Origin: Flavobacteriales bacterium
GTDB lineage: Bacteria > Bacteroidota > Bacteroidia > Flavobacteriales_F > PHOS-HE28
NCBI GenBank assembly: GCA_013360395.1
Contig: JABWBQ010000007.1
Span: 1-64,000 of the forward strand
DNA: 64,000 nt
Direction: 5' to 3'
This document shows, piece after piece, positions 1 through 64,000 of the stretch. The notes beneath the pieces are model-generated. The model searched no databases, was not told the origin of the DNA, and saw only the letters and a list, made by a program, of their open reading frames with translations. Each line of letters opens with the position of its first letter. The first letter of the stretch is position 1. The translations under genes were made by a program, and so were the position numbers.

Positions 1-1
1 G

Positions 2-118
2 GGTGCCGCCGCCGCGCGCGATCGATCCGGTGCCAAGGCGGAGCGCCAGCGTGATGGCGACCGTCGGGGCGGGTCCGCAGCGCCGACCTCACGGAAGGCA
101 CGACGGGGCGGACGGTGA
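2..118 (+). CDS. C-terminal tail of a basic protein, partial at window edge (possibly DEAD-box RNA helicase)
   Basis: An open frame runs from the window edge to a TGA at 116-118 and gives 38 residues that are mostly Arg, Gly, Ala, Lys and Ser. Arg/Gly-rich low-complexity tails like this are common at the ends of RhlE-type DEAD-box helicases in Bacteroidota, but no helicase motif is inside the window. Any GC-rich stretch can stay open for 38 codons, so both the gene and its identity are tentative. Confidence 0.3.
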   Translation, partial: GAAAARDRSGAKAERQRDGDRRGGSAAPTSRKARRGGR

Positions 119-172
119 CGTCGCACGCCGCCTCCGGGCAACGCGAAACCCTGGGCCGCCGGTCATGGGGGC

Positions 173-1780
173 ATGATCCGCTCCCCACGAACGTACAGGA
201 CACACGTCGCCGCCGCACTCCTGCTCACCGGCATCAGCACCCACGCCCAACAGGCCGCGTGGCTCACTGGCTGGAGCGTCAACTGGACCTTGAACCCCGG
301 CATGCCGCGGCACGTGCTGGCCTCCTCCCCGGGCGGCGAACTGATGACCGCCCGGCTCGATGGGGTCACCCAACTTTACGGAAGCGATGTGTTCGGCGGG
401 GTGGTGGTGCACCGCCTGGACCCCGGCATCGGCCAGCCGTTGTGGTCGTGCGGGCTGGGGATCACCGCCACGGTGGACTGCGGCGCAGTGGATGACGATG
501 GCAACGTGTATGTGGCCGGGCGGTTCATGGACAGCCTTGCGCTCTGCGACGGCGCCACGCTTGTGCACACCGGCAGCGGACCGGACGTGGACCTCTACCT
601 CATCAAGTTCGACCCCACCGGCATGCCCCTGTGGAAGCGGAACATCTCCGTGGCGCAACCGGACGCCAGCATGATGGCGGCCCTGGCGATCGACCCGAAC
701 GGCGACCTGTGGTACGCCACCAGCGACTTCATCCTCGCCCGGATCCACCGCGTGGACGCGGCCGGGAACGACGTGGAGCAGCGCTCCATCGACGGAGGCA
801 AGACCATCGGGGCCATGAGTTTCGACCCCTGGGGCGGGCTGTACGTAAGCGGTGGTTGCGACAACAACGCGTTCGCCTTCGGCGGTCTCACCCCGGTTCT
901 ACCTGCCAACGAGCCCTATCTCATGTTCCTTTGTCGCTTCAAGCCCGACGGCACCGGCGATTGGGCGCAGTTCGCACACGACATCACCTTCCAGTTCCCG
1001 GTGGTGGTGACCGATGACGAGGGCCACGCCTATGTGGCCGGCAACGTGTTCGACAGCACCAGCTGGGGCGGGATCCCACTCCAAGGGCCGGATTGGACAA
1101 GCGCGATGTTCCTGGCCCGGGCGGACAGCACAGGGCAGTTCCTCTGGGGCTTGTCCAGCGCACCTGCAGGTGGTCCGATCACCGGCGACATCACAGCAGG
1201 GGTACGCGGATGCCTCGCGGTGGACGGCAACGGCAACCCACGCATCACCGGCACCGTGCGCGGGGAGGTGGTTTGGGGCAATGGTGTTGCAAGCGACGCC
1301 GGCACGATCACCGACCAGGCGCAGACCATCGTGGCCTTCGATACCAGCGGCACCCCGCAATGGGCCTCCACCAGCGCGCCCACGACCTATGTCACCAGCC
1401 ACGCGGTCAACTGTCCGGACGACGGTACGTTGTTCTTCAGCGGGCATGCCACGGACGAGTTCGGCTTTCCACCCTTCCAGACCGGCGCTCCGGGTGTGCA
1501 GACGTACACCGTTGGGCGGATCGATGCCTTGTCCACGGTACTGCCGGAAGTGAACGATGCGGCATCGTTGGCCGTGCACCCCGTCCCGACGGACGCGGAG
1601 CTCTTCGTGCTCGATCCCGACGGGGCCATGGCGTTCCGTCTGATCGCTCCATCCGGCGCCGTGGTACGGCAGGGTGTCCTCGATCGTGGTCGCAACTGGC
1701 TGGACCTCCGAGGGCTGGCTCCGGGCCTGTACACGCTCGTCACGGGCAACGGGCGGAGCGCGCGGGTGGTGGTGCACTGA
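173..1780 (+). CDS. Secreted repeat protein with T9SS type A sorting domain
   Basis: This is a 535-residue exported protein. Residues 1-26 look like a signal peptide with a basic start, a leucine/alanine core and an end at THAQQ. The body consists of beta-propeller-like repeats with recurring phrases such as YVAGRF, YVSGG and YVAGNV, each following an aspartate-rich DDGN or DEGH turn, as in SBBP-type repeat proteins. The last ~75 residues start at LAVHPVPTDAELFV and end in a LAPGLYTLV-type strand, which is the shape of a T9SS type A sorting domain that directs export across the outer membrane and anchoring or release at the surface. No enzymatic motif is visible. It is probably surface material of unknown ligand. 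Confidence 0.8.
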   Translation: MIRSPRTYRTHVAAALLLTGISTHAQQAAWLTGWSVNWTLNPGMPRHVLASSPGGELMTARLDGVTQLYGSDVFGGVVVHRLDPGIGQPLWSCGLGITATVDCGAVDDDGNVYVAGRFMDSLALCDGATLVHTGSGPDVDLYLIKFDPTGMPLWKRNISVAQPDASMMAALAIDPNGDLWYATSDFILARIHRVDAAGNDVEQRSIDGGKTIGAMSFDPWGGLYVSGGCDNNAFAFGGLTPVLPANEPYLMFLCRFKPDGTGDWAQFAHDITFQFPVVVTDDEGHAYVAGNVFDSTSWGGIPLQGPDWTSAMFLARADSTGQFLWGLSSAPAGGPITGDITAGVRGCLAVDGNGNPRITGTVRGEVVWGNGVASDAGTITDQAQTIVAFDTSGTPQWASTSAPTTYVTSHAVNCPDDGTLFFSGHATDEFGFPPFQTGAPGVQTYTVGRIDALSTVLPEVNDAASLAVHPVPTDAELFVLDPDGAMAFRLIAPSGAVVRQGVLDRGRNWLDLRGLAPGLYTLVTGNGRSARVVVH

Positions 1781-1836
1781 TCGACGCTCCCGAAGGACCA
1801 TTTGCAGGATCGGGGACCATCCCCGAACTTTTCGGC

Positions 1837-2502
1837 ATGGAGGGCGGCAGGACCGAACGCCTCAGGGGAAGACCCGACCGTTTGCTCGCGTTCAGCGACG
1901 GCGTGCTGGCGATCATCATCACCCTGATGATCCTGGAGATCCATTTGCCGGACCTGCCCCCGCACGCATCTTCACAGGAAGTGCACAAAGCCTTCCTGGG
2001 AATGCTCCCGCACCTGCTCGCCTACGTGCTGAGCTTCACCAACCTGGCCATCTTCTGGATCAACCACCACACCCTGTTCCGGATCGTTCTCGAGGTGGAC
2101 ACCGGTCTGCTCTGGCACAATTGCCACATGCTCTTCTGGGCCAGCCTTGTGCCCCTGGCCACCGCCTTTCTTGGCGACCACTACCTGCTGCCGGAGGCGA
2201 CCCTGTTCTACGGTGTCGTGCAGCTCATGGTACTGTTGGCCGGCATGGCCATGGTCGCGCATCTGTTCTCCCGCAGGTTGGTGCACGGCGCCCTGTCCCC
2301 GGCCATGCGACGCTACTACACGCGGCTCAACGGCACCAGCGCTCTCCTGACCATTGCGGCCATGCTGCTGGGCTATGTTAGCACGTGGATCTCCATCGTG
2401 TGTTTCGTGGTGATCATCGTGCTGTACTGCGTGCCCAAGCCGGTGGAAGTGCTGCAGGATGAGCAGCGCCTGGCCGCGGAAGCGCAGGAGGCGGGTCAGT
2501 GA
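1837..2502 (+). CDS. TMEM175-family potassium channel
   Basis: This is a 221-residue integral membrane protein. Near the N-terminus it has FSDGVLAIIITLMILEI, the characteristic first-helix motif of the TMEM175 (DUF1211) family, whose FSD triad lines the pore. Five further hydrophobic segments follow, giving the usual six helices of a single bacterial repeat. Bacterial members assemble as tetramers and conduct potassium without the classical selectivity filter. I chose ATG 1837 because the reading frame upstream of it lies over the end of the preceding gene and the family starts about ten residues before FSD. It follows the T9SS gene by 56 bases and is convergent with thiL. Confidence 0.85.
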   Translation: MEGGRTERLRGRPDRLLAFSDGVLAIIITLMILEIHLPDLPPHASSQEVHKAFLGMLPHLLAYVLSFTNLAIFWINHHTLFRIVLEVDTGLLWHNCHMLFWASLVPLATAFLGDHYLLPEATLFYGVVQLMVLLAGMAMVAHLFSRRLVHGALSPAMRRYYTRLNGTSALLTIAAMLLGYVSTWISIVCFVVIIVLYCVPKPVEVLQDEQRLAAEAQEAGQ

Positions 2503-2551
2503 ACGGGTCCACCGTCCTTGCTTCGGGACGCGACCATGCCGGAGTTTGTAT

Positions 2552-2577
2552 GTGAGGATGGCCGAAGGCATTCTCAC
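2552..2577. terminator. Hairpin between convergent genes
   Basis: An inverted repeat (GTGAGGATGGCC against GGCATTCTCAC, one wobble and one bulge) with a 3-base GAA loop lies in the 137-base gap between the TMEM175 gene and the 3' end of thiL. It could stop transcription from both sides. It has no strong T-run, so this is tentative. Confidence 0.4.
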
Positions 2578-2639
2578 CTTCATTACCACCATCATCCCGG
2601 TGCCGTGCCCCTGGGTCGCCCTTCCCGGCTCGCGAGCGG

Positions 2640-3692
2640 TCAGGAGGTCGGGGCCAGGAACGCATCCCAGCCCTGTGCCCGCAGCGCATGCTGGCCCCCA
2701 TGCTTGTCGATCAGCACGCAGCCGCTGTTCACATCGGTCATGTGGCCGATCACGGTGAGGTCGGGGTTGCCCTTGATCCTGTCGAAGTCGCTTTGCGCAA
2801 TGGTGAAGAGCAGTTCGTAGTCCTCACCCCCGTTCAGTGCACAGGTGGTGGGATCCAGGTGGAAGTCCCGTGCGGTCTGGTGGGTGGCGGGGTCGATCGG
2901 GATCTTCTCGTCGTAGATGCGCACCCCGAGCCCTGAGCGGCGCGCGATGTGGATGGCCTCGCTGGCCAGTCCGTCGCTGATGTCGATCATGGACGTGGGC
3001 TTCACCCCCAACTTCTTCAGTAGTTCAATGATATCGCGTCGGGCCTCCGGCTTCAATTGACGCTCCAGGATGTAGTCATGCCCTGCGAGGTCCGGCTGGG
3101 CGCCTGTTTCCTTGAACACGGCCTTCTCGCGCTCCAGGATCTGCAACCCCATGTATGCGCCGCCGAGGTCCCCGCTCACCACGAGCAGCTCGTTGTCCTT
3201 CGCACCGCCGCGATACACGATGTCCTCCTTCCGCGCCGCGCCGATGGCCGTCACGCTGATGACCAGCCCGCTCGTGCTGCTGCACGTATCCCCTCCCACC
3301 AGGTCCACCCCATAGTTCCGGCAGGCCAGCAGGATGCCCTCGTACAGCTCATCCACGGCCTCCACCGGGAAGCGATTGCTCAGCGCGAGGGACACCGTGA
3401 TCTGTCGTGGCTCGGCGTTCATGGCGTACACATCGCTCAGGTTCACCACCACGGCCTTGTATCCCAAGTGCTTCAGCGGCACATAGCCCAGGTCGAAGTG
3501 AACACCTTCCAGCAGCATGTCGGTGGTCACCACCTGATGCATGCCCTGCGGGTCGATCACCGCAGCATCGTCGCCGATGCCCTTCACCGAGGCCTTGTGG
3601 TGGAGCTGCACCCGGGAGGCGATCCGCTCGATGAGACCGAACTCGCCGAGGGTGGAAAGCGCGGTGTGGGAAGGGCCGTCCGTCATGGTCAT
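2640..3692 (-). CDS. thiL: Thiamine-monophosphate kinase ThiL
   Basis: ThiL is a 350-residue enzyme that phosphorylates thiamine monophosphate with ATP to give thiamine pyrophosphate, the last step of thiamine cofactor synthesis in the cytoplasm. Seen in the protein: GEFGLIERI near the start, the GIDDAA-like KGIGDDAAVI metal/ATP loop, TTDMLLEGVHFDL, the NLSDVYAMNAEP segment and GGEDYELLFT near the C-terminus, all in the order of the PurM/ThiL superfamily. Length is typical. The start at 3692 is very close to a TAnnTTTG box at 3700-3707, so the message may be nearly leaderless. The ATG two codons later (3686) is an alternative start. Confidence 0.95.
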   Translation of the reverse strand: MTMTDGPSHTALSTLGEFGLIERIASRVQLHHKASVKGIGDDAAVIDPQGMHQVVTTDMLLEGVHFDLGYVPLKHLGYKAVVVNLSDVYAMNAEPRQITVSLALSNRFPVEAVDELYEGILLACRNYGVDLVGGDTCSSTSGLVISVTAIGAARKEDIVYRGGAKDNELLVVSGDLGGAYMGLQILEREKAVFKETGAQPDLAGHDYILERQLKPEARRDIIELLKKLGVKPTSMIDISDGLASEAIHIARRSGLGVRIYDEKIPIDPATHQTARDFHLDPTTCALNGGEDYELLFTIAQSDFDRIKGNPDLTVIGHMTDVNSGCVLIDKHGGQHALRAQGWDAFLAPTS

Positions 3693-3699
3693 GGGCCGA

Positions 3700-3707
3700 C
3701 AAAAGTA
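3700..3707 (-). promoter_or_regulatory. -7 promoter element for thiL
   Basis: Read on the minus strand this is TACTTTTG, an exact match to the Bacteroidota -7 consensus TAnnTTTG. It lies 7 bases before the thiL ATG. No clear -33 TTG was found at the expected distance. Confidence 0.5.
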
Positions 3708-3750
3708 CCCGTCGCCGGCCGGTCGGCACGCCGGTGTCCCAACCTCCCTT

Positions 3751-3781
3751 TTGTCCGCCTGTGCGCCAAGCCCTACCTTTG
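3751..3781 (+). promoter_or_regulatory. Promoter of sufA (TTG-N20-TACCTTTG)
   Basis: TTG at 3751-3753 is followed after 20 bases by TACCTTTG at 3774-3781, an exact match to the Bacteroidota primary-sigma promoter (TTG, about 20 bases, TAnnTTTG). Transcription would start near 3788. The sufC promoter at 16651-16681 has the same two boxes with the same 20-base spacing. Confidence 0.8.
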
Positions 3782-3793
3782 CTCCCGGTCTTG

Positions 3794-3810
3794 TTTAGAC
3801 CTATTCTAAA
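3794..3810. promoter_or_regulatory. Operator-like palindrome TTTAGA-N5-TCTAAA at sufA
   Basis: This is a perfect 6-base inverted repeat with a 5-base spacer, placed between the predicted transcription start and the sufA ATG. It is AT-rich in a GC-rich neighbourhood. A near copy (TTTGGA-N5-TCTAAA) occupies the same place in front of sufC at 16696-16712. Its shape resembles sites of Fur-superfamily regulators such as Irr, so repression according to iron or Fe-S status is a reasonable inference. The actual regulator is not in the window. Confidence 0.65.
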
Positions 3811-3820
3811 TAAACTGACC

Positions 3821-4147
3821 ATGATCAAGGTCTCAGACCCCGCCAAGGCGGAAGTCACCAAGCTCCTGGGCCTGGAAGGCCGTGGCCCCCAGCACTTTGT
3901 GCGGGTCGGGGTCAAGGGCGGCGGCTGCTCCGGTCTCATGTACGACCTCACCTTCGACACCGAGATGAAGGACGGTGACAAGGTCTTCGAGGACAACGGG
4001 GTGAAGGTGGTGGTGGACAAGAAGAGCCTGCTCTACCTGCTGGGCACCACGCTCGACTTCAGCGGCGGCCTCAACGGTAAAGGCTTCCAATTCGTGAACC
4101 CCAACGCCTCGCGCACCTGCGGGTGTGGGGAGAGCTTCAGCATCTGA
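3821..4147 (+). CDS. sufA: A-type Fe-S carrier SufA/IscA family
   Basis: This is a 108-residue HesB/IscA-like protein that accepts Fe-S clusters from the SufBCD scaffold and hands them to target proteins. The three conserved cysteines are visible: one in GGGCSGLMYDL and two in the C-terminal CGC of SRTCGCGESFSI. The ATG at 3821 is chosen because it starts the conserved IKVSDPAKAEV segment and lies just after the promoter and operator; the 29 codons upstream in frame overlap those sites. It is the first gene of the SUF cluster. Its stop codon is followed 3 bases later by a repeat arm. Confidence 0.93.
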   Translation: MIKVSDPAKAEVTKLLGLEGRGPQHFVRVGVKGGGCSGLMYDLTFDTEMKDGDKVFEDNGVKVVVDKKSLLYLLGTTLDFSGGLNGKGFQFVNPNASRTCGCGESFSI

Positions 4148-4150
4148 GCG

Positions 4151-4243
4151 CACTACAGAGGAGATCCCAATGACAAAGTCCACACGAGCAACCCGGTCGA
4201 ACAGAGTATTCGCATTCTCTGTGTCCTCTGTGCCTCTGTGGTG
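4151..4243. repeat. CACAGAGG-type inverted repeat between sufA and sufB
   Basis: The right arm at 4217-4243 is the reverse complement of the arm at 21554-21580 with no differences over 27 bases. A degenerate left arm (CACTACAGAGGAGA) begins at 4151, three bases after the sufA stop. Translating such repeats gives the peptides HHRGTEDTE and TTETQR, which are well-known spurious ORF products in many environmental genomes. The whole gap between sufA and sufB is occupied by this element. Confidence 0.8.
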
Positions 4244-4251
4244 AAGCATTC

Positions 4252-5700
<1,449 letters not shown>

Positions 5701-6196
5701 TGTTGCGTGTTGGCGTGTTGCGTGTTACGCGTTGCTGAACCAGAACCATCAGAACCATGGCCACCGTCAAACAGTTCGAAGACCTGGATGTCTGGAAGGA
5801 TGCCCGGGTACTGAACAAGAAGATCTACACCATCACAAGGCGCAAGGTGTTCAGTGAGGACTTCGACCTGCGCAGGCAGATCCGCAAGGCATCGGTCTCG
5901 ATCATGTCCAACATCGCAGAAGGCTTCGAGCGCAACAACAACAACTCCTTCATTCAATTCCTGACGATCGCGAAAGGCTCGGCCGGAGAGGTTCGCTCAC
6001 AGCTCTACTGCTGCCTGGATGGCGAGTTCATCTCAGAGAAGGATTTCGAACCCCTGAAACAAGAGGCCAAAGCCCTCGGTGAGCGGATCGGTAAATTCAT
6101 CATCTACCTCGACGGCTATCAGACCCAACAAGGCGGCAAGGCCCGGAACACCGTCGCGAGCCGAACCCGCAACACGTAACACCTCAACACGTAACG
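5701..6196. mobile_element. Heptamer-repeat inverted element carrying a four-helix-bundle gene
   Basis: The left arm 5701-5729 begins at the base after the sufB stop and is made of TGTTGCG-like heptamers. The right arm 6168-6196 is its reverse complement with 23 of 29 positions matching; five of the six differences are transitions. The arms enclose the four-helix-bundle gene at 5757-6179. The right arm overlaps the last codons of that gene. A second sufB tail follows 21 bases after the right arm. No transposase or integrase is encoded, so mobility is inferred only from the repeats and the tail duplication. Confidence 0.6.
5757..6179 (+). CDS. Four-helix-bundle protein (S23/IVS family), inserted after sufB
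   Basis: This 140-residue protein belongs to the four-helix-bundle family first known from open frames in 23S rRNA intervening sequences (TIGR02436-like). Visible family marks are FEDLDVWKDARVLNKKIYTI near the start, the QIRKASVSIMSNIAEGFER core with its SNIAEG motif, and IAKGSAGEVRSQL in the third helix. Relatives include the Avd accessory protein of diversity-generating retroelements, and the family tends to bind nucleic acid. The true biochemical role is unknown. The last residues (TVASRTRNT) are translated from the flanking repeat arm. The gene lies inside the inverted repeats at 5701-6196, between the two copies of the sufB tail. Confidence 0.88.
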   Translation: MATVKQFEDLDVWKDARVLNKKIYTITRRKVFSEDFDLRRQIRKASVSIMSNIAEGFERNNNNSFIQFLTIAKGSAGEVRSQLYCCLDGEFISEKDFEPLKQEAKALGERIGKFIIYLDGYQTQQGGKARNTVASRTRNT

Positions 6197-6217
6197 CATA
6201 TACTTTTAAGTGAAGTG

Positions 6218-6286
6218 GTGCCGATGGAGTTCGCGGTAGAAGCCCAAAAGCTGTTGGCTGTAAGCCTTGAAGGATCTGTAGGATAG
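6218..6286 (+). pseudogene. Second, orphan copy of the sufB 3' end
   Basis: The frame reads [18 protein letters not shown] then GSVG and a TAG stop. It matches the SufB C-terminus in 21 of 22 residues while only 54 of 69 bases agree, so the changes are nearly all synonymous. It has no start and is not expressed as SufB. Its presence 586 bases downstream of copy 1 means the DNA between was gained together with, or within, a replacement tail. Confidence 0.9.
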
Positions 6287-6569
6287 GAAGTTGGGCGTGC
6301 CCCTTTCCCTTCGCACATGTCCCACGCACGGGTCGCGTGCTTCGCTGTAGTTGCCTCGGTTCAGCGGGCATGGCTCCGTCTCCGGTGGCTTCCTTCGGTC
6401 GCCTCCTCGCTCGCGCCTTGCCTGCGCTTCACCTTCGGCAAGCTGCCGCTCCGCCCACTCACGTAGCAGCGGCATGAAGTTATCAACCGGATTTGGAATT
6501 CTCGGGGGGGGGGGTATCTATGTATGGTAGCTGGCTTGTACGGTTCGCGAACGATACCTCTGAAGTGCC
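6287..6569. other. Intergenic region with an 11-base G tract
   Basis: No gene is visible in these 283 bases. The first 190 bases are GC-rich and may be the wreck of a dispersed repeat. A run of eleven G residues lies at 6504-6514, 55 bases before the start of the secreted protein at 6570. Tracts of this length are prone to slipped-strand mispairing and could vary expression of the downstream surface protein. No clear TAnnTTTG box was found. Confidence 0.5.
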
Positions 6570-8339
6570 ATGAATATCCATCGTTTGGTGGTATTGGTAG
6601 GCTTGCTGCTGGCGGGTGAATTGGGGGCACAGGTGGATTGCCTGGGTGTCAATGGTGGCTCGGCCTTACCGGGTACGCCCTGTGACGATCTCAACTTCTA
6701 TTCCATCGATGACACTTGGGACGCCTCCTGCAATTGTGTCGGCATTCTATATGACTGCAATTGGGATCAATTCGGCACCGGATGGCCGGGCACCATTTGC
6801 GAAGATGGGAACCCGTTCACCGTCAACGACGTTTTCCACTACCCCTGTAATTGTTCCGGAACATGTCCGGGATGCGATTGTTATGGTACGCCCGGCGGGC
6901 CTTATCTACCGGGCACTCCCTGCGATGACCTGCACCCTGCCACGGTGTTCGACACCTTCCAAAGCAATTGCGATTGTATGGGACAGCAGAACTTCATCTA
7001 CGGACAGGTCTTCCTGGACCTGAACATGGATGGTGTGATGGACCTGGGCGAACCCACCATCGCCAACCGGACGGTGCAGATCACCCCGGGGAACTTCCAA
7101 GGTACCAGCGGCCTCTCCGGGGCCTACCTCATCGTCGCGGGGCTTGGCACTTACGACATCAATGCGGCACCAGGCAGTTTCGACATGCAGTCCGGCCCTT
7201 TGCCACCGGTCACCTTTGGCATCACCGGGCAGAACAACTGGGGCAACAACATCCCGTTGACAGCCTCGTCCATGCAGGGGGATCTGTCGGTCGCCATCTC
7301 TGCGGTGCGCACCCGCCCTGGTTTCGACAATGAGGTCACCGTCACCTGCAAGAACGAGGGCACGATCCCGATAGGAGGCACGGTGTCCATCACCTTCGAT
7401 CCGTTGCAGTTCTACGTTGCTTCAGCCCCACCTGGCACCTTGGTGGGGAACACACTGACCTGGAGCGTACCGGTGCTGGGTCTGGGTGCGACCACGCCTT
7501 TCGAGGTGGTGTTGAACACGCCAGCGACCACACCGTTGCTTACGCCTGTCCAACACAGTGCGACGGTGGTCGCCGCACCTCCGGATGCCGTGCCCGCCAA
7601 TGACACCTTCATCTTCAACGATGTCGTCGTCGGCCCTTGGGACCCGAACGACAAGCTGGTTTCGCATCCGGTGCTTTCCCCGCAGCAGGTGGCTGCAGGC
7701 ACCCCGCTCACCTACACCATTCGCTTCCAGAACACCGGCACCTGGCTGGCGGAGGATGTGCGCATCAGCGATACCCTGTCCGCCCAGTTGGACCCCTCCA
7801 CGATGGAGTTCATCGGCAGCAGCCATCCCGTGCAATGGTCCATCAGCAACAGCGTATTGGGCATTTTGTACGACCAGATCATGCTGCCTGACAGCGGTAC
7901 CAATGAACCGGAAAGCCACGGCTTCTTCCAGTTCCGGATCACACCCCATGGCACGTTGCAGTTGGGCGACAGCATCTCCAACTCGGCCGCCATCTACTTC
8001 GATTTCAACGAGCCCATCATCACGGAACCAGCGCTCACGGTGGTGGATGCAGGTGCGCGTATGCCCGTGTTGGGTTCGGAGATGCATTCACTCAGGGTCT
8101 GGCCTAACCCTGCTACGGAAAAGCTGTTCCTGCAAATGTCGGCAATGGCTGACATGAGGTTATGGATAGTTACGACCTCTGGGCAGATGGTAGTCAGCGA
8201 GTTCGCGCCACTATCACACGGGGGCGATCAATGGGCATTCGACATAGCCCCCCTTGCAGCGGGAGCCTACATCCTCAAAGTGGCATCTGGAAGTTACCTC
8301 TATCACACACGATTCGTGAAACTCCCAGTAACTCAATAG
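6570..8339 (+). CDS. Secreted Cys-rich/DUF11-like protein with T9SS sorting domain
   Basis: This 589-residue exported protein starts with a signal peptide ending near LGAQ. Residues ~25-140 contain three Cys-rich repeats of about 45 residues with the pattern PGTPCDD or PGTICED followed by CNC or CDC and Gly. A DLNMDGVMDLGEP segment follows, which looks like the start of an SdrD B-like or calcium-binding beta-sandwich domain. Residues ~345-490 hold the DPNDK...GTPLTYTIRFQNTG segment common in Bacteroidota surface proteins. The C-terminus, from LRVWPNPATEKLFL, is a T9SS type A sorting domain. A G11 tract sits upstream. The next gene starts 5 bases after the stop. Confidence 0.8.
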   Translation: MNIHRLVVLVGLLLAGELGAQVDCLGVNGGSALPGTPCDDLNFYSIDDTWDASCNCVGILYDCNWDQFGTGWPGTICEDGNPFTVNDVFHYPCNCSGTCPGCDCYGTPGGPYLPGTPCDDLHPATVFDTFQSNCDCMGQQNFIYGQVFLDLNMDGVMDLGEPTIANRTVQITPGNFQGTSGLSGAYLIVAGLGTYDINAAPGSFDMQSGPLPPVTFGITGQNNWGNNIPLTASSMQGDLSVAISAVRTRPGFDNEVTVTCKNEGTIPIGGTVSITFDPLQFYVASAPPGTLVGNTLTWSVPVLGLGATTPFEVVLNTPATTPLLTPVQHSATVVAAPPDAVPANDTFIFNDVVVGPWDPNDKLVSHPVLSPQQVAAGTPLTYTIRFQNTGTWLAEDVRISDTLSAQLDPSTMEFIGSSHPVQWSISNSVLGILYDQIMLPDSGTNEPESHGFFQFRITPHGTLQLGDSISNSAAIYFDFNEPIITEPALTVVDAGARMPVLGSEMHSLRVWPNPATEKLFLQMSAMADMRLWIVTTSGQMVVSEFAPLSHGGDQWAFDIAPLAAGAYILKVASGSYLYHTRFVKLPVTQ

Positions 8340-8343
8340 AACC

Positions 8344-9174
8344 ATGAGAACCACTCTTGCCTGCTGTGCTGCCTTATTGGTCTCCGGGCAAGCAACCGCT
8401 CAGGTCGCGGAATGCGCGGCCGAATGGGGCTTGGATTCCATCACGACCTTGATGGTCGAGGAAATGATACAAGCCCGACTGCCAGAGGTGCAAGCCCAAC
8501 GAGCTGCAGGCGGCGGTGGTCCGATCTTTCGCATCCCAGTGGTCTTCCATATCATCCATATGGGAGCGGGTACGCCAAGCAACATTCCAGACCTTCAGGT
8601 GCTTGACCAACTCGATCATCTCAACGATGAATTCCGCGACAATCTTGATGGGTTCGGGGATATACCACAGATCGAGTTCTGCCTGGCACAGAACACCTGG
8701 GATGGGCAGCCTTGGTCAGCATACAACGCGGTAACCCCGGGCATTACGAGATGGGAGGACCCCATTGCATCAGCGGGGAATACCATGACCGTCGCGGAGA
8801 TGTTCGAACTGGTGAATGTCGTCCAATTCCCACCGGATAACTACTTCAACGTCTGGATCGTCAACGAGGTGGGGGGGGACGGGGTTGGTGGGGTGGGCGG
8901 TTACGCGACATTCCCGACCGCTCAAGCGCCACTGGATGGAGTAGTGATCGAATCCGCGTGGATCACTGCACCGCCTTTCATTCAGGGCGATCTACTGATC
9001 CACGAAACTGGGCACTACTTGTCGTTGTTCCATGTATTCGGTAATTGTCTCGGGGCCAACGATCAATGTCTTGATACTCCCCCGTCTCCAGCACCAAATC
9101 TCACCGCCACGGTCGGTGCACCCTGCCAGGACAACGATGGGGACTGTGGTGTTCCTGAAGCCCTCGACAACTAA
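8344..9174 (+). pseudogene. M43 (pappalysin-like) metalloprotease domain, cut by in-frame TAA
   Basis: These 276 codons encode a signal peptide (cleavage near TAQ) and an M43-type zinc protease domain with HETGHYLSLFH at residues 220-230, supplying the three zinc histidines. In this family the domain continues into a Met-turn of the type N-Y-M-D-Y. Here the frame reads LDN, then TAA (9172-9174), then MDYLPEPCQTVFT in the same frame. A TAC or TAT at this position would restore the Tyr and join the two parts into one protein of 2133 residues (8344-14745). The break may be a true mutation or a base-calling error. A G8 tract at 8871-8878 lies within this part. Confidence 0.75.
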
Positions 9175-12100
9175 ATGGATTATCTTCCGGAGCCTTGTCA
9201 AACCGTCTTCACCGTGTGTCAGGTGGACAGAATGCACACAGCGATCATGGATTGGCGAGATATCCTGGTCGCCCCGTGGAATCACTACTATACGGGCATC
9301 GCCGGACCGAACGGCTGCGAGCCGATCGTTGCTGATGCCACGTTCACCAGTAACGGACCGCAGTTTTGCACGGGTGATGTGGGGCAGTTCGATGGGTACG
9401 TGCCGGTGGACAGTTGGACCTTTACATTCATTGATCCTTTAGGCGGGTCCACGGGCCCGAGCGGTGGACCCGGGGTGCCAAGTGCATCCACGACCTTCGC
9501 GATCGCCGGACAATGGCAAGTAACGCTCTCCGTAGTGTTAGCAGGGAACCCGGCCGTCTTCACATCGATCGTTTGGGTGACGGATTGTTCGCCCATCACC
9601 TCGGAATGTGCGCAATGGTATTTCGGGAACTACTGTTCCCTCGATTTTTCAATGGGGGCACCCGTCGCCGTTGGGGGATCGGCGATGCACTCGGAGGATG
9701 TTCCTGCCACCGCCTGCGACCCGGCCACCGGTGTGATGCAGTTCTATGCATCGAACCTCCAGGCATTCAATTCTGGTGATGTCCCACTCACACCTCAATT
9801 CGATGGTGGCCTCCCAAGCACGTACTCGAGCCAAGGGGCCGTCTTCGTTCCAAATCCAGGCAACCCTGATCGTTATTACCTGTTCTACACCGCGGACCAG
9901 ACACAGGCCTTAAGGGAACTGCACTATACGGAAGTTGACGTCACGCTGATGACTGGTGGGTTCAGTGGGGATATTGCTGTAGCGGACGTATCCGTTGATC
10001 CTGCTGAGCCTCCAACGGCCGAGTTCCTATCAGCTGTCCCCCATTGCAACGGAACCGACTATTGGGTGGTCACGCTTGGAGTCCAAGGCGTAGCTGCCGG
10101 ACAGATCCTCAGCTACCAAGTCACGACCACGGGTGTCTTGACACCAGCAGTAACCAGCCCCAACCCGGTGTTCACCACGTCCACTTTGGGCTTTGGGAGG
10201 TCCGGACAGATCGAGTTCAATTCGACAGGAGATATGGCGGCCATATCCTTTGCGGGCAATAGCACATGCCATTTGTTCTCCTTCGATAGAGCGACGGGGA
10301 CGTTCGATTTTCTTGTGACTTTGGCTGGGAACACCTGCACCGGTCTTGGGGTGGCGTTCAGTTCGTCCGGAGACTTTCTGTATACCGCATGGACTTCAGG
10401 CGCATTTGCTGGCCGGGGCATCTTCCAACATGATCTGCGCCAATTGGACCTGTGTGCGCCCCAGCCGCCTCCGAACAACTTCACTCCGTTCCCAGCGCCC
10501 ATATTCTTCGCGAGCCTCCAGCGTGGACCGGATGACAAGATCTACATGAGCGAGTACCTACGGGACGATGTTTCTGTTATCCACGACCCGGAGACTTGGA
10601 ATGCCAGCCCCAACGATTTTGGGTTCCAGTATCAAGGTGTGCCGCTCACCATTCCCGGTGGTGTCAATGAGATATGTCTTGTTGGCCTGCCGAACATGAT
10701 CGATGCCGACCCACCCTTGCCAACGGCTAATGATTTCACTTGGGATACGGGACCTGACCCGGACTGTAGCTTGGCTTGCCATGATGCGCAGTTCTTCTTG
10801 GAGGGTTGCGGGGATATCATAGAGTGGGACGTTGACTGTGACGGAACGATCGATGGCACGGGTATCAACTTCTCTTATTCTTTCCCCGGTTCTGGCAGTT
10901 TTAATGTGTGTATGTTGATCGATGGTGTACAAGTTGCTCAGCATTCGGTGGCCGTTCCGGCCTGCTCGGGACCGTTCTCCATCACCAAGACCATCACCCC
11001 CTCCAACGGCGGCACATACGCCGGTGCGCCGGTGCTATACACCATCACGGTATGCAATACCAGCGGCACGGACCAGACCGGTGTCAATGTGACCGACCTG
11101 CTTCCGACCGACTTCGTACCCCACAGCAACCCGTTGCCACAGAACAGCATCACGCTGCTGGCAAACGAATGCCAAACCTTCGAGATCACTGGCTCATTCA
11201 CTACCCTAGGCACACACACCAACACAGCCACCCTCACACAGGGAGGCACCAGCATCTCATCAAGCGTTGACATCGATGTGCTAGATGGCTGTCCTATGAT
11301 CGTCTATGGCAGTGGCGGGTGTGACCCAGGTGATGTTGTGAATATGTGCCTAGGAATGCATACACAGCTAACGAACGTCAGCTCGGTGACCTACTACATT
11401 GTTTACCCCGACTTCTTGCTTCCTCCGACAGCCGGATCCATCATGGGTTCAATAAGTAGCCCGTTCGCCATCTCCAGCGCCACCATTGGTTCTCCTATTT
11501 CAATGGGAGGATGGCCACCAGGATACTCTGCGGTGCAAGTGACCGTGAACTTCACCACCCTAATAAGCCCATCACCACCGTACGAGTTCTTCTGCATTGA
11601 CTTCGCGATAGACCCGAATGGCCCCGGTGCTCCTCCGGGCCAGAACGCAGTATGGACCTGGGCAAGCACCACACCCGGCGTGGGTGGATGGAACCAAGTA
11701 ACGGTGACCGCGAACAACGCAGACATCGACTTGTGGACCCAAGCATACCACATCATTTTCAATGGTTGCCCTAACCTGATAACCCCCGATGCGTCCTTCA
11801 CCGCTGACGTATCCGATTGCGGCGGCAAGGTTACCGTCCACGGTAACAACAACGACCCCAACGCCATCCACATCTGGACCTGGGGGGATAACCGCACAAC
11901 TCCTATCAACGGAGCCCAGAATTACACCTACGACTACTTCGCCTGGATCTACGATAACCAAGGCTTCCCGGTCAACATCCCTCCGGCAGCACCTGGAACC
12001 TACACCATAACCCACACCGTGATAGTTGATGGCGTGGCCGAGACAGCAACCCAAACCGTTGATGTAGGAGCCGATGTGATCATTGCAGACCTAACCTACT

Positions 12101-14745
12101 CTAGCAGTATCAGTGACATTGTTGGTGGGTCGGTGGATATCGAAGGACAGTTCTTCATCGATAATGACTTCTTCATAGGCAACGCACAAGTATATCTGCA
12201 ACCCGGCGCAGAGATCATCGTGCAGAACGGCTGGACCCTCGACATCGAGAACAGTTCCTTCACGGCCTGCAACGGCGTGATGTGGAAGTCGATCACGGCG
12301 GAGAACGGCGCCACCGTGCGGATCCGTGGCTCTTACATGGACGATGCGGAAAGCACGGTCGCCGCGTTGGACGGCTCGGTGATCTGGGTGGATGAGACCC
12401 AGTTCCACAACAACCGTGTGGGCATCGGCATACCGGATGTTGGCGGCACCTACAACAACGTGGCCTGCTGGGTGAGCAACAGCATCTTCTACAGCGCGGG
12501 CCCCATGCCACAGCCGTATCAAGGGCAGGCCTCCGCGGTCGGCAGCCAAGGCTTCGCAGCGGTGGATGTCCACAATACCTCGCTGGACTTCACGGGCGGC
12601 AACAACCTGATCCACAGCCTGAGCAACGGCATTGTGGGCCACCGCAGCGACCTGACTGTGGCCGAGTGTCAGATGCTGAACATCCAGCCGGATGCGGCCT
12701 ACGCGTACACCGGCAACGGCTCGGGCATCTATGCGAACGGTCTGCTGGGGTGGAACACGCTGAAGCAACAAGGCTATGGCATGAATAGCAGCCTGCCCAG
12801 CTTCAACGGTTGCCGCTGGGGCATCTACACCGAATACATGAACGTGCGCAGCACGGACAACCGCATGCTGGACATGGGCACCGCCTACCGCGTGGACCGC
12901 AGTGGCTACCGGGAAGTGGATATCCTGGAGAACCAGGTACACACCCGCTACAACGGCATCGAATTGCGGGCCAACGACGGTGCGGCGCACATCCTGGTCG
13001 AAGGCAACGACATCACCTTCGGCAATGACCCGGCATGTACAGCATGCAAGGGCTGGACAGCCATCCGAGTGACCGAGGGGAACTACGTGGCCCCCGACTC
13101 TCGGATCCAGAACAACACCATCCACTTCCTGCCGCAATACGCCTCTCGCTTCGGCATCGGCCTTTTCGCGGCTGACCGCTGGATCGTGGCGGAGAACGAC
13201 CTGAGCATGGTGAACAACGCATTCAACAGGACCGGCATCTGGCTGAACGGCTGCCGGGCCACGGAGGTGAGCTGCAATACGGTGAACAGCAGTGACAATG
13301 CCTACCCGGTGGATGCACAGGCCGCCATCCGCAACAACATGGGCAGTGAGCCGCTGATCAGTTGCAATGAGATGGACCGGACGGCCAACGGCATCCTTTT
13401 CAACGGCGTGGCCTACAATACCGATGTGCGCGGCAACCAGTTCCACAACCACCGCTGGCCGCTGCATTTGGATGCCACGGCGATCATCGATGTGCAGGCG
13501 CTGAAAGGGAATCTTTGGGACCCGAACGCCGCTACGCCGGTTTGGGGTGCGTGGTATGAGGTGAGTAGTTGGCAGGCAGGGAACTACCCTTTCGTTTACA
13601 ACCCAGCCACTATAGGAAATGGATCTACCGTGCCTCCCTCGTGGTCCCCGTCGAATTGGTTCTTCAATTCCGCTGGCACCAACTATGACTGCGCCGATCA
13701 CCACGGTGCACACTATTGCAGCCAATTCGGGGGTGAACGCTGCAAAGACTGCATCCGCGAACTGGACGAGAAGATCGCCAGTGACAGCTTAGAGAACGAT
13801 CCCTACACCGACGAGACCAAGTGGATGCTCGCGGCCGATCTGTACAAGAAGCTCGACGATGCACCTTCCCTTCTGGACAGCCTGCCCGAACTGGATGCGT
13901 TCTACACCGCGCTACAAGGCAGCACCACGGCGGCTTTCAAAGCGATCGAAGACGACCAGCTCGCGCTGTACAACCTGGACAGCAGCGTGGTGGCCCAACT
14001 GCAAGCCAACCAGGTGCAGATCGATGCGTTGATGAGCCTTGTGAAGGACGGCATGGAGCAATTGGGCGACAGCACGCTCACCCCGGCACAACGGCAAGGC
14101 CTCCTTGTTGGCCTGAGCGGTTATCGGCAGAATATCAACAACCTGTCCGCCTGGAACGCCTCCGCCCTGCAACTGGCCAGCACCTCGAAAGTGCTGACCG
14201 CCGAAGGGGTGAAGACGGCGAACGCCAACATCGCCACTTCCGAATTGATCGAAACCAACGAGAAGGCGGTGAACGAAGTGTACCTGGCCACCGTCGGCAA
14301 GAATGTGGATAGTTTCACGACCACCCAAACCGCTGACCTGTTCGCGATCGCGAACCAATGCCCCATGCTGGGTGGCAATGCCGTGTTCAAGGCGAGATCG
14401 TTGTATTGGCTCATTGACGACAGCTACGACTTCGATGACCAGGCGCTTTGTCTCCAACATGGTATTATCGTCAAGAGCCTGGCGGCGCAACCGATCAATG
14501 CCGTCGCTGTGATACCGAACCCCGCCGTTGACGAGGCCACACTGGTGCTCGACCACGAGTTGGACGAGCCTGGAAGCTTCGTCGTGTACGATGCCGTGGG
14601 AGCTGAGGTGATGCGCCAGGTCGTGCCGATAGACATGCCCCGATTGGCGTTCAGCACAGCTTCACTTGCTCCAGCGCTATACCACTACCAGGTGCGTGGG
14701 CCATCAGGCGTCATTGGTGTTGGGAAGCTCACTATCGTTCGCTGA
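9175..14745 (+). CDS. Remainder of giant secreted protein: Met-turn, DUF11, beta-helix, T9SS sorting domain
   Basis: This is an 1856-residue frame that continues the M43 domain without a shift (first residues MDYLPEPCQTVFT...RMHTAI). It has no signal peptide of its own, so by itself it would not be secreted. Later parts are a propeller-like stretch (residues ~150-500), a PKD-like segment, a DUF11 repeat at ~600-690 (TKTITPSNGGTYAGAPVLYT), a right-handed beta-helix region (~960-1440) rich in INxN-type rungs, a charged, helical region with DSLENDPYTDETKWMLAADL, and a T9SS type A sorting domain from VIPNPAVDEATLVL to the end. It is probably a surface protein in the joined form. Confidence 0.75.
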   Translation: MDYLPEPCQTVFTVCQVDRMHTAIMDWRDILVAPWNHYYTGIAGPNGCEPIVADATFTSNGPQFCTGDVGQFDGYVPVDSWTFTFIDPLGGSTGPSGGPGVPSASTTFAIAGQWQVTLSVVLAGNPAVFTSIVWVTDCSPITSECAQWYFGNYCSLDFSMGAPVAVGGSAMHSEDVPATACDPATGVMQFYASNLQAFNSGDVPLTPQFDGGLPSTYSSQGAVFVPNPGNPDRYYLFYTADQTQALRELHYTEVDVTLMTGGFSGDIAVADVSVDPAEPPTAEFLSAVPHCNGTDYWVVTLGVQGVAAGQILSYQVTTTGVLTPAVTSPNPVFTTSTLGFGRSGQIEFNSTGDMAAISFAGNSTCHLFSFDRATGTFDFLVTLAGNTCTGLGVAFSSSGDFLYTAWTSGAFAGRGIFQHDLRQLDLCAPQPPPNNFTPFPAPIFFASLQRGPDDKIYMSEYLRDDVSVIHDPETWNASPNDFGFQYQGVPLTIPGGVNEICLVGLPNMIDADPPLPTANDFTWDTGPDPDCSLACHDAQFFLEGCGDIIEWDVDCDGTIDGTGINFSYSFPGSGSFNVCMLIDGVQVAQHSVAVPACSGPFSITKTITPSNGGTYAGAPVLYTITVCNTSGTDQTGVNVTDLLPTDFVPHSNPLPQNSITLLANECQTFEITGSFTTLGTHTNTATLTQGGTSISSSVDIDVLDGCPMIVYGSGGCDPGDVVNMCLGMHTQLTNVSSVTYYIVYPDFLLPPTAGSIMGSISSPFAISSATIGSPISMGGWPPGYSAVQVTVNFTTLISPSPPYEFFCIDFAIDPNGPGAPPGQNAVWTWASTTPGVGGWNQVTVTANNADIDLWTQAYHIIFNGCPNLITPDASFTADVSDCGGKVTVHGNNNDPNAIHIWTWGDNRTTPINGAQNYTYDYFAWIYDNQGFPVNIPPAAPGTYTITHTVIVDGVAETATQTVDVGADVIIADLTYSSSISDIVGGSVDIEGQFFIDNDFFIGNAQVYLQPGAEIIVQNGWTLDIENSSFTACNGVMWKSITAENGATVRIRGSYMDDAESTVAALDGSVIWVDETQFHNNRVGIGIPDVGGTYNNVACWVSNSIFYSAGPMPQPYQGQASAVGSQGFAAVDVHNTSLDFTGGNNLIHSLSNGIVGHRSDLTVAECQMLNIQPDAAYAYTGNGSGIYANGLLGWNTLKQQGYGMNSSLPSFNGCRWGIYTEYMNVRSTDNRMLDMGTAYRVDRSGYREVDILENQVHTRYNGIELRANDGAAHILVEGNDITFGNDPACTACKGWTAIRVTEGNYVAPDSRIQNNTIHFLPQYASRFGIGLFAADRWIVAENDLSMVNNAFNRTGIWLNGCRATEVSCNTVNSSDNAYPVDAQAAIRNNMGSEPLISCNEMDRTANGILFNGVAYNTDVRGNQFHNHRWPLHLDATAIIDVQALKGNLWDPNAATPVWGAWYEVSSWQAGNYPFVYNPATIGNGSTVPPSWSPSNWFFNSAGTNYDCADHHGAHYCSQFGGERCKDCIRELDEKIASDSLENDPYTDETKWMLAADLYKKLDDAPSLLDSLPELDAFYTALQGSTTAAFKAIEDDQLALYNLDSSVVAQLQANQVQIDALMSLVKDGMEQLGDSTLTPAQRQGLLVGLSGYRQNINNLSAWNASALQLASTSKVLTAEGVKTANANIATSELIETNEKAVNEVYLATVGKNVDSFTTTQTADLFAIANQCPMLGGNAVFKARSLYWLIDDSYDFDDQALCLQHGIIVKSLAAQPINAVAVIPNPAVDEATLVLDHELDEPGSFVVYDAVGAEVMRQVVPIDMPRLAFSTASLAPALYHYQVRGPSGVIGVGKLTIVR

Positions 14746-14760
14746 GGTCGGTAGTTGGAC

Positions 14761-16272
14761 ATGCTACGTCTGGCACTACGGGTTGGTTTATGCTTCAACA
14801 TGATACAAGGGTGTATTCCCTTGTATCACGCTACGGCACAACAGGGATTAGATAAGCTCTGGCTAGGCGGTTATCAATCATGGGCTGGTGCGCCGTATGG
14901 TGGTGTTGATTTGGATTTCACTGGAGGGCAGTTGGTAGTTGGCAGCGTGACGCGGGACATTGGCTTTGCTCGCACGAACACTAACCTTTCCGATGGTAGT
15001 GGGAGCGTATTGATAAGCACGAACGGCACATTCGTAGCAAATGCACTCGGTGATACGTTACTCAGTGGCAGTGGTCTGAATCCTGGTGACTATACTGATC
15101 TGTACCCGGAGTTTATCTTTATTTCCCAAGGCGTACTACTTCTGCCCAAACCCGAAGACTCTAACATTTATTATCTGCTCCACATGACCATCGACAACAG
15201 TGTGGACATCAATGCAGAGCACCTGCTACTCACGTCCGTTGACATGAGCCTGGATGGGGGCTTGGGTGCTGTGGTAAGCAAGAACGTTTCGATCCTCGAC
15301 GATGAGATCAGCCTTGGGCACTTGACAGCGGTACGGCATGCGAACGGCCGCGATTGGTGGGCCTTCTGCCGTAAGTTGAACACCAATACCTTCTATCGCT
15401 ACTTGATCAGCCCAGCGGGCATCAACTTGGATGGCACCCAGTCCATTGGTGATCTCAGTATCTGGGCTACGGGACAAGTCTGCTTCTCCCCGGATGGCAG
15501 CAAGTTCGCCTATTACTGGCGGGATATTGGTCTGGAGGTGTTCCAGTTCGATCGTTGCACAGGGCTGTTCTCATCACCAGTATCGGTCACGTACACGGAC
15601 TTGGAGTTTGGAAATGGTGCCGCCTTTTCACCGAACGGTCGGTACCTCTACATAACAGATGTGGATAATGTCTACCAGTACGATACAGAGGCACCCGACC
15701 TTGCCGCATCCGAAGTCCTCATCGCAGAATGGGATAGTACGTACTCGCCATTCCCTCCTCTGGCAACGTTATTCGATATCGCCCAACTTGCGCCTGATGG
15801 CAAGATCTACATCGGCACGGGCAATAGCACGGACAAGCTGCATGTGATACACGCGCCGGATTCAGCGGGGTTGGCCTGCAACATCGAACAGCATGGCATC
15901 TCCTTGCCACGCTATTTTAGCAACTCCCTCCCCAACCACCCCAACTACCACCTGGGGCCAGTGGATGGCAGTGTATGCGATAGTTTGGGGATCAACAATG
16001 GTATGTCTGCCCTGGCTGCAGAAGGGCTGCGCATTCAGGCCTACCCGAACCCGAGCATGGGTACGTTCACACTAAGCTACCCTTCCATTGGGCAGATCGG
16101 CGTCATGGAAGTGCGTGACCTTGCGGGAAAGCTCATCCTACACGAGCGTTTACCACCCTGGAGCCAGGTGCATCAGGTGCAACTCGTCGGGGCATCGCCT
16201 GGGCTGTACAATTGCAGGATCAGCTGGGGTCCGCGATCGGTATCCACCCGCATAATGGTCGTTGAGCCATGA
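14761..16272 (+). CDS. Secreted beta-propeller protein with T9SS sorting domain
   Basis: This 503-residue exported protein has an N-terminal hydrophobic stretch ending near ATAQQ. The body shows repeated blade-like units with CFSPDGSKFAYYW, AFSPNGRYLYITD and QLAPDGKIYIGTG, which are typical of seven-blade propellers in Bacteroidota surface proteins and match similar phrases in the preceding giant protein. The C-terminus, from IQAYPNPSMGTFTLSYP, is a T9SS type A sorting domain. ATG 14761 is preferred to the TTG two codons earlier. It follows the giant gene by 15 bases and overlaps the next gene by four, so the three are probably co-transcribed. Confidence 0.8.
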   Translation: MLRLALRVGLCFNMIQGCIPLYHATAQQGLDKLWLGGYQSWAGAPYGGVDLDFTGGQLVVGSVTRDIGFARTNTNLSDGSGSVLISTNGTFVANALGDTLLSGSGLNPGDYTDLYPEFIFISQGVLLLPKPEDSNIYYLLHMTIDNSVDINAEHLLLTSVDMSLDGGLGAVVSKNVSILDDEISLGHLTAVRHANGRDWWAFCRKLNTNTFYRYLISPAGINLDGTQSIGDLSIWATGQVCFSPDGSKFAYYWRDIGLEVFQFDRCTGLFSSPVSVTYTDLEFGNGAAFSPNGRYLYITDVDNVYQYDTEAPDLAASEVLIAEWDSTYSPFPPLATLFDIAQLAPDGKIYIGTGNSTDKLHVIHAPDSAGLACNIEQHGISLPRYFSNSLPNHPNYHLGPVDGSVCDSLGINNGMSALAAEGLRIQAYPNPSMGTFTLSYPSIGQIGVMEVRDLAGKLILHERLPPWSQVHQVQLVGASPGLYNCRISWGPRSVSTRIMVVEP

Positions 16273-16562
16273 GCATACGTGTGTTCTTCCTCGCACTTTT
16301 ATTGTCCCCGCTGGTGGCATTGGGGCAGAAGTCCGCATCCCCAGCCGATGGGAACCCCGTCGGCTCCCCTGATCTGAACGCCACCACCCGCACTGTGCTT
16401 TTGGCCAATCGCCCGGCGCAGTTCACCGAAGGGGAGTGGCTGCGGATGATGGAGAAGTCCGTGAACCGCAGCTTGTATCCCTTGCGGGTAACGCGGGAGA
16501 TGCTGGATACCCTGGATACGAAAGCGTTGGATCTGCGCTTCCGGTATGAGATGACCCCGTAG
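16269..16562 (+). CDS. Small exported protein of unknown function
   Basis: This 97-residue protein begins with a clear signal peptide (MSIRVFFLALLLSPLVALGQ) and starts inside the previous gene's stop by an ATGA overlap, so it is likely translationally coupled. The mature part has about 77 residues, is polar, and contains no cysteine and no known motif. It lacks a T9SS sorting domain, so it would stay in the periplasm. The 3' end is followed by a small inverted repeat (GCTCA-GCGT-TGAGC) before the sufC promoter. Confidence 0.6.
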   Translation: MSIRVFFLALLLSPLVALGQKSASPADGNPVGSPDLNATTRTVLLANRPAQFTEGEWLRMMEKSVNRSLYPLRVTREMLDTLDTKALDLRFRYEMTP

Positions 16563-16650
16563 GTTCCGCACTTTCGGCCCATGGGCAGGCTCAGCGTTGA
16601 GCGTGGGGCCTGGCGAACCTCCGGGTAGTTCGGCTTGTTCTTCGGTCACC

Positions 16651-16681
16651 TTGGGCGCTCTCCTACAACAGCCTACCTTTG
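16651..16681 (+). promoter_or_regulatory. Promoter of the sufCDSET block
   Basis: TTG at 16651-16653, 20 bases, then TACCTTTG at 16674-16681. This repeats the sufA promoter exactly in boxes and spacing. It gives the second half of the split SUF cluster its own start, near 16688. Confidence 0.8.
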
Positions 16682-16695
16682 CGCCACATTCCCAG

Positions 16696-16712
16696 TTTGG
16701 AATCGTTCTAAA
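16696..16712. promoter_or_regulatory. Operator-like palindrome TTTGGA-N5-TCTAAA at sufC
   Basis: This is the counterpart of the 3794-3810 palindrome, with one base changed in the left half-site. It lies 14 bases after the -7 box (12 at sufA) and 9 bases before the ATG (10 at sufA). The matching layout supports a shared regulator acting on both promoters. Confidence 0.62.
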
Positions 16713-16721
16713 CAAGACCTC

Positions 16722-17462
16722 ATGCTAAAGATCACCAACCTCCACGCCAACATCGACGGCAAGGAGATCCTTAAAGGCCTTAACCTGGAAGTGAAACCGG
16801 GCGAGGTCCACGCCATCATGGGCCCCAACGGCTCCGGCAAGAGCACCCTGGCCAATGTGCTGGCCGGCCGCGAAGAATATGAGGTCACCGAAGGCTCCGT
16901 GACCTACCAAGGCGCCGACCTTCTCGAATTGTCCCCGGAGGAGCGCGCCTGGAAAGGCATCTTCCTCGCCTTCCAGTACCCGGTGGAGATCCCCGGCGTG
17001 AGCAACATGAACTTCCTGCGCACGGCACTGAACGAATGTCGCAAGGCACGGGGTGAAACCGAACTCGGCGGCAAGGACTTCCTCGCACTGGTGCGCGAAC
17101 GCGCAAAACTGGTGGAGATGGACGCCGACCTGATGAACCGCAACCTCAACGTGGGCTTCAGCGGGGGCGAGAAGAAGCGCAATGAGATCTTCCAGATGGC
17201 GATGCTGCAGCCCAAGCTCGGCATCCTGGACGAGACCGACAGCGGCCTGGATATCGACGCCCTGCGCATCGTGGCTGGCGGCGTGAACAAACTGCGCAGC
17301 AAGGACAACGCCTTCATCGTGGTAACGCACTACCAGCGCCTGCTGGACTACATCGTGCCGGACTTCGTGCACGTGATGGCCGACGGCCGGATCATCAAGA
17401 GCGGGCCGAAGGAACTGGCCCTGGAGCTGGAAGAGAAGGGATACGACTGGGTGAAGGGATAA
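16722..17462 (+). CDS. sufC: Fe-S assembly ATPase SufC
   Basis: SufC is the ABC-type ATPase subunit of SufBC2D, 246 residues here. The Walker A loop GPNGSGKST has its lysine at residue 40, the ABC signature is SGGEKKRNEI, and Walker B with the catalytic region reads LGILDETDSGLD, all as in the family. ATP hydrolysis drives the conformational change needed for cluster building on SufB. The ATG at 16722 follows the promoter and operator; upstream codons in the same frame overlap these sites. SufD starts at the base after the stop codon. Confidence 0.96.
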   Translation: MLKITNLHANIDGKEILKGLNLEVKPGEVHAIMGPNGSGKSTLANVLAGREEYEVTEGSVTYQGADLLELSPEERAWKGIFLAFQYPVEIPGVSNMNFLRTALNECRKARGETELGGKDFLALVRERAKLVEMDADLMNRNLNVGFSGGEKKRNEIFQMAMLQPKLGILDETDSGLDIDALRIVAGGVNKLRSKDNAFIVVTHYQRLLDYIVPDFVHVMADGRIIKSGPKELALELEEKGYDWVKG

Positions 17463-18773
17463 ATGATGCACGGGCGGACGATCGTCCTCCCCAACGGCAT
17501 GACAAGCACAACAATAATCGACCCCAAGGCTGCCGTGCTTCCGCTGCTCGAGGGCTCCACCTGGCCGGCTGCCGCCGAAGCGCAGGCCCAGGTAAAGGCC
17601 CTGCCTATCCCCACGAGCAAGACCGAAGCGTGGAAGTACACCCGCGTGGCCAGGCTGTTCAACCAACCGTACTCCGCGCCGAAGGGGGATGCTGGGGTCG
17701 AGCTGCCCGCACGGTTTCCTTTCGCTACCACGCGCGTGGTCTTCGTGAACGGCCACTTCCGCGCGGACCTGAGCGATGATCTGAAGGGCCAGAAGGGCTT
17801 AGTGATCGACAGCCTGAAGCACCACCTCACGCACGGCCCCGTGAAGGAGCACTACGGCACGCTTGCGCCTGCGAACGAGCGCCTCTTCACCGCCATGAAC
17901 ACCGCTGCGCCCACGGACGGCCTGATCCTGCTGGTGACCAAGGGCGTGAAGGTCGAGAAGCCGATCCACGTACTGCATGTGGTACGGGCCGATGATCATC
18001 GGCCCATCCTCATGCAGCCGCGCGACCTTTTCATGCTGCACGAAGGCGCCGAGGCGGAAGTGATCATCGAGCACATTGCCGTGGATACTCCCGAAGCCTT
18101 CGTGAACAGTGTGCGCGAATGCGTGGTGGGTGAAGGCGCGCGCCTCACGCTGCACAAGCTTCAGCACGAGGTGAACGGTCCGGCCAACATCAGCTCCGAG
18201 GGTGTTCGTGTCGCCGCGAAGGGGCACTTCAGCCTCAGCACCACCACGCTGGATGGGTCACTGATCCGCAACGACGTGAACGTTTCGCTGGCCGGACCCG
18301 AGGCGCATGCCGAGCTGAACGGGGTATACCTGCTGAACGGCACCACGCACTGCGACAACCACACCTACATCGGTCACGATGTGCCGGACTGCACCAGCGA
18401 CGAGCTCTACAAGGGTATCGTGGCCGGCAGGGGCACCAGCGTGTTCAACGGCAAGGTGTACGTGAAGCAGGACGCGCAGCGCACCCGCGCCTACCAGAGC
18501 AACGCCAACATCCTACTGGGCGATGATGCCAAGGTGTACACCAAGCCCGAGTTGGAGATCTACGCCGACGACGTGAAGTGCAGCCACGGATGCACCATCG
18601 GCCGACTGGACGAGAAGGGCCTGTTCTATCTGCGTTCACGCGGGGTGAGCGAGGCCGAAGCGCGCAAGCTGATGGCCCATGCCTTCATCACCGAGGTGGT
18701 GGAGCGGGTGCAGAACGAGGAATGGAGGACGGTTTTGACGGCGTTGATCGACGCGAAACTGGCGAGACTATAA
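17463..18773 (+). CDS. sufD: Fe-S cluster assembly protein SufD
   Basis: SufD is 436 residues and forms the heterodimer with SufB in the scaffold complex. The protein has SKTEAWKYTRVARLF near the N-terminus, a long beta-helical core, and the C-terminal ELEIYADDVKCSHGCTIGRLDEKGLFYLRSRG block that defines the SufB/SufD family. The start could also be ATG 17499 (MTSTTIIDPK), since the first twelve residues are not conserved. It directly follows sufC. Its TAA stop is followed five bases later by a complete inverted repeat. Confidence 0.94.
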   Translation: MMHGRTIVLPNGMTSTTIIDPKAAVLPLLEGSTWPAAAEAQAQVKALPIPTSKTEAWKYTRVARLFNQPYSAPKGDAGVELPARFPFATTRVVFVNGHFRADLSDDLKGQKGLVIDSLKHHLTHGPVKEHYGTLAPANERLFTAMNTAAPTDGLILLVTKGVKVEKPIHVLHVVRADDHRPILMQPRDLFMLHEGAEAEVIIEHIAVDTPEAFVNSVRECVVGEGARLTLHKLQHEVNGPANISSEGVRVAAKGHFSLSTTTLDGSLIRNDVNVSLAGPEAHAELNGVYLLNGTTHCDNHTYIGHDVPDCTSDELYKGIVAGRGTSVFNGKVYVKQDAQRTRAYQSNANILLGDDAKVYTKPELEIYADDVKCSHGCTIGRLDEKGLFYLRSRGVSEAEARKLMAHAFITEVVERVQNEEWRTVLTALIDAKLARL

Positions 18774-18778
18774 TACTC

Positions 18779-18863
18779 CACCACAGAGGTACAGAGGACA
18801 CAGAGAAGGACCATGAAGAACGAAGCGCTCGCATTCCTCCGTGCCCTCTGTGTCTCCGTGGTG
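18779..18863. repeat. CACAGAGG-type palindromic element between sufD and sufS
   Basis: The left arm 18779-18805 and right arm 18837-18863 are reverse complements at 22 of 27 positions, and all five differences are transitions. The loop is 31 bases. It is the most complete copy of the repeat also seen at 4151-4243 and 21554-21580. It would form a strong hairpin in the suf message between the sufD stop and the sufS start at 18875. Confidence 0.82.
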
Positions 18864-18874
18864 AACCGCATTCC

Positions 18875-20131
18875 ATGAAAACCGCAGCGGTGAAACCGGC
18901 CTTCAACGTGGATGAGCTCCGTGCGCAGTTCCCGATCCTGAAGGAACTGGTGCATGGCAAGCCGCTGGTGTACTTCGACAACGCCGCGACCAGCCAGAAG
19001 CCGCGCCGCGTGATCAAGGCCGAGAGCGCCTACTACGCCACGATCAACGCCAATGTCCATCGCGGTGTGCATACGCTGAGCACGAAGGCGACGGAAGCGC
19101 AGGAAGCCGCGCGGGAGATCGTCCGCAAGCACATCAACGCGAAGCACGCGCACGAGATCATCTTCACCAGTGGCACCACCGCGGGCATCAACCTCGCTGC
19201 GGCAAGCCTTGGCCAATTGCTGCTGAAGAAGGGCGACGAAGTGGTGATCAGTGGCATGGAACACCACAGCAACATCGTTCCCTGGCAACTGGCGTGTGAA
19301 CGGCATGGGGCAACGCTGAAGGTGATCCCGATCACGGACAGTGGAGAATGGGACCTGAAGCAAGTACCGTTCTCCGGCAAGACCCGCATCCTCGCGATCA
19401 GCCATGTCAGCAATACGCTGGGCACGATCAACCCGGTGAAGAAACTGATCGCACAGGCCAAGAAGCAGGGCATCGTCACCGTGGTGGACGGCGCGCAGGC
19501 CATCGCACACCTGAACGTGAATGTGCAGGACCTCGGCTGCGACCTCTACGCATTCAGCGGGCATAAGGCCTACGGGCCCACCGGTATCGGCGTACTCTAC
19601 GGGCGCGACGAATTGCTGGAGCGCATGCCGCCCTGGCAAGGCGGTGGCGAAATGATCGATACGGTGACGCTTATCCAGAGCACTTGGGCGAAGCTGCCGT
19701 TCAAGTTCGAGGCCGGCACGCCGAACATCGCAGGGATCATCGGCCTGGGCAAGGCCATCCGCTGGATGGAGGACTACGACAAGGCGGTCATGGCCAGGCA
19801 CGAACACGCCCTGCTGCAACACGCCACCAAGGAACTGCTCGCCATCGATGGACTCCGGATCATCGGCACAGCGAAAGAGAAGGTCGGTGTGATCAGCTTC
19901 GTCATTGACCCTTCGAGTGCCTCAGGGTCTGGTGTTCACCACTACGACCTCGGCACCCTGCTCGACCAACAGGGCATCGCCGTACGAACGGGGCACCATT
20001 GCACGCAGCCGCTGATGGACCGCTTTGGCGTGAGCGGGACAACGCGTGTGAGCTTCGCATGTTTCAATTCGATGGAGGAAGTGGATACGATGGTGGCGGC
20101 TTTGAAGAAGGCCATCAAGATGTTGCGATGA
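18875..20131 (+). CDS. sufS: Cysteine desulfurase SufS
   Basis: SufS is a 418-residue PLP enzyme of the group II cysteine desulfurases. It removes sulfur from cysteine and passes it to SufE. The PLP lysine is K231 in AFSGHKAYGPTG, and the persulfide-forming cysteine is C376 in RTGHHCTQPLMDRFG. The fold marks YFDNAATSQKP and EHHSNIVPW (in GMEHHSNIVPWQ) are present. I chose ATG 18875 because the 99 codons before it in the same frame run through the inverted repeat and the sufD end. A four-helix-bundle element begins about ten bases after the stop. Confidence 0.95.
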   Translation: MKTAAVKPAFNVDELRAQFPILKELVHGKPLVYFDNAATSQKPRRVIKAESAYYATINANVHRGVHTLSTKATEAQEAAREIVRKHINAKHAHEIIFTSGTTAGINLAAASLGQLLLKKGDEVVISGMEHHSNIVPWQLACERHGATLKVIPITDSGEWDLKQVPFSGKTRILAISHVSNTLGTINPVKKLIAQAKKQGIVTVVDGAQAIAHLNVNVQDLGCDLYAFSGHKAYGPTGIGVLYGRDELLERMPPWQGGGEMIDTVTLIQSTWAKLPFKFEAGTPNIAGIIGLGKAIRWMEDYDKAVMARHEHALLQHATKELLAIDGLRIIGTAKEKVGVISFVIDPSSASGSGVHHYDLGTLLDQQGIAVRTGHHCTQPLMDRFGVSGTTRVSFACFNSMEEVDTMVAALKKAIKMLR

Positions 20132-20141
20132 ATGCGGGTGA

Positions 20142-20698
20142 GAATGGTGAAGGTGGAGATAGTGGAGAAAAAGTGAAATGCACCAAACCCGGGACCATGG
20201 AGAACATGACCAACGACCCTCAGAAACGAGACTGGAACTTGGAGGGGTATTACGAGATCGGTGAGACCATTTCGGTAGTGTCCGAACTCGATGGCCGGAA
20301 GGTGACCAACTTCAAGGACCTCTGGGTGTGGAAGACCGGCATGGAGCTGGTGAAGCCTATCTATACGGTCACGCGAAAGCTGCCCAAAGAAGAACTTTAC
20401 GGGTTAAGCTCGCAACTGCGTCGCGCCGTTGTATCGGTTCCCAGCAACATTGCTGAGGGTTGGGGCCGAAATAAGAAGGGTTACCTGTTGCTCGGCTTAA
20501 GCTACTCAAGAGGCTCTCTTCATGAGATCGAAACGCAACTTCTTGCATGCGTTGAGCTAGAATTCCTGACCCAGGAAGACATCCAGCCGCTGTTGGACAA
20601 GATAGCCGGGATCAGCACCGGGCTTCTCCGGTTCATGAACAACCTCGAAGCGAATCGCTGAAGACACCTTCTTACCACCCTCACCATTTTCACCATTC
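20142..20698. mobile_element. Inverted-repeat element carrying a second four-helix-bundle gene, between sufS and sufE
   Basis: The left arm 20142-20165 starts GAATGGTGAA and the right arm 20675-20698 is its reverse complement, with 19 of 24 positions matching and the outer 10 exact. Units of about nine bases (AATGGTGAA-like) are reiterated in the arms. The arms enclose the gene at 20197-20661 and lie 10 bases after the sufS stop and 5 bases before the sufE start. The design matches the element behind sufB, but the arm sequence is unrelated. Confidence 0.55.
20197..20661 (+). CDS. Four-helix-bundle protein (S23/IVS family), inserted between sufS and sufE
   Basis: This 154-residue protein has the same family marks as the one behind sufB: FKDLWVWKTGMELVKPIYTV, the QLRRAVVSVPSNIAEGWGR core, and SYSRGSLHEIETQL. 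The two proteins are clearly homologous but far from identical. It carries about 40 extra N-terminal residues. The ATG at 20197 is chosen, with 20206 as an alternative; a further ATG at 20128 overlaps the sufS stop and would translate the repeat arm. The function is unknown. Its position in a Fe-S operon is best explained by insertion of the element, not by a role in cluster assembly. Confidence 0.85.
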   Translation: MENMTNDPQKRDWNLEGYYEIGETISVVSELDGRKVTNFKDLWVWKTGMELVKPIYTVTRKLPKEELYGLSSQLRRAVVSVPSNIAEGWGRNKKGYLLLGLSYSRGSLHEIETQLLACVELEFLTQEDIQPLLDKIAGISTGLLRFMNNLEANR

Positions 20699-20703
20699 GT
20701 ACC

Positions 20704-21123
20704 GTGTCACTCGTTCAAACCCAGCAGGAACTCATCGACGAGTTCGCCATGTTCACGGACTGGCAGGACCGCTACGAGCACCTCATCGAACTGGGCAAGG
20801 ACCTGCCGTTGATCGCGCCGGAGCACAAGACCGACGACAACCTGGTGCGTGGCTGCCAGAGCCGCGTGTGGTTGCATCCCGAGCCGCAGAACGGCCTGAT
20901 CCACTTCACCGCCGACAGCGATGCCATGATCACCAAGGGCATCGTGGCCCTGCTGGTACGCGTGTACAACAACCGCACACCGCAGGAGATCCTGGGCGCC
21001 TCCACCGAGTTCATCGATAAGATCGGCCTTCGCGAGCACCTGAGCCCCAACCGCGCCAACGGACTGAGCGCGATGATCGATCAGATGAAGCGTTACGCCC
21101 TCGCAGATTCCGCAAAGCCATGA
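20704..21123 (+). CDS. sufE: Sulfur acceptor protein SufE
   Basis: SufE is 139 residues. It takes the persulfide sulfur from SufS and delivers it to SufB. The acceptor cysteine is C51 in LVRGCQSRVWL, the same position as in other SufE proteins, and FTDWQDRYEHLIELGKDLP is the typical N-terminal segment. The start codon is GTG at 20704, just outside the right arm of the preceding inverted repeat; no in-frame ATG precedes the conserved part. It belongs to the second half of the SUF cluster. Confidence 0.93.
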   Translation: MSLVQTQQELIDEFAMFTDWQDRYEHLIELGKDLPLIAPEHKTDDNLVRGCQSRVWLHPEPQNGLIHFTADSDAMITKGIVALLVRVYNNRTPQEILGASTEFIDKIGLREHLSPNRANGLSAMIDQMKRYALADSAKP

Positions 21124-21229
21124 GTGGAATGCTATTAACCGTAACGGCGCTACGCACGCTACGACTACGCGGTGCTTGCACGCGGATCGCGCTCATTGCG
21201 TCGTTGCGATCCAATTCCCGACGAGAGCC
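21124..21229. repeat. Possible single repeat arm between sufE and sufT
   Basis: This 106-base gap contains a reiterated stretch at about 21147-21171 (GCTACGC, ACGCTACG, ACTACGC units) of the same build as the other repeat arms in the SUF cluster. No reverse-complement partner was found, so the element is incomplete or the likeness is chance. Confidence 0.3.
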
Positions 21230-21550
21230 ATGACCCCCGACGAGAAACACGCCCTCGAGGAGAGCATCATCAACTCGCTCAAGACCGTGTACGACCCGGA
21301 GATCCCCGTGGACGTGTACGAACTGGGGCTCATCTACGATGTGGTGATCCACGACGATGCCAGCGTGTACATCAAGATGACGTTGACCAGTCCGGCCTGC
21401 CCGGTGGCGGGGACCCTGCCCGGCGAGGTGGAACAGAAGGCGGCCGGTGTGCAGGGCGTGAAGAGCGCCAAGGTGGAGCTCACCTTCGAACCGCCGTGGG
21501 ACCGCACGATGATGAGCGAGGCTGCACAACTTGAGCTCGGGTTCATGTAA
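21230..21550 (+). CDS. sufT: SUF-associated DUF59/MIP18-family protein SufT
   Basis: This is a 106-residue DUF59 protein of the kind that accompanies SUF systems in Bacteroidota and Gram-positive bacteria and supports maturation of Fe-S enzymes. The sequence shows the family signature VYDPEIPVDVYELGLIYDV and the TLTSPACPVAGTLP segment with its conserved cysteine. ATG 21230 is the first start that gives the usual N-terminus (MTPDEKHALEESI). Its stop is followed three bases later by a CACAGAGG repeat arm. Confidence 0.9.
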   Translation: MTPDEKHALEESIINSLKTVYDPEIPVDVYELGLIYDVVIHDDASVYIKMTLTSPACPVAGTLPGEVEQKAAGVQGVKSAKVELTFEPPWDRTMMSEAAQLELGFM

Positions 21551-21553
21551 GTT

Positions 21554-21580
21554 CACCACAGAGGCACAGAGGACACAGAG
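21554..21580. repeat. CACAGAGG-type repeat arm after sufT
   Basis: This single 27-base arm is the exact reverse complement of the right arm at 4217-4243. It starts 3 bases after the sufT stop. No matching right arm is found in the 51 bases before the DUF2480 gene, where a different Arg/CGACG-rich stretch (about 21600-21620) is present instead. Confidence 0.75.
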
Positions 21581-21631
21581 AAGGGTCAAGAGCCACGGCG
21601 CGACGACGCAACGAACACGCAACTGGGCTCC

Positions 21632-22147
21632 ATGAGCGAGAACCCCATCATCAACAAAGTCGCGGCTTCGGGCATCATCACCCTCGACCTGGAGGAGCTG
21701 TACCCGGCCGCTGAGCGTGCGGTCTTCGACCTGGAGCCGCTGCTGTGGCAGGGGATCGCGCTCAAGGAGGATGACCTGCGCGCCTTCTGCAAGTCACACG
21801 ACTGGTCGCAGTACAAGGACCGGTTCGTGGGCGTGCATTGCAGCACCGATGCCATCATCCCCTCCTGGGCCTACATGCTGGTGGCCACCCACCTGCAGCC
21901 GCACGCCGCATTCGTTACCCAGGGCGATGCGGAGCAGCTTGAGCGCGCGGTGGCCACCCGCTTCGTGCAACAACTGGATCTGGAGCCCTACCGCAGCGCC
22001 CGGGTGGTGGTGAAGGGCTGCAGCAAGGTCCCGGTGCCGCTGAACGCCTATGTGGAACTGGCGGCGCGACTGCAGCCGGTGGTACGGTCGTTGATGTACG
22101 GGGAGCCGTGCAGCACCGTGCCGCTCTACAAGGCCCCCAAAGGATAG
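21632..22147 (+). CDS. DUF2480 family protein
   Basis: This 171-residue cytoplasmic protein belongs to the Bacteroidota-specific DUF2480 family, recognised from its N-terminal NKVAASGIITLDLEELYP and the WSQYKDRFVGVHCSTDAIIP and LVATHLQPHA segments. Members are regularly encoded at the 3' end of SUF clusters in this phylum, as here. No enzymatic role is known; a link to Fe-S assembly is inferred from context only. Two cysteines are present (VHCSTD and KGCSKV). Confidence 0.85.
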   Translation: MSENPIINKVAASGIITLDLEELYPAAERAVFDLEPLLWQGIALKEDDLRAFCKSHDWSQYKDRFVGVHCSTDAIIPSWAYMLVATHLQPHAAFVTQGDAEQLERAVATRFVQQLDLEPYRSARVVVKGCSKVPVPLNAYVELAARLQPVVRSLMYGEPCSTVPLYKAPKG

Positions 22148-22164
22148 GCCCTACCTTCACGGTC

Positions 22165-24336
22165 GTGCGCACCGTCATCACCATCCTGTTCGCCCTGCTG
22201 GTCGTTGGGACCCGGGCCCAGGGCGTACCGCGCGACCGGCAGGGCACCCCGATCGCGACCGGCGCCGCGCCCCCGGCCGTCCCCGCAGACACGAGCGGGA
22301 TCCGCAGCGAGCACGGTTGGTTCCTGAGCCCGCACGGCACGCTGCGCGTCCTGGTCCTTTTCGCCGAAGTGGTGTACGACAAGGAACCGGAACGGGACCC
22401 GCAGCCGGAAGGTGCCGACCATTGGCCCAAGGGGCATCTGCCCGTGTGGAAGGACGAGGTGTTCGACCCGCAGCCGCTGGCCGTGCCCCGGGCGATGGTG
22501 ACGCGGTACTACCACGACATCAGTCTCGGGCGCTTCACCGTGCTGGGCGACCATGTGGACCGGCTGCTCCGCCTGCGGCAGAGCGAGTATGGGAGCCTGC
22601 GCGGCGCCAACGACCTCAGCCGTGCGGCCGTGGCCGAAGCCAACAAGCTGGGCGCTCTGCGCACCGCGCACCGCCTCTCGGTGGCCGACTTCGACCTGTG
22701 GAAGGATGCCCGCACCGCCGGTGCCGCCAAGGAGGCCGGTCCCGACAGCCCGCACAGCTACGACCACGTGATGCTGATCGTGCGCAACAGCGGCCTCACC
22801 CATGGCCAGGGCAGCACCGACCCCGGCAGCAGCGGGCCGCTCTTCGGCTACGAGAGCGACACGCAGAGCCGCTTCGGAGGCATGAACGCCCTGCCGTTCG
22901 AGATCCTCAAGCACGAGTTCAACCACCTGCTGCTGGGCGGCAACAACTTCCACAGCGGCGGGGGCAACGCCTCGCAGTTCCAGAGCCACTTCATCCCCCT
23001 GCAGGGCGGCCACAGCATGATGGGCGGCGCCAGCTGTGCACTGCTCACGTGCTGCGGCTGGGACCGCGACCGGCTGGGCTGGCGTGCCGACGGAGCGCCC
23101 TACCGCATCAATGCCCGCACCGTGGACGGCCGCTGGGCCGATGGCGACCTGGACCCCGCCGCAGGCGACACGGGCGTGTTCGTGCTGCGCGACTTCGTCA
23201 CCACCGGCGATGCCCTCCGCCTCCATCTGCCAGGCCTGCCCGACAGCATCGACCAGCAGTGGCTGTGGCTGGAGAACCACTTGGGCACGGCCCGCAACGG
23301 CAGCCCCACCGACCGCTTCCATTGGGAGGCCGACAGCCGGTGCATCACACCGATGGAGCCCGGGCTCTTCGCCCTGGTGCAGGTGGCCCACGAACAGCGC
23401 AGCGGACCGGACACGTACAAGGGCCACGCGGACTACCTGCGCCCATTGCCCGCCACCGGCCTGTTCGACCTGCGGCTCCGCGGCGACACCCTGCCGTCCG
23501 ACTGCCCGTTCCCCGGAGGCCGCAGCATGCCCTTCTTCGCCGACGCGCCCGAAGCGAACCCCCTGAGCGGCAGCCACGAACTGGAGCTGCCGGTGTACGA
23601 CCGCGACGGCGACGGGCGGATCGACCGGCGCGAGCATTACATCCCCGGCACGCGCATCGCCGACGGGCGCACCCAGGCCCAGGCCGTGTTCTTCGGCCGC
23701 CCCGAGCACGCCTTCCGCATGTGCGGCGACCGTGTGATCGGCCTGGCCACCAACCCGGGCAGCGCCAACCAGATGACCCTGGTGAGCGCCGGCGGACGCT
23801 CGGTGTACAAGGGCCGGGCGCCCGATGCACGGATGGTGGTGCTCAACGGCCTGCGCGTGGAACTGCTGGCCCAGGCGGCCGACGGTGCGGCCACCGTGCG
23901 TGTGAGCAACGACGACAACGTGGTGGACCGCGATGTGCGTTGGTGCGCGGACAGCATCGTGCTGCCGCCGCTGCACGGCCGGGGCGGCACGGGGCTCACC
24001 GTGGAGCGTGGCGCACGCCTGCTGCTGGACCGGTCGGGCACGCCCACCCGGGTGGACCGGCCCGAGGAGGCCTTCGGCCGCACGTGGTACAGCGGTCCCA
24101 CCCGCTTCACCGTCATGCCCGGGGCCGCCCTGCTCGTACGGTCCGGCGCAGCCCTGGAACTGGTGCACGGCACCGAACTGCACGTGCTCCCCGGGGCCAC
24201 CCTGCGGATGGAGGACGGCAGCAGCATGCGCACGGACCGCTCCTCGCGGATCGTGCTCCACGCGAACGCGGTGCTCGACCTGCCCGCGGAGATGCTCCGC
24301 CGCCTGGAGGAGCGAAAGGCGCTGGAACGGCGCTGA
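22165..24336 (+). CDS. Secreted M6-like zinc metalloprotease
   Basis: This is a 723-residue exported protein. It starts with GTG at 22165, followed by a hydrophobic signal peptide ending near GTRAQ; no ATG lies nearby in frame outside the DUF2480 gene. The zinc-binding motif HEFNHLLLGGNNFH begins at residue 250. The context SYDHVMLIVRNSG and the following GGHSMMGGASC suggest an M6 (immune inhibitor A-like) catalytic domain. An EF-hand-like loop, DRDGDGRIDRRE, lies near residue 478 and probably binds calcium. No T9SS sorting domain is evident at the C-terminus, which instead holds repetitive beta-rich segments (RLLLDRSG, GATLRMEDGSS). It is convergent with purF with three bases between the stops. 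Confidence 0.7.
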   Translation: MRTVITILFALLVVGTRAQGVPRDRQGTPIATGAAPPAVPADTSGIRSEHGWFLSPHGTLRVLVLFAEVVYDKEPERDPQPEGADHWPKGHLPVWKDEVFDPQPLAVPRAMVTRYYHDISLGRFTVLGDHVDRLLRLRQSEYGSLRGANDLSRAAVAEANKLGALRTAHRLSVADFDLWKDARTAGAAKEAGPDSPHSYDHVMLIVRNSGLTHGQGSTDPGSSGPLFGYESDTQSRFGGMNALPFEILKHEFNHLLLGGNNFHSGGGNASQFQSHFIPLQGGHSMMGGASCALLTCCGWDRDRLGWRADGAPYRINARTVDGRWADGDLDPAAGDTGVFVLRDFVTTGDALRLHLPGLPDSIDQQWLWLENHLGTARNGSPTDRFHWEADSRCITPMEPGLFALVQVAHEQRSGPDTYKGHADYLRPLPATGLFDLRLRGDTLPSDCPFPGGRSMPFFADAPEANPLSGSHELELPVYDRDGDGRIDRREHYIPGTRIADGRTQAQAVFFGRPEHAFRMCGDRVIGLATNPGSANQMTLVSAGGRSVYKGRAPDARMVVLNGLRVELLAQAADGAATVRVSNDDNVVDRDVRWCADSIVLPPLHGRGGTGLTVERGARLLLDRSGTPTRVDRPEEAFGRTWYSGPTRFTVMPGAALLVRSGAALELVHGTELHVLPGATLRMEDGSSMRTDRSSRIVLHANAVLDLPAEMLRRLEERKALERR

Positions 24337-24339
24337 GCC

Positions 24340-26241
24340 TCAGTAGGCCCGGACGTTCTTGCCCTCGCGCCAGTTGATGAAGGCGCGCAGCGCCACACGG
24401 TCGCCGCCCGGCGTGGGATAATCCCCGGTGAAGTACCAGTCGCCCCGATGCCCCGGGCAGGCCGCGTGCAGGCCCTCGATGGTCTGGAAGAGGATGCGCA
24501 CCTCGGCGTTGATGCCCGGCGGCGTCAGCAGCTCGGTGATCTTGGCGCTGAGCCGGTCGGCCGTGAAGGGGCGGTAGATGTCCTTGACGTGGTTCACCTG
24601 GGCCCCGAGGGGCTTGTCCACATCGGCCATGCAGCGATCGTACACATCGTCGATGATGTTCTCCTGCTTGGTCTCCTTCAGCAGGGCGATGGCCGCTTGG
24701 AAGGCCACCAGGTCGCCGAGCTTGGCCATGTCGATGCCGTAGCAATCGGGGTAGCGGATCTGCGGGGCGCTGCTGGCCACCACGATACGTTTGGGCCCCA
24801 GCCGGTCCAGCATGCGCAGGATGCTCTGCCGCAGGGTGGTGCCGCGCACGATGCTGTCGTCGATCACCACCAGGTTGTCCGTCCCGGCCCGCACGCTGCC
24901 GTAGGTGATGTCGTACACGTGGGCCACCAGGTCGTCGCGGGCGTCATCGCCGGTGATGAAGGTGCGCAGCTTGGCATCCTTGATGGCCACCTTCTCCATG
25001 CGGGGCCGCAGGGCCAGGATGCGGGCCAGCGCCTCCGGATCGGGGGCCGGGCCGAGCTCGGTGATGCGTCGGGCCTTGATGCGGTCCAGGGCCTCCCCCA
25101 TGCCGCGCACCATGCCCAGGCAGGCCACCTCGGCGGTGTTGGGGATGAAGGAGAGCACGGTGTTCTCCAGGTCGTGGTCCACGGCCTCCAGGATGGCCGG
25201 GCAGAGCGAGCGGCCCAGGGCGATGCGCTCCTGGTACACGTCGCTGTCGCTGCCCCGGCTGAAGTAGATGCGCTCGAAGGAGCACGAGCGTTTCTCGCCC
25301 GGCTCGCGCACCAGGTGCTCCCCGTAGCTGCCGTCCTTGCGGATGATGAGGGCATGGCCCGGGGTGAGCTCGCGCACGGCCTCGGTGGGCACGTGGAAGG
25401 CCGTCTGGATGGCGGGTCGTTCGCTGGCCACCACCACCACATCGTCGTCGGCGTACCAGAAGGCGGGCCGGATGCCGTTGGGGTCGCGCAACACGAAGGC
25501 GTCACCATGGCCGATCATGCCCGCCAGCGCATAGCCCCCGTCGAAGTCCAGCGCGCTGTTCACCAGGATCCCCCTTACATCGAGCTTCTCGGCGATCACC
25601 TGGGTGATCTGCCGGTCGTTATACCCCAGCTGGCGGTGGATCTGGGCGATGCGGTCGTTCTCCACGTCCAGGAAGTGGCCGATCTTCTCCAGCACCGTCA
25701 TGGTGTCGCTGCGCTCCTTGGGGTGCTGGCCGATGCTCACGAGCAGGTTGAACAGCTCGTCCACATTGGTCATGTTGAAGTTGCCGGCCACCACCAGGTT
25801 GCGCGTGATCCAGTTGTTGAGGCGGCGGCGTGGGTGGCAGTTCTCCAGGCTGTCGCGGCCGAAGGTGGCGTAACGCAGGTGGCCCAGGAGCACCTCGCCC
25901 AGGAAGGGCACGTGGGCCTTCAGCCATTCGGGGTCGTCCGGCCGGGCACCGGGCAGGCCAAGGGCATCCTCGTGGCTCTTGCGGATGCGGCCGAAGATCT
26001 TCTGGATGGCCTGCTTGTCGGTGCTACGCTCACGGTCGATGTACGGGGTGCCCGGCCGGGGATCCAGCTTGATGGAGGCCACCCCGGCGCCGTCCTGGCC
26101 GCGGTTGTGCTGCTTCTCCATCAGCAGGAACATGCGTTGCAGGCCGTGAAAGGCCGTGCCATGGTGCTCGGCGTAATGGGCCAGCGGCTTGCGGAGCCGG
26201 ATGAGCGCGATGCCGCACTCGTGCTGGAGGACGTCGCTCAT
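24340..26241 (-). CDS. purF: Amidophosphoribosyltransferase PurF
   Basis: This 633-residue enzyme makes 5-phosphoribosylamine from PRPP and glutamine, the first committed step of purine synthesis. The glutaminase nucleophile is Cys9 in QHECGIALI after a short propeptide, LLGHLRYATFG is the glutamine-binding region, and the PRPP loop reads VVIDDSIVRGTTLR. The length of ~630 matches the longer Bacteroidota form, not the ~500 of proteobacteria. The start at 26241 lies 33 bases after a good -7 box. The frame stays open far upstream (to 29712) only because it is antisense to a GC-rich gene. Confidence 0.93.
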   Translation of the reverse strand: MSDVLQHECGIALIRLRKPLAHYAEHHGTAFHGLQRMFLLMEKQHNRGQDGAGVASIKLDPRPGTPYIDRERSTDKQAIQKIFGRIRKSHEDALGLPGARPDDPEWLKAHVPFLGEVLLGHLRYATFGRDSLENCHPRRRLNNWITRNLVVAGNFNMTNVDELFNLLVSIGQHPKERSDTMTVLEKIGHFLDVENDRIAQIHRQLGYNDRQITQVIAEKLDVRGILVNSALDFDGGYALAGMIGHGDAFVLRDPNGIRPAFWYADDDVVVVASERPAIQTAFHVPTEAVRELTPGHALIIRKDGSYGEHLVREPGEKRSCSFERIYFSRGSDSDVYQERIALGRSLCPAILEAVDHDLENTVLSFIPNTAEVACLGMVRGMGEALDRIKARRITELGPAPDPEALARILALRPRMEKVAIKDAKLRTFITGDDARDDLVAHVYDITYGSVRAGTDNLVVIDDSIVRGTTLRQSILRMLDRLGPKRIVVASSAPQIRYPDCYGIDMAKLGDLVAFQAAIALLKETKQENIIDDVYDRCMADVDKPLGAQVNHVKDIYRPFTADRLSAKITELLTPPGINAEVRILFQTIEGLHAACPGHRGDWYFTGDYPTPGGDRVALRAFINWREGKNVRAY

Positions 26242-26274
26242 CGGCGGCGGGCCGGCCGGAAGGCGACCGGTGCG

Positions 26275-26282
26275 CAAAGGTA
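26275..26282 (-). promoter_or_regulatory. -7 promoter element for purF
   Basis: On the minus strand this reads TACCTTTG, an exact TAnnTTTG match 33 bases before the purF ATG. No TTG was seen at the expected -33 position. Confidence 0.55.
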
Positions 26283-26382
26283 CGCCGCCCTTCCCGGCCG
26301 CTTCCCGGTCCATCCGCGCCCCTGCCCGGCCCAAGCAACCTCTGCGGGCCCCGGCCTGTCTCTCCGGTGTAATTTCGATCGC

Positions 26383-29300
26383 GTGCCCCCCACCCTCCGG
26401 TCCATCCGTACCCTGTGCGGCGGGCTGGCCCTTGGCCTGCTCCCCATGGGTGGCGTGCGGGCCGAAGGCGGGGCCACCTTCACCGAGAACCGCGGCCAAT
26501 GGCCGCCGCAGGTGCTGTACCGGGCCCACATCCCCGGCGGGGCCCTCTTCGTGGAACGCGATGCCCTCACCTTCGTGCTGGCCCAGGGCGGCGGGCACCT
26601 GCACCATGGGCATGCGGAAGGTGCCGGCACGGCCATGCCCTACCGGGAGCACGCCTACCGGGTGATCTTCGAGGGTGCCGCCCAGGGCGCCGGGGAAGGT
26701 CGGCGGCCGCTGCCGCACAAGGAGCACCATTTCATCGGGAATGACCCGGCCCGTTGGGGAAGGGATTGCGGCGTGTTCCGGGAAGTGGTCGTCCATGGCC
26801 TTTATCCGGGGATCGACCTGCGGGTGGACGGGTCCAACGGCCTGAAGTACGAACTGCTCGTCGCCCCGGGTGCCGACCCCTCCCTGGTGCGCATGCGCTA
26901 CCGCGGGCAGGATGCGCTGGCCTTGGAGGACGGCCGTCTGGTGGTGCGCACCAGCGTCGGCACCGTGGTGGAAGAGGCGCCGATCGCCTACGGACCCGGC
27001 GATACCATCCCCTGCCGCTACGACCTGAACGGCGACCTGCTGGGGTTCGGGTTCCCCGAAGGCCATGATCGCCGGGCGCACCTGGTGATCGACCCCACGT
27101 TGACCTTCGCCAGCTACTCGGGCAGCACGGCGGACAACTTCGGCTTCACGGCCACCTACGACGCGGGCGGCAACCTCTACGGCGGGGGCATCGTGTTCGG
27201 CTTCGGCTACCCGGTCACCGTGGGCGCGCTCCAGGCCAGCATGGCGGGCGGCACCATCGATGTGGGCATCAGCAAGTGGGACGCCTCGGGCAGCACGCTG
27301 CTGTGGAGCACCTACCTGGGCGGTGCCGCCAACGAATCCCCGCACAGCATGGTGGTCAACGCCGCCGGGGAGCTCTTCGTGCTGGGCAGCACCGGCTCGG
27401 CGGACTTCCCCACCACCCCCGGCTGCCACGACGGCAGCTTCGGCGGCGGTCCGTCGTTGAACTTCACCATCGGCTATGGCTACAACCACTTCGACGGGGT
27501 GGATGCCTTCGTGGCCCGCTTGGGCGCGAACGGCAACGTGCTGCTGGGTTCCACCTACGTGGGAGGCCCCGGCGCGGACGGCCTCAACAACGCGGGGACG
27601 CTGGCGTACAACTACGGCGATTCGTTCCGGGGCGAGATCGCCCTGGACCCCAACGGGAACCCGGTGGTGGCCACCAGCACCGAGACCGCGGGCCTGCCGG
27701 TGACGCCCGGAGCGCCGCAGCCGGCCTTCGGCGGCGGGCAGCAGGACGGCTACGTCTTCCGCCTCAACACGGACCTCACCACCCTGCTGTGGGCCACCTA
27801 CCTGGGCGGCAGCGGCGACGACAGCGCCTTCGGAGTGCAGTTCGATCCCAACGGGGAGGTCTTCGTCACCGGCGGCACCACCAGCCCCGATCTGCCCATG
27901 GCCGGCACGCCCTGGGACGGCAGCCACAACGGGGATGTGGACGGCTACATCATGCGCTACAACGCCGCCGGCACCACGCTGCTCGGCGCCACCTACCTGG
28001 GCACGGCCGCATACGACCAAAGCTTCTTCGTGCAGCTGGACACCGACGGCGAGGTGTACGTGGTGGGCCAGACCCGGGGCAACTACCCGGTGACCCCGGG
28101 CAAGTACGCCGATCCCGGCAGCAGCCAGTTCATCCACAAGTTCGACCACACGCTGACCACCTCGCTGTGGAGCACGCGCATCGGCAGCGGTGCCGGTACC
28201 GAGGACATCGCCCCCTCGGCCTTTCTGGTGAGCGACTGCGGGCAGATCTACTTCTCGGGCTGGGGTGGCCAGGTGAACAACAACGGAGTGCCCAACTTCA
28301 GCACCACCGTCGGCCTGCCCACCACCGCCGGCGCGTTCCAGACCAGCACCGACGGCAGCGACTTCTACCTGATGGTGCTGGAGCCCGATGCCACCGGCCT
28401 TAACTACGCCACCTTCTTCGGCGGAAGCCAGAGCCCCGAGCACGTGGACGGAGGCACCAGCCGCTTCGACAAGGACGGCAACGTGTACCAGGCCGTGTGC
28501 GCCGGCTGCGGGGGCAACAACGACTTCCCCACCACTCCCGGTGCCTGGAGCAACACCAACAACAACTTCAACTGCAACCTGGGCGTCTTCAAGTTCGCCC
28601 TCTCCCGTGCCCTGGCCATCATCGCCATCGACGGCCCGCAGTACGTGTGCCATCCCGGCCAGGCCCAGTTCAGCAACCTGAGCAACGGCGGCAACACCTA
28701 CACCTGGTACTTCGGCGACGGCGCCACCAGCACGGACTTCGAACCAGCGCACACCTACGGCGCACCCGGGACCTACACGGTGATGATGGTGCTGGAGGAC
28801 AGCCTGGACTGCACCCCGCCGGACACCGCCTACGTGACCATCGAAGTGGTGGACCCGCTGGACGCAGCGGTGGACAGCGTTCCCACGGTATGCGCCGGGG
28901 GGAGCGTGCAACTGCAGGCCAGCGGAGGCACAAGCTACCTGTGGAGCCCGACCACCGGCCTCAGCGACCCCACGGTGCCCGACCCCGTGTCCACCCCGCC
29001 CGGCGACATCACCTACACGGTGCTGGTGACCGACCAATGCGGCACGGACAGCGCATCGGTGAACGTGGTGGTGGCCGACCCGGCCGGGTTCGCCGGACCG
29101 GACACGGTGATGTGCGCGGGCGACTCGGTGGTCATCAGCGCCAGCGGCGGCGCCACCTACAGCTGGAGCCCGGCCGGCTTCGTGGACGACCCCACAAGCC
29201 CCGCACCGCTGGCCTTCCCCCCGGACACCACCCTGTTCACCATCACCATCGTCACGGCCGACGGCTGCCAGGGCACGGACTCGGTGCTCGTGCTGGTCCA

Positions 29301-30252
29301 GTTCACCCCGCCCGACCCGGTCGCAGCGGACACCGCGGTATGCGAGGGCGGCAGCGTCCAGTTGCAGGTGGGGGGCGGCGACACCTACACCTGGCTGCCC
29401 GCGCCGGGCATCGCCGTGCTCAACGTGGCCGACCCCGTGGTGAGCCCGACGGTGACGACCGACTACGTGGTGCTGGTGGGCAACACCTGCGGTGTCACGC
29501 CCGATACGGTGACCGTGCTGGTGGTGGTGCCCCAGGCCGATGCGTGGCCGGACACGCTGGTGTGCACCGCCGCGCCTGTGCCGCTTTTCGCCAGCGGCGG
29601 GGTGAGCTACCAGTGGAGCCCCGCCCAGGGCTTGGACAACGACACGAGCGCGACGCCCATCGCCATGGTGACCGTGCCCACCACCTTCACCGTGATCGCC
29701 ACGGATGCCCATGGTTGCAGCGACACGGCCCAGGTGTCCATCGACCTCATGCCTCTTCCCACGGTGAATGCCGGCCCCGACGTGGCCATCGACTACGGGG
29801 ACGCCACCACCCTCGTCGCCACCGGCGAAGGGACCTTCTTGTGGAGCCCCGTGCAGTTCGTGGAGAGCGTGGACGGGCGCCTGCTCACGGTGCGGCCGGA
29901 GACCACCACGCTTTACACCGTGCAGCTCACCGACAGCAACGGCTGCAAGGCCATCGACCAGGTGCTGGTGATCATCGATGGCGCGCTGTACGTGCCCAAC
30001 ACCTTCACGCCCGACGCGGACGGCATCAACGACAGCTTCTTCGCCCTGGGTAAGGAGATCGACCGCTTCCGGATGATGGTGTTCAACCGCTGGGGTGAGA
30101 TGATCTTCGAGACCGATGCGCTCACCGGCCGCTGGGACGGGACGTACAAGGGGGTACCCTCACCGATCGACACCTACGTATGGCGGGTGGACTACACCGA
30201 GCTGAACGGTGAGGACCACATTCTCTTCGGTCACGTCAACCTGGTGCGCTGA
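26383..30252 (+). CDS. Large adhesin-like secreted protein with gliding-motility C-terminal domain
   Basis: This 1289-residue exported protein starts with GTG at 26383 and a signal peptide ending near GVRA. Residues ~28-230 form the [16 protein letters not shown] domain common at the N-termini of such proteins, followed by SBBP repeats with the STYLGG, STYVGG and ATYLGG motifs (to ~740). A PKD-like unit ([20 protein letters not shown]) and four Ig/PKD-like repeats of about 85 residues with [13 protein letters not shown]-type openings come next. The end ([20 protein letters not shown] to the stop) is the gliding-motility-associated C-terminal domain, a type B T9SS signal. The 3' end overlaps the convergent ACMSD gene by 22 bases. 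Confidence 0.85.
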
Positions 30253-31271
30253 CCGGGCATGAACCGCTGGCGGGGCAGGTCGAGCCAGCCGAGCGCCGCA
30301 CCGCTCAGCAGCATCTCCTTGCGCGCATCGTCCCACGGCATGCTGCGGATCAGGGTGCCGGGCTGTAGTTCGCCGAGCGGAAAGGGGTAGTCCGAACCCA
30401 TCGCCACACGGTCGGCACCAAGCATGTTCACCACCAGCTCCAGGATCGCCGGGTCGTGCACCAGGGCGTCGATCCAGAAACGGCCGAGGTAGTTCCTGGG
30501 TGCCACCGGGTTGTCCACCGCGCACAGGTCGGGGCGCACCTCGAAGCCGTGCTGGATGCGGCCCAGCGTGGCCGGGAAGCTGCCCCCGCCGTGGGCGAAG
30601 GCCACACGAAGCCGCGGCAGCCGCTCCAGCATGCCGCTGAAGATCATGGACGCGATCGCAAGCGCGGTCTCCGCCGGCATGCCCACCAGCCACGGCAGCC
30701 AGTATTTGCCCATGCGCTCCTTGCCCAGCATGTCCCAGGGATGGACGAAAACGGCCATGCCCAAAGCCTCGCACGCCTGGAAGACCTCGAGGAAACGGGC
30801 ATCGCCCAGGTTGACACCTTCCACATGGGTGCCCACCTGGATGCCGCTGAGGCCGATGGCCCGGCAGCGCTCCAGCTCCTGCAGCGCCAGGCCCGTGTCC
30901 TGCATGGGCAGGGTGCCCAGGCCCACGAAGCGGTGCGGCCAGCGGTCCACGATGCCCGCGATGTGGTCGTTGAGGAAGCGCGACAGCTCCAGTGTGTCGT
31001 GCGGTCGCGCCCAGTAGCTGAACATCACGGGCACGGTGCTCAACACCTGAACGTGCACGCGATGGCCGTCACACTCGTCCATCCGCGCCAGCGGGTCCCA
31101 GCAATTGGCCTGCACCTCCCGGAAGAACTTGTCGTCCATCATCATCCGTGCACAGCCGGGTCGGTGATGGTCCAGGTGAATGAAGCCCTTGTATCCGAAG
31201 CGCGCCCCGAAGTCGGGGATGTGCTCCGGAAGGATGTGCGTGTGGATGTCGATGGCCAGCAGCTCGGCCAT
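30231..31271 (-). CDS. 2-amino-3-carboxymuconate-6-semialdehyde decarboxylase (ACMSD)
   Basis: This 346-residue amidohydrolase-superfamily enzyme would decarboxylate 2-amino-3-carboxymuconate semialdehyde, the product of HAAO, to 2-aminomuconate semialdehyde. The zinc ligands DIHTHILPE lie at the N-terminus, with FVHPWDM in the middle, AFAHGGG, and MGSDYPFP with the conserved aspartate. The first base of its ATG is shared with the TGA of the HAAO gene (TGATG), so the two are translationally coupled. The start is set by this overlap and by the HTH motif; the upstream reading frame is antisense or out-of-frame to HAAO. Confidence 0.9.
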
Positions 31272-31801
31272 CAGGAGAAGCGGGGGTCGGTGGCCATCAC
31301 ATGACCGCAGTTGCGGCAGGTGCGCAGGGCCTCGTTGCCGTAGAACTCCCGGAAGCGGGGCAGGAAGTCCTTCTCGATGTCGCGCAGCACGAAGCGGTAT
31401 TCGTGCAGCAGGGTGTTGCACTGCTCGCAGTACCACTGCAGGCCGTCCTGCATCGGCCGGTCATCCCGCTTGCACTCGATCACCAGGCCCACGGTGTCGG
31501 GTCCGCGGCGCGGTTGGTGCGGCACGTTGGCCGGCAGCAGGAACATCTCGCCCTCCCGGATGGGGATGGTGACGGCCTTACCGTCCTCCTGGATGCCCAC
31601 CTCGATGTCGCCTTCGATCTGGTAGAAGAGCTCCTCGGTCTCGTTGAGGTGGTAGTCCTTGCGCGCGTTGGGCCCGCCGACGATCATCACGATGTGATCA
31701 CCGGCATCGGCATAAAGGTTCTTGTTGCCCACTGGCGGCTTCAACAGCTCGCGGTTGTCGGCGATCCATTGCTTGAGGTTGAAGGGGCGGCGAACGGCCA
31801 T
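31271..31801 (-). CDS. 3-hydroxyanthranilate 3,4-dioxygenase (HAAO)
   Basis: This is a 176-residue cupin dioxygenase that opens the ring of 3-hydroxyanthranilate in tryptophan/kynurenine catabolism. The sequence is very typical: [40 protein letters not shown] with the iron ligands, and a C-terminal rubredoxin-like site made by CEQC and CRNC. Its gene is followed immediately by ACMSD, the next enzyme. A TACCTTTC box, close to the -7 consensus, lies about 25 bases upstream (near 31826, minus strand). Confidence 0.93.
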
Positions 31802-31853
31802 GGCGGAGGGTTGTTCCGCCGAAAGGTAGTGCCGGGCCGGGGAAGGGCCTGCC

Positions 31854-32402
31854 TCAGCGCTCGCGCTTCTCCACGCGGCCGGCCATCAGCAGCAGGGCGC
31901 CGTTGGTGCGCTGCATGCCCATGGTCCATTCGGGGTCCTGGGCGAACATGCCGGCACGCGCATCGTAGCGGATCAGGGCGAAGGGGAAATCAAGCTCATC
32001 GGTGCTCACCCCGTTGTACTTGGATCCGGCCAGCATGCCGATGTCCATCACCAGCGGTTCGAACACCACACCCTCGGTGGGCTCCGGGAAATGCGTGTCG
32101 ATCTGCACCCGCTTGGGCACGAAGCCCGCTTTGCGGAACTCGATGCTGAAGTTGCGGCCCAGGGCCAGGCCCAGGGCGAACTTGCCGCTCTTGTCGGTGG
32201 TGAAGGTGCCCACCCGCTCGTTGTCGCGGTATGTGATCACCTCGCACCCTTCCAATTTCTTTTCCCCGTCGGTGACGCGGCCCATGACGGGCAGCAGCCC
32301 CTCCTCTTCGGAAACAGGCTGGGCCTGCACCGGGCCGTTGGGCAGCGCGACCGCTGCCAGCAACGTGAACGCGACGATGGAACAGCTGGGGATGCAACGC
32401 AT
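31854..32402 (-). CDS. Exported protein with carboxypeptidase-regulatory-like domain
   Basis: This 182-residue protein has a signal peptide ending near VQAQ and a single domain starting at VMGRVTDGEKKLEGCEVITY, whose GxVTD and TDKSGKFALGLALG phrases are typical of the CarboxypepD_reg-like beta-sandwich. Such domains occur in periplasmic and outer-membrane-associated proteins of Bacteroidota. There is no sorting domain and no catalytic motif. ATG 32402 is chosen because it begins the signal peptide; upstream codons do not resemble protein. Confidence 0.65.
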   Translation of the reverse strand: MRCIPSCSIVAFTLLAAVALPNGPVQAQPVSEEEGLLPVMGRVTDGEKKLEGCEVITYRDNERVGTFTTDKSGKFALGLALGRNFSIEFRKAGFVPKRVQIDTHFPEPTEGVVFEPLVMDIGMLAGSKYNGVSTDELDFPFALIRYDARAGMFAQDPEWTMGMQRTNGALLLMAGRVEKRER

Positions 32403-32457
32403 GGCACAGGGTGCTTGGCCCCCTGATACGTGCGTTCCGGCCCGATGGTTCCCGCCG

Positions 32458-33522
32458 TCAGTACAGCACACGCCGGACCAATGGGGCCCGTCCCTCACTG
32501 TCCAGACGGACCAGGAGGGTGCCCCGCGCCCGGCCGTTCAGCGCGATGCGCGTGTCGGTACCGGCCGGTGCACGTCCGCGGTGCAGCAACCGGCCCAGGG
32601 GATCGAGCACGGTGACGTGGGCCGCCGGGCCTGCCGCACCGATGCCGATCAGCAACGCCTCACCATCCATCCGCACCGTCCGGGGATCGGCCTGCGCATC
32701 GGTCATGCCCGTACAGAGCTCCACATACAACGAAACGTGGTTGTCGCTCAGCTCCACGCACAAGCCGTCGCTGTGCAGATTGTTCGTGGAACGCCCGGGT
32801 GCCAGCCCCGTCAGGTTCCCGTCCCAGCTCACGGCGTGGACCCGGTAGGTGCCGGTATGCAAGGTGTCCGCATCCAGCAGACCGCCAGGAAGCTCGGTAA
32901 TGATGGTGTCGTTCGCATCCGTCAGGATCAAGGTGGTGGGGGCGCTTCCCTGCGAATAGCTCACCAGCGTCAACGGGTCGGCCATCCCATCGGTGCATGT
33001 GGTGACGGTCGTGTCGCCCTGGTCGGTCTTCACCACACCGCCGTCGCACAACGGCTGGGGCATCGCCGCGCTGAGGCAGAGGCTGAAGGTGCCCGGGCTC
33101 CCGAAATCGGTGTTGGTGAAGACCCGGATCCGGTAGTTGGTACCGGGCACGGTGGGGATGGTGAATTGGAAGAGCGGCCACACCCCGCACACGAAAGAGG
33201 TGGCCAGGCAGCTGTCCGGCATCACTTCGATGCCCCAGTCGGTGATGGTCCCGGGCACGAGTTGCAGGAACACCTCGGAGTGGACGTCGCTGTTGAAGCT
33301 GTACCACACATCGGGGAAGGACAGTCCGTTGCCATCACAGGCCGGGAGGTCGCCGCCCCAGGTGGCCTGGCCGTTGTCACCCGGTACGGCCAGCAGCGGG
33401 CATTCCAACAGGTCGTGGATGGCGAGGGGTTCCGGGAACGCGCAGCTGTCGTTGCCCGGGACCTGTGCGACAGCGGAAAGGACGGGCACGGTGGCCAGCA
33501 GCAGGGCCAGGGGACGGTACAT
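32458..33522 (-). CDS. Secreted protein with probable T9SS-type C-terminus
   Basis: This 354-residue protein has a signal peptide ending near SAVAQ, then a region NDSCAFPEPLAIHDLLECP that resembles the start of the repeat units in the next two genes. WYSFNSDVHSEVFLQLVPGT and YRIRVFTNTDFGSPGTFSLC are phrases shared with those genes. The last ~75 residues (VTVLDPLGRLLHRGRAP...GTLLVRLDSEG) fit a T9SS type A sorting domain, less perfect than in its neighbours. A TACCTTGG box (one mismatch) lies near 33538-33551 on the minus strand. Confidence 0.7.
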   Translation of the reverse strand: MYRPLALLLATVPVLSAVAQVPGNDSCAFPEPLAIHDLLECPLLAVPGDNGQATWGGDLPACDGNGLSFPDVWYSFNSDVHSEVFLQLVPGTITDWGIEVMPDSCLATSFVCGVWPLFQFTIPTVPGTNYRIRVFTNTDFGSPGTFSLCLSAAMPQPLCDGGVVKTDQGDTTVTTCTDGMADPLTLVSYSQGSAPTTLILTDANDTIITELPGGLLDADTLHTGTYRVHAVSWDGNLTGLAPGRSTNNLHSDGLCVELSDNHVSLYVELCTGMTDAQADPRTVRMDGEALLIGIGAAGPAAHVTVLDPLGRLLHRGRAPAGTDTRIALNGRARGTLLVRLDSEGRAPLVRRVLY

Positions 33523-33568
33523 GGGGGCGGGTTTGTCCCCGCCAAGGTAGCCGCTCCCGCCAAAAGCC

Positions 33569-35557
33569 CTACTGCACGGTGAGGCGACGCTGCCAGCTGC
33601 CTTCGGCGGCCTCGCAACGCACCACATAACCGCCGGGCGCGAGGCCGCCCAGCTCGATCGTGTTGCCGGTCCCCGGCATCATGGTCCGCCGCTCGGTCCG
33701 CAGCACACGTCCGGTGAGGTCCACCAGGCTCAGGCGCACGGCGGTCGCCGGGCCGTTCCAACGCAGATCGGCCTGTCCGGTGGCGGGGTCGGGGAAGACC
33801 GCGAAGGGGATCGGCCCTCCGGGTCCGTTCGTCACGGTGGCGATATCGGCCCCGATGCACAGGTCGAAGGTGCCGCCCAGCCCATACTGGGTGTTGGAGA
33901 ACACGCGCACATAGTGCGGCATGTTGGGCGTGGTGGGCACCGTGACCGGACCGGTGGGGCCCGGGACACAGGCCACCTCGGTGCCGCCACAGCCTTCATA
34001 CACCGCCACGCCCCAGCTGCTGGCCGTCACCGGGTTCAGGGTCACCTCCACCTGGCTGTTGCCGCCCGGCTCGAAGATGTACCACACATCGAGAACGTCA
34101 GCTGTGGAGGAACTGCAGGAGGGGTCGGCACCGCTGGCCGTGGCCGTGGTGGTGTATCCCGTGACAGCGCCGGAGGGACATCCCGCCAGGGGCACCACGC
34201 TGAAATAGGTGGCGTTCGCACATGCGTCGTTGTCCGGTGCCGCCACACATGCCGCCGCGCTGACGGTGATGTTGTACGGACCCGTGGAGCCCGGGCCGAA
34301 GCGGCCCACCGGCAGGTAGTAGGTACCCGCAGGCACGCCCAGGAAGCTGATCTGCGCGTTGTTGTCCACGCAGTTGTACGCGCTCTGGGTGGTGAAGAGG
34401 GGCTGGTCGGCCGGGCAGCTCGCCGACAGGGCCAGGTACACCTCGTCGAACGGGGCCGCCGTACCGCAATAAGTCACCGATACGTCGGCGCACTGCGCCA
34501 GGGTGAAGGCGTGCCACACCTTGGCCACACCGTCGTTCAGGGGGCTTACGACCGAGGCATCGGCCGTGGTGGTGGCCCCCACGGTGGTGCCCGTGAAGGT
34601 GAGCGTGCCGCCCACCGCCAGGGGCGATGCCGTCACATTGCCGCACAGGTCGTTCACCGGGCCGCTACCACCACCGGTCACGCAGATCGTGAAACCGGGC
34701 GTGCTGGCCTGCCCACCGTACCAATCATACACCCGCACATAGTACGTGGTGCCCACGGTGAGCCCGCCCACGGTGAGGCTCTCGGTGGCTCCCAGCAACC
34801 CGGCGTCGGCGCACGACAAGGAGGTGGAGGAGGCACAAGTGCCGTCGCGCAGGTCGATCACCGGGTTCATGTTGGGGGCCGGTTCCACCACGATGGTATG
34901 GCTGGCCGCCGTGGCCATGAAGCTGAACCAGACATCGTCGTTGGCATCCCCGGTCATGCCCGAGCAGGAAATGCCGGGCAGGGATCCGGAGGCGCCTTCG
35001 GTGGTGCTCGTCACCGGGGTGCAGACCGCGTTGGGCGTCAGCACGGTGGCACCCGGGCAATCGTCGTTGGCCGGTGGCGGTGTGGCGCAGGGCTGGCCCA
35101 GAAAGTGCACGGTATAGGCGCCCGAGCTTCCCGGTTCGTTGATCACCGGGAAGTAGTAGGTGCCCGGGGCCAGGTTCACGAAGGACAGCGTGGCGTTGTT
35201 GTCGCCGCAACTGGTGAGGTCGAAGATGCCCGTGTTGACGATGTTGTTGATCGGGCACCCGATCACCAGGTTGATGAACGTGTTGCCGAACGCGGGCGAG
35301 GTGCCGCAGAGGTCCACGGTCACGTCCATGCACTGGGCGATGGAGAAGGCCTCCCACACCTGCGCGGCGCCGAAGCCCACCTCATCCGTGGAACCCGCGC
35401 TGTTGCCCGTGCGCGTCTCCTGCACACCGGGGCTCAGGGCCACCACGGTGGCGCCGGTGCAAAGGTCGTTCGCCGGGGCTCCGCCCTGGGCCCGGAGGGA
35501 CGCTCCGGGGGCCAACAGGGCGAGCGCAAGGGCTGCGGTGGTGATGGGCTGGCTCAT
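33569..35557 (-). CDS. Secreted repeat protein with T9SS sorting domain
   Basis: This is a 662-residue exported protein with a signal peptide (to about SLRAQ). It contains four related units of about 140 residues, each with an NDLC or NDDC opening, an AFxxAQC or WFSFMATA middle and a GTYYFPV or GTYYLPV strand, resembling pre-peptidase C-terminal (PPC-like) beta-sandwiches. Residues from ~585 (FAVFPDPATGQADLRW) are a T9SS type A sorting domain. It is one of three adjacent paralogous genes (32458-37651), probably arisen by duplication. Confidence 0.78.
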   Translation of the reverse strand: MSQPITTAALALALLAPGASLRAQGGAPANDLCTGATVVALSPGVQETRTGNSAGSTDEVGFGAAQVWEAFSIAQCMDVTVDLCGTSPAFGNTFINLVIGCPINNIVNTGIFDLTSCGDNNATLSFVNLAPGTYYFPVINEPGSSGAYTVHFLGQPCATPPPANDDCPGATVLTPNAVCTPVTSTTEGASGSLPGISCSGMTGDANDDVWFSFMATAASHTIVVEPAPNMNPVIDLRDGTCASSTSLSCADAGLLGATESLTVGGLTVGTTYYVRVYDWYGGQASTPGFTICVTGGGSGPVNDLCGNVTASPLAVGGTLTFTGTTVGATTTADASVVSPLNDGVAKVWHAFTLAQCADVSVTYCGTAAPFDEVYLALSASCPADQPLFTTQSAYNCVDNNAQISFLGVPAGTYYLPVGRFGPGSTGPYNITVSAAACVAAPDNDACANATYFSVVPLAGCPSGAVTGYTTTATASGADPSCSSSTADVLDVWYIFEPGGNSQVEVTLNPVTASSWGVAVYEGCGGTEVACVPGPTGPVTVPTTPNMPHYVRVFSNTQYGLGGTFDLCIGADIATVTNGPGGPIPFAVFPDPATGQADLRWNGPATAVRLSLVDLTGRVLRTERRTMMPGTGNTIELGGLAPGGYVVRCEAAEGSWQRRLTVQ

Positions 35558-35575
35558 GGCGTTGCGGGCTGCCGA

Positions 35576-37651
35576 TCAATGGACGATGAAACGCTGCTCG
35601 GTACGGCCCGTAGGCGCCGTGGTGCGCAGGGTGTAGGCGCCGGGTGCCAGGGTGCCCAGCGCCAGGGTGTGGGCGGCGCCGGTGGCGATGCGGGCACGTT
35701 CGGCATGCACGGTGCGACCCGCCATGTCCAGCACCTCCAGCGTGAAGGTGGCATCAGCACCCGGGTTGCGCACGTTCAGCACGCCGGTGGTCGGGTTCGG
35801 GTAGAGGGCGGGGGTCGGCGCCGGGGCAGCATCCAGACCCGTGCTCAGGCAGTTCACGCCGTCCACGGTGATGGCATAGGGGCCGATGGCGTTGTTGTTG
35901 GCATCGAGCACCACCGGCAGCAGGTAGGTGCCCGCGGCCAGCTGCAGGAAGTAGTACGTGAAGTTCTGGTCGCCGCAGACCGTGTCGTTGAAGGTGGTGA
36001 AGTACACCACCGAATCACCCGGGCACGAGGTGGCCAGGAAGCCGAAGGCATTGGTCCAGGCCGGGTTCAGCCCGCAATAGCTCACCGTCACGTCCATGCA
36101 GCTGTCGGTGCTGAAGGCATGCCACACCACCGGGGCCAGGCTGAAGGGTGAACCGCTCTCCCAATCCCCCGTGGAAGTGGCACCCGTGTTGTCGCCGGTG
36201 AAGGTGAGCGGGGCGCCGGGTTCCAAGGCCTGGGGCACCAGGTTGGCGCAGCTGTCGTTGGGCGGCGTGTTGCTGCCCTGGCAGGCCACGGCGGTCACCT
36301 GCAGGCTGTAGGGGCCGATGGCGTTGTTGTTGGCATCGAGCACCACCGGCAGCAGGTAGGTGCCGGCGGCCAGCTCCTCGAACACGTAGGTGAGGTTGCC
36401 GTCGCCGCAATCGGTGTTGTTGAAGGTGCTGAACAGCACGATGGAGTCGGCCGGGCAGCCCGTGGCCAGGAAACCGAAGGCATTGGTCCAGGCCGGGTTC
36501 AGTCCGCAATAGCTCACCGTGACGGTGGCGCACTCCACAGTGCTGAACTTGTGCCACACCACCGGTGCGCCGGCGAAGGGGCTGGTCTGCACGAAATCGG
36601 CCGTGGGCGTGGCGTTGGTGTTGTCGCCCACCAGGGTCAGCGTGTCGCCCGTGTTCAACGGCACCGCGATGGCGTCCGCACACAGGTCGAAGTAGGTCGG
36701 CGGCGTGGCGCAGGCCCTGGCCACCACGTCGATGGTGTAGGCGCCCACGGCGTTGTTGTTGGCGTCCAGCAGCACCGGGATGTAGTAGGTGCCGGCGGCC
36801 AGTTCCGTGAACACGTAGGTGCGGTTGCCATCGGCGCAGGTGGTGTCGTTGTACGTGCTGAAGAAGACCACCGAGTCGGCGGGACAGTCCGTGGCCAGGA
36901 AGCCGAAGCTGTTCTCCCACACCGGGTTCTGGCCGCAGTAGCGCACCTCCACGGTGGCGCAGGTGGTGGTGGTGAAAGCGTGCCACACCACGGGAGCGCC
37001 GACGAAGGGCGAACCCTGGGCGAAGTCGTTGGTGGCCGTGGCGTTGGTGTTGTCACCGGTGTAGGTGAGGGTGTCGCCCACGGCCAGGGCATCGGCCGTC
37101 ACCTGCGAGCACTGGTCGTTGGGCGGGGCCTGCGAACCGCCACAGGCCGCGGCCGACACGTTGATCACGTACGGCCCGAAGGCGCTGCCCGCAGCCGTCC
37201 ACACCGGAAACAGGTAGGTGCCGGCCGGCAGATTGTTGAAATGCATGGTGGGGTTGCCGTCCCCGCAGCTGTTGTACTCGTACAACTGGGTCACCACCAG
37301 GGCGTTCGTCGCCGGGCACGAGGTGGCCAGCACGTTCCAGAAGTCCGAGAACACCGAGGGTGAACCGCAGTAACTGATGGTGACGTCGGCGCAGGCCGTA
37401 GTGGTGAAGGCGTGCCACATGACGGGGATGCCGAAGCCCTCCAGCGTGGAGCCCGGGGCATAGTCCCCGGTGATGGTGGCATTGCTGTTGTCGCCCGTCC
37501 AGGTGAGCGTGCCGCCCACGGCCAGGGCATCGGTGACCACCTGGGAACAGTCGTCCACGCCCTGGGCACTGGCGCGGGCGAGGCCGGAGCAGGCCAGGAG
37601 GGCGAGGAGGGCGTTGCGGAGCGGGGCGTATCGGTGCATCATGCGGAACAT
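35576..37651 (-). CDS. Secreted four-repeat protein with T9SS sorting domain
   Basis: This 691-residue exported protein is built from four tandem units of about 145 residues. Each has the pattern CxxVxxxALxxGxxLTxTGDNxNAT, VVWHAFTTTTC, YCGxNP and GTYLLPVVLDANNNA. The DNA of units 3 and 4 is nearly identical over long stretches (for example around 35880-36080 and 36310-36510), which points to recent duplication or gene conversion. A T9SS type A sorting domain starts at PALYPNPTTGVLNV. I chose the ATG at 37651 (MFRMMHRYAPL) as the start of the signal peptide; 37642 and 37639 are alternatives. A CATCTTTG box lies at 37669-37676 on the minus strand. Confidence 0.78.
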   Translation of the reverse strand: MFRMMHRYAPLRNALLALLACSGLARASAQGVDDCSQVVTDALAVGGTLTWTGDNSNATITGDYAPGSTLEGFGIPVMWHAFTTTACADVTISYCGSPSVFSDFWNVLATSCPATNALVVTQLYEYNSCGDGNPTMHFNNLPAGTYLFPVWTAAGSAFGPYVINVSAAACGGSQAPPNDQCSQVTADALAVGDTLTYTGDNTNATATNDFAQGSPFVGAPVVWHAFTTTTCATVEVRYCGQNPVWENSFGFLATDCPADSVVFFSTYNDTTCADGNRTYVFTELAAGTYYIPVLLDANNNAVGAYTIDVVARACATPPTYFDLCADAIAVPLNTGDTLTLVGDNTNATPTADFVQTSPFAGAPVVWHKFSTVECATVTVSYCGLNPAWTNAFGFLATGCPADSIVLFSTFNNTDCGDGNLTYVFEELAAGTYLLPVVLDANNNAIGPYSLQVTAVACQGSNTPPNDSCANLVPQALEPGAPLTFTGDNTGATSTGDWESGSPFSLAPVVWHAFSTDSCMDVTVSYCGLNPAWTNAFGFLATSCPGDSVVYFTTFNDTVCGDQNFTYYFLQLAAGTYLLPVVLDANNNAIGPYAITVDGVNCLSTGLDAAPAPTPALYPNPTTGVLNVRNPGADATFTLEVLDMAGRTVHAERARIATGAAHTLALGTLAPGAYTLRTTAPTGRTEQRFIVH

Positions 37652-37754
37652 TTCGGTGTGAAGGTGGGCAAAGATGGCCCCGCGGACGAGGACCGAGCGC
37701 TTGGCGGGGCCGCTGGTTATCAACATGCCGGCGGGCATGGCCGGGCCGGGCGGT

Positions 37755-37762
37755 TATTTTTG
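37755..37762 (+). promoter_or_regulatory. -7 promoter element before the SDR gene
   Basis: TATTTTTG, an exact TAnnTTTG match, ends 7 bases before ATG 37770. The message would have almost no leader. No -33 TTG was seen. Confidence 0.45.
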
Positions 37763-37769
37763 GCCGACC

Positions 37770-38549
37770 ATGACCGGAACCGACCTGCAAGGCCAACGCG
37801 CCCTGGTCTGCGGCGCCACCCAGGGCATCGGCCGGGCGGTGGCCATGGCGCTGGCGGCCCAAGGCGCGAGCGTCACCGTGCTGGCGCGCAAGGCCCAAGC
37901 CTTGGAACAGGTGGTGGCGGCCCTGCCCGGCCAGGGGCATCGGGCGCTGCCGGTCGACCTGGGGGACACCGACGGGCTGGAGCAGGCGGTGGAACGTGCG
38001 CTGGCCGACGGCCCCATCACCGTGCTGGTGAACAATGCGGGCGGTCCGTCGCCCGGCCCGGTGCATCTGGCGGAGCTGCCGCAATTCGAGCTGGCCTTCC
38101 GCCAGCACCTGTTCGCCTTCCATACGTTGGTCAAACAGCTGCTGCCGGGCATGCGCGAGGCGGGGCACGGCCGCATCATCAACATCATCAGCACCAGCGT
38201 CAAACAGCCGCTTCCCGACCTGGGGGTGAGCAACACGGTGCGGGCGGCGGTGGCCAACTGGGCCAAGACGATGGCCAACGAGCTGGGCCCGTGGAACATC
38301 ACGGTGAACAACGTGCTGCCCGGGGCCACGGCCACCGAGCGCCTGGAGGCGATCATCCGGGCCAAGGCCGGGCGCACCGGCCAAAGCGCCGAGGAGGTGG
38401 CCGCGCACATGCGTGCCGAGGTGCCGCTGCGCCGTTTCGCACGGCCCGAGGAAGTGGCGGCCGCGGTGGCCTTCCTGGCCGGCCCCGGGGGCTCCTACAT
38501 CTCGGGCATCAACCTGCCGGTGGACGGCGGGCGCACGGCCTCCTTGTGA
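37770..38549 (+). CDS. Short-chain dehydrogenase/reductase
   Basis: This 259-residue SDR has the Rossmann glycine motif GATQGIGRAVAM near the N-terminus, the NNAGG turn, a serine at ISTS before the usual catalytic Tyr position, and PGATATERL and PVDGG near the C-terminus. The normal YxxxK is replaced by VSNTVRAAVANW, where Tyr and Lys are missing. It is therefore either a divergent SDR or one without the classical catalytic tetrad. SDR genes of this type accompany kynurenine-branch clusters in some Bacteroidota, but the substrate cannot be told from sequence. It is convergent with, and abuts, the response-regulator gene. Confidence 0.85.
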   Translation: MTGTDLQGQRALVCGATQGIGRAVAMALAAQGASVTVLARKAQALEQVVAALPGQGHRALPVDLGDTDGLEQAVERALADGPITVLVNNAGGPSPGPVHLAELPQFELAFRQHLFAFHTLVKQLLPGMREAGHGRIINIISTSVKQPLPDLGVSNTVRAAVANWAKTMANELGPWNITVNNVLPGATATERLEAIIRAKAGRTGQSAEEVAAHMRAEVPLRRFARPEEVAAAVAFLAGPGGSYISGINLPVDGGRTASL

Positions 38550-39254
38550 TCACTGCGGGTCGCGGGCCGAGAGGCGGAAGCCCTGCCCGTGGATGTTGAC
38601 GATCTCCACTTCGGGGTCCTCCCGCAGGTACTTCCGCAGTTTGGCGATGTACACGTCCATGCTGCGGCCGTTGAAATAGTTGTCGTCGCCCCAGATCTCG
38701 CGCAGGGCCTGGCGGCGCTCCAGCAGGCCGTTGCGGTGCAGGCACAGCAGGCGCAACAGTTCGTGCTCCTTGGTGGTGAGCTTGCGCTCCTGGTCCCCGC
38801 GCTTCAGCAATTGTTTGCGCACGTCGAAGGTGTAGCTGCCGATGGTGAACGACCTCAGTTCCTCCTCGGTGCTCACCTGGCCCGTGCTTCGCCGCAGCAC
38901 CGCCTGCACCCGCAGCACGAGCTCCTCCATGCTGAACGGCTTGGTGAGGTAGTCGTCCGCCCCGGCGAGGAAACCCTGGATGGTGTCCTGTTTCATGCTC
39001 TTGGCCGTCAGGAAGATGATCGGCACCTTGGGGTCGGTGCGGCGCACCTCCCGCGCCAGGGTGAACCCGTCCTTCACGGGCATCATCACGTCCAGCAGCA
39101 GCAGGTCGTAGCGGCCCTGGGCATGGGCCTTGAGGCCGGCCTCGCCGTCGGCGCGCAGGTCGGCCTCGAAGCCTTTGGCCCGCAGGTATTCGGTGAGCAG
39201 GAGGCCCAGGTTGGGGTCATCCTCGACCACCAGGAGCTTGGGTGCCGGAACCAT
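38550..39254 (-). CDS. OmpR/PhoB-family response regulator
   Basis: This 234-residue regulator has a receiver domain with acidic pocket VVEDD (residues 9-13) and phospho-acceptor D55 in LLLLDVMMP, the switch residue T in LTAKS and K in TKPF. A winged-helix DNA-binding domain follows from ~130 (LTTKEHELLRLLCLHRNGLL, DVYIAKLRKYL, IHGQGFRL). It overlaps the 3' end of the kinase gene by 38 bases and is surely its partner. TTAACG direct repeats upstream of the operon (40651-40687) are a likely binding site. Confidence 0.92.
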   Translation of the reverse strand: MVPAPKLLVVEDDPNLGLLLTEYLRAKGFEADLRADGEAGLKAHAQGRYDLLLLDVMMPVKDGFTLAREVRRTDPKVPIIFLTAKSMKQDTIQGFLAGADDYLTKPFSMEELVLRVQAVLRRSTGQVSTEEELRSFTIGSYTFDVRKQLLKRGDQERKLTTKEHELLRLLCLHRNGLLERRQALREIWGDDNYFNGRSMDVYIAKLRKYLREDPEVEIVNIHGQGFRLSARDPQ

Positions 39255-40608
39255 GTTCAAAGGGGATCTGGAAGGTGAAGGTGCTGCCCTGGCCGGGTTC
39301 GCTGGCCACCTGGATGCGCCCGCCGTGGCGCAGCACCACGGCCCGCACATAGCTCAGGCCCAGGCCGAAGCCTTTCACGTTGTGGACATTGCCTGTGGGC
39401 ACCCGGTAGAGCTTGTCGAAGATGCGGCGCTGCTCGGCACGCGGGATGCCGATGCCGTTGTCCTGTACGGCCACGGTGATGCCGTGGTGGTCGCTCTCCG
39501 TGCGCACCCGGATGCGGGGCTCGCGCGCGGCGTACTTGATGGCGTTGTCGATCAGGTTCTGCAGCACGTTGGTCAGGTGGATGCGGTCGCCCTGCACCCG
39601 GTGGAGCGCCGCGCCGAAGGACACCTCGATGCCGCCGCCGCGCCGCTCGGCCTGCATGCGCATGTTGCGCACCACATCGTCGATCAGCCCGTGCAGGTCC
39701 AGGTCCACCGGCCGGATCCGCATCTGGCCGCTGTCCTCCACGGCGCTCTGCAGCACGTTCTCCACCAGCACGCCCAGCCGCTTGTTCTCCTCGCGGATCA
39801 TGTTCACGAACGTGCGCGTCTGCTGCTCGGTGTGCGGCATGGACGGGTCGTTCAACGCCTCGCAGGCCAGGGCGATGGTGCTGATGGGCGTCTTCAGTTC
39901 GTGCGTGAGGTTGTTCACCAGGTCGTTCTTGATGTCGCTGATGCGCTTCTGGCGGTGCACGGTGCGCAGGATGATGACCAGCACGGCCACGATCACCAGC
40001 AGGAAGGCCGCCGACATCAGCAGCAAGGGGCGCATGGCGGCACGCACCAGCCGTTCCTGGTCGGGCACCACCACATGCAGGCGCAGGCCGGGCCCCAGGG
40101 GGTCGTTGCGGAAGAGCGGCACCGCGTGCGGGGAGGCCGCCAGCACCCGCACATCGGCGCCCGGGGAGGCCGCCAGCACCCGGCCCTCGGGACCGAACAC
40201 CGCATGGAGCACCGGGCTGGTGATGCCGCGCAGCCGCAGCTCCTCCCCCAGCAGTGAATCCAACAAGGGCGCCGGCACGCGCTCCTCCAAGGGGCGCCCC
40301 TGTTCCTGCGCGATCAGCCCCCACAGCATGTCGGCCACCACGTCGTCCGGACCTGCCGGCTCGTCGATCACCGTCAGGCTGTCGCTGCGACGCAATCGCT
40401 CAAAGCCTTCGTGCCCGCGCAGGCGCTCCATGGCCTCGCGCCGCTCCAGCCGCTCGCCCACGGCCACCAGCGCATGGTCCACGCTGCGGCCCAGCTGCAC
40501 ATCCTTCAGATCCATCGATTCGCCGATCCATCGCACCTGGATGGCCACCAGGCCCACGAGCGCAAGGGTGATGGCCAGCGTCAGGCCCAGGATCCACCGC
40601 TCGTTCAC
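39217..40608 (-). CDS. Sensor histidine kinase
   Basis: This 463-residue membrane kinase has an N-terminal transmembrane helix (residues ~5-27), a periplasmic sensor region of about 180 residues, a second helix (MSAAFLLVIVAVLVIIL), and cytoplasmic HisKA and HATPase domains. The phospho-histidine is H236 in NNLTHELKTPIS. The N box LQNLIDNAIKYA, G1 DNGIGIP and G2 GFGLGLSYV follow. The sensor region contains a short internal duplication (VLAASPGADVR and VLAASPHAV). The ligand is unknown. The operon is kinase then regulator. Confidence 0.92.
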   Translation of the reverse strand: MNERWILGLTLAITLALVGLVAIQVRWIGESMDLKDVQLGRSVDHALVAVGERLERREAMERLRGHEGFERLRRSDSLTVIDEPAGPDDVVADMLWGLIAQEQGRPLEERVPAPLLDSLLGEELRLRGITSPVLHAVFGPEGRVLAASPGADVRVLAASPHAVPLFRNDPLGPGLRLHVVVPDQERLVRAAMRPLLLMSAAFLLVIVAVLVIILRTVHRQKRISDIKNDLVNNLTHELKTPISTIALACEALNDPSMPHTEQQTRTFVNMIREENKRLGVLVENVLQSAVEDSGQMRIRPVDLDLHGLIDDVVRNMRMQAERRGGGIEVSFGAALHRVQGDRIHLTNVLQNLIDNAIKYAAREPRIRVRTESDHHGITVAVQDNGIGIPRAEQRRIFDKLYRVPTGNVHNVKGFGLGLSYVRAVVLRHGGRIQVASEPGQGSTFTFQIPFEHGSGTQAPGGRG

Positions 40609-40650
40609 GGTCCGAAAGCTACCCGGGCACCCGGGGCATCAAACGGGGGG

Positions 40651-40687
40651 TTAACGTTCTTTAACGGCGATCAACGTGTCGTTAACA
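40651..40687. promoter_or_regulatory. Four TTAACG-like direct repeats, 10-11 bp apart
   Basis: TTAACG at 40651, TTAACG at 40661, TCAACG at 40671 and TTAACA at 40682 lie on one face of the helix, as in binding sites of OmpR/PhoB-type regulators. They lie between the kinase gene (minus, starts 40608) and a small exported protein gene (plus, starts 40736). The neighbouring response regulator is the natural candidate to bind here; this is inference. Confidence 0.5.
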
Positions 40688-40735
40688 TTCGACGCTGGAT
40701 CGACCGTATAGGTTCGCGGCGTTGCCACCCTGACC

Positions 40736-40954
40736 ATGCGACCGCTCCTTGCCTCCTGGCTGTTCTGGACCGCGCTGGCCCTGTGCAACGCGCCCCCGGT
40801 CCGGGGCGCCACGCCCTTCCGTTACCCCGCCCGGCCCAAGCCTGCGCAAGCGGGAGCGCCCGGCAACACCGCGAACAAGATCGGCACCGTCGCGGCCGGC
40901 CGGTCGGCCGTGCCGCATACCACAAGCGCATTGACCATGCTTGTCATCGAGTAG
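40736..40954 (+). CDS. Small exported protein, possible target of the two-component system
   Basis: This 72-residue frame starts with a signal-peptide-like segment (MRPLLASWLFWTALALCN) and a short polar mature part of about 48 residues without known motifs. Evidence that it is real: it lies just downstream of the TTAACG repeats, and a good terminator hairpin follows at 40988-41021. There are no known homologues that I recognise. Its composition also fits a GC-rich chance frame, so confidence is moderate at best. Confidence 0.4.
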   Translation: MRPLLASWLFWTALALCNAPPVRGATPFRYPARPKPAQAGAPGNTANKIGTVAAGRSAVPHTTSALTMLVIE

Positions 40955-40987
40955 GTTCGTTCAATGACAGCGCAACAAGGGGCTGGG

Positions 40988-41021
40988 AGGCTTCCACACC
41001 GTGGAGGCCTTTCGGCTTTTT
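40988..41021 (+). terminator. Rho-independent terminator after the small exported protein gene
   Basis: The stem 40988-40996 (AGGCTTCCA) pairs with 41002-41010 (TGGAGGCCT) with one wobble, with a 5-base loop. A T-rich stretch (TTCGGCTTTTT) follows. Confidence 0.65.
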
Positions 41022-41061
41022 GGTGCGCAACGGGAGCATGCGTGTACCTTCGGCACCAGGC

Positions 41062-42504
41062 ATGTTGACGATCCGGAACCACATCGGCGGGCGCTTCGTG
41101 GACGCGCTGGGCGGGACCACCCTGCCGGTGCATGCCCCGGCCACAGGCCAGGTGTACGCCACGGCCCCGGACAGCGATGCGCGCGATGTGGACCACGCCG
41201 TGGCCGCGGCCCAGGCCGCCCTTCCAGGATGGTGGGCGCTGGGGCGTGAAGGCCGCAGCGATGCGTTGCTGCGCGTGGCCGCCCGGGTGGAACGGGGATC
41301 GGACCGGTTCGCACAGGCCGAATCGCAGGACAACGGCAAGCCGGTGAAGCTGGCCCGCGAGGTGGACATCCCGCGCGCCGTGGCCAACCTGCGCTTCTTC
41401 GCCACGGCCATCCTGCACCAGCAGAGCGAAGCGCACCTGATGGACGAGGTGGCGCTGAACTATACCGACCGCCAGCCGGTGGGTGTGGCCGGATGCATCA
41501 GCCCGTGGAACCTGCCGCTGTACCTCTTCACCTGGAAGATCGCCCCCGCCCTGGCCGCAGGCTGCACGGTGGTGGCCAAACCCTCGGAGGTGACACCGCT
41601 CACGGCGCATCTGCTGGCCGAGGCCTGGGCCGCCGAGGCGTTGCCGCCCGGGGTGCTCAACGTGGTGCATGGCCTGGGCGCCAAGGTGGGCGCGGCCATC
41701 AGTGCACACCCCGGCATCCCCGCCGTATCCTTCACCGGCGGCACGCGCACGGGTGCCGAGATCGCCCGCACCGCCGCGCCGCTGTTCAAGAAGCTCAGCC
41801 TGGAACTGGGCGGCAAGAACCCGGTGGTGATCTTCGACGATTGCGACTTCGAGCGCATGCTGGCCAACACGGTGCGTTCTTCGTTCCGCAACCAGGGGCA
41901 GATCTGTCTTTGCGGGTCGCGCATCCTGGTGGCCCGCGGCCTGTACGACCGGTTCAAGGAGGCCTTCGTGGCACGCACCCGCGCCCTGCGGGTGGGCGAC
42001 CCCACCGATGCCGCCACCGACCTGGGCGCCCTGGTGAGCGAGGCCCACCTGGAAAAGGTGCTCGGCCACGTGGCGCTGGCCCGGGAGGAAGGCGGCACCG
42101 TGCTGTGCGGTGGCGAACGGGTGCGGCTGCCCGGCGCGCTGGCCGACGGCTGGTACATGCAGCCCACCGTGATCGAGGGCTTGGGCCCGCAATGCCGCAC
42201 CAACCAGGAGGAGATCTTCGGGCCCGTGGTCACCCTGCAGCCTTTCGCGGACGAGGAGGAGGCGCTGGCCCTGGCCAACGCGACGCCCTACGGCCTGGCC
42301 GGCGTGGTGTGGACGCGCGACCTGCAACGGGCACACCGTGTGGCCCGCGGCATCCAGGCGGGCATCGTCTGGGTGAACAGCTGGATGGTGCGCGACCTGC
42401 GCACGCCCTTCGGGGGCACCAAGCAGAGCGGCGTGGGGCGCGAGGGCGGCTGGGAGGCGCTGCGGTTCTTCACCGAGGCGAAGAACGTGTGCGTGCGCTG
42501 GTGA
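41062..42504 (+). CDS. Aldehyde dehydrogenase, ALDH8-like (candidate 2-aminomuconic semialdehyde dehydrogenase)
   Basis: This 480-residue NAD(P)-dependent aldehyde dehydrogenase has ISPWNLPLYLFTWKIAPALA, the glutamate in LELGGKNPVV, and the catalytic cysteine in NQGQICLCGSRI; this last motif is typical of the ALDH8 group. That group includes 2-aminomuconic semialdehyde dehydrogenase, which would use the product of ACMSD. The assignment is inferred from the motif plus the ACMSD, HAAO and RidA genes in the window. ATG 41062 follows a TACCTTCG box at 41045-41052 (one mismatch to the -7 consensus). The 3' end overlaps a possible small antisense-strand gene. Confidence 0.85.
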   Translation: MLTIRNHIGGRFVDALGGTTLPVHAPATGQVYATAPDSDARDVDHAVAAAQAALPGWWALGREGRSDALLRVAARVERGSDRFAQAESQDNGKPVKLAREVDIPRAVANLRFFATAILHQQSEAHLMDEVALNYTDRQPVGVAGCISPWNLPLYLFTWKIAPALAAGCTVVAKPSEVTPLTAHLLAEAWAAEALPPGVLNVVHGLGAKVGAAISAHPGIPAVSFTGGTRTGAEIARTAAPLFKKLSLELGGKNPVVIFDDCDFERMLANTVRSSFRNQGQICLCGSRILVARGLYDRFKEAFVARTRALRVGDPTDAATDLGALVSEAHLEKVLGHVALAREEGGTVLCGGERVRLPGALADGWYMQPTVIEGLGPQCRTNQEEIFGPVVTLQPFADEEEALALANATPYGLAGVVWTRDLQRAHRVARGIQAGIVWVNSWMVRDLRTPFGGTKQSGVGREGGWEALRFFTEAKNVCVRW

Positions 42505-42616
42505 GCGCCGCCTCCCGGCGGGCGCGGTCCTTCATCCCGTTGGTGAAGAACCAGCCGAAGCGCCGGTCGAACCAGGCCTCGAACCGTTCCAGGACATGGA
42601 AGAGCGCGTTGAGCAT
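42470..42616 (-). CDS. Possible 48-residue small protein
   Basis: The frame reads MLNALFHVLERFEAWFDRR and then FGWFFTNGMKDR and an Arg-rich end. The aromatic, ordered look (FEAWFDRRFGWFFTNGMK) is unlike typical out-of-frame GC-rich translation, and I recall similar short proteins in Bacteroidota but cannot name a family. It overlaps the end of the ALDH gene by 35 bases on the opposite strand. No promoter is clear. Confidence 0.35.
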   Translation of the reverse strand: MLNALFHVLERFEAWFDRRFGWFFTNGMKDRARREAALTSARTRSSPR

Positions 42617-42709
42617 CGGAGCGGTGTGGATGTCCGGATGGTATAACACAGCACCCCGGGCAGGAATTGTGCCAGCAGGGCCGACCGGCGATGAACGGTG
42701 GCCGGTGGT

Positions 42710-43741
42710 TCAGCAGCGGGCTTCCAGCCACACGAACGCAAGGTCGTCCTCCAGGGGCCGGGTAGCGGCGACAAGCCCGCTGACGGAGCGCACCGCCAGT
42801 TCCACCAGGCCCGCACCGGCCGGGTCGCGGCCCTCGAGCGCCGCCCGGTAACGGCGTTGCCGGTTGATGGCCGACTCCTGTCCAAGTGCGCCGACCGTCT
42901 CCACCAAGCGCTGTGCTTTCGGCGCGGCGAAGGCCGCACCCATCCCCACGCACCAACCACCGCCCGCCTTTCGTCGCACGGCGACCAGCACGGGCCCGGA
43001 ACGTTCGCCCATCGTATCCTCAACGAGCTGGGTGGCCGCCAGCAGGCAATGGTGCAGTGGCGCATGCTCCGGCTCCTGGTCGTGCACCAGGGCCACCAAC
43101 GCGGAGAACTGTGCCGGCGACGGGTCGCCGTGCAGGGCGGCCACCACCCCCAGGTCCCGTTGGACCTTGAACGCTTCGGCCGCGGCGCCCATGGACCAAG
43201 GGACGGCCTCCCCCAGGACCGCCTGCAAGGTGAACGAATGACGCCCAGGCCCCAGGGGCTCCAGCGCGTAAGCGGGATCGTGGCCGCTGCGGCGGGCCAT
43301 TTCGATCAGGCCCAGCCCGGCGCCGCCCTTGGCCGTGGAAGCATTGGCCTGCAGCACGCTCAGGAAGAGGGCCTTCAACAGCTCGGGCGACTTGCCGATC
43401 ACCTTGTCCAACGCACCGTGCAACGCCGGCAGATCGGCATCGGCCACAGGGTTCCGGGTGATCACCTGCTGGCCCCCCGGCACCGTGCGCAGGATGAAAC
43501 CGCTGTCCCCCCCATCGGCATCGGCCCGGGGCCTGTGACGGATGATGTTCTGAAAGGCCTCCACCAGCACGAAGGCCAGCCGGGCCTGCATCCCTTTGGA
43601 CATCCCCTGGCGCTGGGCCACGGCCTCGGCCATTTCGATCAGGCGGGCCGTCTGCGCATCGCGGAAAGGGTCGCCCAGCAGGAGGGCGAAGGTGCCGCCG
43701 ACCAAGGCCCGCTGCAGGCTGAACGCATGGTGGACCTCCAT
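42710..43741 (-). CDS. Two fused SiaB-like (DUF6272) domains
   Basis: This 343-residue protein contains two related copies of a domain seen in SiaB-family protein kinases of Bacteroidota (GHKL-like ATPase fold). Copy one, residues ~1-185, has ARLAFVLVEAFQNIIRHRP and GAGLGLIEMARRSG. Copy two, ~190-343, has VALVHDQEPEHAPLHHCLLAATQL and GAGLVELAVRSVSGL. In the second copy the N-box asparagines are not conserved, so it may be non-catalytic. SiaB kinases act in switching systems with a SiaC-type partner and a phosphatase, none of which is nearby. A TATCTTTG box at 43755-43762 (minus) is its promoter. Normal family length is about half. Confidence 0.7.
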   Translation of the reverse strand: MEVHHAFSLQRALVGGTFALLLGDPFRDAQTARLIEMAEAVAQRQGMSKGMQARLAFVLVEAFQNIIRHRPRADADGGDSGFILRTVPGGQQVITRNPVADADLPALHGALDKVIGKSPELLKALFLSVLQANASTAKGGAGLGLIEMARRSGHDPAYALEPLGPGRHSFTLQAVLGEAVPWSMGAAAEAFKVQRDLGVVAALHGDPSPAQFSALVALVHDQEPEHAPLHHCLLAATQLVEDTMGERSGPVLVAVRRKAGGGWCVGMGAAFAAPKAQRLVETVGALGQESAINRQRRYRAALEGRDPAGAGLVELAVRSVSGLVAATRPLEDDLAFVWLEARC

Positions 43742-43754
43742 CGGCCGGTGTGCT

Positions 43755-43762
43755 CAAAGATA
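43755..43762 (-). promoter_or_regulatory. -7 promoter element of the SiaB-like gene
   Basis: On the minus strand it reads TATCTTTG, an exact TAnnTTTG match 13 bases before ATG 43741. Confidence 0.55.
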
Positions 43763-43806
43763 ACGGTCGCCCCAAAGGGGGCGGCGGCGGATAACTTGCG
43801 ACCCTC

Positions 43807-46497
43807 ATGCAGGCGGCGCAACGCAAGGACGTGCTGGAGCAGGCGCGGTTGCATGTGCGGCGGCACTTCAGCAAGCACATCGGCCCGCGCTTCCGGTTCC
43901 ACGACCTGGAGCACACCCTGGCGGTGACGCGGACGGCCCTGGAGATCGGGCGCGCACACCGGTTGAACGAGACCGACCTGTGGGCCCTGGAGCTGGCCGC
44001 CCTGTTCCACGACACGGGGTACGCTCGGGCCTACGCCGGGCACGAACGGGAGAGCGTGCGCCTGGCGGCGGGCTTCCTGCGGGCGCAGGGCGTTCCGGCG
44101 GGCCAGGTGCGGCGCATCGGGTCCCTGATCGCCGCCACGCGCATGGGCGAACGGCCGCGCACCCTGCTGCAGCGCATCCTGTGCGATGCCGACAGCGCCA
44201 AGGCGGGTCAGGCCGACTTCGAGGAGCACGGCGCCCGGTTGAAGAAGGAGCTGGAGACCGTGAACGGGCGCAGCATCAAGCAGGGCGCATGGGCGCGGGA
44301 GAACCTGGCCTACCTGGAGGCGCACCGCTTTCACACCGCCTACGCCGAACGGCGCTTCGGGGCGCAGAAACGGATGAACCTGGCATTGGCGCGCCAGCGG
44401 GCGCGGCAGGGTCACGGGCCTGCCCCGCAGGTGCTGGACGATCCCTTCTTCGACCGCGACCTCAGCTGGCTGGCCTTCAACGACCGCGTGCTGCAGGAGG
44501 CCAGCGATCCGAACGTGCCGCTGCTGGAGCGCATCAAGTTCCTGGCCATCTACAGCAGCAACCTGGACGAGTTCTACCGGGTGCGGGTGGCCTCGCTGCG
44601 ATCGCTGGCCAAGCTGGGCAAGCGCGACCGCACCGCCCTGGGGATCACCACCGAAGCGCTCATCGCCCGCATCAACCGCACGGCCCTGCGGCAGCAACGG
44701 CAGTTCGGCCGCCTGTACCGGCGCATCCTGCTGCCCGCGCTGGCGCGCCATGGCATCCACATCCTGCGCGAGGACCGGCTCAACAAGCGCCAGCATGCCC
44801 ACGTGCTCCAGGTGTTCAACACGCGCGTGGCCCCGCTCCTGCAGACCGCCGAGGTGCGCGAGGGCAACGCCCTTTTCATCGAGGACCGCAGGTTGTACCT
44901 GGTGTGCAGGCTGCGGCCGAAGGGCAAGGGCAAGCGCAGCGAAAGGCTGGTGCTGCTGAACGTGCCGAGCGATGCCCTGGGGCGCTTCGTGGTGCTGCCC
45001 TCCGCACCGCGGCAGACGGCCCTGCTCTTCCTGGACGATGTGCTACGCCTGGGACTTCAGACCCATTTCGCGGGCCATGAGCTGATCGACAGCTACGCGA
45101 TCAAACTGAGCCGCGACGCCGACCTGTACCTGGAGGAGGAGTTCGGGGAGCGCGTGGTGGACAAGGTGCGGCGCAGCCTGCGCAAGCGCTCCACCGGTGT
45201 GCCCAGCCGGTTCCTGTACGACGAGCGCATGCCTGGCGGGGTGCGCAAGGCCCTGCGGGCGCTGCTTGGGCTCAAGGGTCCCGACATGGTGGCGGGCGGC
45301 CGCTACCACCACTTCAGCGACCTTATGCAACTCCCGGTGCGCGGGCATGCCGCGTTGCACGACCCGCCCCGGCCGCCGCTGTCCCGCCCCGGTCCCACCG
45401 CACGCCGGCGGCTCTTCGACCGCATCGCCGCCCGCGACCTGCTGCTGCACTTCCCCTACCACGACTTCGGGGTGGTGGTGGACTGGTTGCGGCAGGCCGC
45501 CAGGGACCCCGGGGTGCGCCGCATCGCCATCACGCTCTATCGGGTGGCCGGGCATTCGCAGGTGGGCGAGGCCCTGCTGGAAGCCTTGCGCGCCGGCAAG
45601 CAGGTCACCGTGTTCGTGGAGGTGCAGGCGCGCTTCGACGAACGGTCGAACCTGCAATGGGGCGAGCGGCTGGAGGCGGCGGGTGCGCAGGTGCTGTACA
45701 GCCTCGAAGGGCTCAAGGTGCACGGCAAGCTCTGCCTGGTGGAACGACGCGAGGGACGCCAGCTACGGCGCTACGCCTACCTCGGTACGGGCAACTTCCA
45801 CGAAGGGACCGCCACACGTTATGCGGACTGCGGCCTGTTCACTGCGGATCCCGAGCTGTGCCGGGAGGTGGCCGAGGTGTTCCACCACCTGGCGGACCGG
45901 CGGCACCGGCCCCAGGTGCGGCACTTGTTGATGGCTCCCACCGGACTGCGCAGCGGACTGGAGGTGTTGATCGACCGCGAGATCGAGCAGGCGCGCTCGG
46001 GCAAGCCCTCGGGGATCCTGCTCAAGGTGAACAGCCTGGAGGACCGGGCCATCATCGGCAAGCTGTACGATGCCTCGCGTGCCGGAGTGCCCGTGCGCCT
46101 CATCGTGCGCGGCATCTGCTGCCTGGTGCCCGGCATCGCGGGGGCCAGCACCAACATCGAAGGCATCAGCATCGTGGACCGCTACCTGGAGCACGCAAGG
46201 GCCTACGTCTTCCACGCACAAGGGCGGCAGCTGGTGTACCTGGCCAGTGCCGACCTCATGGAACGCAACCTCGATCGCCGCGTGGAGGTGGCCTTCCCCC
46301 TGCGTGATGCCGCCGCCCGGCAGGAAGTGCTGCGGATGTTGGAGCTGCAATGGGCGGACACGGCGAAGGCACGCATCATCGATGCCCGCCAGCGGAACCG
46401 GTACCGTCCGGCACCGCAGGAACAGGTCGCCGTGCGCGCCCAGGAGGACTTCCGCGCCTGGCTGGCCGCTGCGGACCGTCACCGGCGCGGGGCCTGA
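43807..46497 (+). CDS. ppk1: HD-domain phosphohydrolase fused to polyphosphate kinase (PPK1)
   Basis: This is an 896-residue two-part protein. Residues ~1-205 form an HD domain: H32/H36 in FHDLEHT, H68-D69 in LFHDTGYA and D127/D129 in LCDADS. From ~212 (FFDRDLSWLAFNDR) to ~880 it is a complete PPK1, which makes polyphosphate from ATP reversibly. The phospho-histidine corresponds to H639 in LKVHGKLCLV, with the second conserved histidine H796 in YLEHARAYVF. The two parts are joined in one frame by a helical, charged linker (~150-210). PPK1 is normally ~690-720 residues and is not fused to HD. The HD part may hydrolyse a nucleotide or phosphoester connected with polyphosphate; its substrate is unknown. 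Confidence 0.9.
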   Translation: MQAAQRKDVLEQARLHVRRHFSKHIGPRFRFHDLEHTLAVTRTALEIGRAHRLNETDLWALELAALFHDTGYARAYAGHERESVRLAAGFLRAQGVPAGQVRRIGSLIAATRMGERPRTLLQRILCDADSAKAGQADFEEHGARLKKELETVNGRSIKQGAWARENLAYLEAHRFHTAYAERRFGAQKRMNLALARQRARQGHGPAPQVLDDPFFDRDLSWLAFNDRVLQEASDPNVPLLERIKFLAIYSSNLDEFYRVRVASLRSLAKLGKRDRTALGITTEALIARINRTALRQQRQFGRLYRRILLPALARHGIHILREDRLNKRQHAHVLQVFNTRVAPLLQTAEVREGNALFIEDRRLYLVCRLRPKGKGKRSERLVLLNVPSDALGRFVVLPSAPRQTALLFLDDVLRLGLQTHFAGHELIDSYAIKLSRDADLYLEEEFGERVVDKVRRSLRKRSTGVPSRFLYDERMPGGVRKALRALLGLKGPDMVAGGRYHHFSDLMQLPVRGHAALHDPPRPPLSRPGPTARRRLFDRIAARDLLLHFPYHDFGVVVDWLRQAARDPGVRRIAITLYRVAGHSQVGEALLEALRAGKQVTVFVEVQARFDERSNLQWGERLEAAGAQVLYSLEGLKVHGKLCLVERREGRQLRRYAYLGTGNFHEGTATRYADCGLFTADPELCREVAEVFHHLADRRHRPQVRHLLMAPTGLRSGLEVLIDREIEQARSGKPSGILLKVNSLEDRAIIGKLYDASRAGVPVRLIVRGICCLVPGIAGASTNIEGISIVDRYLEHARAYVFHAQGRQLVYLASADLMERNLDRRVEVAFPLRDAAARQEVLRMLELQWADTAKARIIDARQRNRYRPAPQEQVAVRAQEDFRAWLAAADRHRRGA

Positions 46498-46551
46498 GCG
46501 GGGCCCCGGGCATGAAGTGAGGTCCGGTCCGGCAGGTCCCGAGATACGGTA

Positions 46552-47376
46552 TCAGGAGGGCAGGTGCGAGGGCAGCACCAGCACGGGCGTACGGGCGTGC
46601 CGCAACACTTGATCGGCCCGGCTGCCCCACACGGCATCGCCAATGCTATCGTGCCCCTCGGTGGCCATGGCCACCAGGTCCACGGCCAGCTCCTCGGCGG
46701 CCTTGCCGATGGCCTCCACCACGTCGCCCTGTGCGCGGTGGTGCACAAAGGAAGCACAGCCGTTCAGGCGGTCCTCCAGGTCGGCCGGTCTGGTCCCGTC
46801 CCCCACGGTGAGGGTGTGCACCTCCACGCGGTCGGACCCGTACCGGCGCAGCAGTTCGTGCAGGCCGATCCCGGCCATGCGGGCCAAGGCCGGCGGGCCC
46901 ACGGGCAGCAGCACCCGGTGCAGGGCCAGGCGCCCCTTGTCGGGCAGCACGAAGCCGGGCACCCCGGCGGGCACCACCAGGGTCGGCACCCGGGACTTGC
47001 GGATCAGGCCCTCGGCCACCGACGCCTTCAGGAGCCGCTCCGTGCCGGTGCGCTGGCCCGTGCTCAGCACCATCCATTGGGCCGGGTGGCGGATCAAATG
47101 GGCCAGGCAGGCGGGGACCGGATCCCCTTCATTGCTGATCACCTTGCGCACGGCCAGCCGCAACGCGGCCAGGCCCTCCTCGTCCTCCATGTGCCGCAGC
47201 AGGCCCCACTCCACCAGCATCTGGCGCACCGAAGGCAGGTCGCTGCGATGCGCCTTCCCATCGGCCACATGCAGGATGGTGAGCTTGCACGGCGCCGCCA
47301 CGGCCATGCGCAGCGCATGCCGGAAGGCCGAAGCACCGGCTTCGGACAGGTCCGTGGCGTGGAAGATGTGCGTCAT
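46552..47376 (-). CDS. Universal stress protein, two UspA domains
   Basis: This 274-residue protein is made of two tandem UspA-type domains. The first begins ATDLSEAGASAFRHALRMA, the second has HRVLLPVGPPALARMAG and ends VDLVAMATEGHDSIGDAVWGSRADQVLRHARTPVLVLP; this end contains the ATP-binding-like G-2x-G-9x-G(S/T) region only loosely (GSRADQVL). The protein is cytoplasmic, and its role in stress response is inferred from the family. I chose ATG 47376 (MTHIFHATDL) because it starts the first beta strand; an ATG at 47430 gives 18 extra residues without family match. It is convergent with the HD-PPK1 gene. Confidence 0.8.
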   Translation of the reverse strand: MTHIFHATDLSEAGASAFRHALRMAVAAPCKLTILHVADGKAHRSDLPSVRQMLVEWGLLRHMEDEEGLAALRLAVRKVISNEGDPVPACLAHLIRHPAQWMVLSTGQRTGTERLLKASVAEGLIRKSRVPTLVVPAGVPGFVLPDKGRLALHRVLLPVGPPALARMAGIGLHELLRRYGSDRVEVHTLTVGDGTRPADLEDRLNGCASFVHHRAQGDVVEAIGKAAEELAVDLVAMATEGHDSIGDAVWGSRADQVLRHARTPVLVLPSHLPS

Positions 47377-47459
47377 TGCCGACGGGTCATCCGCAAGTTC
47401 GGAAATGGTCGGTTCAGATGTATGCGCCATCCACCATTTCCGGTACCGGAACGATCGAT

Positions 47460-47467
47460 TATCTTTG
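47460..47467 (+). promoter_or_regulatory. -7 promoter element of tRNA-Ala
   Basis: TATCTTTG, an exact TAnnTTTG match, lies 33 bases before the first base of the tRNA. Confidence 0.55.
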
Positions 47468-47500
47468 TGCCCCTTCGCCGCAGGGCGGGGGTGACATCCT

Positions 47501-47577
<77 letters not shown>

Positions 47578-47579
47578 CG

Positions 47580-47602
47580 GGCCGCTTCCATGGGAGGCGG
47601 CC
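47580..47602 (+). terminator. Hairpin after tRNA-Ala
   Basis: The 10-base stem GGCCGCTTCC/GGAGGCGGCC has one wobble and a 3-base loop, two bases after the tRNA CCA end. The following TTCGTCATT is only moderately T-rich. It probably acts as terminator or processing signal. Confidence 0.55.
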
Positions 47603-47720
47603 TTCGTCATTCCCGGGGGTGCGACTTCCCCGCAGTGGGGTGCCGACCCGCGCGCCACCTCCCGGGGATGGCGGCATGTTCCCGATCGGTGCGCGCTGCG
47701 AACGATATCTTTCTGGGGCC

Positions 47721-48605
47721 ATGCCCCTGCCCGGCTCCTTGATCGAGCGCCTGTGCGAAAGGTTGAGCAGGCACACGGGCGAGGCGGTGGACATCGAGCT
47801 GGCCGAGCCCTTGGGCGGTGGGAGCATCAACACCGTCCACCGGCTGTACAGCAACGTGGGCCGGTGGGTGGTGAAGGTGAACCATGCCGAACGGCATCCC
47901 GGGCTCTTTGCGGCGGAAATGGACGGGCTGGAACGGCTGCGTGCCACCGGTGCCGTGCGGGTGCCCGTGGTGGTGGGCCATGGCGAGGACCACGACGACG
48001 CCTTCCTGCTGATGGAGCACATCGAAGGCGGTTTGCGCACCACGGCCTCGTGGGAGGCATTGGGCCGGGCGGTGGCCGGGCTGCATCGGCATAGCGCGTC
48101 CATGTTCGGGCTGGAGCGCGACAACTACATCGGCAGCCTCCGGCAGTGCAACACGCGGGAGGCGGACTGGCCGACCTTCCTGGTGCGGCACCGGCTGGAA
48201 CCGCTGGTGCGGCTGGCGCGCGACCGCCACCTGCTCGATGCCGGCACGGTGCGGCGCTTCGAGCGGCTCCACGGACGGCTGGGCGGGCTCTTCCCGGCCG
48301 AGCCGCCGGCCCTGTTGCACGGCGATCTGTGGAGCGGCAACGTGGTCCACGCAGCGGATGGAACGCCCGTCCTCATCGACCCGGCCGTGTACTACGGGCA
48401 CCGGGAGATGGACCTGGCCATGGCGCGGCTCTTCGGCGGCTTTGACGAGGCCTTCTTCGCCGCCTACCAGGCCGCACACCCGCTGGAGCCGGGATCCGAG
48501 GAACGCGCTGGACCGGCCCAGCTGTACCCGCTGCTGGTGCACGTGCTGCTGTTCGGCGCCGGATACACCGCGCAGGTGCGTGCCGTGCTGGGGCGCTTCA
48601 CCTGA
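47721..48605 (+). CDS. Fructosamine/ketosamine-3-kinase family protein
   Basis: This 294-residue protein kinase-like enzyme has the family features GGGSINTVHRL (P-loop-like), VVKVNHAE with the ATP-binding lysine, LLMEHIEGG, and the catalytic loop LLHGDLWSGN with DPAVYYGHREMDLAM as the metal-binding region. The family phosphorylates ketosamines on glycated proteins, leading to their removal. ATG 47721 is preceded by TATCTTTC (47706-47713), one mismatch from the -7 consensus. Its 3' end overlaps the convergent cytochrome gene by 8 bases. Confidence 0.88.
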   Translation: MPLPGSLIERLCERLSRHTGEAVDIELAEPLGGGSINTVHRLYSNVGRWVVKVNHAERHPGLFAAEMDGLERLRATGAVRVPVVVGHGEDHDDAFLLMEHIEGGLRTTASWEALGRAVAGLHRHSASMFGLERDNYIGSLRQCNTREADWPTFLVRHRLEPLVRLARDRHLLDAGTVRRFERLHGRLGGLFPAEPPALLHGDLWSGNVVHAADGTPVLIDPAVYYGHREMDLAMARLFGGFDEAFFAAYQAAHPLEPGSEERAGPAQLYPLLVHVLLFGAGYTAQVRAVLGRFT

Positions 48606-50544
48606 GGCGCAGGACACGGGCCACACGCTCCCGCCCCCCCTCGCCCACCACCAGGTGGTAGGTACCGGGCTCCTCGGGCAGGCGGCACCACCAGGCATCG
48701 CCGTGGCGGCCGGTGGTCACCGGCACCTGCCGGCCGCCGGCATCGTAGGCCCGCACCGTGCCCGCACCGGCCAGGGTGAACCGCACGAGCCCGTCCCGGG
48801 TCGGGTTGGGGAACACGGCCAGGCCGCCGCCCGGTTCCGGCATGCCGTTGCCGAGCACCACCATGGAATCGGCCGCCACCAGGTCCGGGGTGTTGTCCGC
48901 CGCATCGTACATGGTGCGGAACGCATCGATGCGCGTGCCCGAATGGCTGAACATCTCCCGGTTCCACCGCGGGGGCACCTGCTGGAACCAAACGCGGGCC
49001 TTCACCTGCAAAGGGCCATCGTACCCGTTGGTGGGGATGTGGTAGTGGATGATGTCGCCGCCGTTGCCTTCCAGGCCCAACGCATCGTGGTTGAAATCCG
49101 GGTCGGTGAGGGCATCGCCCGCGATCACCGTGGTGTCGTAGCTGGGGTGCGCGGTGCTGAAGCCGATCGGGACCAGGCGGTTGTCCTTCAGCGGGGTCAC
49201 GGCGCGCAGCAGCGTGGTGGTCACATCGCCGTTCACGTCGCCCATCACCATCTCGTAGATCTGTGCACGGTCATTCCGGTCGATCACGTCGTAGTGCGGT
49301 TCGAACACCGTGTCGTGGCCCAGCACTTCGTAGTCCTGGTCCCAGCCGCCGCTGTGGAAGAGGGTGTCGTGCGTGGCCGTGACCACGACCACCTGCACGA
49401 AGGCACGTCGGTTGGGGAAGCCGCTGGGGAACTTGTGGCCGATGATGTTGGTGAGGGCCACGTCCAGGAACAGGGTGTCGTCCGTGCGGTCGGCCATCTG
49501 CAGGGACATTTCCACCGAGCTGCGCAGATGGCGTTCGCTGCGGGCGATGGTGCTGTCGAACTGCACGGGCGTGGCCGGGATGCCGAGCGGCCCGATGTGG
49601 GCCTTCATCATTTTGAGCATGAAGGTGCCGCCGCCCGTGAGGTGGTGCTTGCCGAAGGGCGACTGTCCCTCGAGGAAGGCGTACTCGGAGGCCAGCGTGA
49701 TGGAATCCTCGATGCGCGGGAGGTGGCAGCTGCGGCAGTTCTCCTCGGTGCCGTAATACACCGAGTTGACGTACTCCTGCCACACGGTCTGCTCGAAGAA
49801 GCTGGTGCCCGTGGGGTTGCCGTCCAGGTCCACCGGCTGGTTGATGGCCGTGTGGCAGCCGGCGCACACGCGGCCGTCGAGGATGTGGGCGCCCTGGTCG
49901 GGGGTGAAGCCCACGAAGAACTCCATGATGGCCTCGTTGATCTGCTCCTGGGTGTAAGGCCCCCACACGCGGGCGCTGTCGAAGTGCAGGTCGCCGGAGA
50001 AGTAGTGGCCGGCGGCGTCGGGGTTCTGCATGTGGCAGGCCAGGCAGGAAACGCCGTCCATGGCCATCACGCTGGTGTCCAGGTGGGCCGCCGTGAAGGG
50101 CGGGTTGCCCAGCAGCTGTTGCTCGAACACGGCGAGCGGGGCGTGGCACTTCAGGCAGTTGTGCTCCAACTGGGACTGGAGGGCGGGGTTCACCAGCCCC
50201 TCGTGCTCCATCTTGGCCAGGAAGAAGGGGTCGCGGGCGCTGTTGGCCATCATGGTGCTGCGCCAGTCGTCCACCACGTTCACGCTCACCCCGTTGCTGT
50301 CCACGCTGGCCATGCCCAGCGAGTCGTAGCCGTGGCAGCCGGCACAGCGGCCGGCGGTGACGAAGTAGGTGCCGAACTGGACCGGCAGGCCCTGGATCTG
50401 GTCGCGCAGGAAGAAGAGCTCCACGGCGCTGTGCGGCCCGCGCACCGGGGTGGTGGCGCTGCTCCAGCCCACGAGCACGAATACCACGGCACACAGCCCG
50501 GCGAGCACCCGCAAGCTCCTCGATCCCCAAGTCCTGCGCAGCAT
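48598..50544 (-). CDS. Pentaheme c-type cytochrome with T9SS sorting domain
   Basis: This 648-residue exported protein has an N-terminal signal/membrane segment (VLAGLCAVVFVLVGW) and five heme-binding motifs: CAGCH, CLKCH, CLACH, CAGCH and CRSCH, all within the first ~255 residues. From ~330 it has a beta-rich domain (LFLDVALTNIIGHKFPSGFPNRR...) found in multiheme cytochromes. The last ~75 residues (LAVFPNPTRDGLVRFTL...EPGTYHLVV) are a T9SS type A sorting domain. The protein is therefore expected at the cell surface. No cytochrome maturation or respiratory gene is nearby. It starts about 40 bases after a region with a TAAACTTGG-like box. Confidence 0.85.
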   Translation of the reverse strand: MLRRTWGSRSLRVLAGLCAVVFVLVGWSSATTPVRGPHSAVELFFLRDQIQGLPVQFGTYFVTAGRCAGCHGYDSLGMASVDSNGVSVNVVDDWRSTMMANSARDPFFLAKMEHEGLVNPALQSQLEHNCLKCHAPLAVFEQQLLGNPPFTAAHLDTSVMAMDGVSCLACHMQNPDAAGHYFSGDLHFDSARVWGPYTQEQINEAIMEFFVGFTPDQGAHILDGRVCAGCHTAINQPVDLDGNPTGTSFFEQTVWQEYVNSVYYGTEENCRSCHLPRIEDSITLASEYAFLEGQSPFGKHHLTGGGTFMLKMMKAHIGPLGIPATPVQFDSTIARSERHLRSSVEMSLQMADRTDDTLFLDVALTNIIGHKFPSGFPNRRAFVQVVVVTATHDTLFHSGGWDQDYEVLGHDTVFEPHYDVIDRNDRAQIYEMVMGDVNGDVTTTLLRAVTPLKDNRLVPIGFSTAHPSYDTTVIAGDALTDPDFNHDALGLEGNGGDIIHYHIPTNGYDGPLQVKARVWFQQVPPRWNREMFSHSGTRIDAFRTMYDAADNTPDLVAADSMVVLGNGMPEPGGGLAVFPNPTRDGLVRFTLAGAGTVRAYDAGGRQVPVTTGRHGDAWWCRLPEEPGTYHLVVGEGGRERVARVLRLR

Positions 50545-50645
50545 GACGTGCCAAGTTTACGCAGGCACCGGCGAAAGAGTTTGATGGCGGTCATGATCGG
50601 ACGCGTCCCGTCCCGCCGTTCGCACCACCCGGCCGTTGCCGTCGG

Positions 50646-51632
50646 TCACACCACGCGCAGATCCTCCCCGGCCAGGGTCCGTTCCACGCGCGCCATCACC
50701 GCGTCGGTGAGCAGGTCCTGCGCTTCCACGGCCTTCAGATCCTCCTCCAATTGGGCCACCTTGCTCGCTCCCAGGATCACGGTGCTCACGCGCGGGTTCT
50801 TCAGGCACCAGGCGATGGCGAAGACGGGCAGGGAAAGTCCGATGTCCTTGGCAATGGCCTTCAGTTCGTCCACCTTCCGTAATCGCGCTTCGGTGAGTTC
50901 GCGTTCGCGCAACCAGTCCAACCCCGCCGCACGCAGGCGCGAGGAGGGGTCACCCTCCAACGTGTGCTTGCCGGTGAGCACACCGCTGGCCAGCGGGCTC
51001 CAGATCGTGGTGCCCAGGCCCACCGTATCGTAGAGCGCTGCGAACTCGTGCTCCACCTTCTCCCGATGGAACAGGTTGTACTGCGGCTGCTCCATCACCG
51101 GGCCGATCAAGTGGTGTTCCCTGGCCACCGCATGCGCCTCCCGGATGCCTTCCGCGCTCCACTCGCTGGTGCCCCAGTACAGCACCTTGCCCTGCATGAT
51201 CAGGGAGTGCATGGTCCAGACCGTCTCCTCGACCGGCGTGCCGGGGTCGGGCCGGTGGCAGTAGTACAGGTCCAAGTGCTCCACCTGCAGGCGCTTGAGG
51301 GCCTCGTGGCACGCCTCGACCACATGCTTGCGGTGCAGGCCCACCTGGGTGGGCAGCTTGCCGCCGGTGCCGAAGAAGACTTTGCTGCTCACCGCCCAGG
51401 TGTCGCGCGGCCATCCCATTTGCTTCAGGAGGCGGCCCATCACCCGCTCGCTCTCCCCGCGTGCGTAGATCTCGGCGTTGTCGAAGAAGTTGACACCGTT
51501 GTCGTAGGCGAGCTTCAGGAGCGCTCCGGCCGTGTCGTCGGTGATGAGCTTGCCGAAGGTGAGCCAGGAGCCCAGGGAGAGCTCGGAGACCTGGAGGCCG
51601 GAATGGCCGAGGCGACGGTAGCGCATGGTCAT
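50646..51632 (-). CDS. Aldo/keto reductase (Kv-beta-like)
   Basis: This 328-residue NADPH-dependent oxidoreductase has the catalytic tetrad visible as D in NFFDNAEIYARG, Y in the same segment, K in SSKVFFGTGG and H in YYCHRPDPGTP. The WSPLASGVLTGKH and ILGASKVAQLEEDL segments form the cofactor-binding end and place it with the Kv-beta/YghZ group. The substrate is unknown. The start could be 51632 or the ATG two codons later (51626). A GACCTTTG box, close to the -7 consensus, lies just upstream. Confidence 0.9.
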   Translation of the reverse strand: MTMRYRRLGHSGLQVSELSLGSWLTFGKLITDDTAGALLKLAYDNGVNFFDNAEIYARGESERVMGRLLKQMGWPRDTWAVSSKVFFGTGGKLPTQVGLHRKHVVEACHEALKRLQVEHLDLYYCHRPDPGTPVEETVWTMHSLIMQGKVLYWGTSEWSAEGIREAHAVAREHHLIGPVMEQPQYNLFHREKVEHEFAALYDTVGLGTTIWSPLASGVLTGKHTLEGDPSSRLRAAGLDWLRERELTEARLRKVDELKAIAKDIGLSLPVFAIAWCLKNPRVSTVILGASKVAQLEEDLKAVEAQDLLTDAVMARVERTLAGEDLRVV

Positions 51633-51673
51633 GGCACAAAGGTCGGTATCGGCGCTCGTCGCATCTTCGCATC

Positions 51674-52084
51674 ATGTCCGGCATCTCCTCCAACAAGGCC
51701 CCCGAGCCTGTGGGCCACTACCCGCATGCCCGCCGCGTGGGCGACCTGCTCTTCCTCAGTGGCGTGGGGCCGCGCGAACGGGGCACGAAGAAGATCCCCG
51801 GCGTGGAGCTCGATGCCGAGGGCAAGATCCTGAGCTACGATATCGAGACCCAGGTGCGCAGCGTGTTCCAGAACGTGCGCTGGATCCTGGAGGATGCGGG
51901 CAGCAGCTGGGAGAAGATCGTGGACGTGACGGTCTTCCTCACCAACATGAAGGATGACTTCCAGGTGTACAACCGGCTGTGGAAGGAGTACTTCGAAAAG
52001 GACCCGCCGTGCAGGACCACGCTGGAGATCAACTGCCTGCCCACGCCCATCGCCATTGAACTGAAGGTGGTGGCCATGGCGTGA
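51674..52084 (+). CDS. RidA-family protein, candidate 2-aminomuconate deaminase
   Basis: This 136-residue protein of the RidA/YjgF family has LLFLSGVGPRERGTKKIPG, SVFQNVRWILEDAGSSWEKIVDVTVFLTNMKDDF and PCRTTLEINCLPTPIAIELKVVA. The extended GPRERGTKKIPGVELDAEG segment is the form seen in 2-aminomuconate deaminases (AmnD/NbaF-like), not in the general enamine deaminases. That activity would follow ACMSD and the ALDH8-like enzyme. Its distance of about 20 kb from HAAO/ACMSD is unusual. The divergent gene on its left is the AKR. Confidence 0.8.
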   Translation: MSGISSNKAPEPVGHYPHARRVGDLLFLSGVGPRERGTKKIPGVELDAEGKILSYDIETQVRSVFQNVRWILEDAGSSWEKIVDVTVFLTNMKDDFQVYNRLWKEYFEKDPPCRTTLEINCLPTPIAIELKVVAMA

Positions 52085-52184
52085 GCCCGTGCCGCCCGTC
52101 CTGGGGTTCGATCCGCCCCCCTCCCGCACCTTGACCATGTGGCCACCACGTGGCCCCTGCGGCGGCATCGATCCACATTTTAGA

Positions 52185-52192
52185 TACATTTG
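52185..52192 (+). promoter_or_regulatory. -7 promoter element of the marR-efflux operon
   Basis: TACATTTG, an exact TAnnTTTG match, lies 20 bases before ATG 52213. ACATTT occurs twice, 11 bases apart (52174 and 52186), and could be part of an operator for the MarR protein. Confidence 0.5.
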
Positions 52193-52212
52193 CAACCGTT
52201 TCCCCCGCAACC

Positions 52213-52674
52213 ATGTCCACCCTGTCCATCGGTTACTGGAGCTCCGTGGCCGCGCACCAGTACTTCAGCCGGCTGCAGCACAAGCTGTCCGGGCTGGAGC
52301 TGGCGAACTGGTACTACGTGCTGGTGACGATCGAGGATGGCGAAGGCCACCTTAGCCAGCAGGATCTGGCCGATCGGCTGCTGCTGGACAAGGTGAGCAT
52401 GACGCGGGCGCTGGACCAGTTGAGCGAAGCGGGCTACGTGAAGCGATGCGATTGCGCGGGCGACCGCCGCAAGCACTTGGTGAAGCTGACGCCGAAGGCA
52501 AAGCCGGCGCTGCGCCGGATCCGCCGGGCGTACGACGAGCTGAACGAGGAGGCGCTGCGGGGCCTGGGGAAGGCCGAGCGCGAGGTCTTCCTCGGGCAGC
52601 TGACGCGCATGGTGCGCAACCTGGGCGCCGATGCGCCGACCGTGAGAATGACGACGAAACGTTTGAACGCATGA
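52213..52674 (+). CDS. MarR-family regulator
   Basis: This 153-residue winged-helix protein has HLSQQDLADRLLLDKVSMTRALDQLSEAGYVKR, the DNA-recognition part, and DRRKHLVKLTPKAK, the wing. MarR proteins are dimeric repressors released by small ligands. It starts the efflux operon and its last codons overlap the MFP gene by ATGA, so it likely controls its own operon. The start at 52213 follows the -7 box. Confidence 0.9.
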   Translation: MSTLSIGYWSSVAAHQYFSRLQHKLSGLELANWYYVLVTIEDGEGHLSQQDLADRLLLDKVSMTRALDQLSEAGYVKRCDCAGDRRKHLVKLTPKAKPALRRIRRAYDELNEEALRGLGKAEREVFLGQLTRMVRNLGADAPTVRMTTKRLNA

Positions 52675-53744
52675 GGGTCCTGGGCATGGTGCCGATGGTC
52701 GCCGCATGGTCCCTTGCGGGCTGTGGCAACGGCGATGGGAATGGGATGGGCGGGGGTCCGTCGGGCCCCATGGCGGTGCAGGTGCATGTGCTGGCACCGA
52801 CGCCCCTGGAGGACGGGTTCACCGCCAGCGGCACCCTGGTGGCCAACGAATCCGTGGCGCTGCAGAGCGAGGTGAGCGGCCGCATCACGCAGATCGGTTT
52901 TGAGGAGGGCGGGCGCGTATCGGCCGGGCAGGTGCTGCTGCGCATCGACGACGACGACCTGCAGGCGCAACTGCGCAAGGCCGAGGCCGAGCTGCAGCTG
53001 GCGCAGGTCACCGAGGAGCGCCAGGCGCGGCTCCTGGAGGCCAAGGGCATCAGCCAGGAGGCCTTTGACGCCACACGGACGGAGCGCACCGGCAGGGAGG
53101 CCGCGGTGGACAACCTGCGGGCCCTGCTGGACAAGTACACCGTGCGCGCGCCCTTCAGCGGCACCATCGGCCTGCGCCGGGTGAGCCCCGGAGGGTACGT
53201 GGCGCCCGGCACGGTGATCGCGACGCTCGTGCAGGCCGATCCGATCAAGGTGGACTTCGCGGTGCCCGAGCGCCATGCGCGCCGCCTGCGCCCGGGCGGC
53301 ACGGTGGACCTCACCGTGGAGGGCGACACGGCGCACTGGACGGCCGTGGTGTATGCCGGAGAGGCCGACGTGGACCCCGGCACGCGCAGCATCAGCATAC
53401 GGGCGCGATGCCCCAACCCCGATGGGCGGCTCACACCGGGCGGCTATGCCCGGGTGGAAGTACGCCTGGGCACCATCGCCGATGCGCTTGTGGTCCCGTC
53501 GGACGCGCTGGTGCCCGACATCGGCGGGGAGAAGGTGATGCTGATGAAGGGCGGCAAGGCCCGCAGCGCGCGGGTACGCTCCGGGATCCGGACGGAGACC
53601 GCCGTGCAGATCTTCGGCGATGTACGGCCCGGCGATACGGTCATCACCAGCGCCCTGCTGGCGGTAAGGGATGGAATGGCGGTGCGGCCGGCGGAAAGAA
53701 AGCGCTCACCGAACGCGGGCGCCCGGAAAATGCAAGAGCCGTAG
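52671..53744 (+). CDS. RND efflux periplasmic adaptor (MFP), lipoprotein
   Basis: This is a 357-residue membrane-fusion protein of the RND type. The N-terminus MVPMVAAWSLAGC is a lipoprotein signal with the lipid-bearing cysteine at residue 18. The biotinyl-lipoyl-like halves (VALQSEVSGRITQIGFEEGGRVSAGQVLLRID and YTVRAPFSGTIGLRRVSPGGYVAPG) flank a coiled-coil hairpin with LRKAEAELQLAQ. A beta-barrel and a membrane-proximal domain follow. It links the inner membrane pump to the TolC channel. ATG 52671 overlaps the marR stop. Confidence 0.92.
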   Translation: MRVLGMVPMVAAWSLAGCGNGDGNGMGGGPSGPMAVQVHVLAPTPLEDGFTASGTLVANESVALQSEVSGRITQIGFEEGGRVSAGQVLLRIDDDDLQAQLRKAEAELQLAQVTEERQARLLEAKGISQEAFDATRTERTGREAAVDNLRALLDKYTVRAPFSGTIGLRRVSPGGYVAPGTVIATLVQADPIKVDFAVPERHARRLRPGGTVDLTVEGDTAHWTAVVYAGEADVDPGTRSISIRARCPNPDGRLTPGGYARVEVRLGTIADALVVPSDALVPDIGGEKVMLMKGGKARSARVRSGIRTETAVQIFGDVRPGDTVITSALLAVRDGMAVRPAERKRSPNAGARKMQEP

Positions 53745-53836
53745 TGCATGTTCATGATCCACTTGTTCCGGAACGACGGCAAGGTGGGCACCACGACCCG
53801 TCCGTGGGCATGGCGCGTGGGAAGGGGACACGCCCG

Positions 53837-53957
53837 GAATGAAGAATGATCAATGAAGAATGAAGAATGTAGAATGTAGAAGGCCGATTGTTGAACTGGA
53901 GCGGAGCCCGCAGCCTTCGCAGGATCGATTCCATTCACTATTGACCATTCGTCATTC
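53837..53957. repeat. Heptamer palindromic repeat between MFP and RND genes
   Basis: Six GAATGAA-like heptamers run from 53837 to 53879. The arm 53932-53957 is the reverse complement of 53837-53862 with 21 of 26 positions matching. The loop of about 70 bases has no ORF. It is the only long gap in the efflux operon (230 bases). In the message it would form a long hairpin between the adaptor and the pump genes. The construction matches the elements in the SUF cluster, with different units. Confidence 0.8.
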
Positions 53958-53974
53958 ACGCTGAGCGCATCAGT

Positions 53975-56900
53975 ATGAACATCAGCTCCCTCTCCATCGA
54001 GCGGCCCGTCCTGGCGACGGTGATCTCCATCCTGCTCGTGCTGTTCGGGGTGATCGGGCTGCTGTTCCTCGGGGTGCGCGAATACCCCAGCGTGGACCCG
54101 CCGGTGATCACCGTCACCACCAACTACCCCGGTGCCAACGCCGACGTGATCGAGAGCCAGATCACCGAGATCCTGGAGGAGAGCATCAACGGCATCGCGG
54201 GCATCCGCACCCTGAGCAGCATCAGCACCGACGGGCGGAGCACCATCACCGTGGAGTTCGAACTGGACCGCGACCTGGAGGGTGCGGCCAACGACGTGCG
54301 CGACCGGGTGAGCCGGGCGGTGCGGAACCTGCCGCAGGACGCCGATCCGCCCATCGTGGTGAAGAGCGACGCGGACAGCAGTCCGATCATCTCCATGACC
54401 ATCCAGAGCGACCAGCGCAGCCTGCTGGAGCTCACCGAGATCGCGACCAACGACTTCAAGGAGCGGCTGCAGACCATCCCCGGGGTGAGCGAGATCAACA
54501 TCTGGGGCGAGAAGAAGTACAGCATGAAGCTCCTGCTGGACCCGGCGCGGATGGCCGGCCACGGCATCACCCCGGGCGATGTGCGCACGGCGTTGCAGCG
54601 CGAGAACGTGGAGCTGCCCAGCGGCCGCATCGAGGGCTACCGCACCGAGCTCACGATCCGCACCATGGGCCGGCTGACCACCCCCGCGCAGTTCAACGAC
54701 CTGATCCTGCGCGACGCGGGCGGCACCGTGGTGCGCCTGCGCGATGTGGGGCGTGCCGAGCTGCTGCCCGAGAACGAGCGCAGCCTGCTGCGTGGCAATG
54801 GCGCGGTGCCGCAGGTGGCCGTGGCCGTCACCCCGCAACCCGGCAGCAACTACATCGCCATCGCCGACGCCTTCCACGAACGGGTGGAGCGCATCAAGAA
54901 GGAGATGCCGGACGACCTGCGGTACACCGTGGCGCTGGACACCACCACGGGCATCCGCAAGGCCATCACCGAGGTGGAGGAGACCATCCTGATCGCCTTC
55001 GTACTGGTGCTGCTGATCATCTTCCTGTTCCTGCGGGACTGGCGCACCACGCTGATCCCGGTGATCGCTATCCCCATCTCGCTGATCGGGGCCTTCTTCA
55101 TCATGTACGTCGCCGGCTTCAGCATCAACATCCTCACCCTGCTGGCCGTGCTGCTGGCCACGGGCATCGTGGTGGACGATGCGATCGTGGTGCTGGAGAA
55201 CATCTACGCCAAGATCGAGCGGGGCATGGACCCGGTTCGTGCCGGCCACGAGGGGAGCCGGGAGATCACCATGGCCATCGTCAGCATCACCATCACCCTG
55301 GCCGTGGTGTTCCTACCGGTGATCTTCCTGAGCGGGCTCACCGGCCGTCTTTTCCGCGAGTTCGGCGTCACCGTGGCCGGGGCGGTCATCATCAGTGCCG
55401 TGGTCAGCTTGACGCTCACCCCCATGATGAGCGCCCGCTTCCTGCGTGCCCGGCATCGGCGGAGCCGGTTCCACCAGGCGGGCGAGCGCTTCCTGAACCG
55501 CCTCACCGAGGGTTACGGGCGGTCGCTCCGGCGCTTCATGGCCGTGCGGTGGACGGCGTGGGCGATCATGGCCGTGAGCACGGGACTGATCTTCCTGGTG
55601 GGCGGGCAGCTGCGCAGCGAACTGGCGCCCATGGAGGACAAGAGCCGCTTCATGGTGATGAGCACCGCACCCGAGGGCACGAGCTTCGAGATGATGAACG
55701 ACTACCTGACGGACATCATCACCACCGTGGACACCCTGCCCGAGCGCGAGGCCCTGCTCAGCGTCACCGCGCCCAGCTTCGGATCGGCCACGAGCGCCAA
55801 CGCGGGGTTCGTCCGGGTGACGCTGGTGCAGCCCGACCGGCGCACGCGCACCCAGGACCAGCTGGCCAGGCAGGTGATGGCACAGGTGCAGCGGCACAAC
55901 ATGGCCCGCACCTTCGTGATCCAGGAGGCCACCATCGGCGGTGGGCGCGGTGCCAACCTGCCGGTGCAGTACGTGATCCAGGCCCCCGATTTCGAGCGCC
56001 TGCGGGCGGTGATCCCGACCTTCATGGAGGCGGTGGACCAGGACCCGACCTTCCGGCTGAGCGACCTGAACCTCAAGTTCAACAAGCCCGAGATGCGTGT
56101 GGAAGTGGACCGGGACCGCGCGCGTGCCCTGGGGGTCAGCATGAGGGACGTGGCCGAGACGCTCCAACTCTACTTCAGCGGCCAGCGCTATGGGTACTTC
56201 ATCCACAAAGGCAAGCAGTACCAGGTGATCGGCCAGGCCACGCGCAGCGACCGTGATGCGCCGGTGGACCTGGGCAAGGCACAGGTGCGCAACGACAAGG
56301 GCGAGCTCATCCGGCTGGACAACCTGGTGCGGCTCACCGAGGAGAGCGCCCCGCCGCAGCTCTTCCGGTACAACCGCTACGTGAGCGCCACCGTCAGCGC
56401 CGCACCCGCCGAGGGCCGCACCATCGGCGACGGCATCGCCGCCATGGACCGCATCGCCGACCGGGTGTTGGACGACAGCTTCAGCACCGACCTGGCCGGC
56501 GAGAGCAAGGAGTTCGCCGAGAGCGGCAGCAGCCTGCTGTTCGCCTTCGCCCTGGCCCTGGTGCTGGTCTTCCTCATCCTGGCCGCCCAGTTCGAGAGCT
56601 GGGTGGACCCCATGGTGATCATGTTCACCGTGCCGCTGGCCATGACCGGAGCCGTGCTCTCCCTGTGGCTGGGCGGCCACACGCTGAACATCTTCAGCAA
56701 GATCGGCATCATCGTGCTCATCGGCCTGGTCACCAAGAACGGCATCCTCATCGTGGAGTTCGCCAACCAGCGCAAGGAGCACGGTCTGCGCAAGACCGAC
56801 GCGGTGATCGATGCCGCCACCCAGCGCCTGCGCCCGATCCTGATGACCACGCTGGCCATGGTGCTCGGGGTGCTGCCCATCGCCCTGGGCCTGGGCGCCG

Positions 56901-57076
56901 CCGCCAAGAGCCGCGTCCCCATGGGCGTCGTCATCATCGGCGGCCTGCTCTTCTCGCTCGTGCTCACCCTGTACGTGGTGCCCGCGCTGTACAGCTACAT
57001 GAGCAGGGAGACCCGGGGCGCGGCACCGGGCGGAGCGGGCGGCACGGATGCAGGACCACCGATCACAGCGCCATGA
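53975..57076 (+). CDS. RND-family (HAE1-type) efflux transporter permease
   Basis: This 1033-residue inner-membrane proton-driven pump has an N-terminal TM helix (IERPVLATVISILLVLFGVIGL), two large periplasmic loops, the twofold set of 12 helices, and the TM4 proton-relay region TGIVVDDAIVVLENIY, whose two aspartates are typical of the family. The PPGI-like loops are conserved in FRDWRTTLIPVIAIPISLIGAFFI. The C-terminus overlaps the TolC gene start by ATGA. It likely exports drugs or other toxic compounds; the substrate is unknown. Confidence 0.95.
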   Translation: MNISSLSIERPVLATVISILLVLFGVIGLLFLGVREYPSVDPPVITVTTNYPGANADVIESQITEILEESINGIAGIRTLSSISTDGRSTITVEFELDRDLEGAANDVRDRVSRAVRNLPQDADPPIVVKSDADSSPIISMTIQSDQRSLLELTEIATNDFKERLQTIPGVSEINIWGEKKYSMKLLLDPARMAGHGITPGDVRTALQRENVELPSGRIEGYRTELTIRTMGRLTTPAQFNDLILRDAGGTVVRLRDVGRAELLPENERSLLRGNGAVPQVAVAVTPQPGSNYIAIADAFHERVERIKKEMPDDLRYTVALDTTTGIRKAITEVEETILIAFVLVLLIIFLFLRDWRTTLIPVIAIPISLIGAFFIMYVAGFSINILTLLAVLLATGIVVDDAIVVLENIYAKIERGMDPVRAGHEGSREITMAIVSITITLAVVFLPVIFLSGLTGRLFREFGVTVAGAVIISAVVSLTLTPMMSARFLRARHRRSRFHQAGERFLNRLTEGYGRSLRRFMAVRWTAWAIMAVSTGLIFLVGGQLRSELAPMEDKSRFMVMSTAPEGTSFEMMNDYLTDIITTVDTLPEREALLSVTAPSFGSATSANAGFVRVTLVQPDRRTRTQDQLARQVMAQVQRHNMARTFVIQEATIGGGRGANLPVQYVIQAPDFERLRAVIPTFMEAVDQDPTFRLSDLNLKFNKPEMRVEVDRDRARALGVSMRDVAETLQLYFSGQRYGYFIHKGKQYQVIGQATRSDRDAPVDLGKAQVRNDKGELIRLDNLVRLTEESAPPQLFRYNRYVSATVSAAPAEGRTIGDGIAAMDRIADRVLDDSFSTDLAGESKEFAESGSSLLFAFALALVLVFLILAAQFESWVDPMVIMFTVPLAMTGAVLSLWLGGHTLNIFSKIGIIVLIGLVTKNGILIVEFANQRKEHGLRKTDAVIDAATQRLRPILMTTLAMVLGVLPIALGLGAAAKSRVPMGVVIIGGLLFSLVLTLYVVPALYSYMSRETRGAAPGGAGGTDAGPPITAP

Positions 57077-58446
57077 AAGCCCGGATGCAGCAGCGGAAGG
57101 ACCTGCATGCGGCCGCCGGCCCGGCCCCCCGGCGGCTCCGCACCACGACCCTTCTCCCCCTCCTTCTCGTCCTGCCGGCAGCCCTGTGCACCGCCGGCCT
57201 CCGCGCACAGATGCTCTCCGCCGAGGAGGCCGTGCGCATCGCCCTGGAGGGGAACCACGGGGTGCGGTCGGCACGCCTGGAAGCCCGCAGCGCCGAGCTG
57301 CTGAACAGCCCCGGCAACGCGGGCATGCTGCCCACGTTGGACGCCGTCGGCGCGTACAGCATCGACAACAGCGCCACGAAGCAGACCTTCTTCAGCGGGG
57401 AGACGCGCGAGGCGCCCAATGCCGATCAGCGTGTGCTGGACGCCGCCGTGCAGTTGAACTGGACGGTGTTCGACGGGCTGGCGATGTTCGCCGCCAAGGG
57501 CCGCGCGGAGGCCATGGAGGAGCTCGGGCGCACGCATCTGCGGCAGCGCGTGGAGGCCACGGCCTTCGACGTGCTCGACACGTACTACCGGCTGGTGCAA
57601 CTGCGCAAGGCCATCGCGGTGCAGCGCGAGGGTGTCCGCATCTCCCAGGAGCGGCTCCGCATCACCGGAACGGGCGAGCGCCACGGAAGCATGAGCGGGC
57701 TGGACCTGGTGCAGGCGCAGCTCGACCTGGCTGCGGACAGTGCGGCCGTGCTGGACCTGCAGGAGCAGGAAGCCGTCACCGCCAGCCGCCTGAACACCCT
57801 GCTGGGCCGTGATCCGGCGACGCCTTTCGAGGTGGCCACGGAGGTGCCCGATGCGGACACCCTGGACCTGGTGCATGTTCAACAAGCGGCGCGGCAGGCC
57901 AACAGCACGCTGCAGCAGGCCCGGCAGGAGCGGATCGCGACGGACCACCGTACGCGGGAACTGCGTGGCGCACTGCTGCCGCAGGTCGACGTCTTCGCCA
58001 ACTACGGATACACTTCGAGCCGCTCGGCCGTGGGCTTCCTGCAGAGCAACCGGGCGCTCGGCCCGGACTACGGGGCGCGGGTGAGCATACCGCTGTTCCG
58101 GGGGCTCCAGGCACGCAGCGCCGTGGAGGTGGCCAAGCTGGGCCGTGAACAGGCCGCGATCGCCGAAGCGCAGGCGGAGCTCGGCCTGGAGGAGAGCGTG
58201 CTGAACGCGTGGGTCGGCTACACCACGGCCATGCAGCGGGTGGCGCTGGAGGAGCTGAACCTCCGCGGCGCGCGCCTGCAGGTGGAGGTGGCGCTGGAAG
58301 GCTATCGCATCGGGTCGCTCGCGGGCATCGAACTGCGCGAGGTGCAACTGGGGCTGGTGAACGCCGAACGCCGATCGCTGGTGGCCCGGTACGAGGCCAA
58401 GCTGGCGGAGCTCCGGCTGCGCTGGCTGGCCGGGGAGCTGGTGTGA
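57073..58446 (+). CDS. TolC-family outer membrane efflux protein
   Basis: This is a 457-residue outer-membrane channel of the TolC family. A signal peptide (to about GLRAQ) comes after a long basic leader, and ATG 57073 overlaps the permease stop. Two internally related helical halves carry LSAEEAVRIALEGNHGVRSARLEARSAE and SLAGIELREVQLGLVNAERR. The family forms a trimeric tunnel that completes the efflux complex. The operon order MarR-MFP-RND-TolC is the usual one. Confidence 0.92.
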   Translation: MKARMQQRKDLHAAAGPAPRRLRTTTLLPLLLVLPAALCTAGLRAQMLSAEEAVRIALEGNHGVRSARLEARSAELLNSPGNAGMLPTLDAVGAYSIDNSATKQTFFSGETREAPNADQRVLDAAVQLNWTVFDGLAMFAAKGRAEAMEELGRTHLRQRVEATAFDVLDTYYRLVQLRKAIAVQREGVRISQERLRITGTGERHGSMSGLDLVQAQLDLAADSAAVLDLQEQEAVTASRLNTLLGRDPATPFEVATEVPDADTLDLVHVQQAARQANSTLQQARQERIATDHRTRELRGALLPQVDVFANYGYTSSRSAVGFLQSNRALGPDYGARVSIPLFRGLQARSAVEVAKLGREQAAIAEAQAELGLEESVLNAWVGYTTAMQRVALEELNLRGARLQVEVALEGYRIGSLAGIELREVQLGLVNAERRSLVARYEAKLAELRLRWLAGELV

Positions 58447-58610
58447 CCCCGGGACCACCGACGGGCAGCAGCGCTACCCCGGACCATTCAAAGCCTTGCG
58501 CAGGGCGACCAGCCGCCGATGGTCCTCAGTGACGAATTGGCGGAGGAGCTTGTTCATGGCGGTGGCAAAGGTCGCCACGAATGCACGCGGAACCTGATCC
58601 TTGGATCAAG
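58447..58610. other. Intergenic region with a possible minus-strand gene remnant
   Basis: The minus strand holds a short open stretch of 43 codons, ending near 58478, with the protein-like sequence RAFVATFATAMNKLLRQFVT and then EDHRRLVALRKALNG. It has no start with a recognisable signal, and I know no family for it. It may be the remnant of a gene. No other feature is seen here. Confidence 0.25.
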
Positions 58611-58962
58611 TCACTCCGGTAAGTGGCCAAGGATATCAACGAGTTTACCCTTGAGTTCGGGGGATGTGGATACCGACCACCTCGGCTACCACGGAAGTAT
58701 CGATCCGAAAGTAGTCATGCACCAAGCGATGACGCATCCCGATGATCAGGTTCCATGGCACCTCGGGATGTGATGTGCGGACCTCCTTGGTGAGCATGTT
58801 CGCCGCCTCGCCGATGATCTCAATGAGCTTCACCGTACCGAAGCGGAGCATGGCATCCTCATCCAACGCCTTTTCGGAAGCACAAGCGGGATTTGCCTCA
58901 AGTTGCTCAATGGCATCCAGCATGTGCAGCAACCGGGCCTTGTCCGCCTCAGCTGCGCGCAT
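58611..58962 (-). pseudogene. HepT-like HEPN toxin, frameshifted near its C-terminus
   Basis: The open frame (58645-58962) gives 105 residues of a DUF86/HepT-type HEPN protein with the RX4HXY motif R77...H82-D-Y84 (RHRLVHDYF). Members are RNases or AMP-modified toxins held in check by the MNT partner. The frame ends IHIPRTQG and a stop. If one base of the G5 run at 58659-58663 is removed, the frame continues IHIPELKGKLVDILGHLPE and stops at 58611, giving a normal length of 116 residues and the conserved D/E-L-x-x-x-L-x-x-I-L end. It is therefore either a real frameshift or a homopolymer error. It overlaps the MNT gene by 14 bases. Confidence 0.75.
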
Positions 58963-59245
58963 AGATCAGTTGCTTGTCCCGGTCCACGAAGGATCTCACA
59001 TAAGGGCTCAGTGCCTTGGTGGTCACCAGGTCCACACGACGGTTCAGCAGGGCTTCGATGTCGAGGCCCATTTGGATGAAGTGCAGTCCGATGGGCTTGG
59101 AATGGTCCAGTTCCACCAGGATGTCCACGTCACTTTCCGCATCCGCCACGCCCCGGGCGAACGACCCGAACAAATGGGCCTGTTTCACGGGCTGTTCGGC
59201 GAAATACGCGCGTAGCATGGCCAAGGATCCCTCATCAAGCTTCAT
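58949..59245 (-). CDS. MntA-type minimal nucleotidyltransferase (antitoxin partner)
   Basis: This 98-residue protein has the nucleotidyltransferase signature GSX10DXD as GSFARGVADAESDVD, followed by ILVEL and the third acidic residue in NRRVDLVTT. In HepT-MntA pairs it adenylylates the HepT toxin. The order antitoxin then toxin with overlap is the usual one for the pair. ATG 59245 is chosen because the conserved part starts right after it; codons upstream in the same frame do not match the family. Confidence 0.85.
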   Translation of the reverse strand: MKLDEGSLAMLRAYFAEQPVKQAHLFGSFARGVADAESDVDILVELDHSKPIGLHFIQMGLDIEALLNRRVDLVTTKALSPYVRSFVDRDKQLIYARS

Positions 59246-59446
59246 GTTACGAAGATAGTGAGGCCGTAAGAAAGAAGCGGCGACCTGGCATCGGTGCGAA
59301 CGGTAAAAGCGCCAGTCCTGTTTCACCCTTTCACCTTGAGACCGGTTCTTTGTCACAGAAGGAGTAGGTGCTGACCCTGATCGTATTGGCAACATCATTT
59401 CTTATCACTTTGGTTTTTCGAACATATCCCACCGACCCAAGCAACC

Positions 59447-60007
59447 ATGACCAAGCGCGAACAGAACAGGTTGATCCGCAACAGGATCGAAGCCGGCGCG
59501 AGCGCCCAGCAGGTGTATGACGAATTGCATGGGAACAGCCACGTTCCGGATGAACGGTTGGCGGAGCGCATTCGGGAGGTGCCCACCCTGGCGCGGCGTC
59601 GGAAGTACAAGGCAGGACATGTGGCGCTGATGGTGCTGCTCGGCTTGGCGGCGGTGTTGGGGCTCATCCTGGGATCGGCCCAGAACATGCGGGGGGTGGA
59701 CTGGTTCATTTTGGCCCTATTCGTGGTGGGGTGCATTGCCTGTGTGGTGGGCTTGGCCCTGCACCGGGGGAAGGCGTACTATTGGACCTCCGGTGTGTGC
59801 TACCTGTTAGTCTTTGTCAGCATCAATGCGAATTGGGCCGGTCCGGAATGGGTCGTCGTCCCGCTGTGGATCACGATGGTGGCCGTTTTTTTCCTTTGCC
59901 TCTACCTGCGAACGCACGTGCTGACCAGGTACATCGTCATCAAGGAGCCGTACAAGAACGAAGCCGGCGAGGCGCGTCTGAAGAGCGTGGTCCGGTTCGA
60001 GGACTGA
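59447..60007 (+). CDS. Membrane protein of unknown function
   Basis: This 186-residue protein has a cytoplasmic N-terminal part of about 55 residues (IRNRIEAGASAQQVYDELHGNS, a likely helical region) and four transmembrane helices between ~58 and ~157. It ends with a polar tail. I do not recognise the family. Base composition is somewhat lower in GC than its neighbours. There is an AT-rich upstream region with TTGGTTTTTCGAAC but no exact -7 match. Confidence 0.65.
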   Translation: MTKREQNRLIRNRIEAGASAQQVYDELHGNSHVPDERLAERIREVPTLARRRKYKAGHVALMVLLGLAAVLGLILGSAQNMRGVDWFILALFVVGCIACVVGLALHRGKAYYWTSGVCYLLVFVSINANWAGPEWVVVPLWITMVAVFFLCLYLRTHVLTRYIVIKEPYKNEAGEARLKSVVRFED

Positions 60008-60017
60008 ACCCCGCCGA

Positions 60018-61829
60018 TCAATTCGTGAACGGTCCCTGAGGGCCCAGGCTGCGCATCAGCACCTCGGCCTTCTTCGCGCCGATCTCCTGCGCCACCTCCT
60101 CCGCCTTGGCCTCGCGGATGCCCTGGATGGAGCCGAAGCGCGTGAGCAGCTTCTGCGCGGTGGCGGGCCCGATGCCGGGGATGTCCTCCAGGCCGGTGCG
60201 CACGATGCGTTTGCTGCGCTTGCCGCGGTGGTGCGTGATGCCGAAGCGGTGTGCCTCGTTGCGCATGTGCTGGATCAGCCGCAGGCTACTGCTGCGCTTG
60301 TCGATGTGCAGCGGGTAGGGGTCGCCGGGGAAGAAGATCTCCTCCAGGTTCTTGGCGATGCCCACCAGGGCCACCTTGCCGCGCAGGCCCAGGCGGTCGA
60401 AGACGTTGAGCGCGGCGTGCAGCTGGCCCTTGCCGCCGTCGATCACCACCAATTGCGGCAACGGTTCGCCCTCGGTGAGCAGGCGGGCGTACCGCCGTTC
60501 CACGGCCTCCTCCATGCTGGCGAAATCATCGGGGCCCTGCACGGTGCGGATGTTGAAGTGGCGGTAGTCCTTCTTGCTGGGCTTGGCGTCCTTGAACACC
60601 ACGCAGGCGCTCACCGGATCGGTGCCCTGGGTGTTGCTGTTGTCGAAGCATTCAATGTGGCGCGGCAGCTCGGTGAGCCGCAGGTCCTGCTTCAACTGCT
60701 CCAGGATGCGGTCGGTGGCGGCCTCGGGGTCCACCAGCGCCTCCTGCTTCTGCTTCTCCAGCATGAAGTAGTTGGCGTTACGCTCGCCCATTTCCAGTAA
60801 GTGCTTCTTGTCGCCGCGCTGGGGCACGGTGAAGGCCAGTCCCGGCATCTCGATCCCCGGGTCCATGGGCACCACGGCCTCGGGCGCGTTGCTGCGGAAG
60901 CGCTGCCGCAGCTCGGCGATGGCGTATTGCAGCACCTCCTCATCGGGCTCGTCCAGGCGCCGTTTCAGCTCCACCGTCACGCCGTGCACCACCGCGCCGT
61001 CGATCACGCGCATGTAGTTCACGAAGGTGCTCTGCGTGTTGCGCGCCAGGCCGAACACGTCCACATCGCCCACGGTGGGGCTCACCACGGTGCTGCGCGC
61101 CTGGTACTTCTCCAACTGTTCGATCTGCACGCGCATCTCCTCCGCCTGCTCGAACTCCAACTTTTCCGCGTGGACCTGCATCTGCTCCTTCAGCAGCCGC
61201 ACCACGCCGCCGATGCGGCCCTTGAGCACCTGCCGTGCCTGCGCCACCTTGGCGTCGTAGTCCTCCTCGCTCTGCAGGCCTTCGCACGGCCCGCGGCAAT
61301 TGCCCATGTGCCATTCCAGGCAGCGCTTGTACTTGCCCTTGGCCACGTTCTCCGGGCTGAGGTCGTAGTTGCAGGTGCGCAGCTTGTACAGCTTGTGCAC
61401 CAGCTTCAGGGCGGTGTGCATGGCGCCCGCCGAGGCGAACGGCCCGATGTACTCCGAGCCATCGTCCACCGGGTTACGCATGCCCTCGATCCGCGGATAA
61501 TGCTCGTTGCGGATGCGGATCCAGGGATAGCTCTTGTCGTCGCGCAGCAGGATGTTGTAGCGCGGCTGGAACTCCTTGATCAGCGAATTCTCCAGCAACA
61601 GCGCGTCATACGGCGTGCTGGTGAGGATGGTGCGCAGGTCCGCGATCTTGCTCACCAACAGGCGCGTCTTGCCGTCGGGGTGGTTCTTGGCGAAGTAGCT
61701 GCCCACGCGGCTGCGCAGGCTGGTGGCCTTGCCCACGTAGAGGATCTTCCCCTCGCTGTCGAAGAACTGGTACACGCCCGGTGCATGGGGCAGCAGGCGC
61801 ACCTTGTCGCGGACATCGAGGGCGTTCAT
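60018..61829 (-). CDS. uvrC: Excinuclease ABC subunit C
   Basis: UvrC is a 603-residue nuclease that makes the two cuts around a DNA lesion in nucleotide excision repair. The N-terminal GIY-YIG domain shows PGVYQFF and ILYVGKAT. The Cys cluster CNYDLSPENVAKGKYKRCLEW with GNCRGPC follows. The UVR domain (LLKEQMQVHAEKLEFEQAEEM), the RNase-H-like endonuclease region with CFDNSNTQG, and a helix-hairpin-helix end (LEDIPGIGPATAQKLL) are complete. ATG 61829 fits the family start; a -7 box lies 19 bases upstream. Confidence 0.95.
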   Translation of the reverse strand: MNALDVRDKVRLLPHAPGVYQFFDSEGKILYVGKATSLRSRVGSYFAKNHPDGKTRLLVSKIADLRTILTSTPYDALLLENSLIKEFQPRYNILLRDDKSYPWIRIRNEHYPRIEGMRNPVDDGSEYIGPFASAGAMHTALKLVHKLYKLRTCNYDLSPENVAKGKYKRCLEWHMGNCRGPCEGLQSEEDYDAKVAQARQVLKGRIGGVVRLLKEQMQVHAEKLEFEQAEEMRVQIEQLEKYQARSTVVSPTVGDVDVFGLARNTQSTFVNYMRVIDGAVVHGVTVELKRRLDEPDEEVLQYAIAELRQRFRSNAPEAVVPMDPGIEMPGLAFTVPQRGDKKHLLEMGERNANYFMLEKQKQEALVDPEAATDRILEQLKQDLRLTELPRHIECFDNSNTQGTDPVSACVVFKDAKPSKKDYRHFNIRTVQGPDDFASMEEAVERRYARLLTEGEPLPQLVVIDGGKGQLHAALNVFDRLGLRGKVALVGIAKNLEEIFFPGDPYPLHIDKRSSSLRLIQHMRNEAHRFGITHHRGKRSKRIVRTGLEDIPGIGPATAQKLLTRFGSIQGIREAKAEEVAQEIGAKKAEVLMRSLGPQGPFTN

Positions 61830-61848
61830 CGGGTTTCCGGGGAAGTTG

Positions 61849-61856
61849 CAAAGGTA
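61849..61856 (-). promoter_or_regulatory. -7 promoter element of uvrC
   Basis: On the minus strand it reads TACCTTTG, an exact TAnnTTTG match. It lies 19 bases before ATG 61829. Confidence 0.55.
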
Positions 61857-61976
61857 CCGGGGACGCGGGTGTGGGAAGGAGCGGATGCCAAGGCCCCCGC
61901 GGGGGATCGGCGCAGGAGCGTACAACGATGGAGAGGTCCTTCCCCCTACCTTGGCCGCCTTCAGCAATCACCCGCC

Positions 61977-63005
61977 ATGCAATTCACCGCCGCACAGATC
62001 GCAGCACTTCTTCAAGGCACCGTGGAAGGCGACCCGGAAGCCACGGTAAGCCGCCTGTCGAAGATCGAGGAGGGCGGGGCCGGATCGCTGAGCTTCCTGG
62101 CCAACCCGGCCTACACACAATACGTGTACGGCACCACGGCCAGCGTGGTGATCATCGGGGAGTCGTTCCAGCTCACGGCGCCGGTGAAGACCACCCTGGT
62201 GCGCGTGACCGATGCGCAGGCCGCCTTCGCGAAGGTGCTGGCCATGTACAACACCATCAAGCTGGACAAGAAGGGCATTTCGCCGCAGGCGGTGGTGGAG
62301 CCGGGCGCCACCTACGGCACGGACTGCTACATCGGGCCGTTGGCCTTCATCGGGGCGAACGCGCGGCTGGGCAACAACGTGAAGATCTATCCGCAGGCCT
62401 ACATCGGCGACAACGTGACCATCGGCGACAACACCACCGTCTTCGCCAACGTGACGGTCTATTCCGATTGCGTGGTGGGCGCCAACTGCATCATCCACAG
62501 CGGCACGGTGATCGGCAGCGACGGTTTCCGCTTCGCCACGGGCCCCGATGCCGGGGAGAAGATCCCGCAGATCGGCAACGTGGTGATCGAGGACGACGTG
62601 GAGATCGGCGCCAACTGCGCCATCGACCGGGCCACGCTGGGCAGCACCATCCTACGCAAGGGCGTCAAGTTCGACAACCTGATCCACATCGCGCACAACG
62701 TGGAGGTGGGGGAGAACACGTACTACGCGGCAGGCGGCGTGGTGGCGGGCAGCACCAGGATCGGCAAGAACTGCATGTTCAGCGGGCAGGTGGGCATCAT
62801 CGGCCACCTGAAGATCGCCGACGGCACCATCATCGCGGCGCAGAGCGGCATCAGCAAGGACACCAAGGCGGGCGAGGCCTACATGGGCTCACCCGCCTTC
62901 GAGGTGGCCAAGTACCGCAAGAGCTACATCCACTTCCGCAACCTGGACAAGCTGGTGGAGCGGCTGGAGCGGTTGGAGAAGGCGGCGCGGGCCACGGCCG
63001 GTTAG
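61977..63005 (+). CDS. lpxD: UDP-3-O-acyl-glucosamine N-acyltransferase LpxD
   Basis: This 342-residue LpxD adds the N-linked acyl chain in lipid A synthesis. An N-terminal uridine-binding domain (FTAAQIAALLQGTVEGDPE and LSFLANPAYTQYV) is followed by hexapeptide repeats forming a left-handed beta-helix (IGDNVTIGDNTTVFANV, GANCAIDRATLG). The catalytic histidine is expected in NLIHIAHNVEVG. A C-terminal helix ends in LVERLERLEKAARA. A TACCTTGG box (61947-61954) is one base from the -7 consensus. Confidence 0.95.
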   Translation: MQFTAAQIAALLQGTVEGDPEATVSRLSKIEEGGAGSLSFLANPAYTQYVYGTTASVVIIGESFQLTAPVKTTLVRVTDAQAAFAKVLAMYNTIKLDKKGISPQAVVEPGATYGTDCYIGPLAFIGANARLGNNVKIYPQAYIGDNVTIGDNTTVFANVTVYSDCVVGANCIIHSGTVIGSDGFRFATGPDAGEKIPQIGNVVIEDDVEIGANCAIDRATLGSTILRKGVKFDNLIHIAHNVEVGENTYYAAGGVVAGSTRIGKNCMFSGQVGIIGHLKIADGTIIAAQSGISKDTKAGEAYMGSPAFEVAKYRKSYIHFRNLDKLVERLERLEKAARATAG

Positions 63006-63010
63006 GACCC

Positions 63011-64000
63011 TCACTCCAGCCGGTGCGCCAGGGTCACCGTGCGGCGGATGCGTTCCACGTTGCCCTCCAGGTCGTAGGCCTCCATCACCAGCACGTAGGG
63101 GCCGATGCGGGCCTTGGCGCCGTCGTCGCGGATGCCGTCCCAGCTCACAGCGCCGTCCATGCCCAACAGGGCGTTGTTCAACAGCGCGCGCACGGGCCGG
63201 CCGGCCAGGTCGAACACGGTGAGGGTGCCGGTGTACCCCGGCCGACCGAAGCGGTAGGCCACGGTGAGGAGGTCCTGGTGGCCGTCGTTGTCCGGGCTGA
63301 AGATGGCCGGATCGATGAGCAGCGTGCCGGTGGCCTGCGGTGCCTGGCTGAACTGGCTGTTCCTGAAGCCCGGTGTGGCCCAGCCCGCCAGCTCCGAGGC
63401 GCTGTGCCAGTTGGTCCGGTCGTCCACCGCCCGCGCAGGGTCCACGCGCTCCAGGCTCACGCCTTCGAGGTCGTTCAGCAGTTCGAAGTGCAGGTCGTCG
63501 TCGTAGCCGAACCGCTCCAGCGTATCCCCATCCGTGGTGAGGAGCACCGCCACACCCGCGCCGTTGTTGTAGCTCGGCAGGTCCGTCTGCAACGCCCGGT
63601 CGACCACGGTCTGCGGATAGGCACCCTGCAGGTCGTTCAGGTCCTCGGTGAGCACGATGTACTGTCCCGGGAGCAGCAGCACCGGCTGTGCGCTCACCGG
63701 CAGCTGGCCGGTGATCTGACCGTCGGTCTCGGTGGCCAGCATCAGGTCGGCCAGGCTGAGGGTCTTGGTGCTGCGATTGAGCAGTTCCACGAAGTCGCTG
63801 CCACCGCTGCGCGGATCGTACAGCAGCTCGTTGATCACCACGTCGCCGGCCACGGGGGCCTCGGGCAGCGCCAGGGTCGCATGGTCGGCTGTCCCGATGG
63901 GATTGCCGGGGCAGTCCTGCACGCCGGCGACGGTCACCGTGTACAGCTGCCCCACCACCAGCGCAGTACCCAGGTCGAGCCGGACCGCGAGCGCGCTCTC
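63011..64000 (-). CDS. Lamin-tail-domain surface protein, 5' end beyond the window
   Basis: The frame is open from the window edge (64000) and ends at 63011, giving 329 residues. It contains a lamin tail domain (VVINELLYDPRSGGSDFVELLNRS, then a YGYDDDLHF-like GDTLERFGYDDD) and a C-terminal domain with IFSPDNDGHQDLLTVAYRF and GAVSWDGIRDDG, which resembles the FlgD-like Ig fold used as an extracellular signal in place of a type A T9SS domain. The N-terminus is not in the window. It converges with lpxD with 5 bases between. Confidence 0.75.
   Translation of the reverse strand, partial: ESALAVRLDLGTALVVGQLYTVTVAGVQDCPGNPIGTADHATLALPEAPVAGDVVINELLYDPRSGGSDFVELLNRSTKTLSLADLMLATETDGQITGQLPVSAQPVLLLPGQYIVLTEDLNDLQGAYPQTVVDRALQTDLPSYNNGAGVAVLLTTDGDTLERFGYDDDLHFELLNDLEGVSLERVDPARAVDDRTNWHSASELAGWATPGFRNSQFSQAPQATGTLLIDPAIFSPDNDGHQDLLTVAYRFGRPGYTGTLTVFDLAGRPVRALLNNALLGMDGAVSWDGIRDDGAKARIGPYVLVMEAYDLEGNVERIRRTVTLAHRLE

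Follow-up and report, generated by a model that had tools for sequence, protein, structure and literature searches.

Two long open reading frames on the forward strand of the 64,000-nucleotide stretch analysed here (the window, contig C69 of an uncultured Bacteroidota-type genome of 3.68 Mb in 139 contigs, 99.85% complete) lie in the same phase, 8344-9171 (276 aa) and 9175-14745 (1856 aa), with the TAA at 9172-9174 alone between them. The arrangement, pointed out in an earlier note on this DNA, was confirmed in the given sequence and raises the question of whether the locus holds two genes, one gene broken by a nonsense codon, or one gene whose stop codon is an error or is bypassed. The first frame begins with a signal peptide-like start (MRTTLACCAALLVSGQATAQ), the residues around the stop read ...EALDN-stop-MDYLPEPCQTVF... 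and an ATG at 9175 abuts the TAA (TAAATG). The segment 8344-14745 is a single ancestral frame, interrupted by the TAA and otherwise undamaged (Table 1).

Table 1 Features of the interrupted gene and of the gene that follows it in the window.
Feature	Position	Strand	Evidence
Upstream part, with signal peptide, prosegment and three zinc-ligand His in a largely complete M43 (pappalysin-like) catalytic domain	8344..9171	+	PF05572; phmmer
In-frame TAA in the Tyr/Phe column of the Met-turn	9172..9174	+	Sequence; alignment column; M43 domain listing
End of the catalytic domain (M43), carrying the Met-turn Met, the tyrosine-switch Tyr and a disulfide Cys	9175..9246	+	PF05572 continues to profile position 151; columns +1, +3, +8
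PD40-type segment resembling a propeller (downstream frame, aa 131-491)	9565..10647	+	Matches in L144-L148 and PD40 proteins
Conserved stalk and C-terminus, aa 597-1856; sorting tail probable	10963..14742	+	Identity to other genomes; DUF11; alignment
Next gene, encoding a PD40 propeller and a T9SS type A sorting domain	14755..16272	+	TIGR04183; synteny

The stop codon lies inside the catalytic domain

The upstream half alone matched PF05572 with 35.9 bits over profile positions 13-105 of 152, and phmmer related it to ulilysin (E 1e-18) and mirolysin (E 1e-10). When the TAA was read through, the PF05572 match extended over 8830-9246 and positions 13-151, with 55 bits and one TAA inside; because it runs continuously across the TAA, the stop is placed within a protein domain. 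The zinc motif HETGHYLSLFH (about 9001-9033) follows the pattern HExxHxxG/N/DxxH with a Ser at the Gly/Asn place, as is also seen in one relative (L032). In 50 aligned M43 segments the column of the stop is occupied by Tyr (27) or Phe (17), and the surrounding columns are kept, with Asn before it in 40, Met in 44, a second Tyr in 49 and a downstream Cys in 44; all four conserved residues are present in the window DNA, each on its own side of the TAA.

The Met-turn of mirolysin comprises Asn282-Asp285, with Met284, and is followed by the tyrosine-switch residue Tyr286 (PMC6949598; also PMC11674741). From the alignment and this numbering, the TAA stands in place of the aromatic residue that immediately precedes the Met-turn Met and parts the zinc-binding His residues from the Met-turn. 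The earlier note had put the stop at the Met-turn Tyr, which holds in that the Tyr/Phe column is hit, with the refinement that the functional Met and the switch Tyr lie after the TAA. A Met-turn with Tyr two residues past the Met is thus encoded in the DNA and cut off by the TAA from the polypeptide that carries the zinc motif. The window frame has in common with the pappalysin M43 enzymes ulilysin (2CKI), mirolysin (6R7V) and cytophagalysin the catalytic-domain sequence, the zinc motif, the downstream Met-turn, the tyrosine switch and the Cys, but differs from them in being cut one residue before the Met-turn Met and in a much longer stalk. The gene is of M43 origin; what it now encodes falls short of a whole M43 enzyme.

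Relatives with intact and broken frames

About 220 M43 domains were counted in 45 congeneric genomes (sum of a per-genome table), and among the roughly 150 of them that were listed only the window's domain contains an in-frame stop. In five relatives (L144-L148) a single open frame of 1114-1386 aa runs from the M43 domain across the site of the stop into the propeller-like segment. Because these relatives carry the protease and the next domain in one frame, and no other listed M43 domain is interrupted, the TAA is not a normal gene boundary; two separate functional genes, the arrangement that the earlier note held would refute a broken gene, were not found among the listed M43 domains. With the M43 profile spanning the TAA and the relatives continuous, its main claim, that a nonsense codon cuts one gene at the Met-turn, is borne out. 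No same-species copies were found in GTDB 220 contigs or IMG/VR.

Broken copies of the stalk protein occur elsewhere in the genus. Older broken paralogs lie on contigs C25 and C48 of the same genome, their frames shifted by indels that are unlike homopolymer slips, and the copies in genomes G028 and G012 contain stops. In the sister genome G032 a TGG encoding Trp in the near-identical, open copy of G034 has become TAG, among about three differences in 10 kb; this TAG is independent of the TAA in the window. Since broken copies are common in the stalk-protein family, a real nonsense allele would not be surprising, and in this genus giant secreted proteins that join exchangeable heads to a common stalk break often.

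Two further observations concern these copies. The paralogous regions L083 (C25, 5167-13863) and L084 (C48, 2093-7347) are tandem arrays of partial stalk C-termini alternating with PD40 genes, several of them frameshifted by indels. The regions L110/L111 (about 5.5-20.8 kb of G034:C54) and L112/L113 (about 6.1-21.3 kb of G032:C13) share about 15 kb with only about six differences, one of them the nonsense codon in the G032 stalk protein. The two genomes are classed as different species and the likeness switches abruptly to divergent DNA at one end, a near-identity that may reflect recent transfer or a binning artefact.

Age of the lesion

The earlier note had described the downstream part as intact over 5.5 kb, and indeed neither a frameshift nor a further stop was found there. 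On the branch leading to the window, the stalk (aa 597-1856) has accumulated 103 synonymous codon changes, 81 nonsynonymous ones and no nonsense change; a rough neutral model with transitions weighted twofold predicts about 285 nonsynonymous and about 12 nonsense changes without constraint. Substitution counts in the last 300 aa of the conserved C-terminus are typical of constraint. Because no more lesions are seen, where drift over the whole branch should have brought about 12 nonsense changes, the break is probably recent, one of the three causes that the earlier note had offered; on these counts the lesion appears to be young relative to the divergence from G041, or else an error.

The nonsynonymous to synonymous ratio of the stalk is higher on the window branch (81:103) than on that of G041 (30:108; p 3e-5), and relaxed selection in the downstream part as proof of an old decay was considered and rejected. 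The window-specific amino-acid changes are concentrated in two stretches of the downstream frame, aa 954-1050 and 1248-1345; since they are clustered and far below the neutral expectation, the excess is attributed to local divergence or recombination. Their clustering within 10963-14742 suggests mosaic ancestry, and copying into the stalk from paralogs of the same genome was not evident.

The locus is probably a recent nonsense pseudogene: one TAA at the Met-turn would have inactivated a secreted M43 gene. A rather unlikely second reading is that the TAA arose in assembly or consensus calling, or belongs to a minority strain, and that the population carries an intact gene. In a single assembly such an error would look identical. 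The assembly of 139 contigs is probably of metagenome origin, one base separates TAA from a Tyr codon, the remainder of the gene is pristine, and between G032 and G034, too, a nonsense change is found among about three differences in 10 kb. A single stop with zero frameshifts in 6.4 kb, nearby sequence without signs of poor quality and paralog lesions that do not resemble homopolymer slips argue against it.

Predicted products of the interrupted gene

As a recent nonsense pseudogene, the locus would descend from a gene of about 2,130 codons for a secreted M43 (pappalysin-like) metalloprotease, probably exported by the T9SS. Translation from 8344 would now yield an exported fragment of 276 residues that keeps the zinc ligands and, lacking the Met-turn Met, the tyrosine switch, one disulfide Cys and the export tail, is expected to be inactive and unstable. 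Some restart is possible because an ATG directly follows the TAA, and a product started at 9175 would have no signal peptide and would presumably stay in the cytoplasm. Like other recent bacterial pseudogenes with a single nonsense codon, the locus shows one lesion, an otherwise undamaged frame and intact relatives, and no difference from them was seen; the finding is ordinary biology. It matters mainly to annotation, in which 8344-14745 should be entered as a single disrupted M43 gene rather than as the genes of a short protease and an unrelated giant protein.

Two products, a protease fragment that is exported and a protein of 1856 residues with its own start, made by termination-reinitiation at TAAATG and either purposeful or tolerated, would accord with the ATG abutting the stop and with the long, undamaged downstream frame. 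Such an arrangement is nonetheless improbable, given that the break strips the Met-turn and the tyrosine switch from the catalytic domain, that the downstream part lacks a signal peptide, that no convincing ribosome-binding site was seen by inspection before the ATG at 9175, and that the same split occurs in no relative among the listed M43 domains.

Stop-codon use and readthrough

Stop-codon recoding by a suppressor tRNA or code reassignment has in common with this locus a long open frame past the stop, but the machinery that it requires was not found in this genome. RF1 and RF2, both of which read UAA, are intact, with their PAT and SPF motifs, respectively. Ordinary anticodons were found in 42 of the 43 tRNA gene matches; the odd one (L082, C37:19594-19692, minus strand; 99 nt, Rfam 45 bits) is without TTA, and no UAA-reading tRNA was seen among them. 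This odd match has an enlarged anticodon arm and was not recognised by ARAGORN. TAA is the rarest stop, ending 36 of 342 long frames, and a genuine terminator that closes nuoF before nuoG and prs before rplY. RNA structure after the TAA is ordinary (z -1.4), with no extra signal. A codon-usage scan of 807 kb for other interrupted genes, which is weak evidence since it is insensitive and missed the stop at 9172 itself, returned three TAA candidates, which as interrupted genes were rejected as two ordinary boundaries (nuoF/nuoG and prs/rplY) and one antisense shadow frame. A literature search on readthrough of bacterial pseudogenes found nothing on point.

Release factors, tRNA set and TAA usage led us to reject a code change or suppressor, and no evidence of readthrough or new stop decoding was found. 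Bypass of the stop by a suppressor tRNA, a code change or a local signal, the readthrough option of the earlier note, is favoured solely by the integrity of the downstream frame and is very improbable. Least probable is a tolerated TAA acting as a regulated or stochastic off-switch; in that view nonsense alleles, such as the TAA here and the TAG of G032, would segregate in these giant proteins of the surface or the secretome, and some product would still be made by readthrough or restart at a low level.

Stalk, heads and neighbouring genes

The stalk of the interrupted gene, which contains a DUF11 match (Pfam), is about 50-74% identical to copies in other genomes (71-74% to those of G041 and G003) and is common to differently headed giant proteins of the genus. 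The stalk and the following PD40 gene are conserved together in relatives and the heads vary, the one here consisting of the M43 domain and the propeller-like segment, which itself resembles the separate protein at 14755. The earlier note had assigned a sorting domain to the downstream frame; its C-terminus (VIPNPAVDEATLVL...GKLTIVR) is sorting-tail-like by eye, but matched neither Pfam nor NCBIfam models, whereas the neighbours at 6570 and 14755 do have a sorting domain.

Three other heads, L086 (1731-4130), L088 (6590-9007, minus strand) and L089 (1662-3899), contain the HExxH-like motifs HEATHMLGFH, HEAMHMLGVE and HEALHGMGII, respectively, with Leu-Met-His further on. None matched a Pfam peptidase family, nor did L088, the one compared with the PDB, match a structure there, and these heads possibly represent an undescribed metallopeptidase-like domain.
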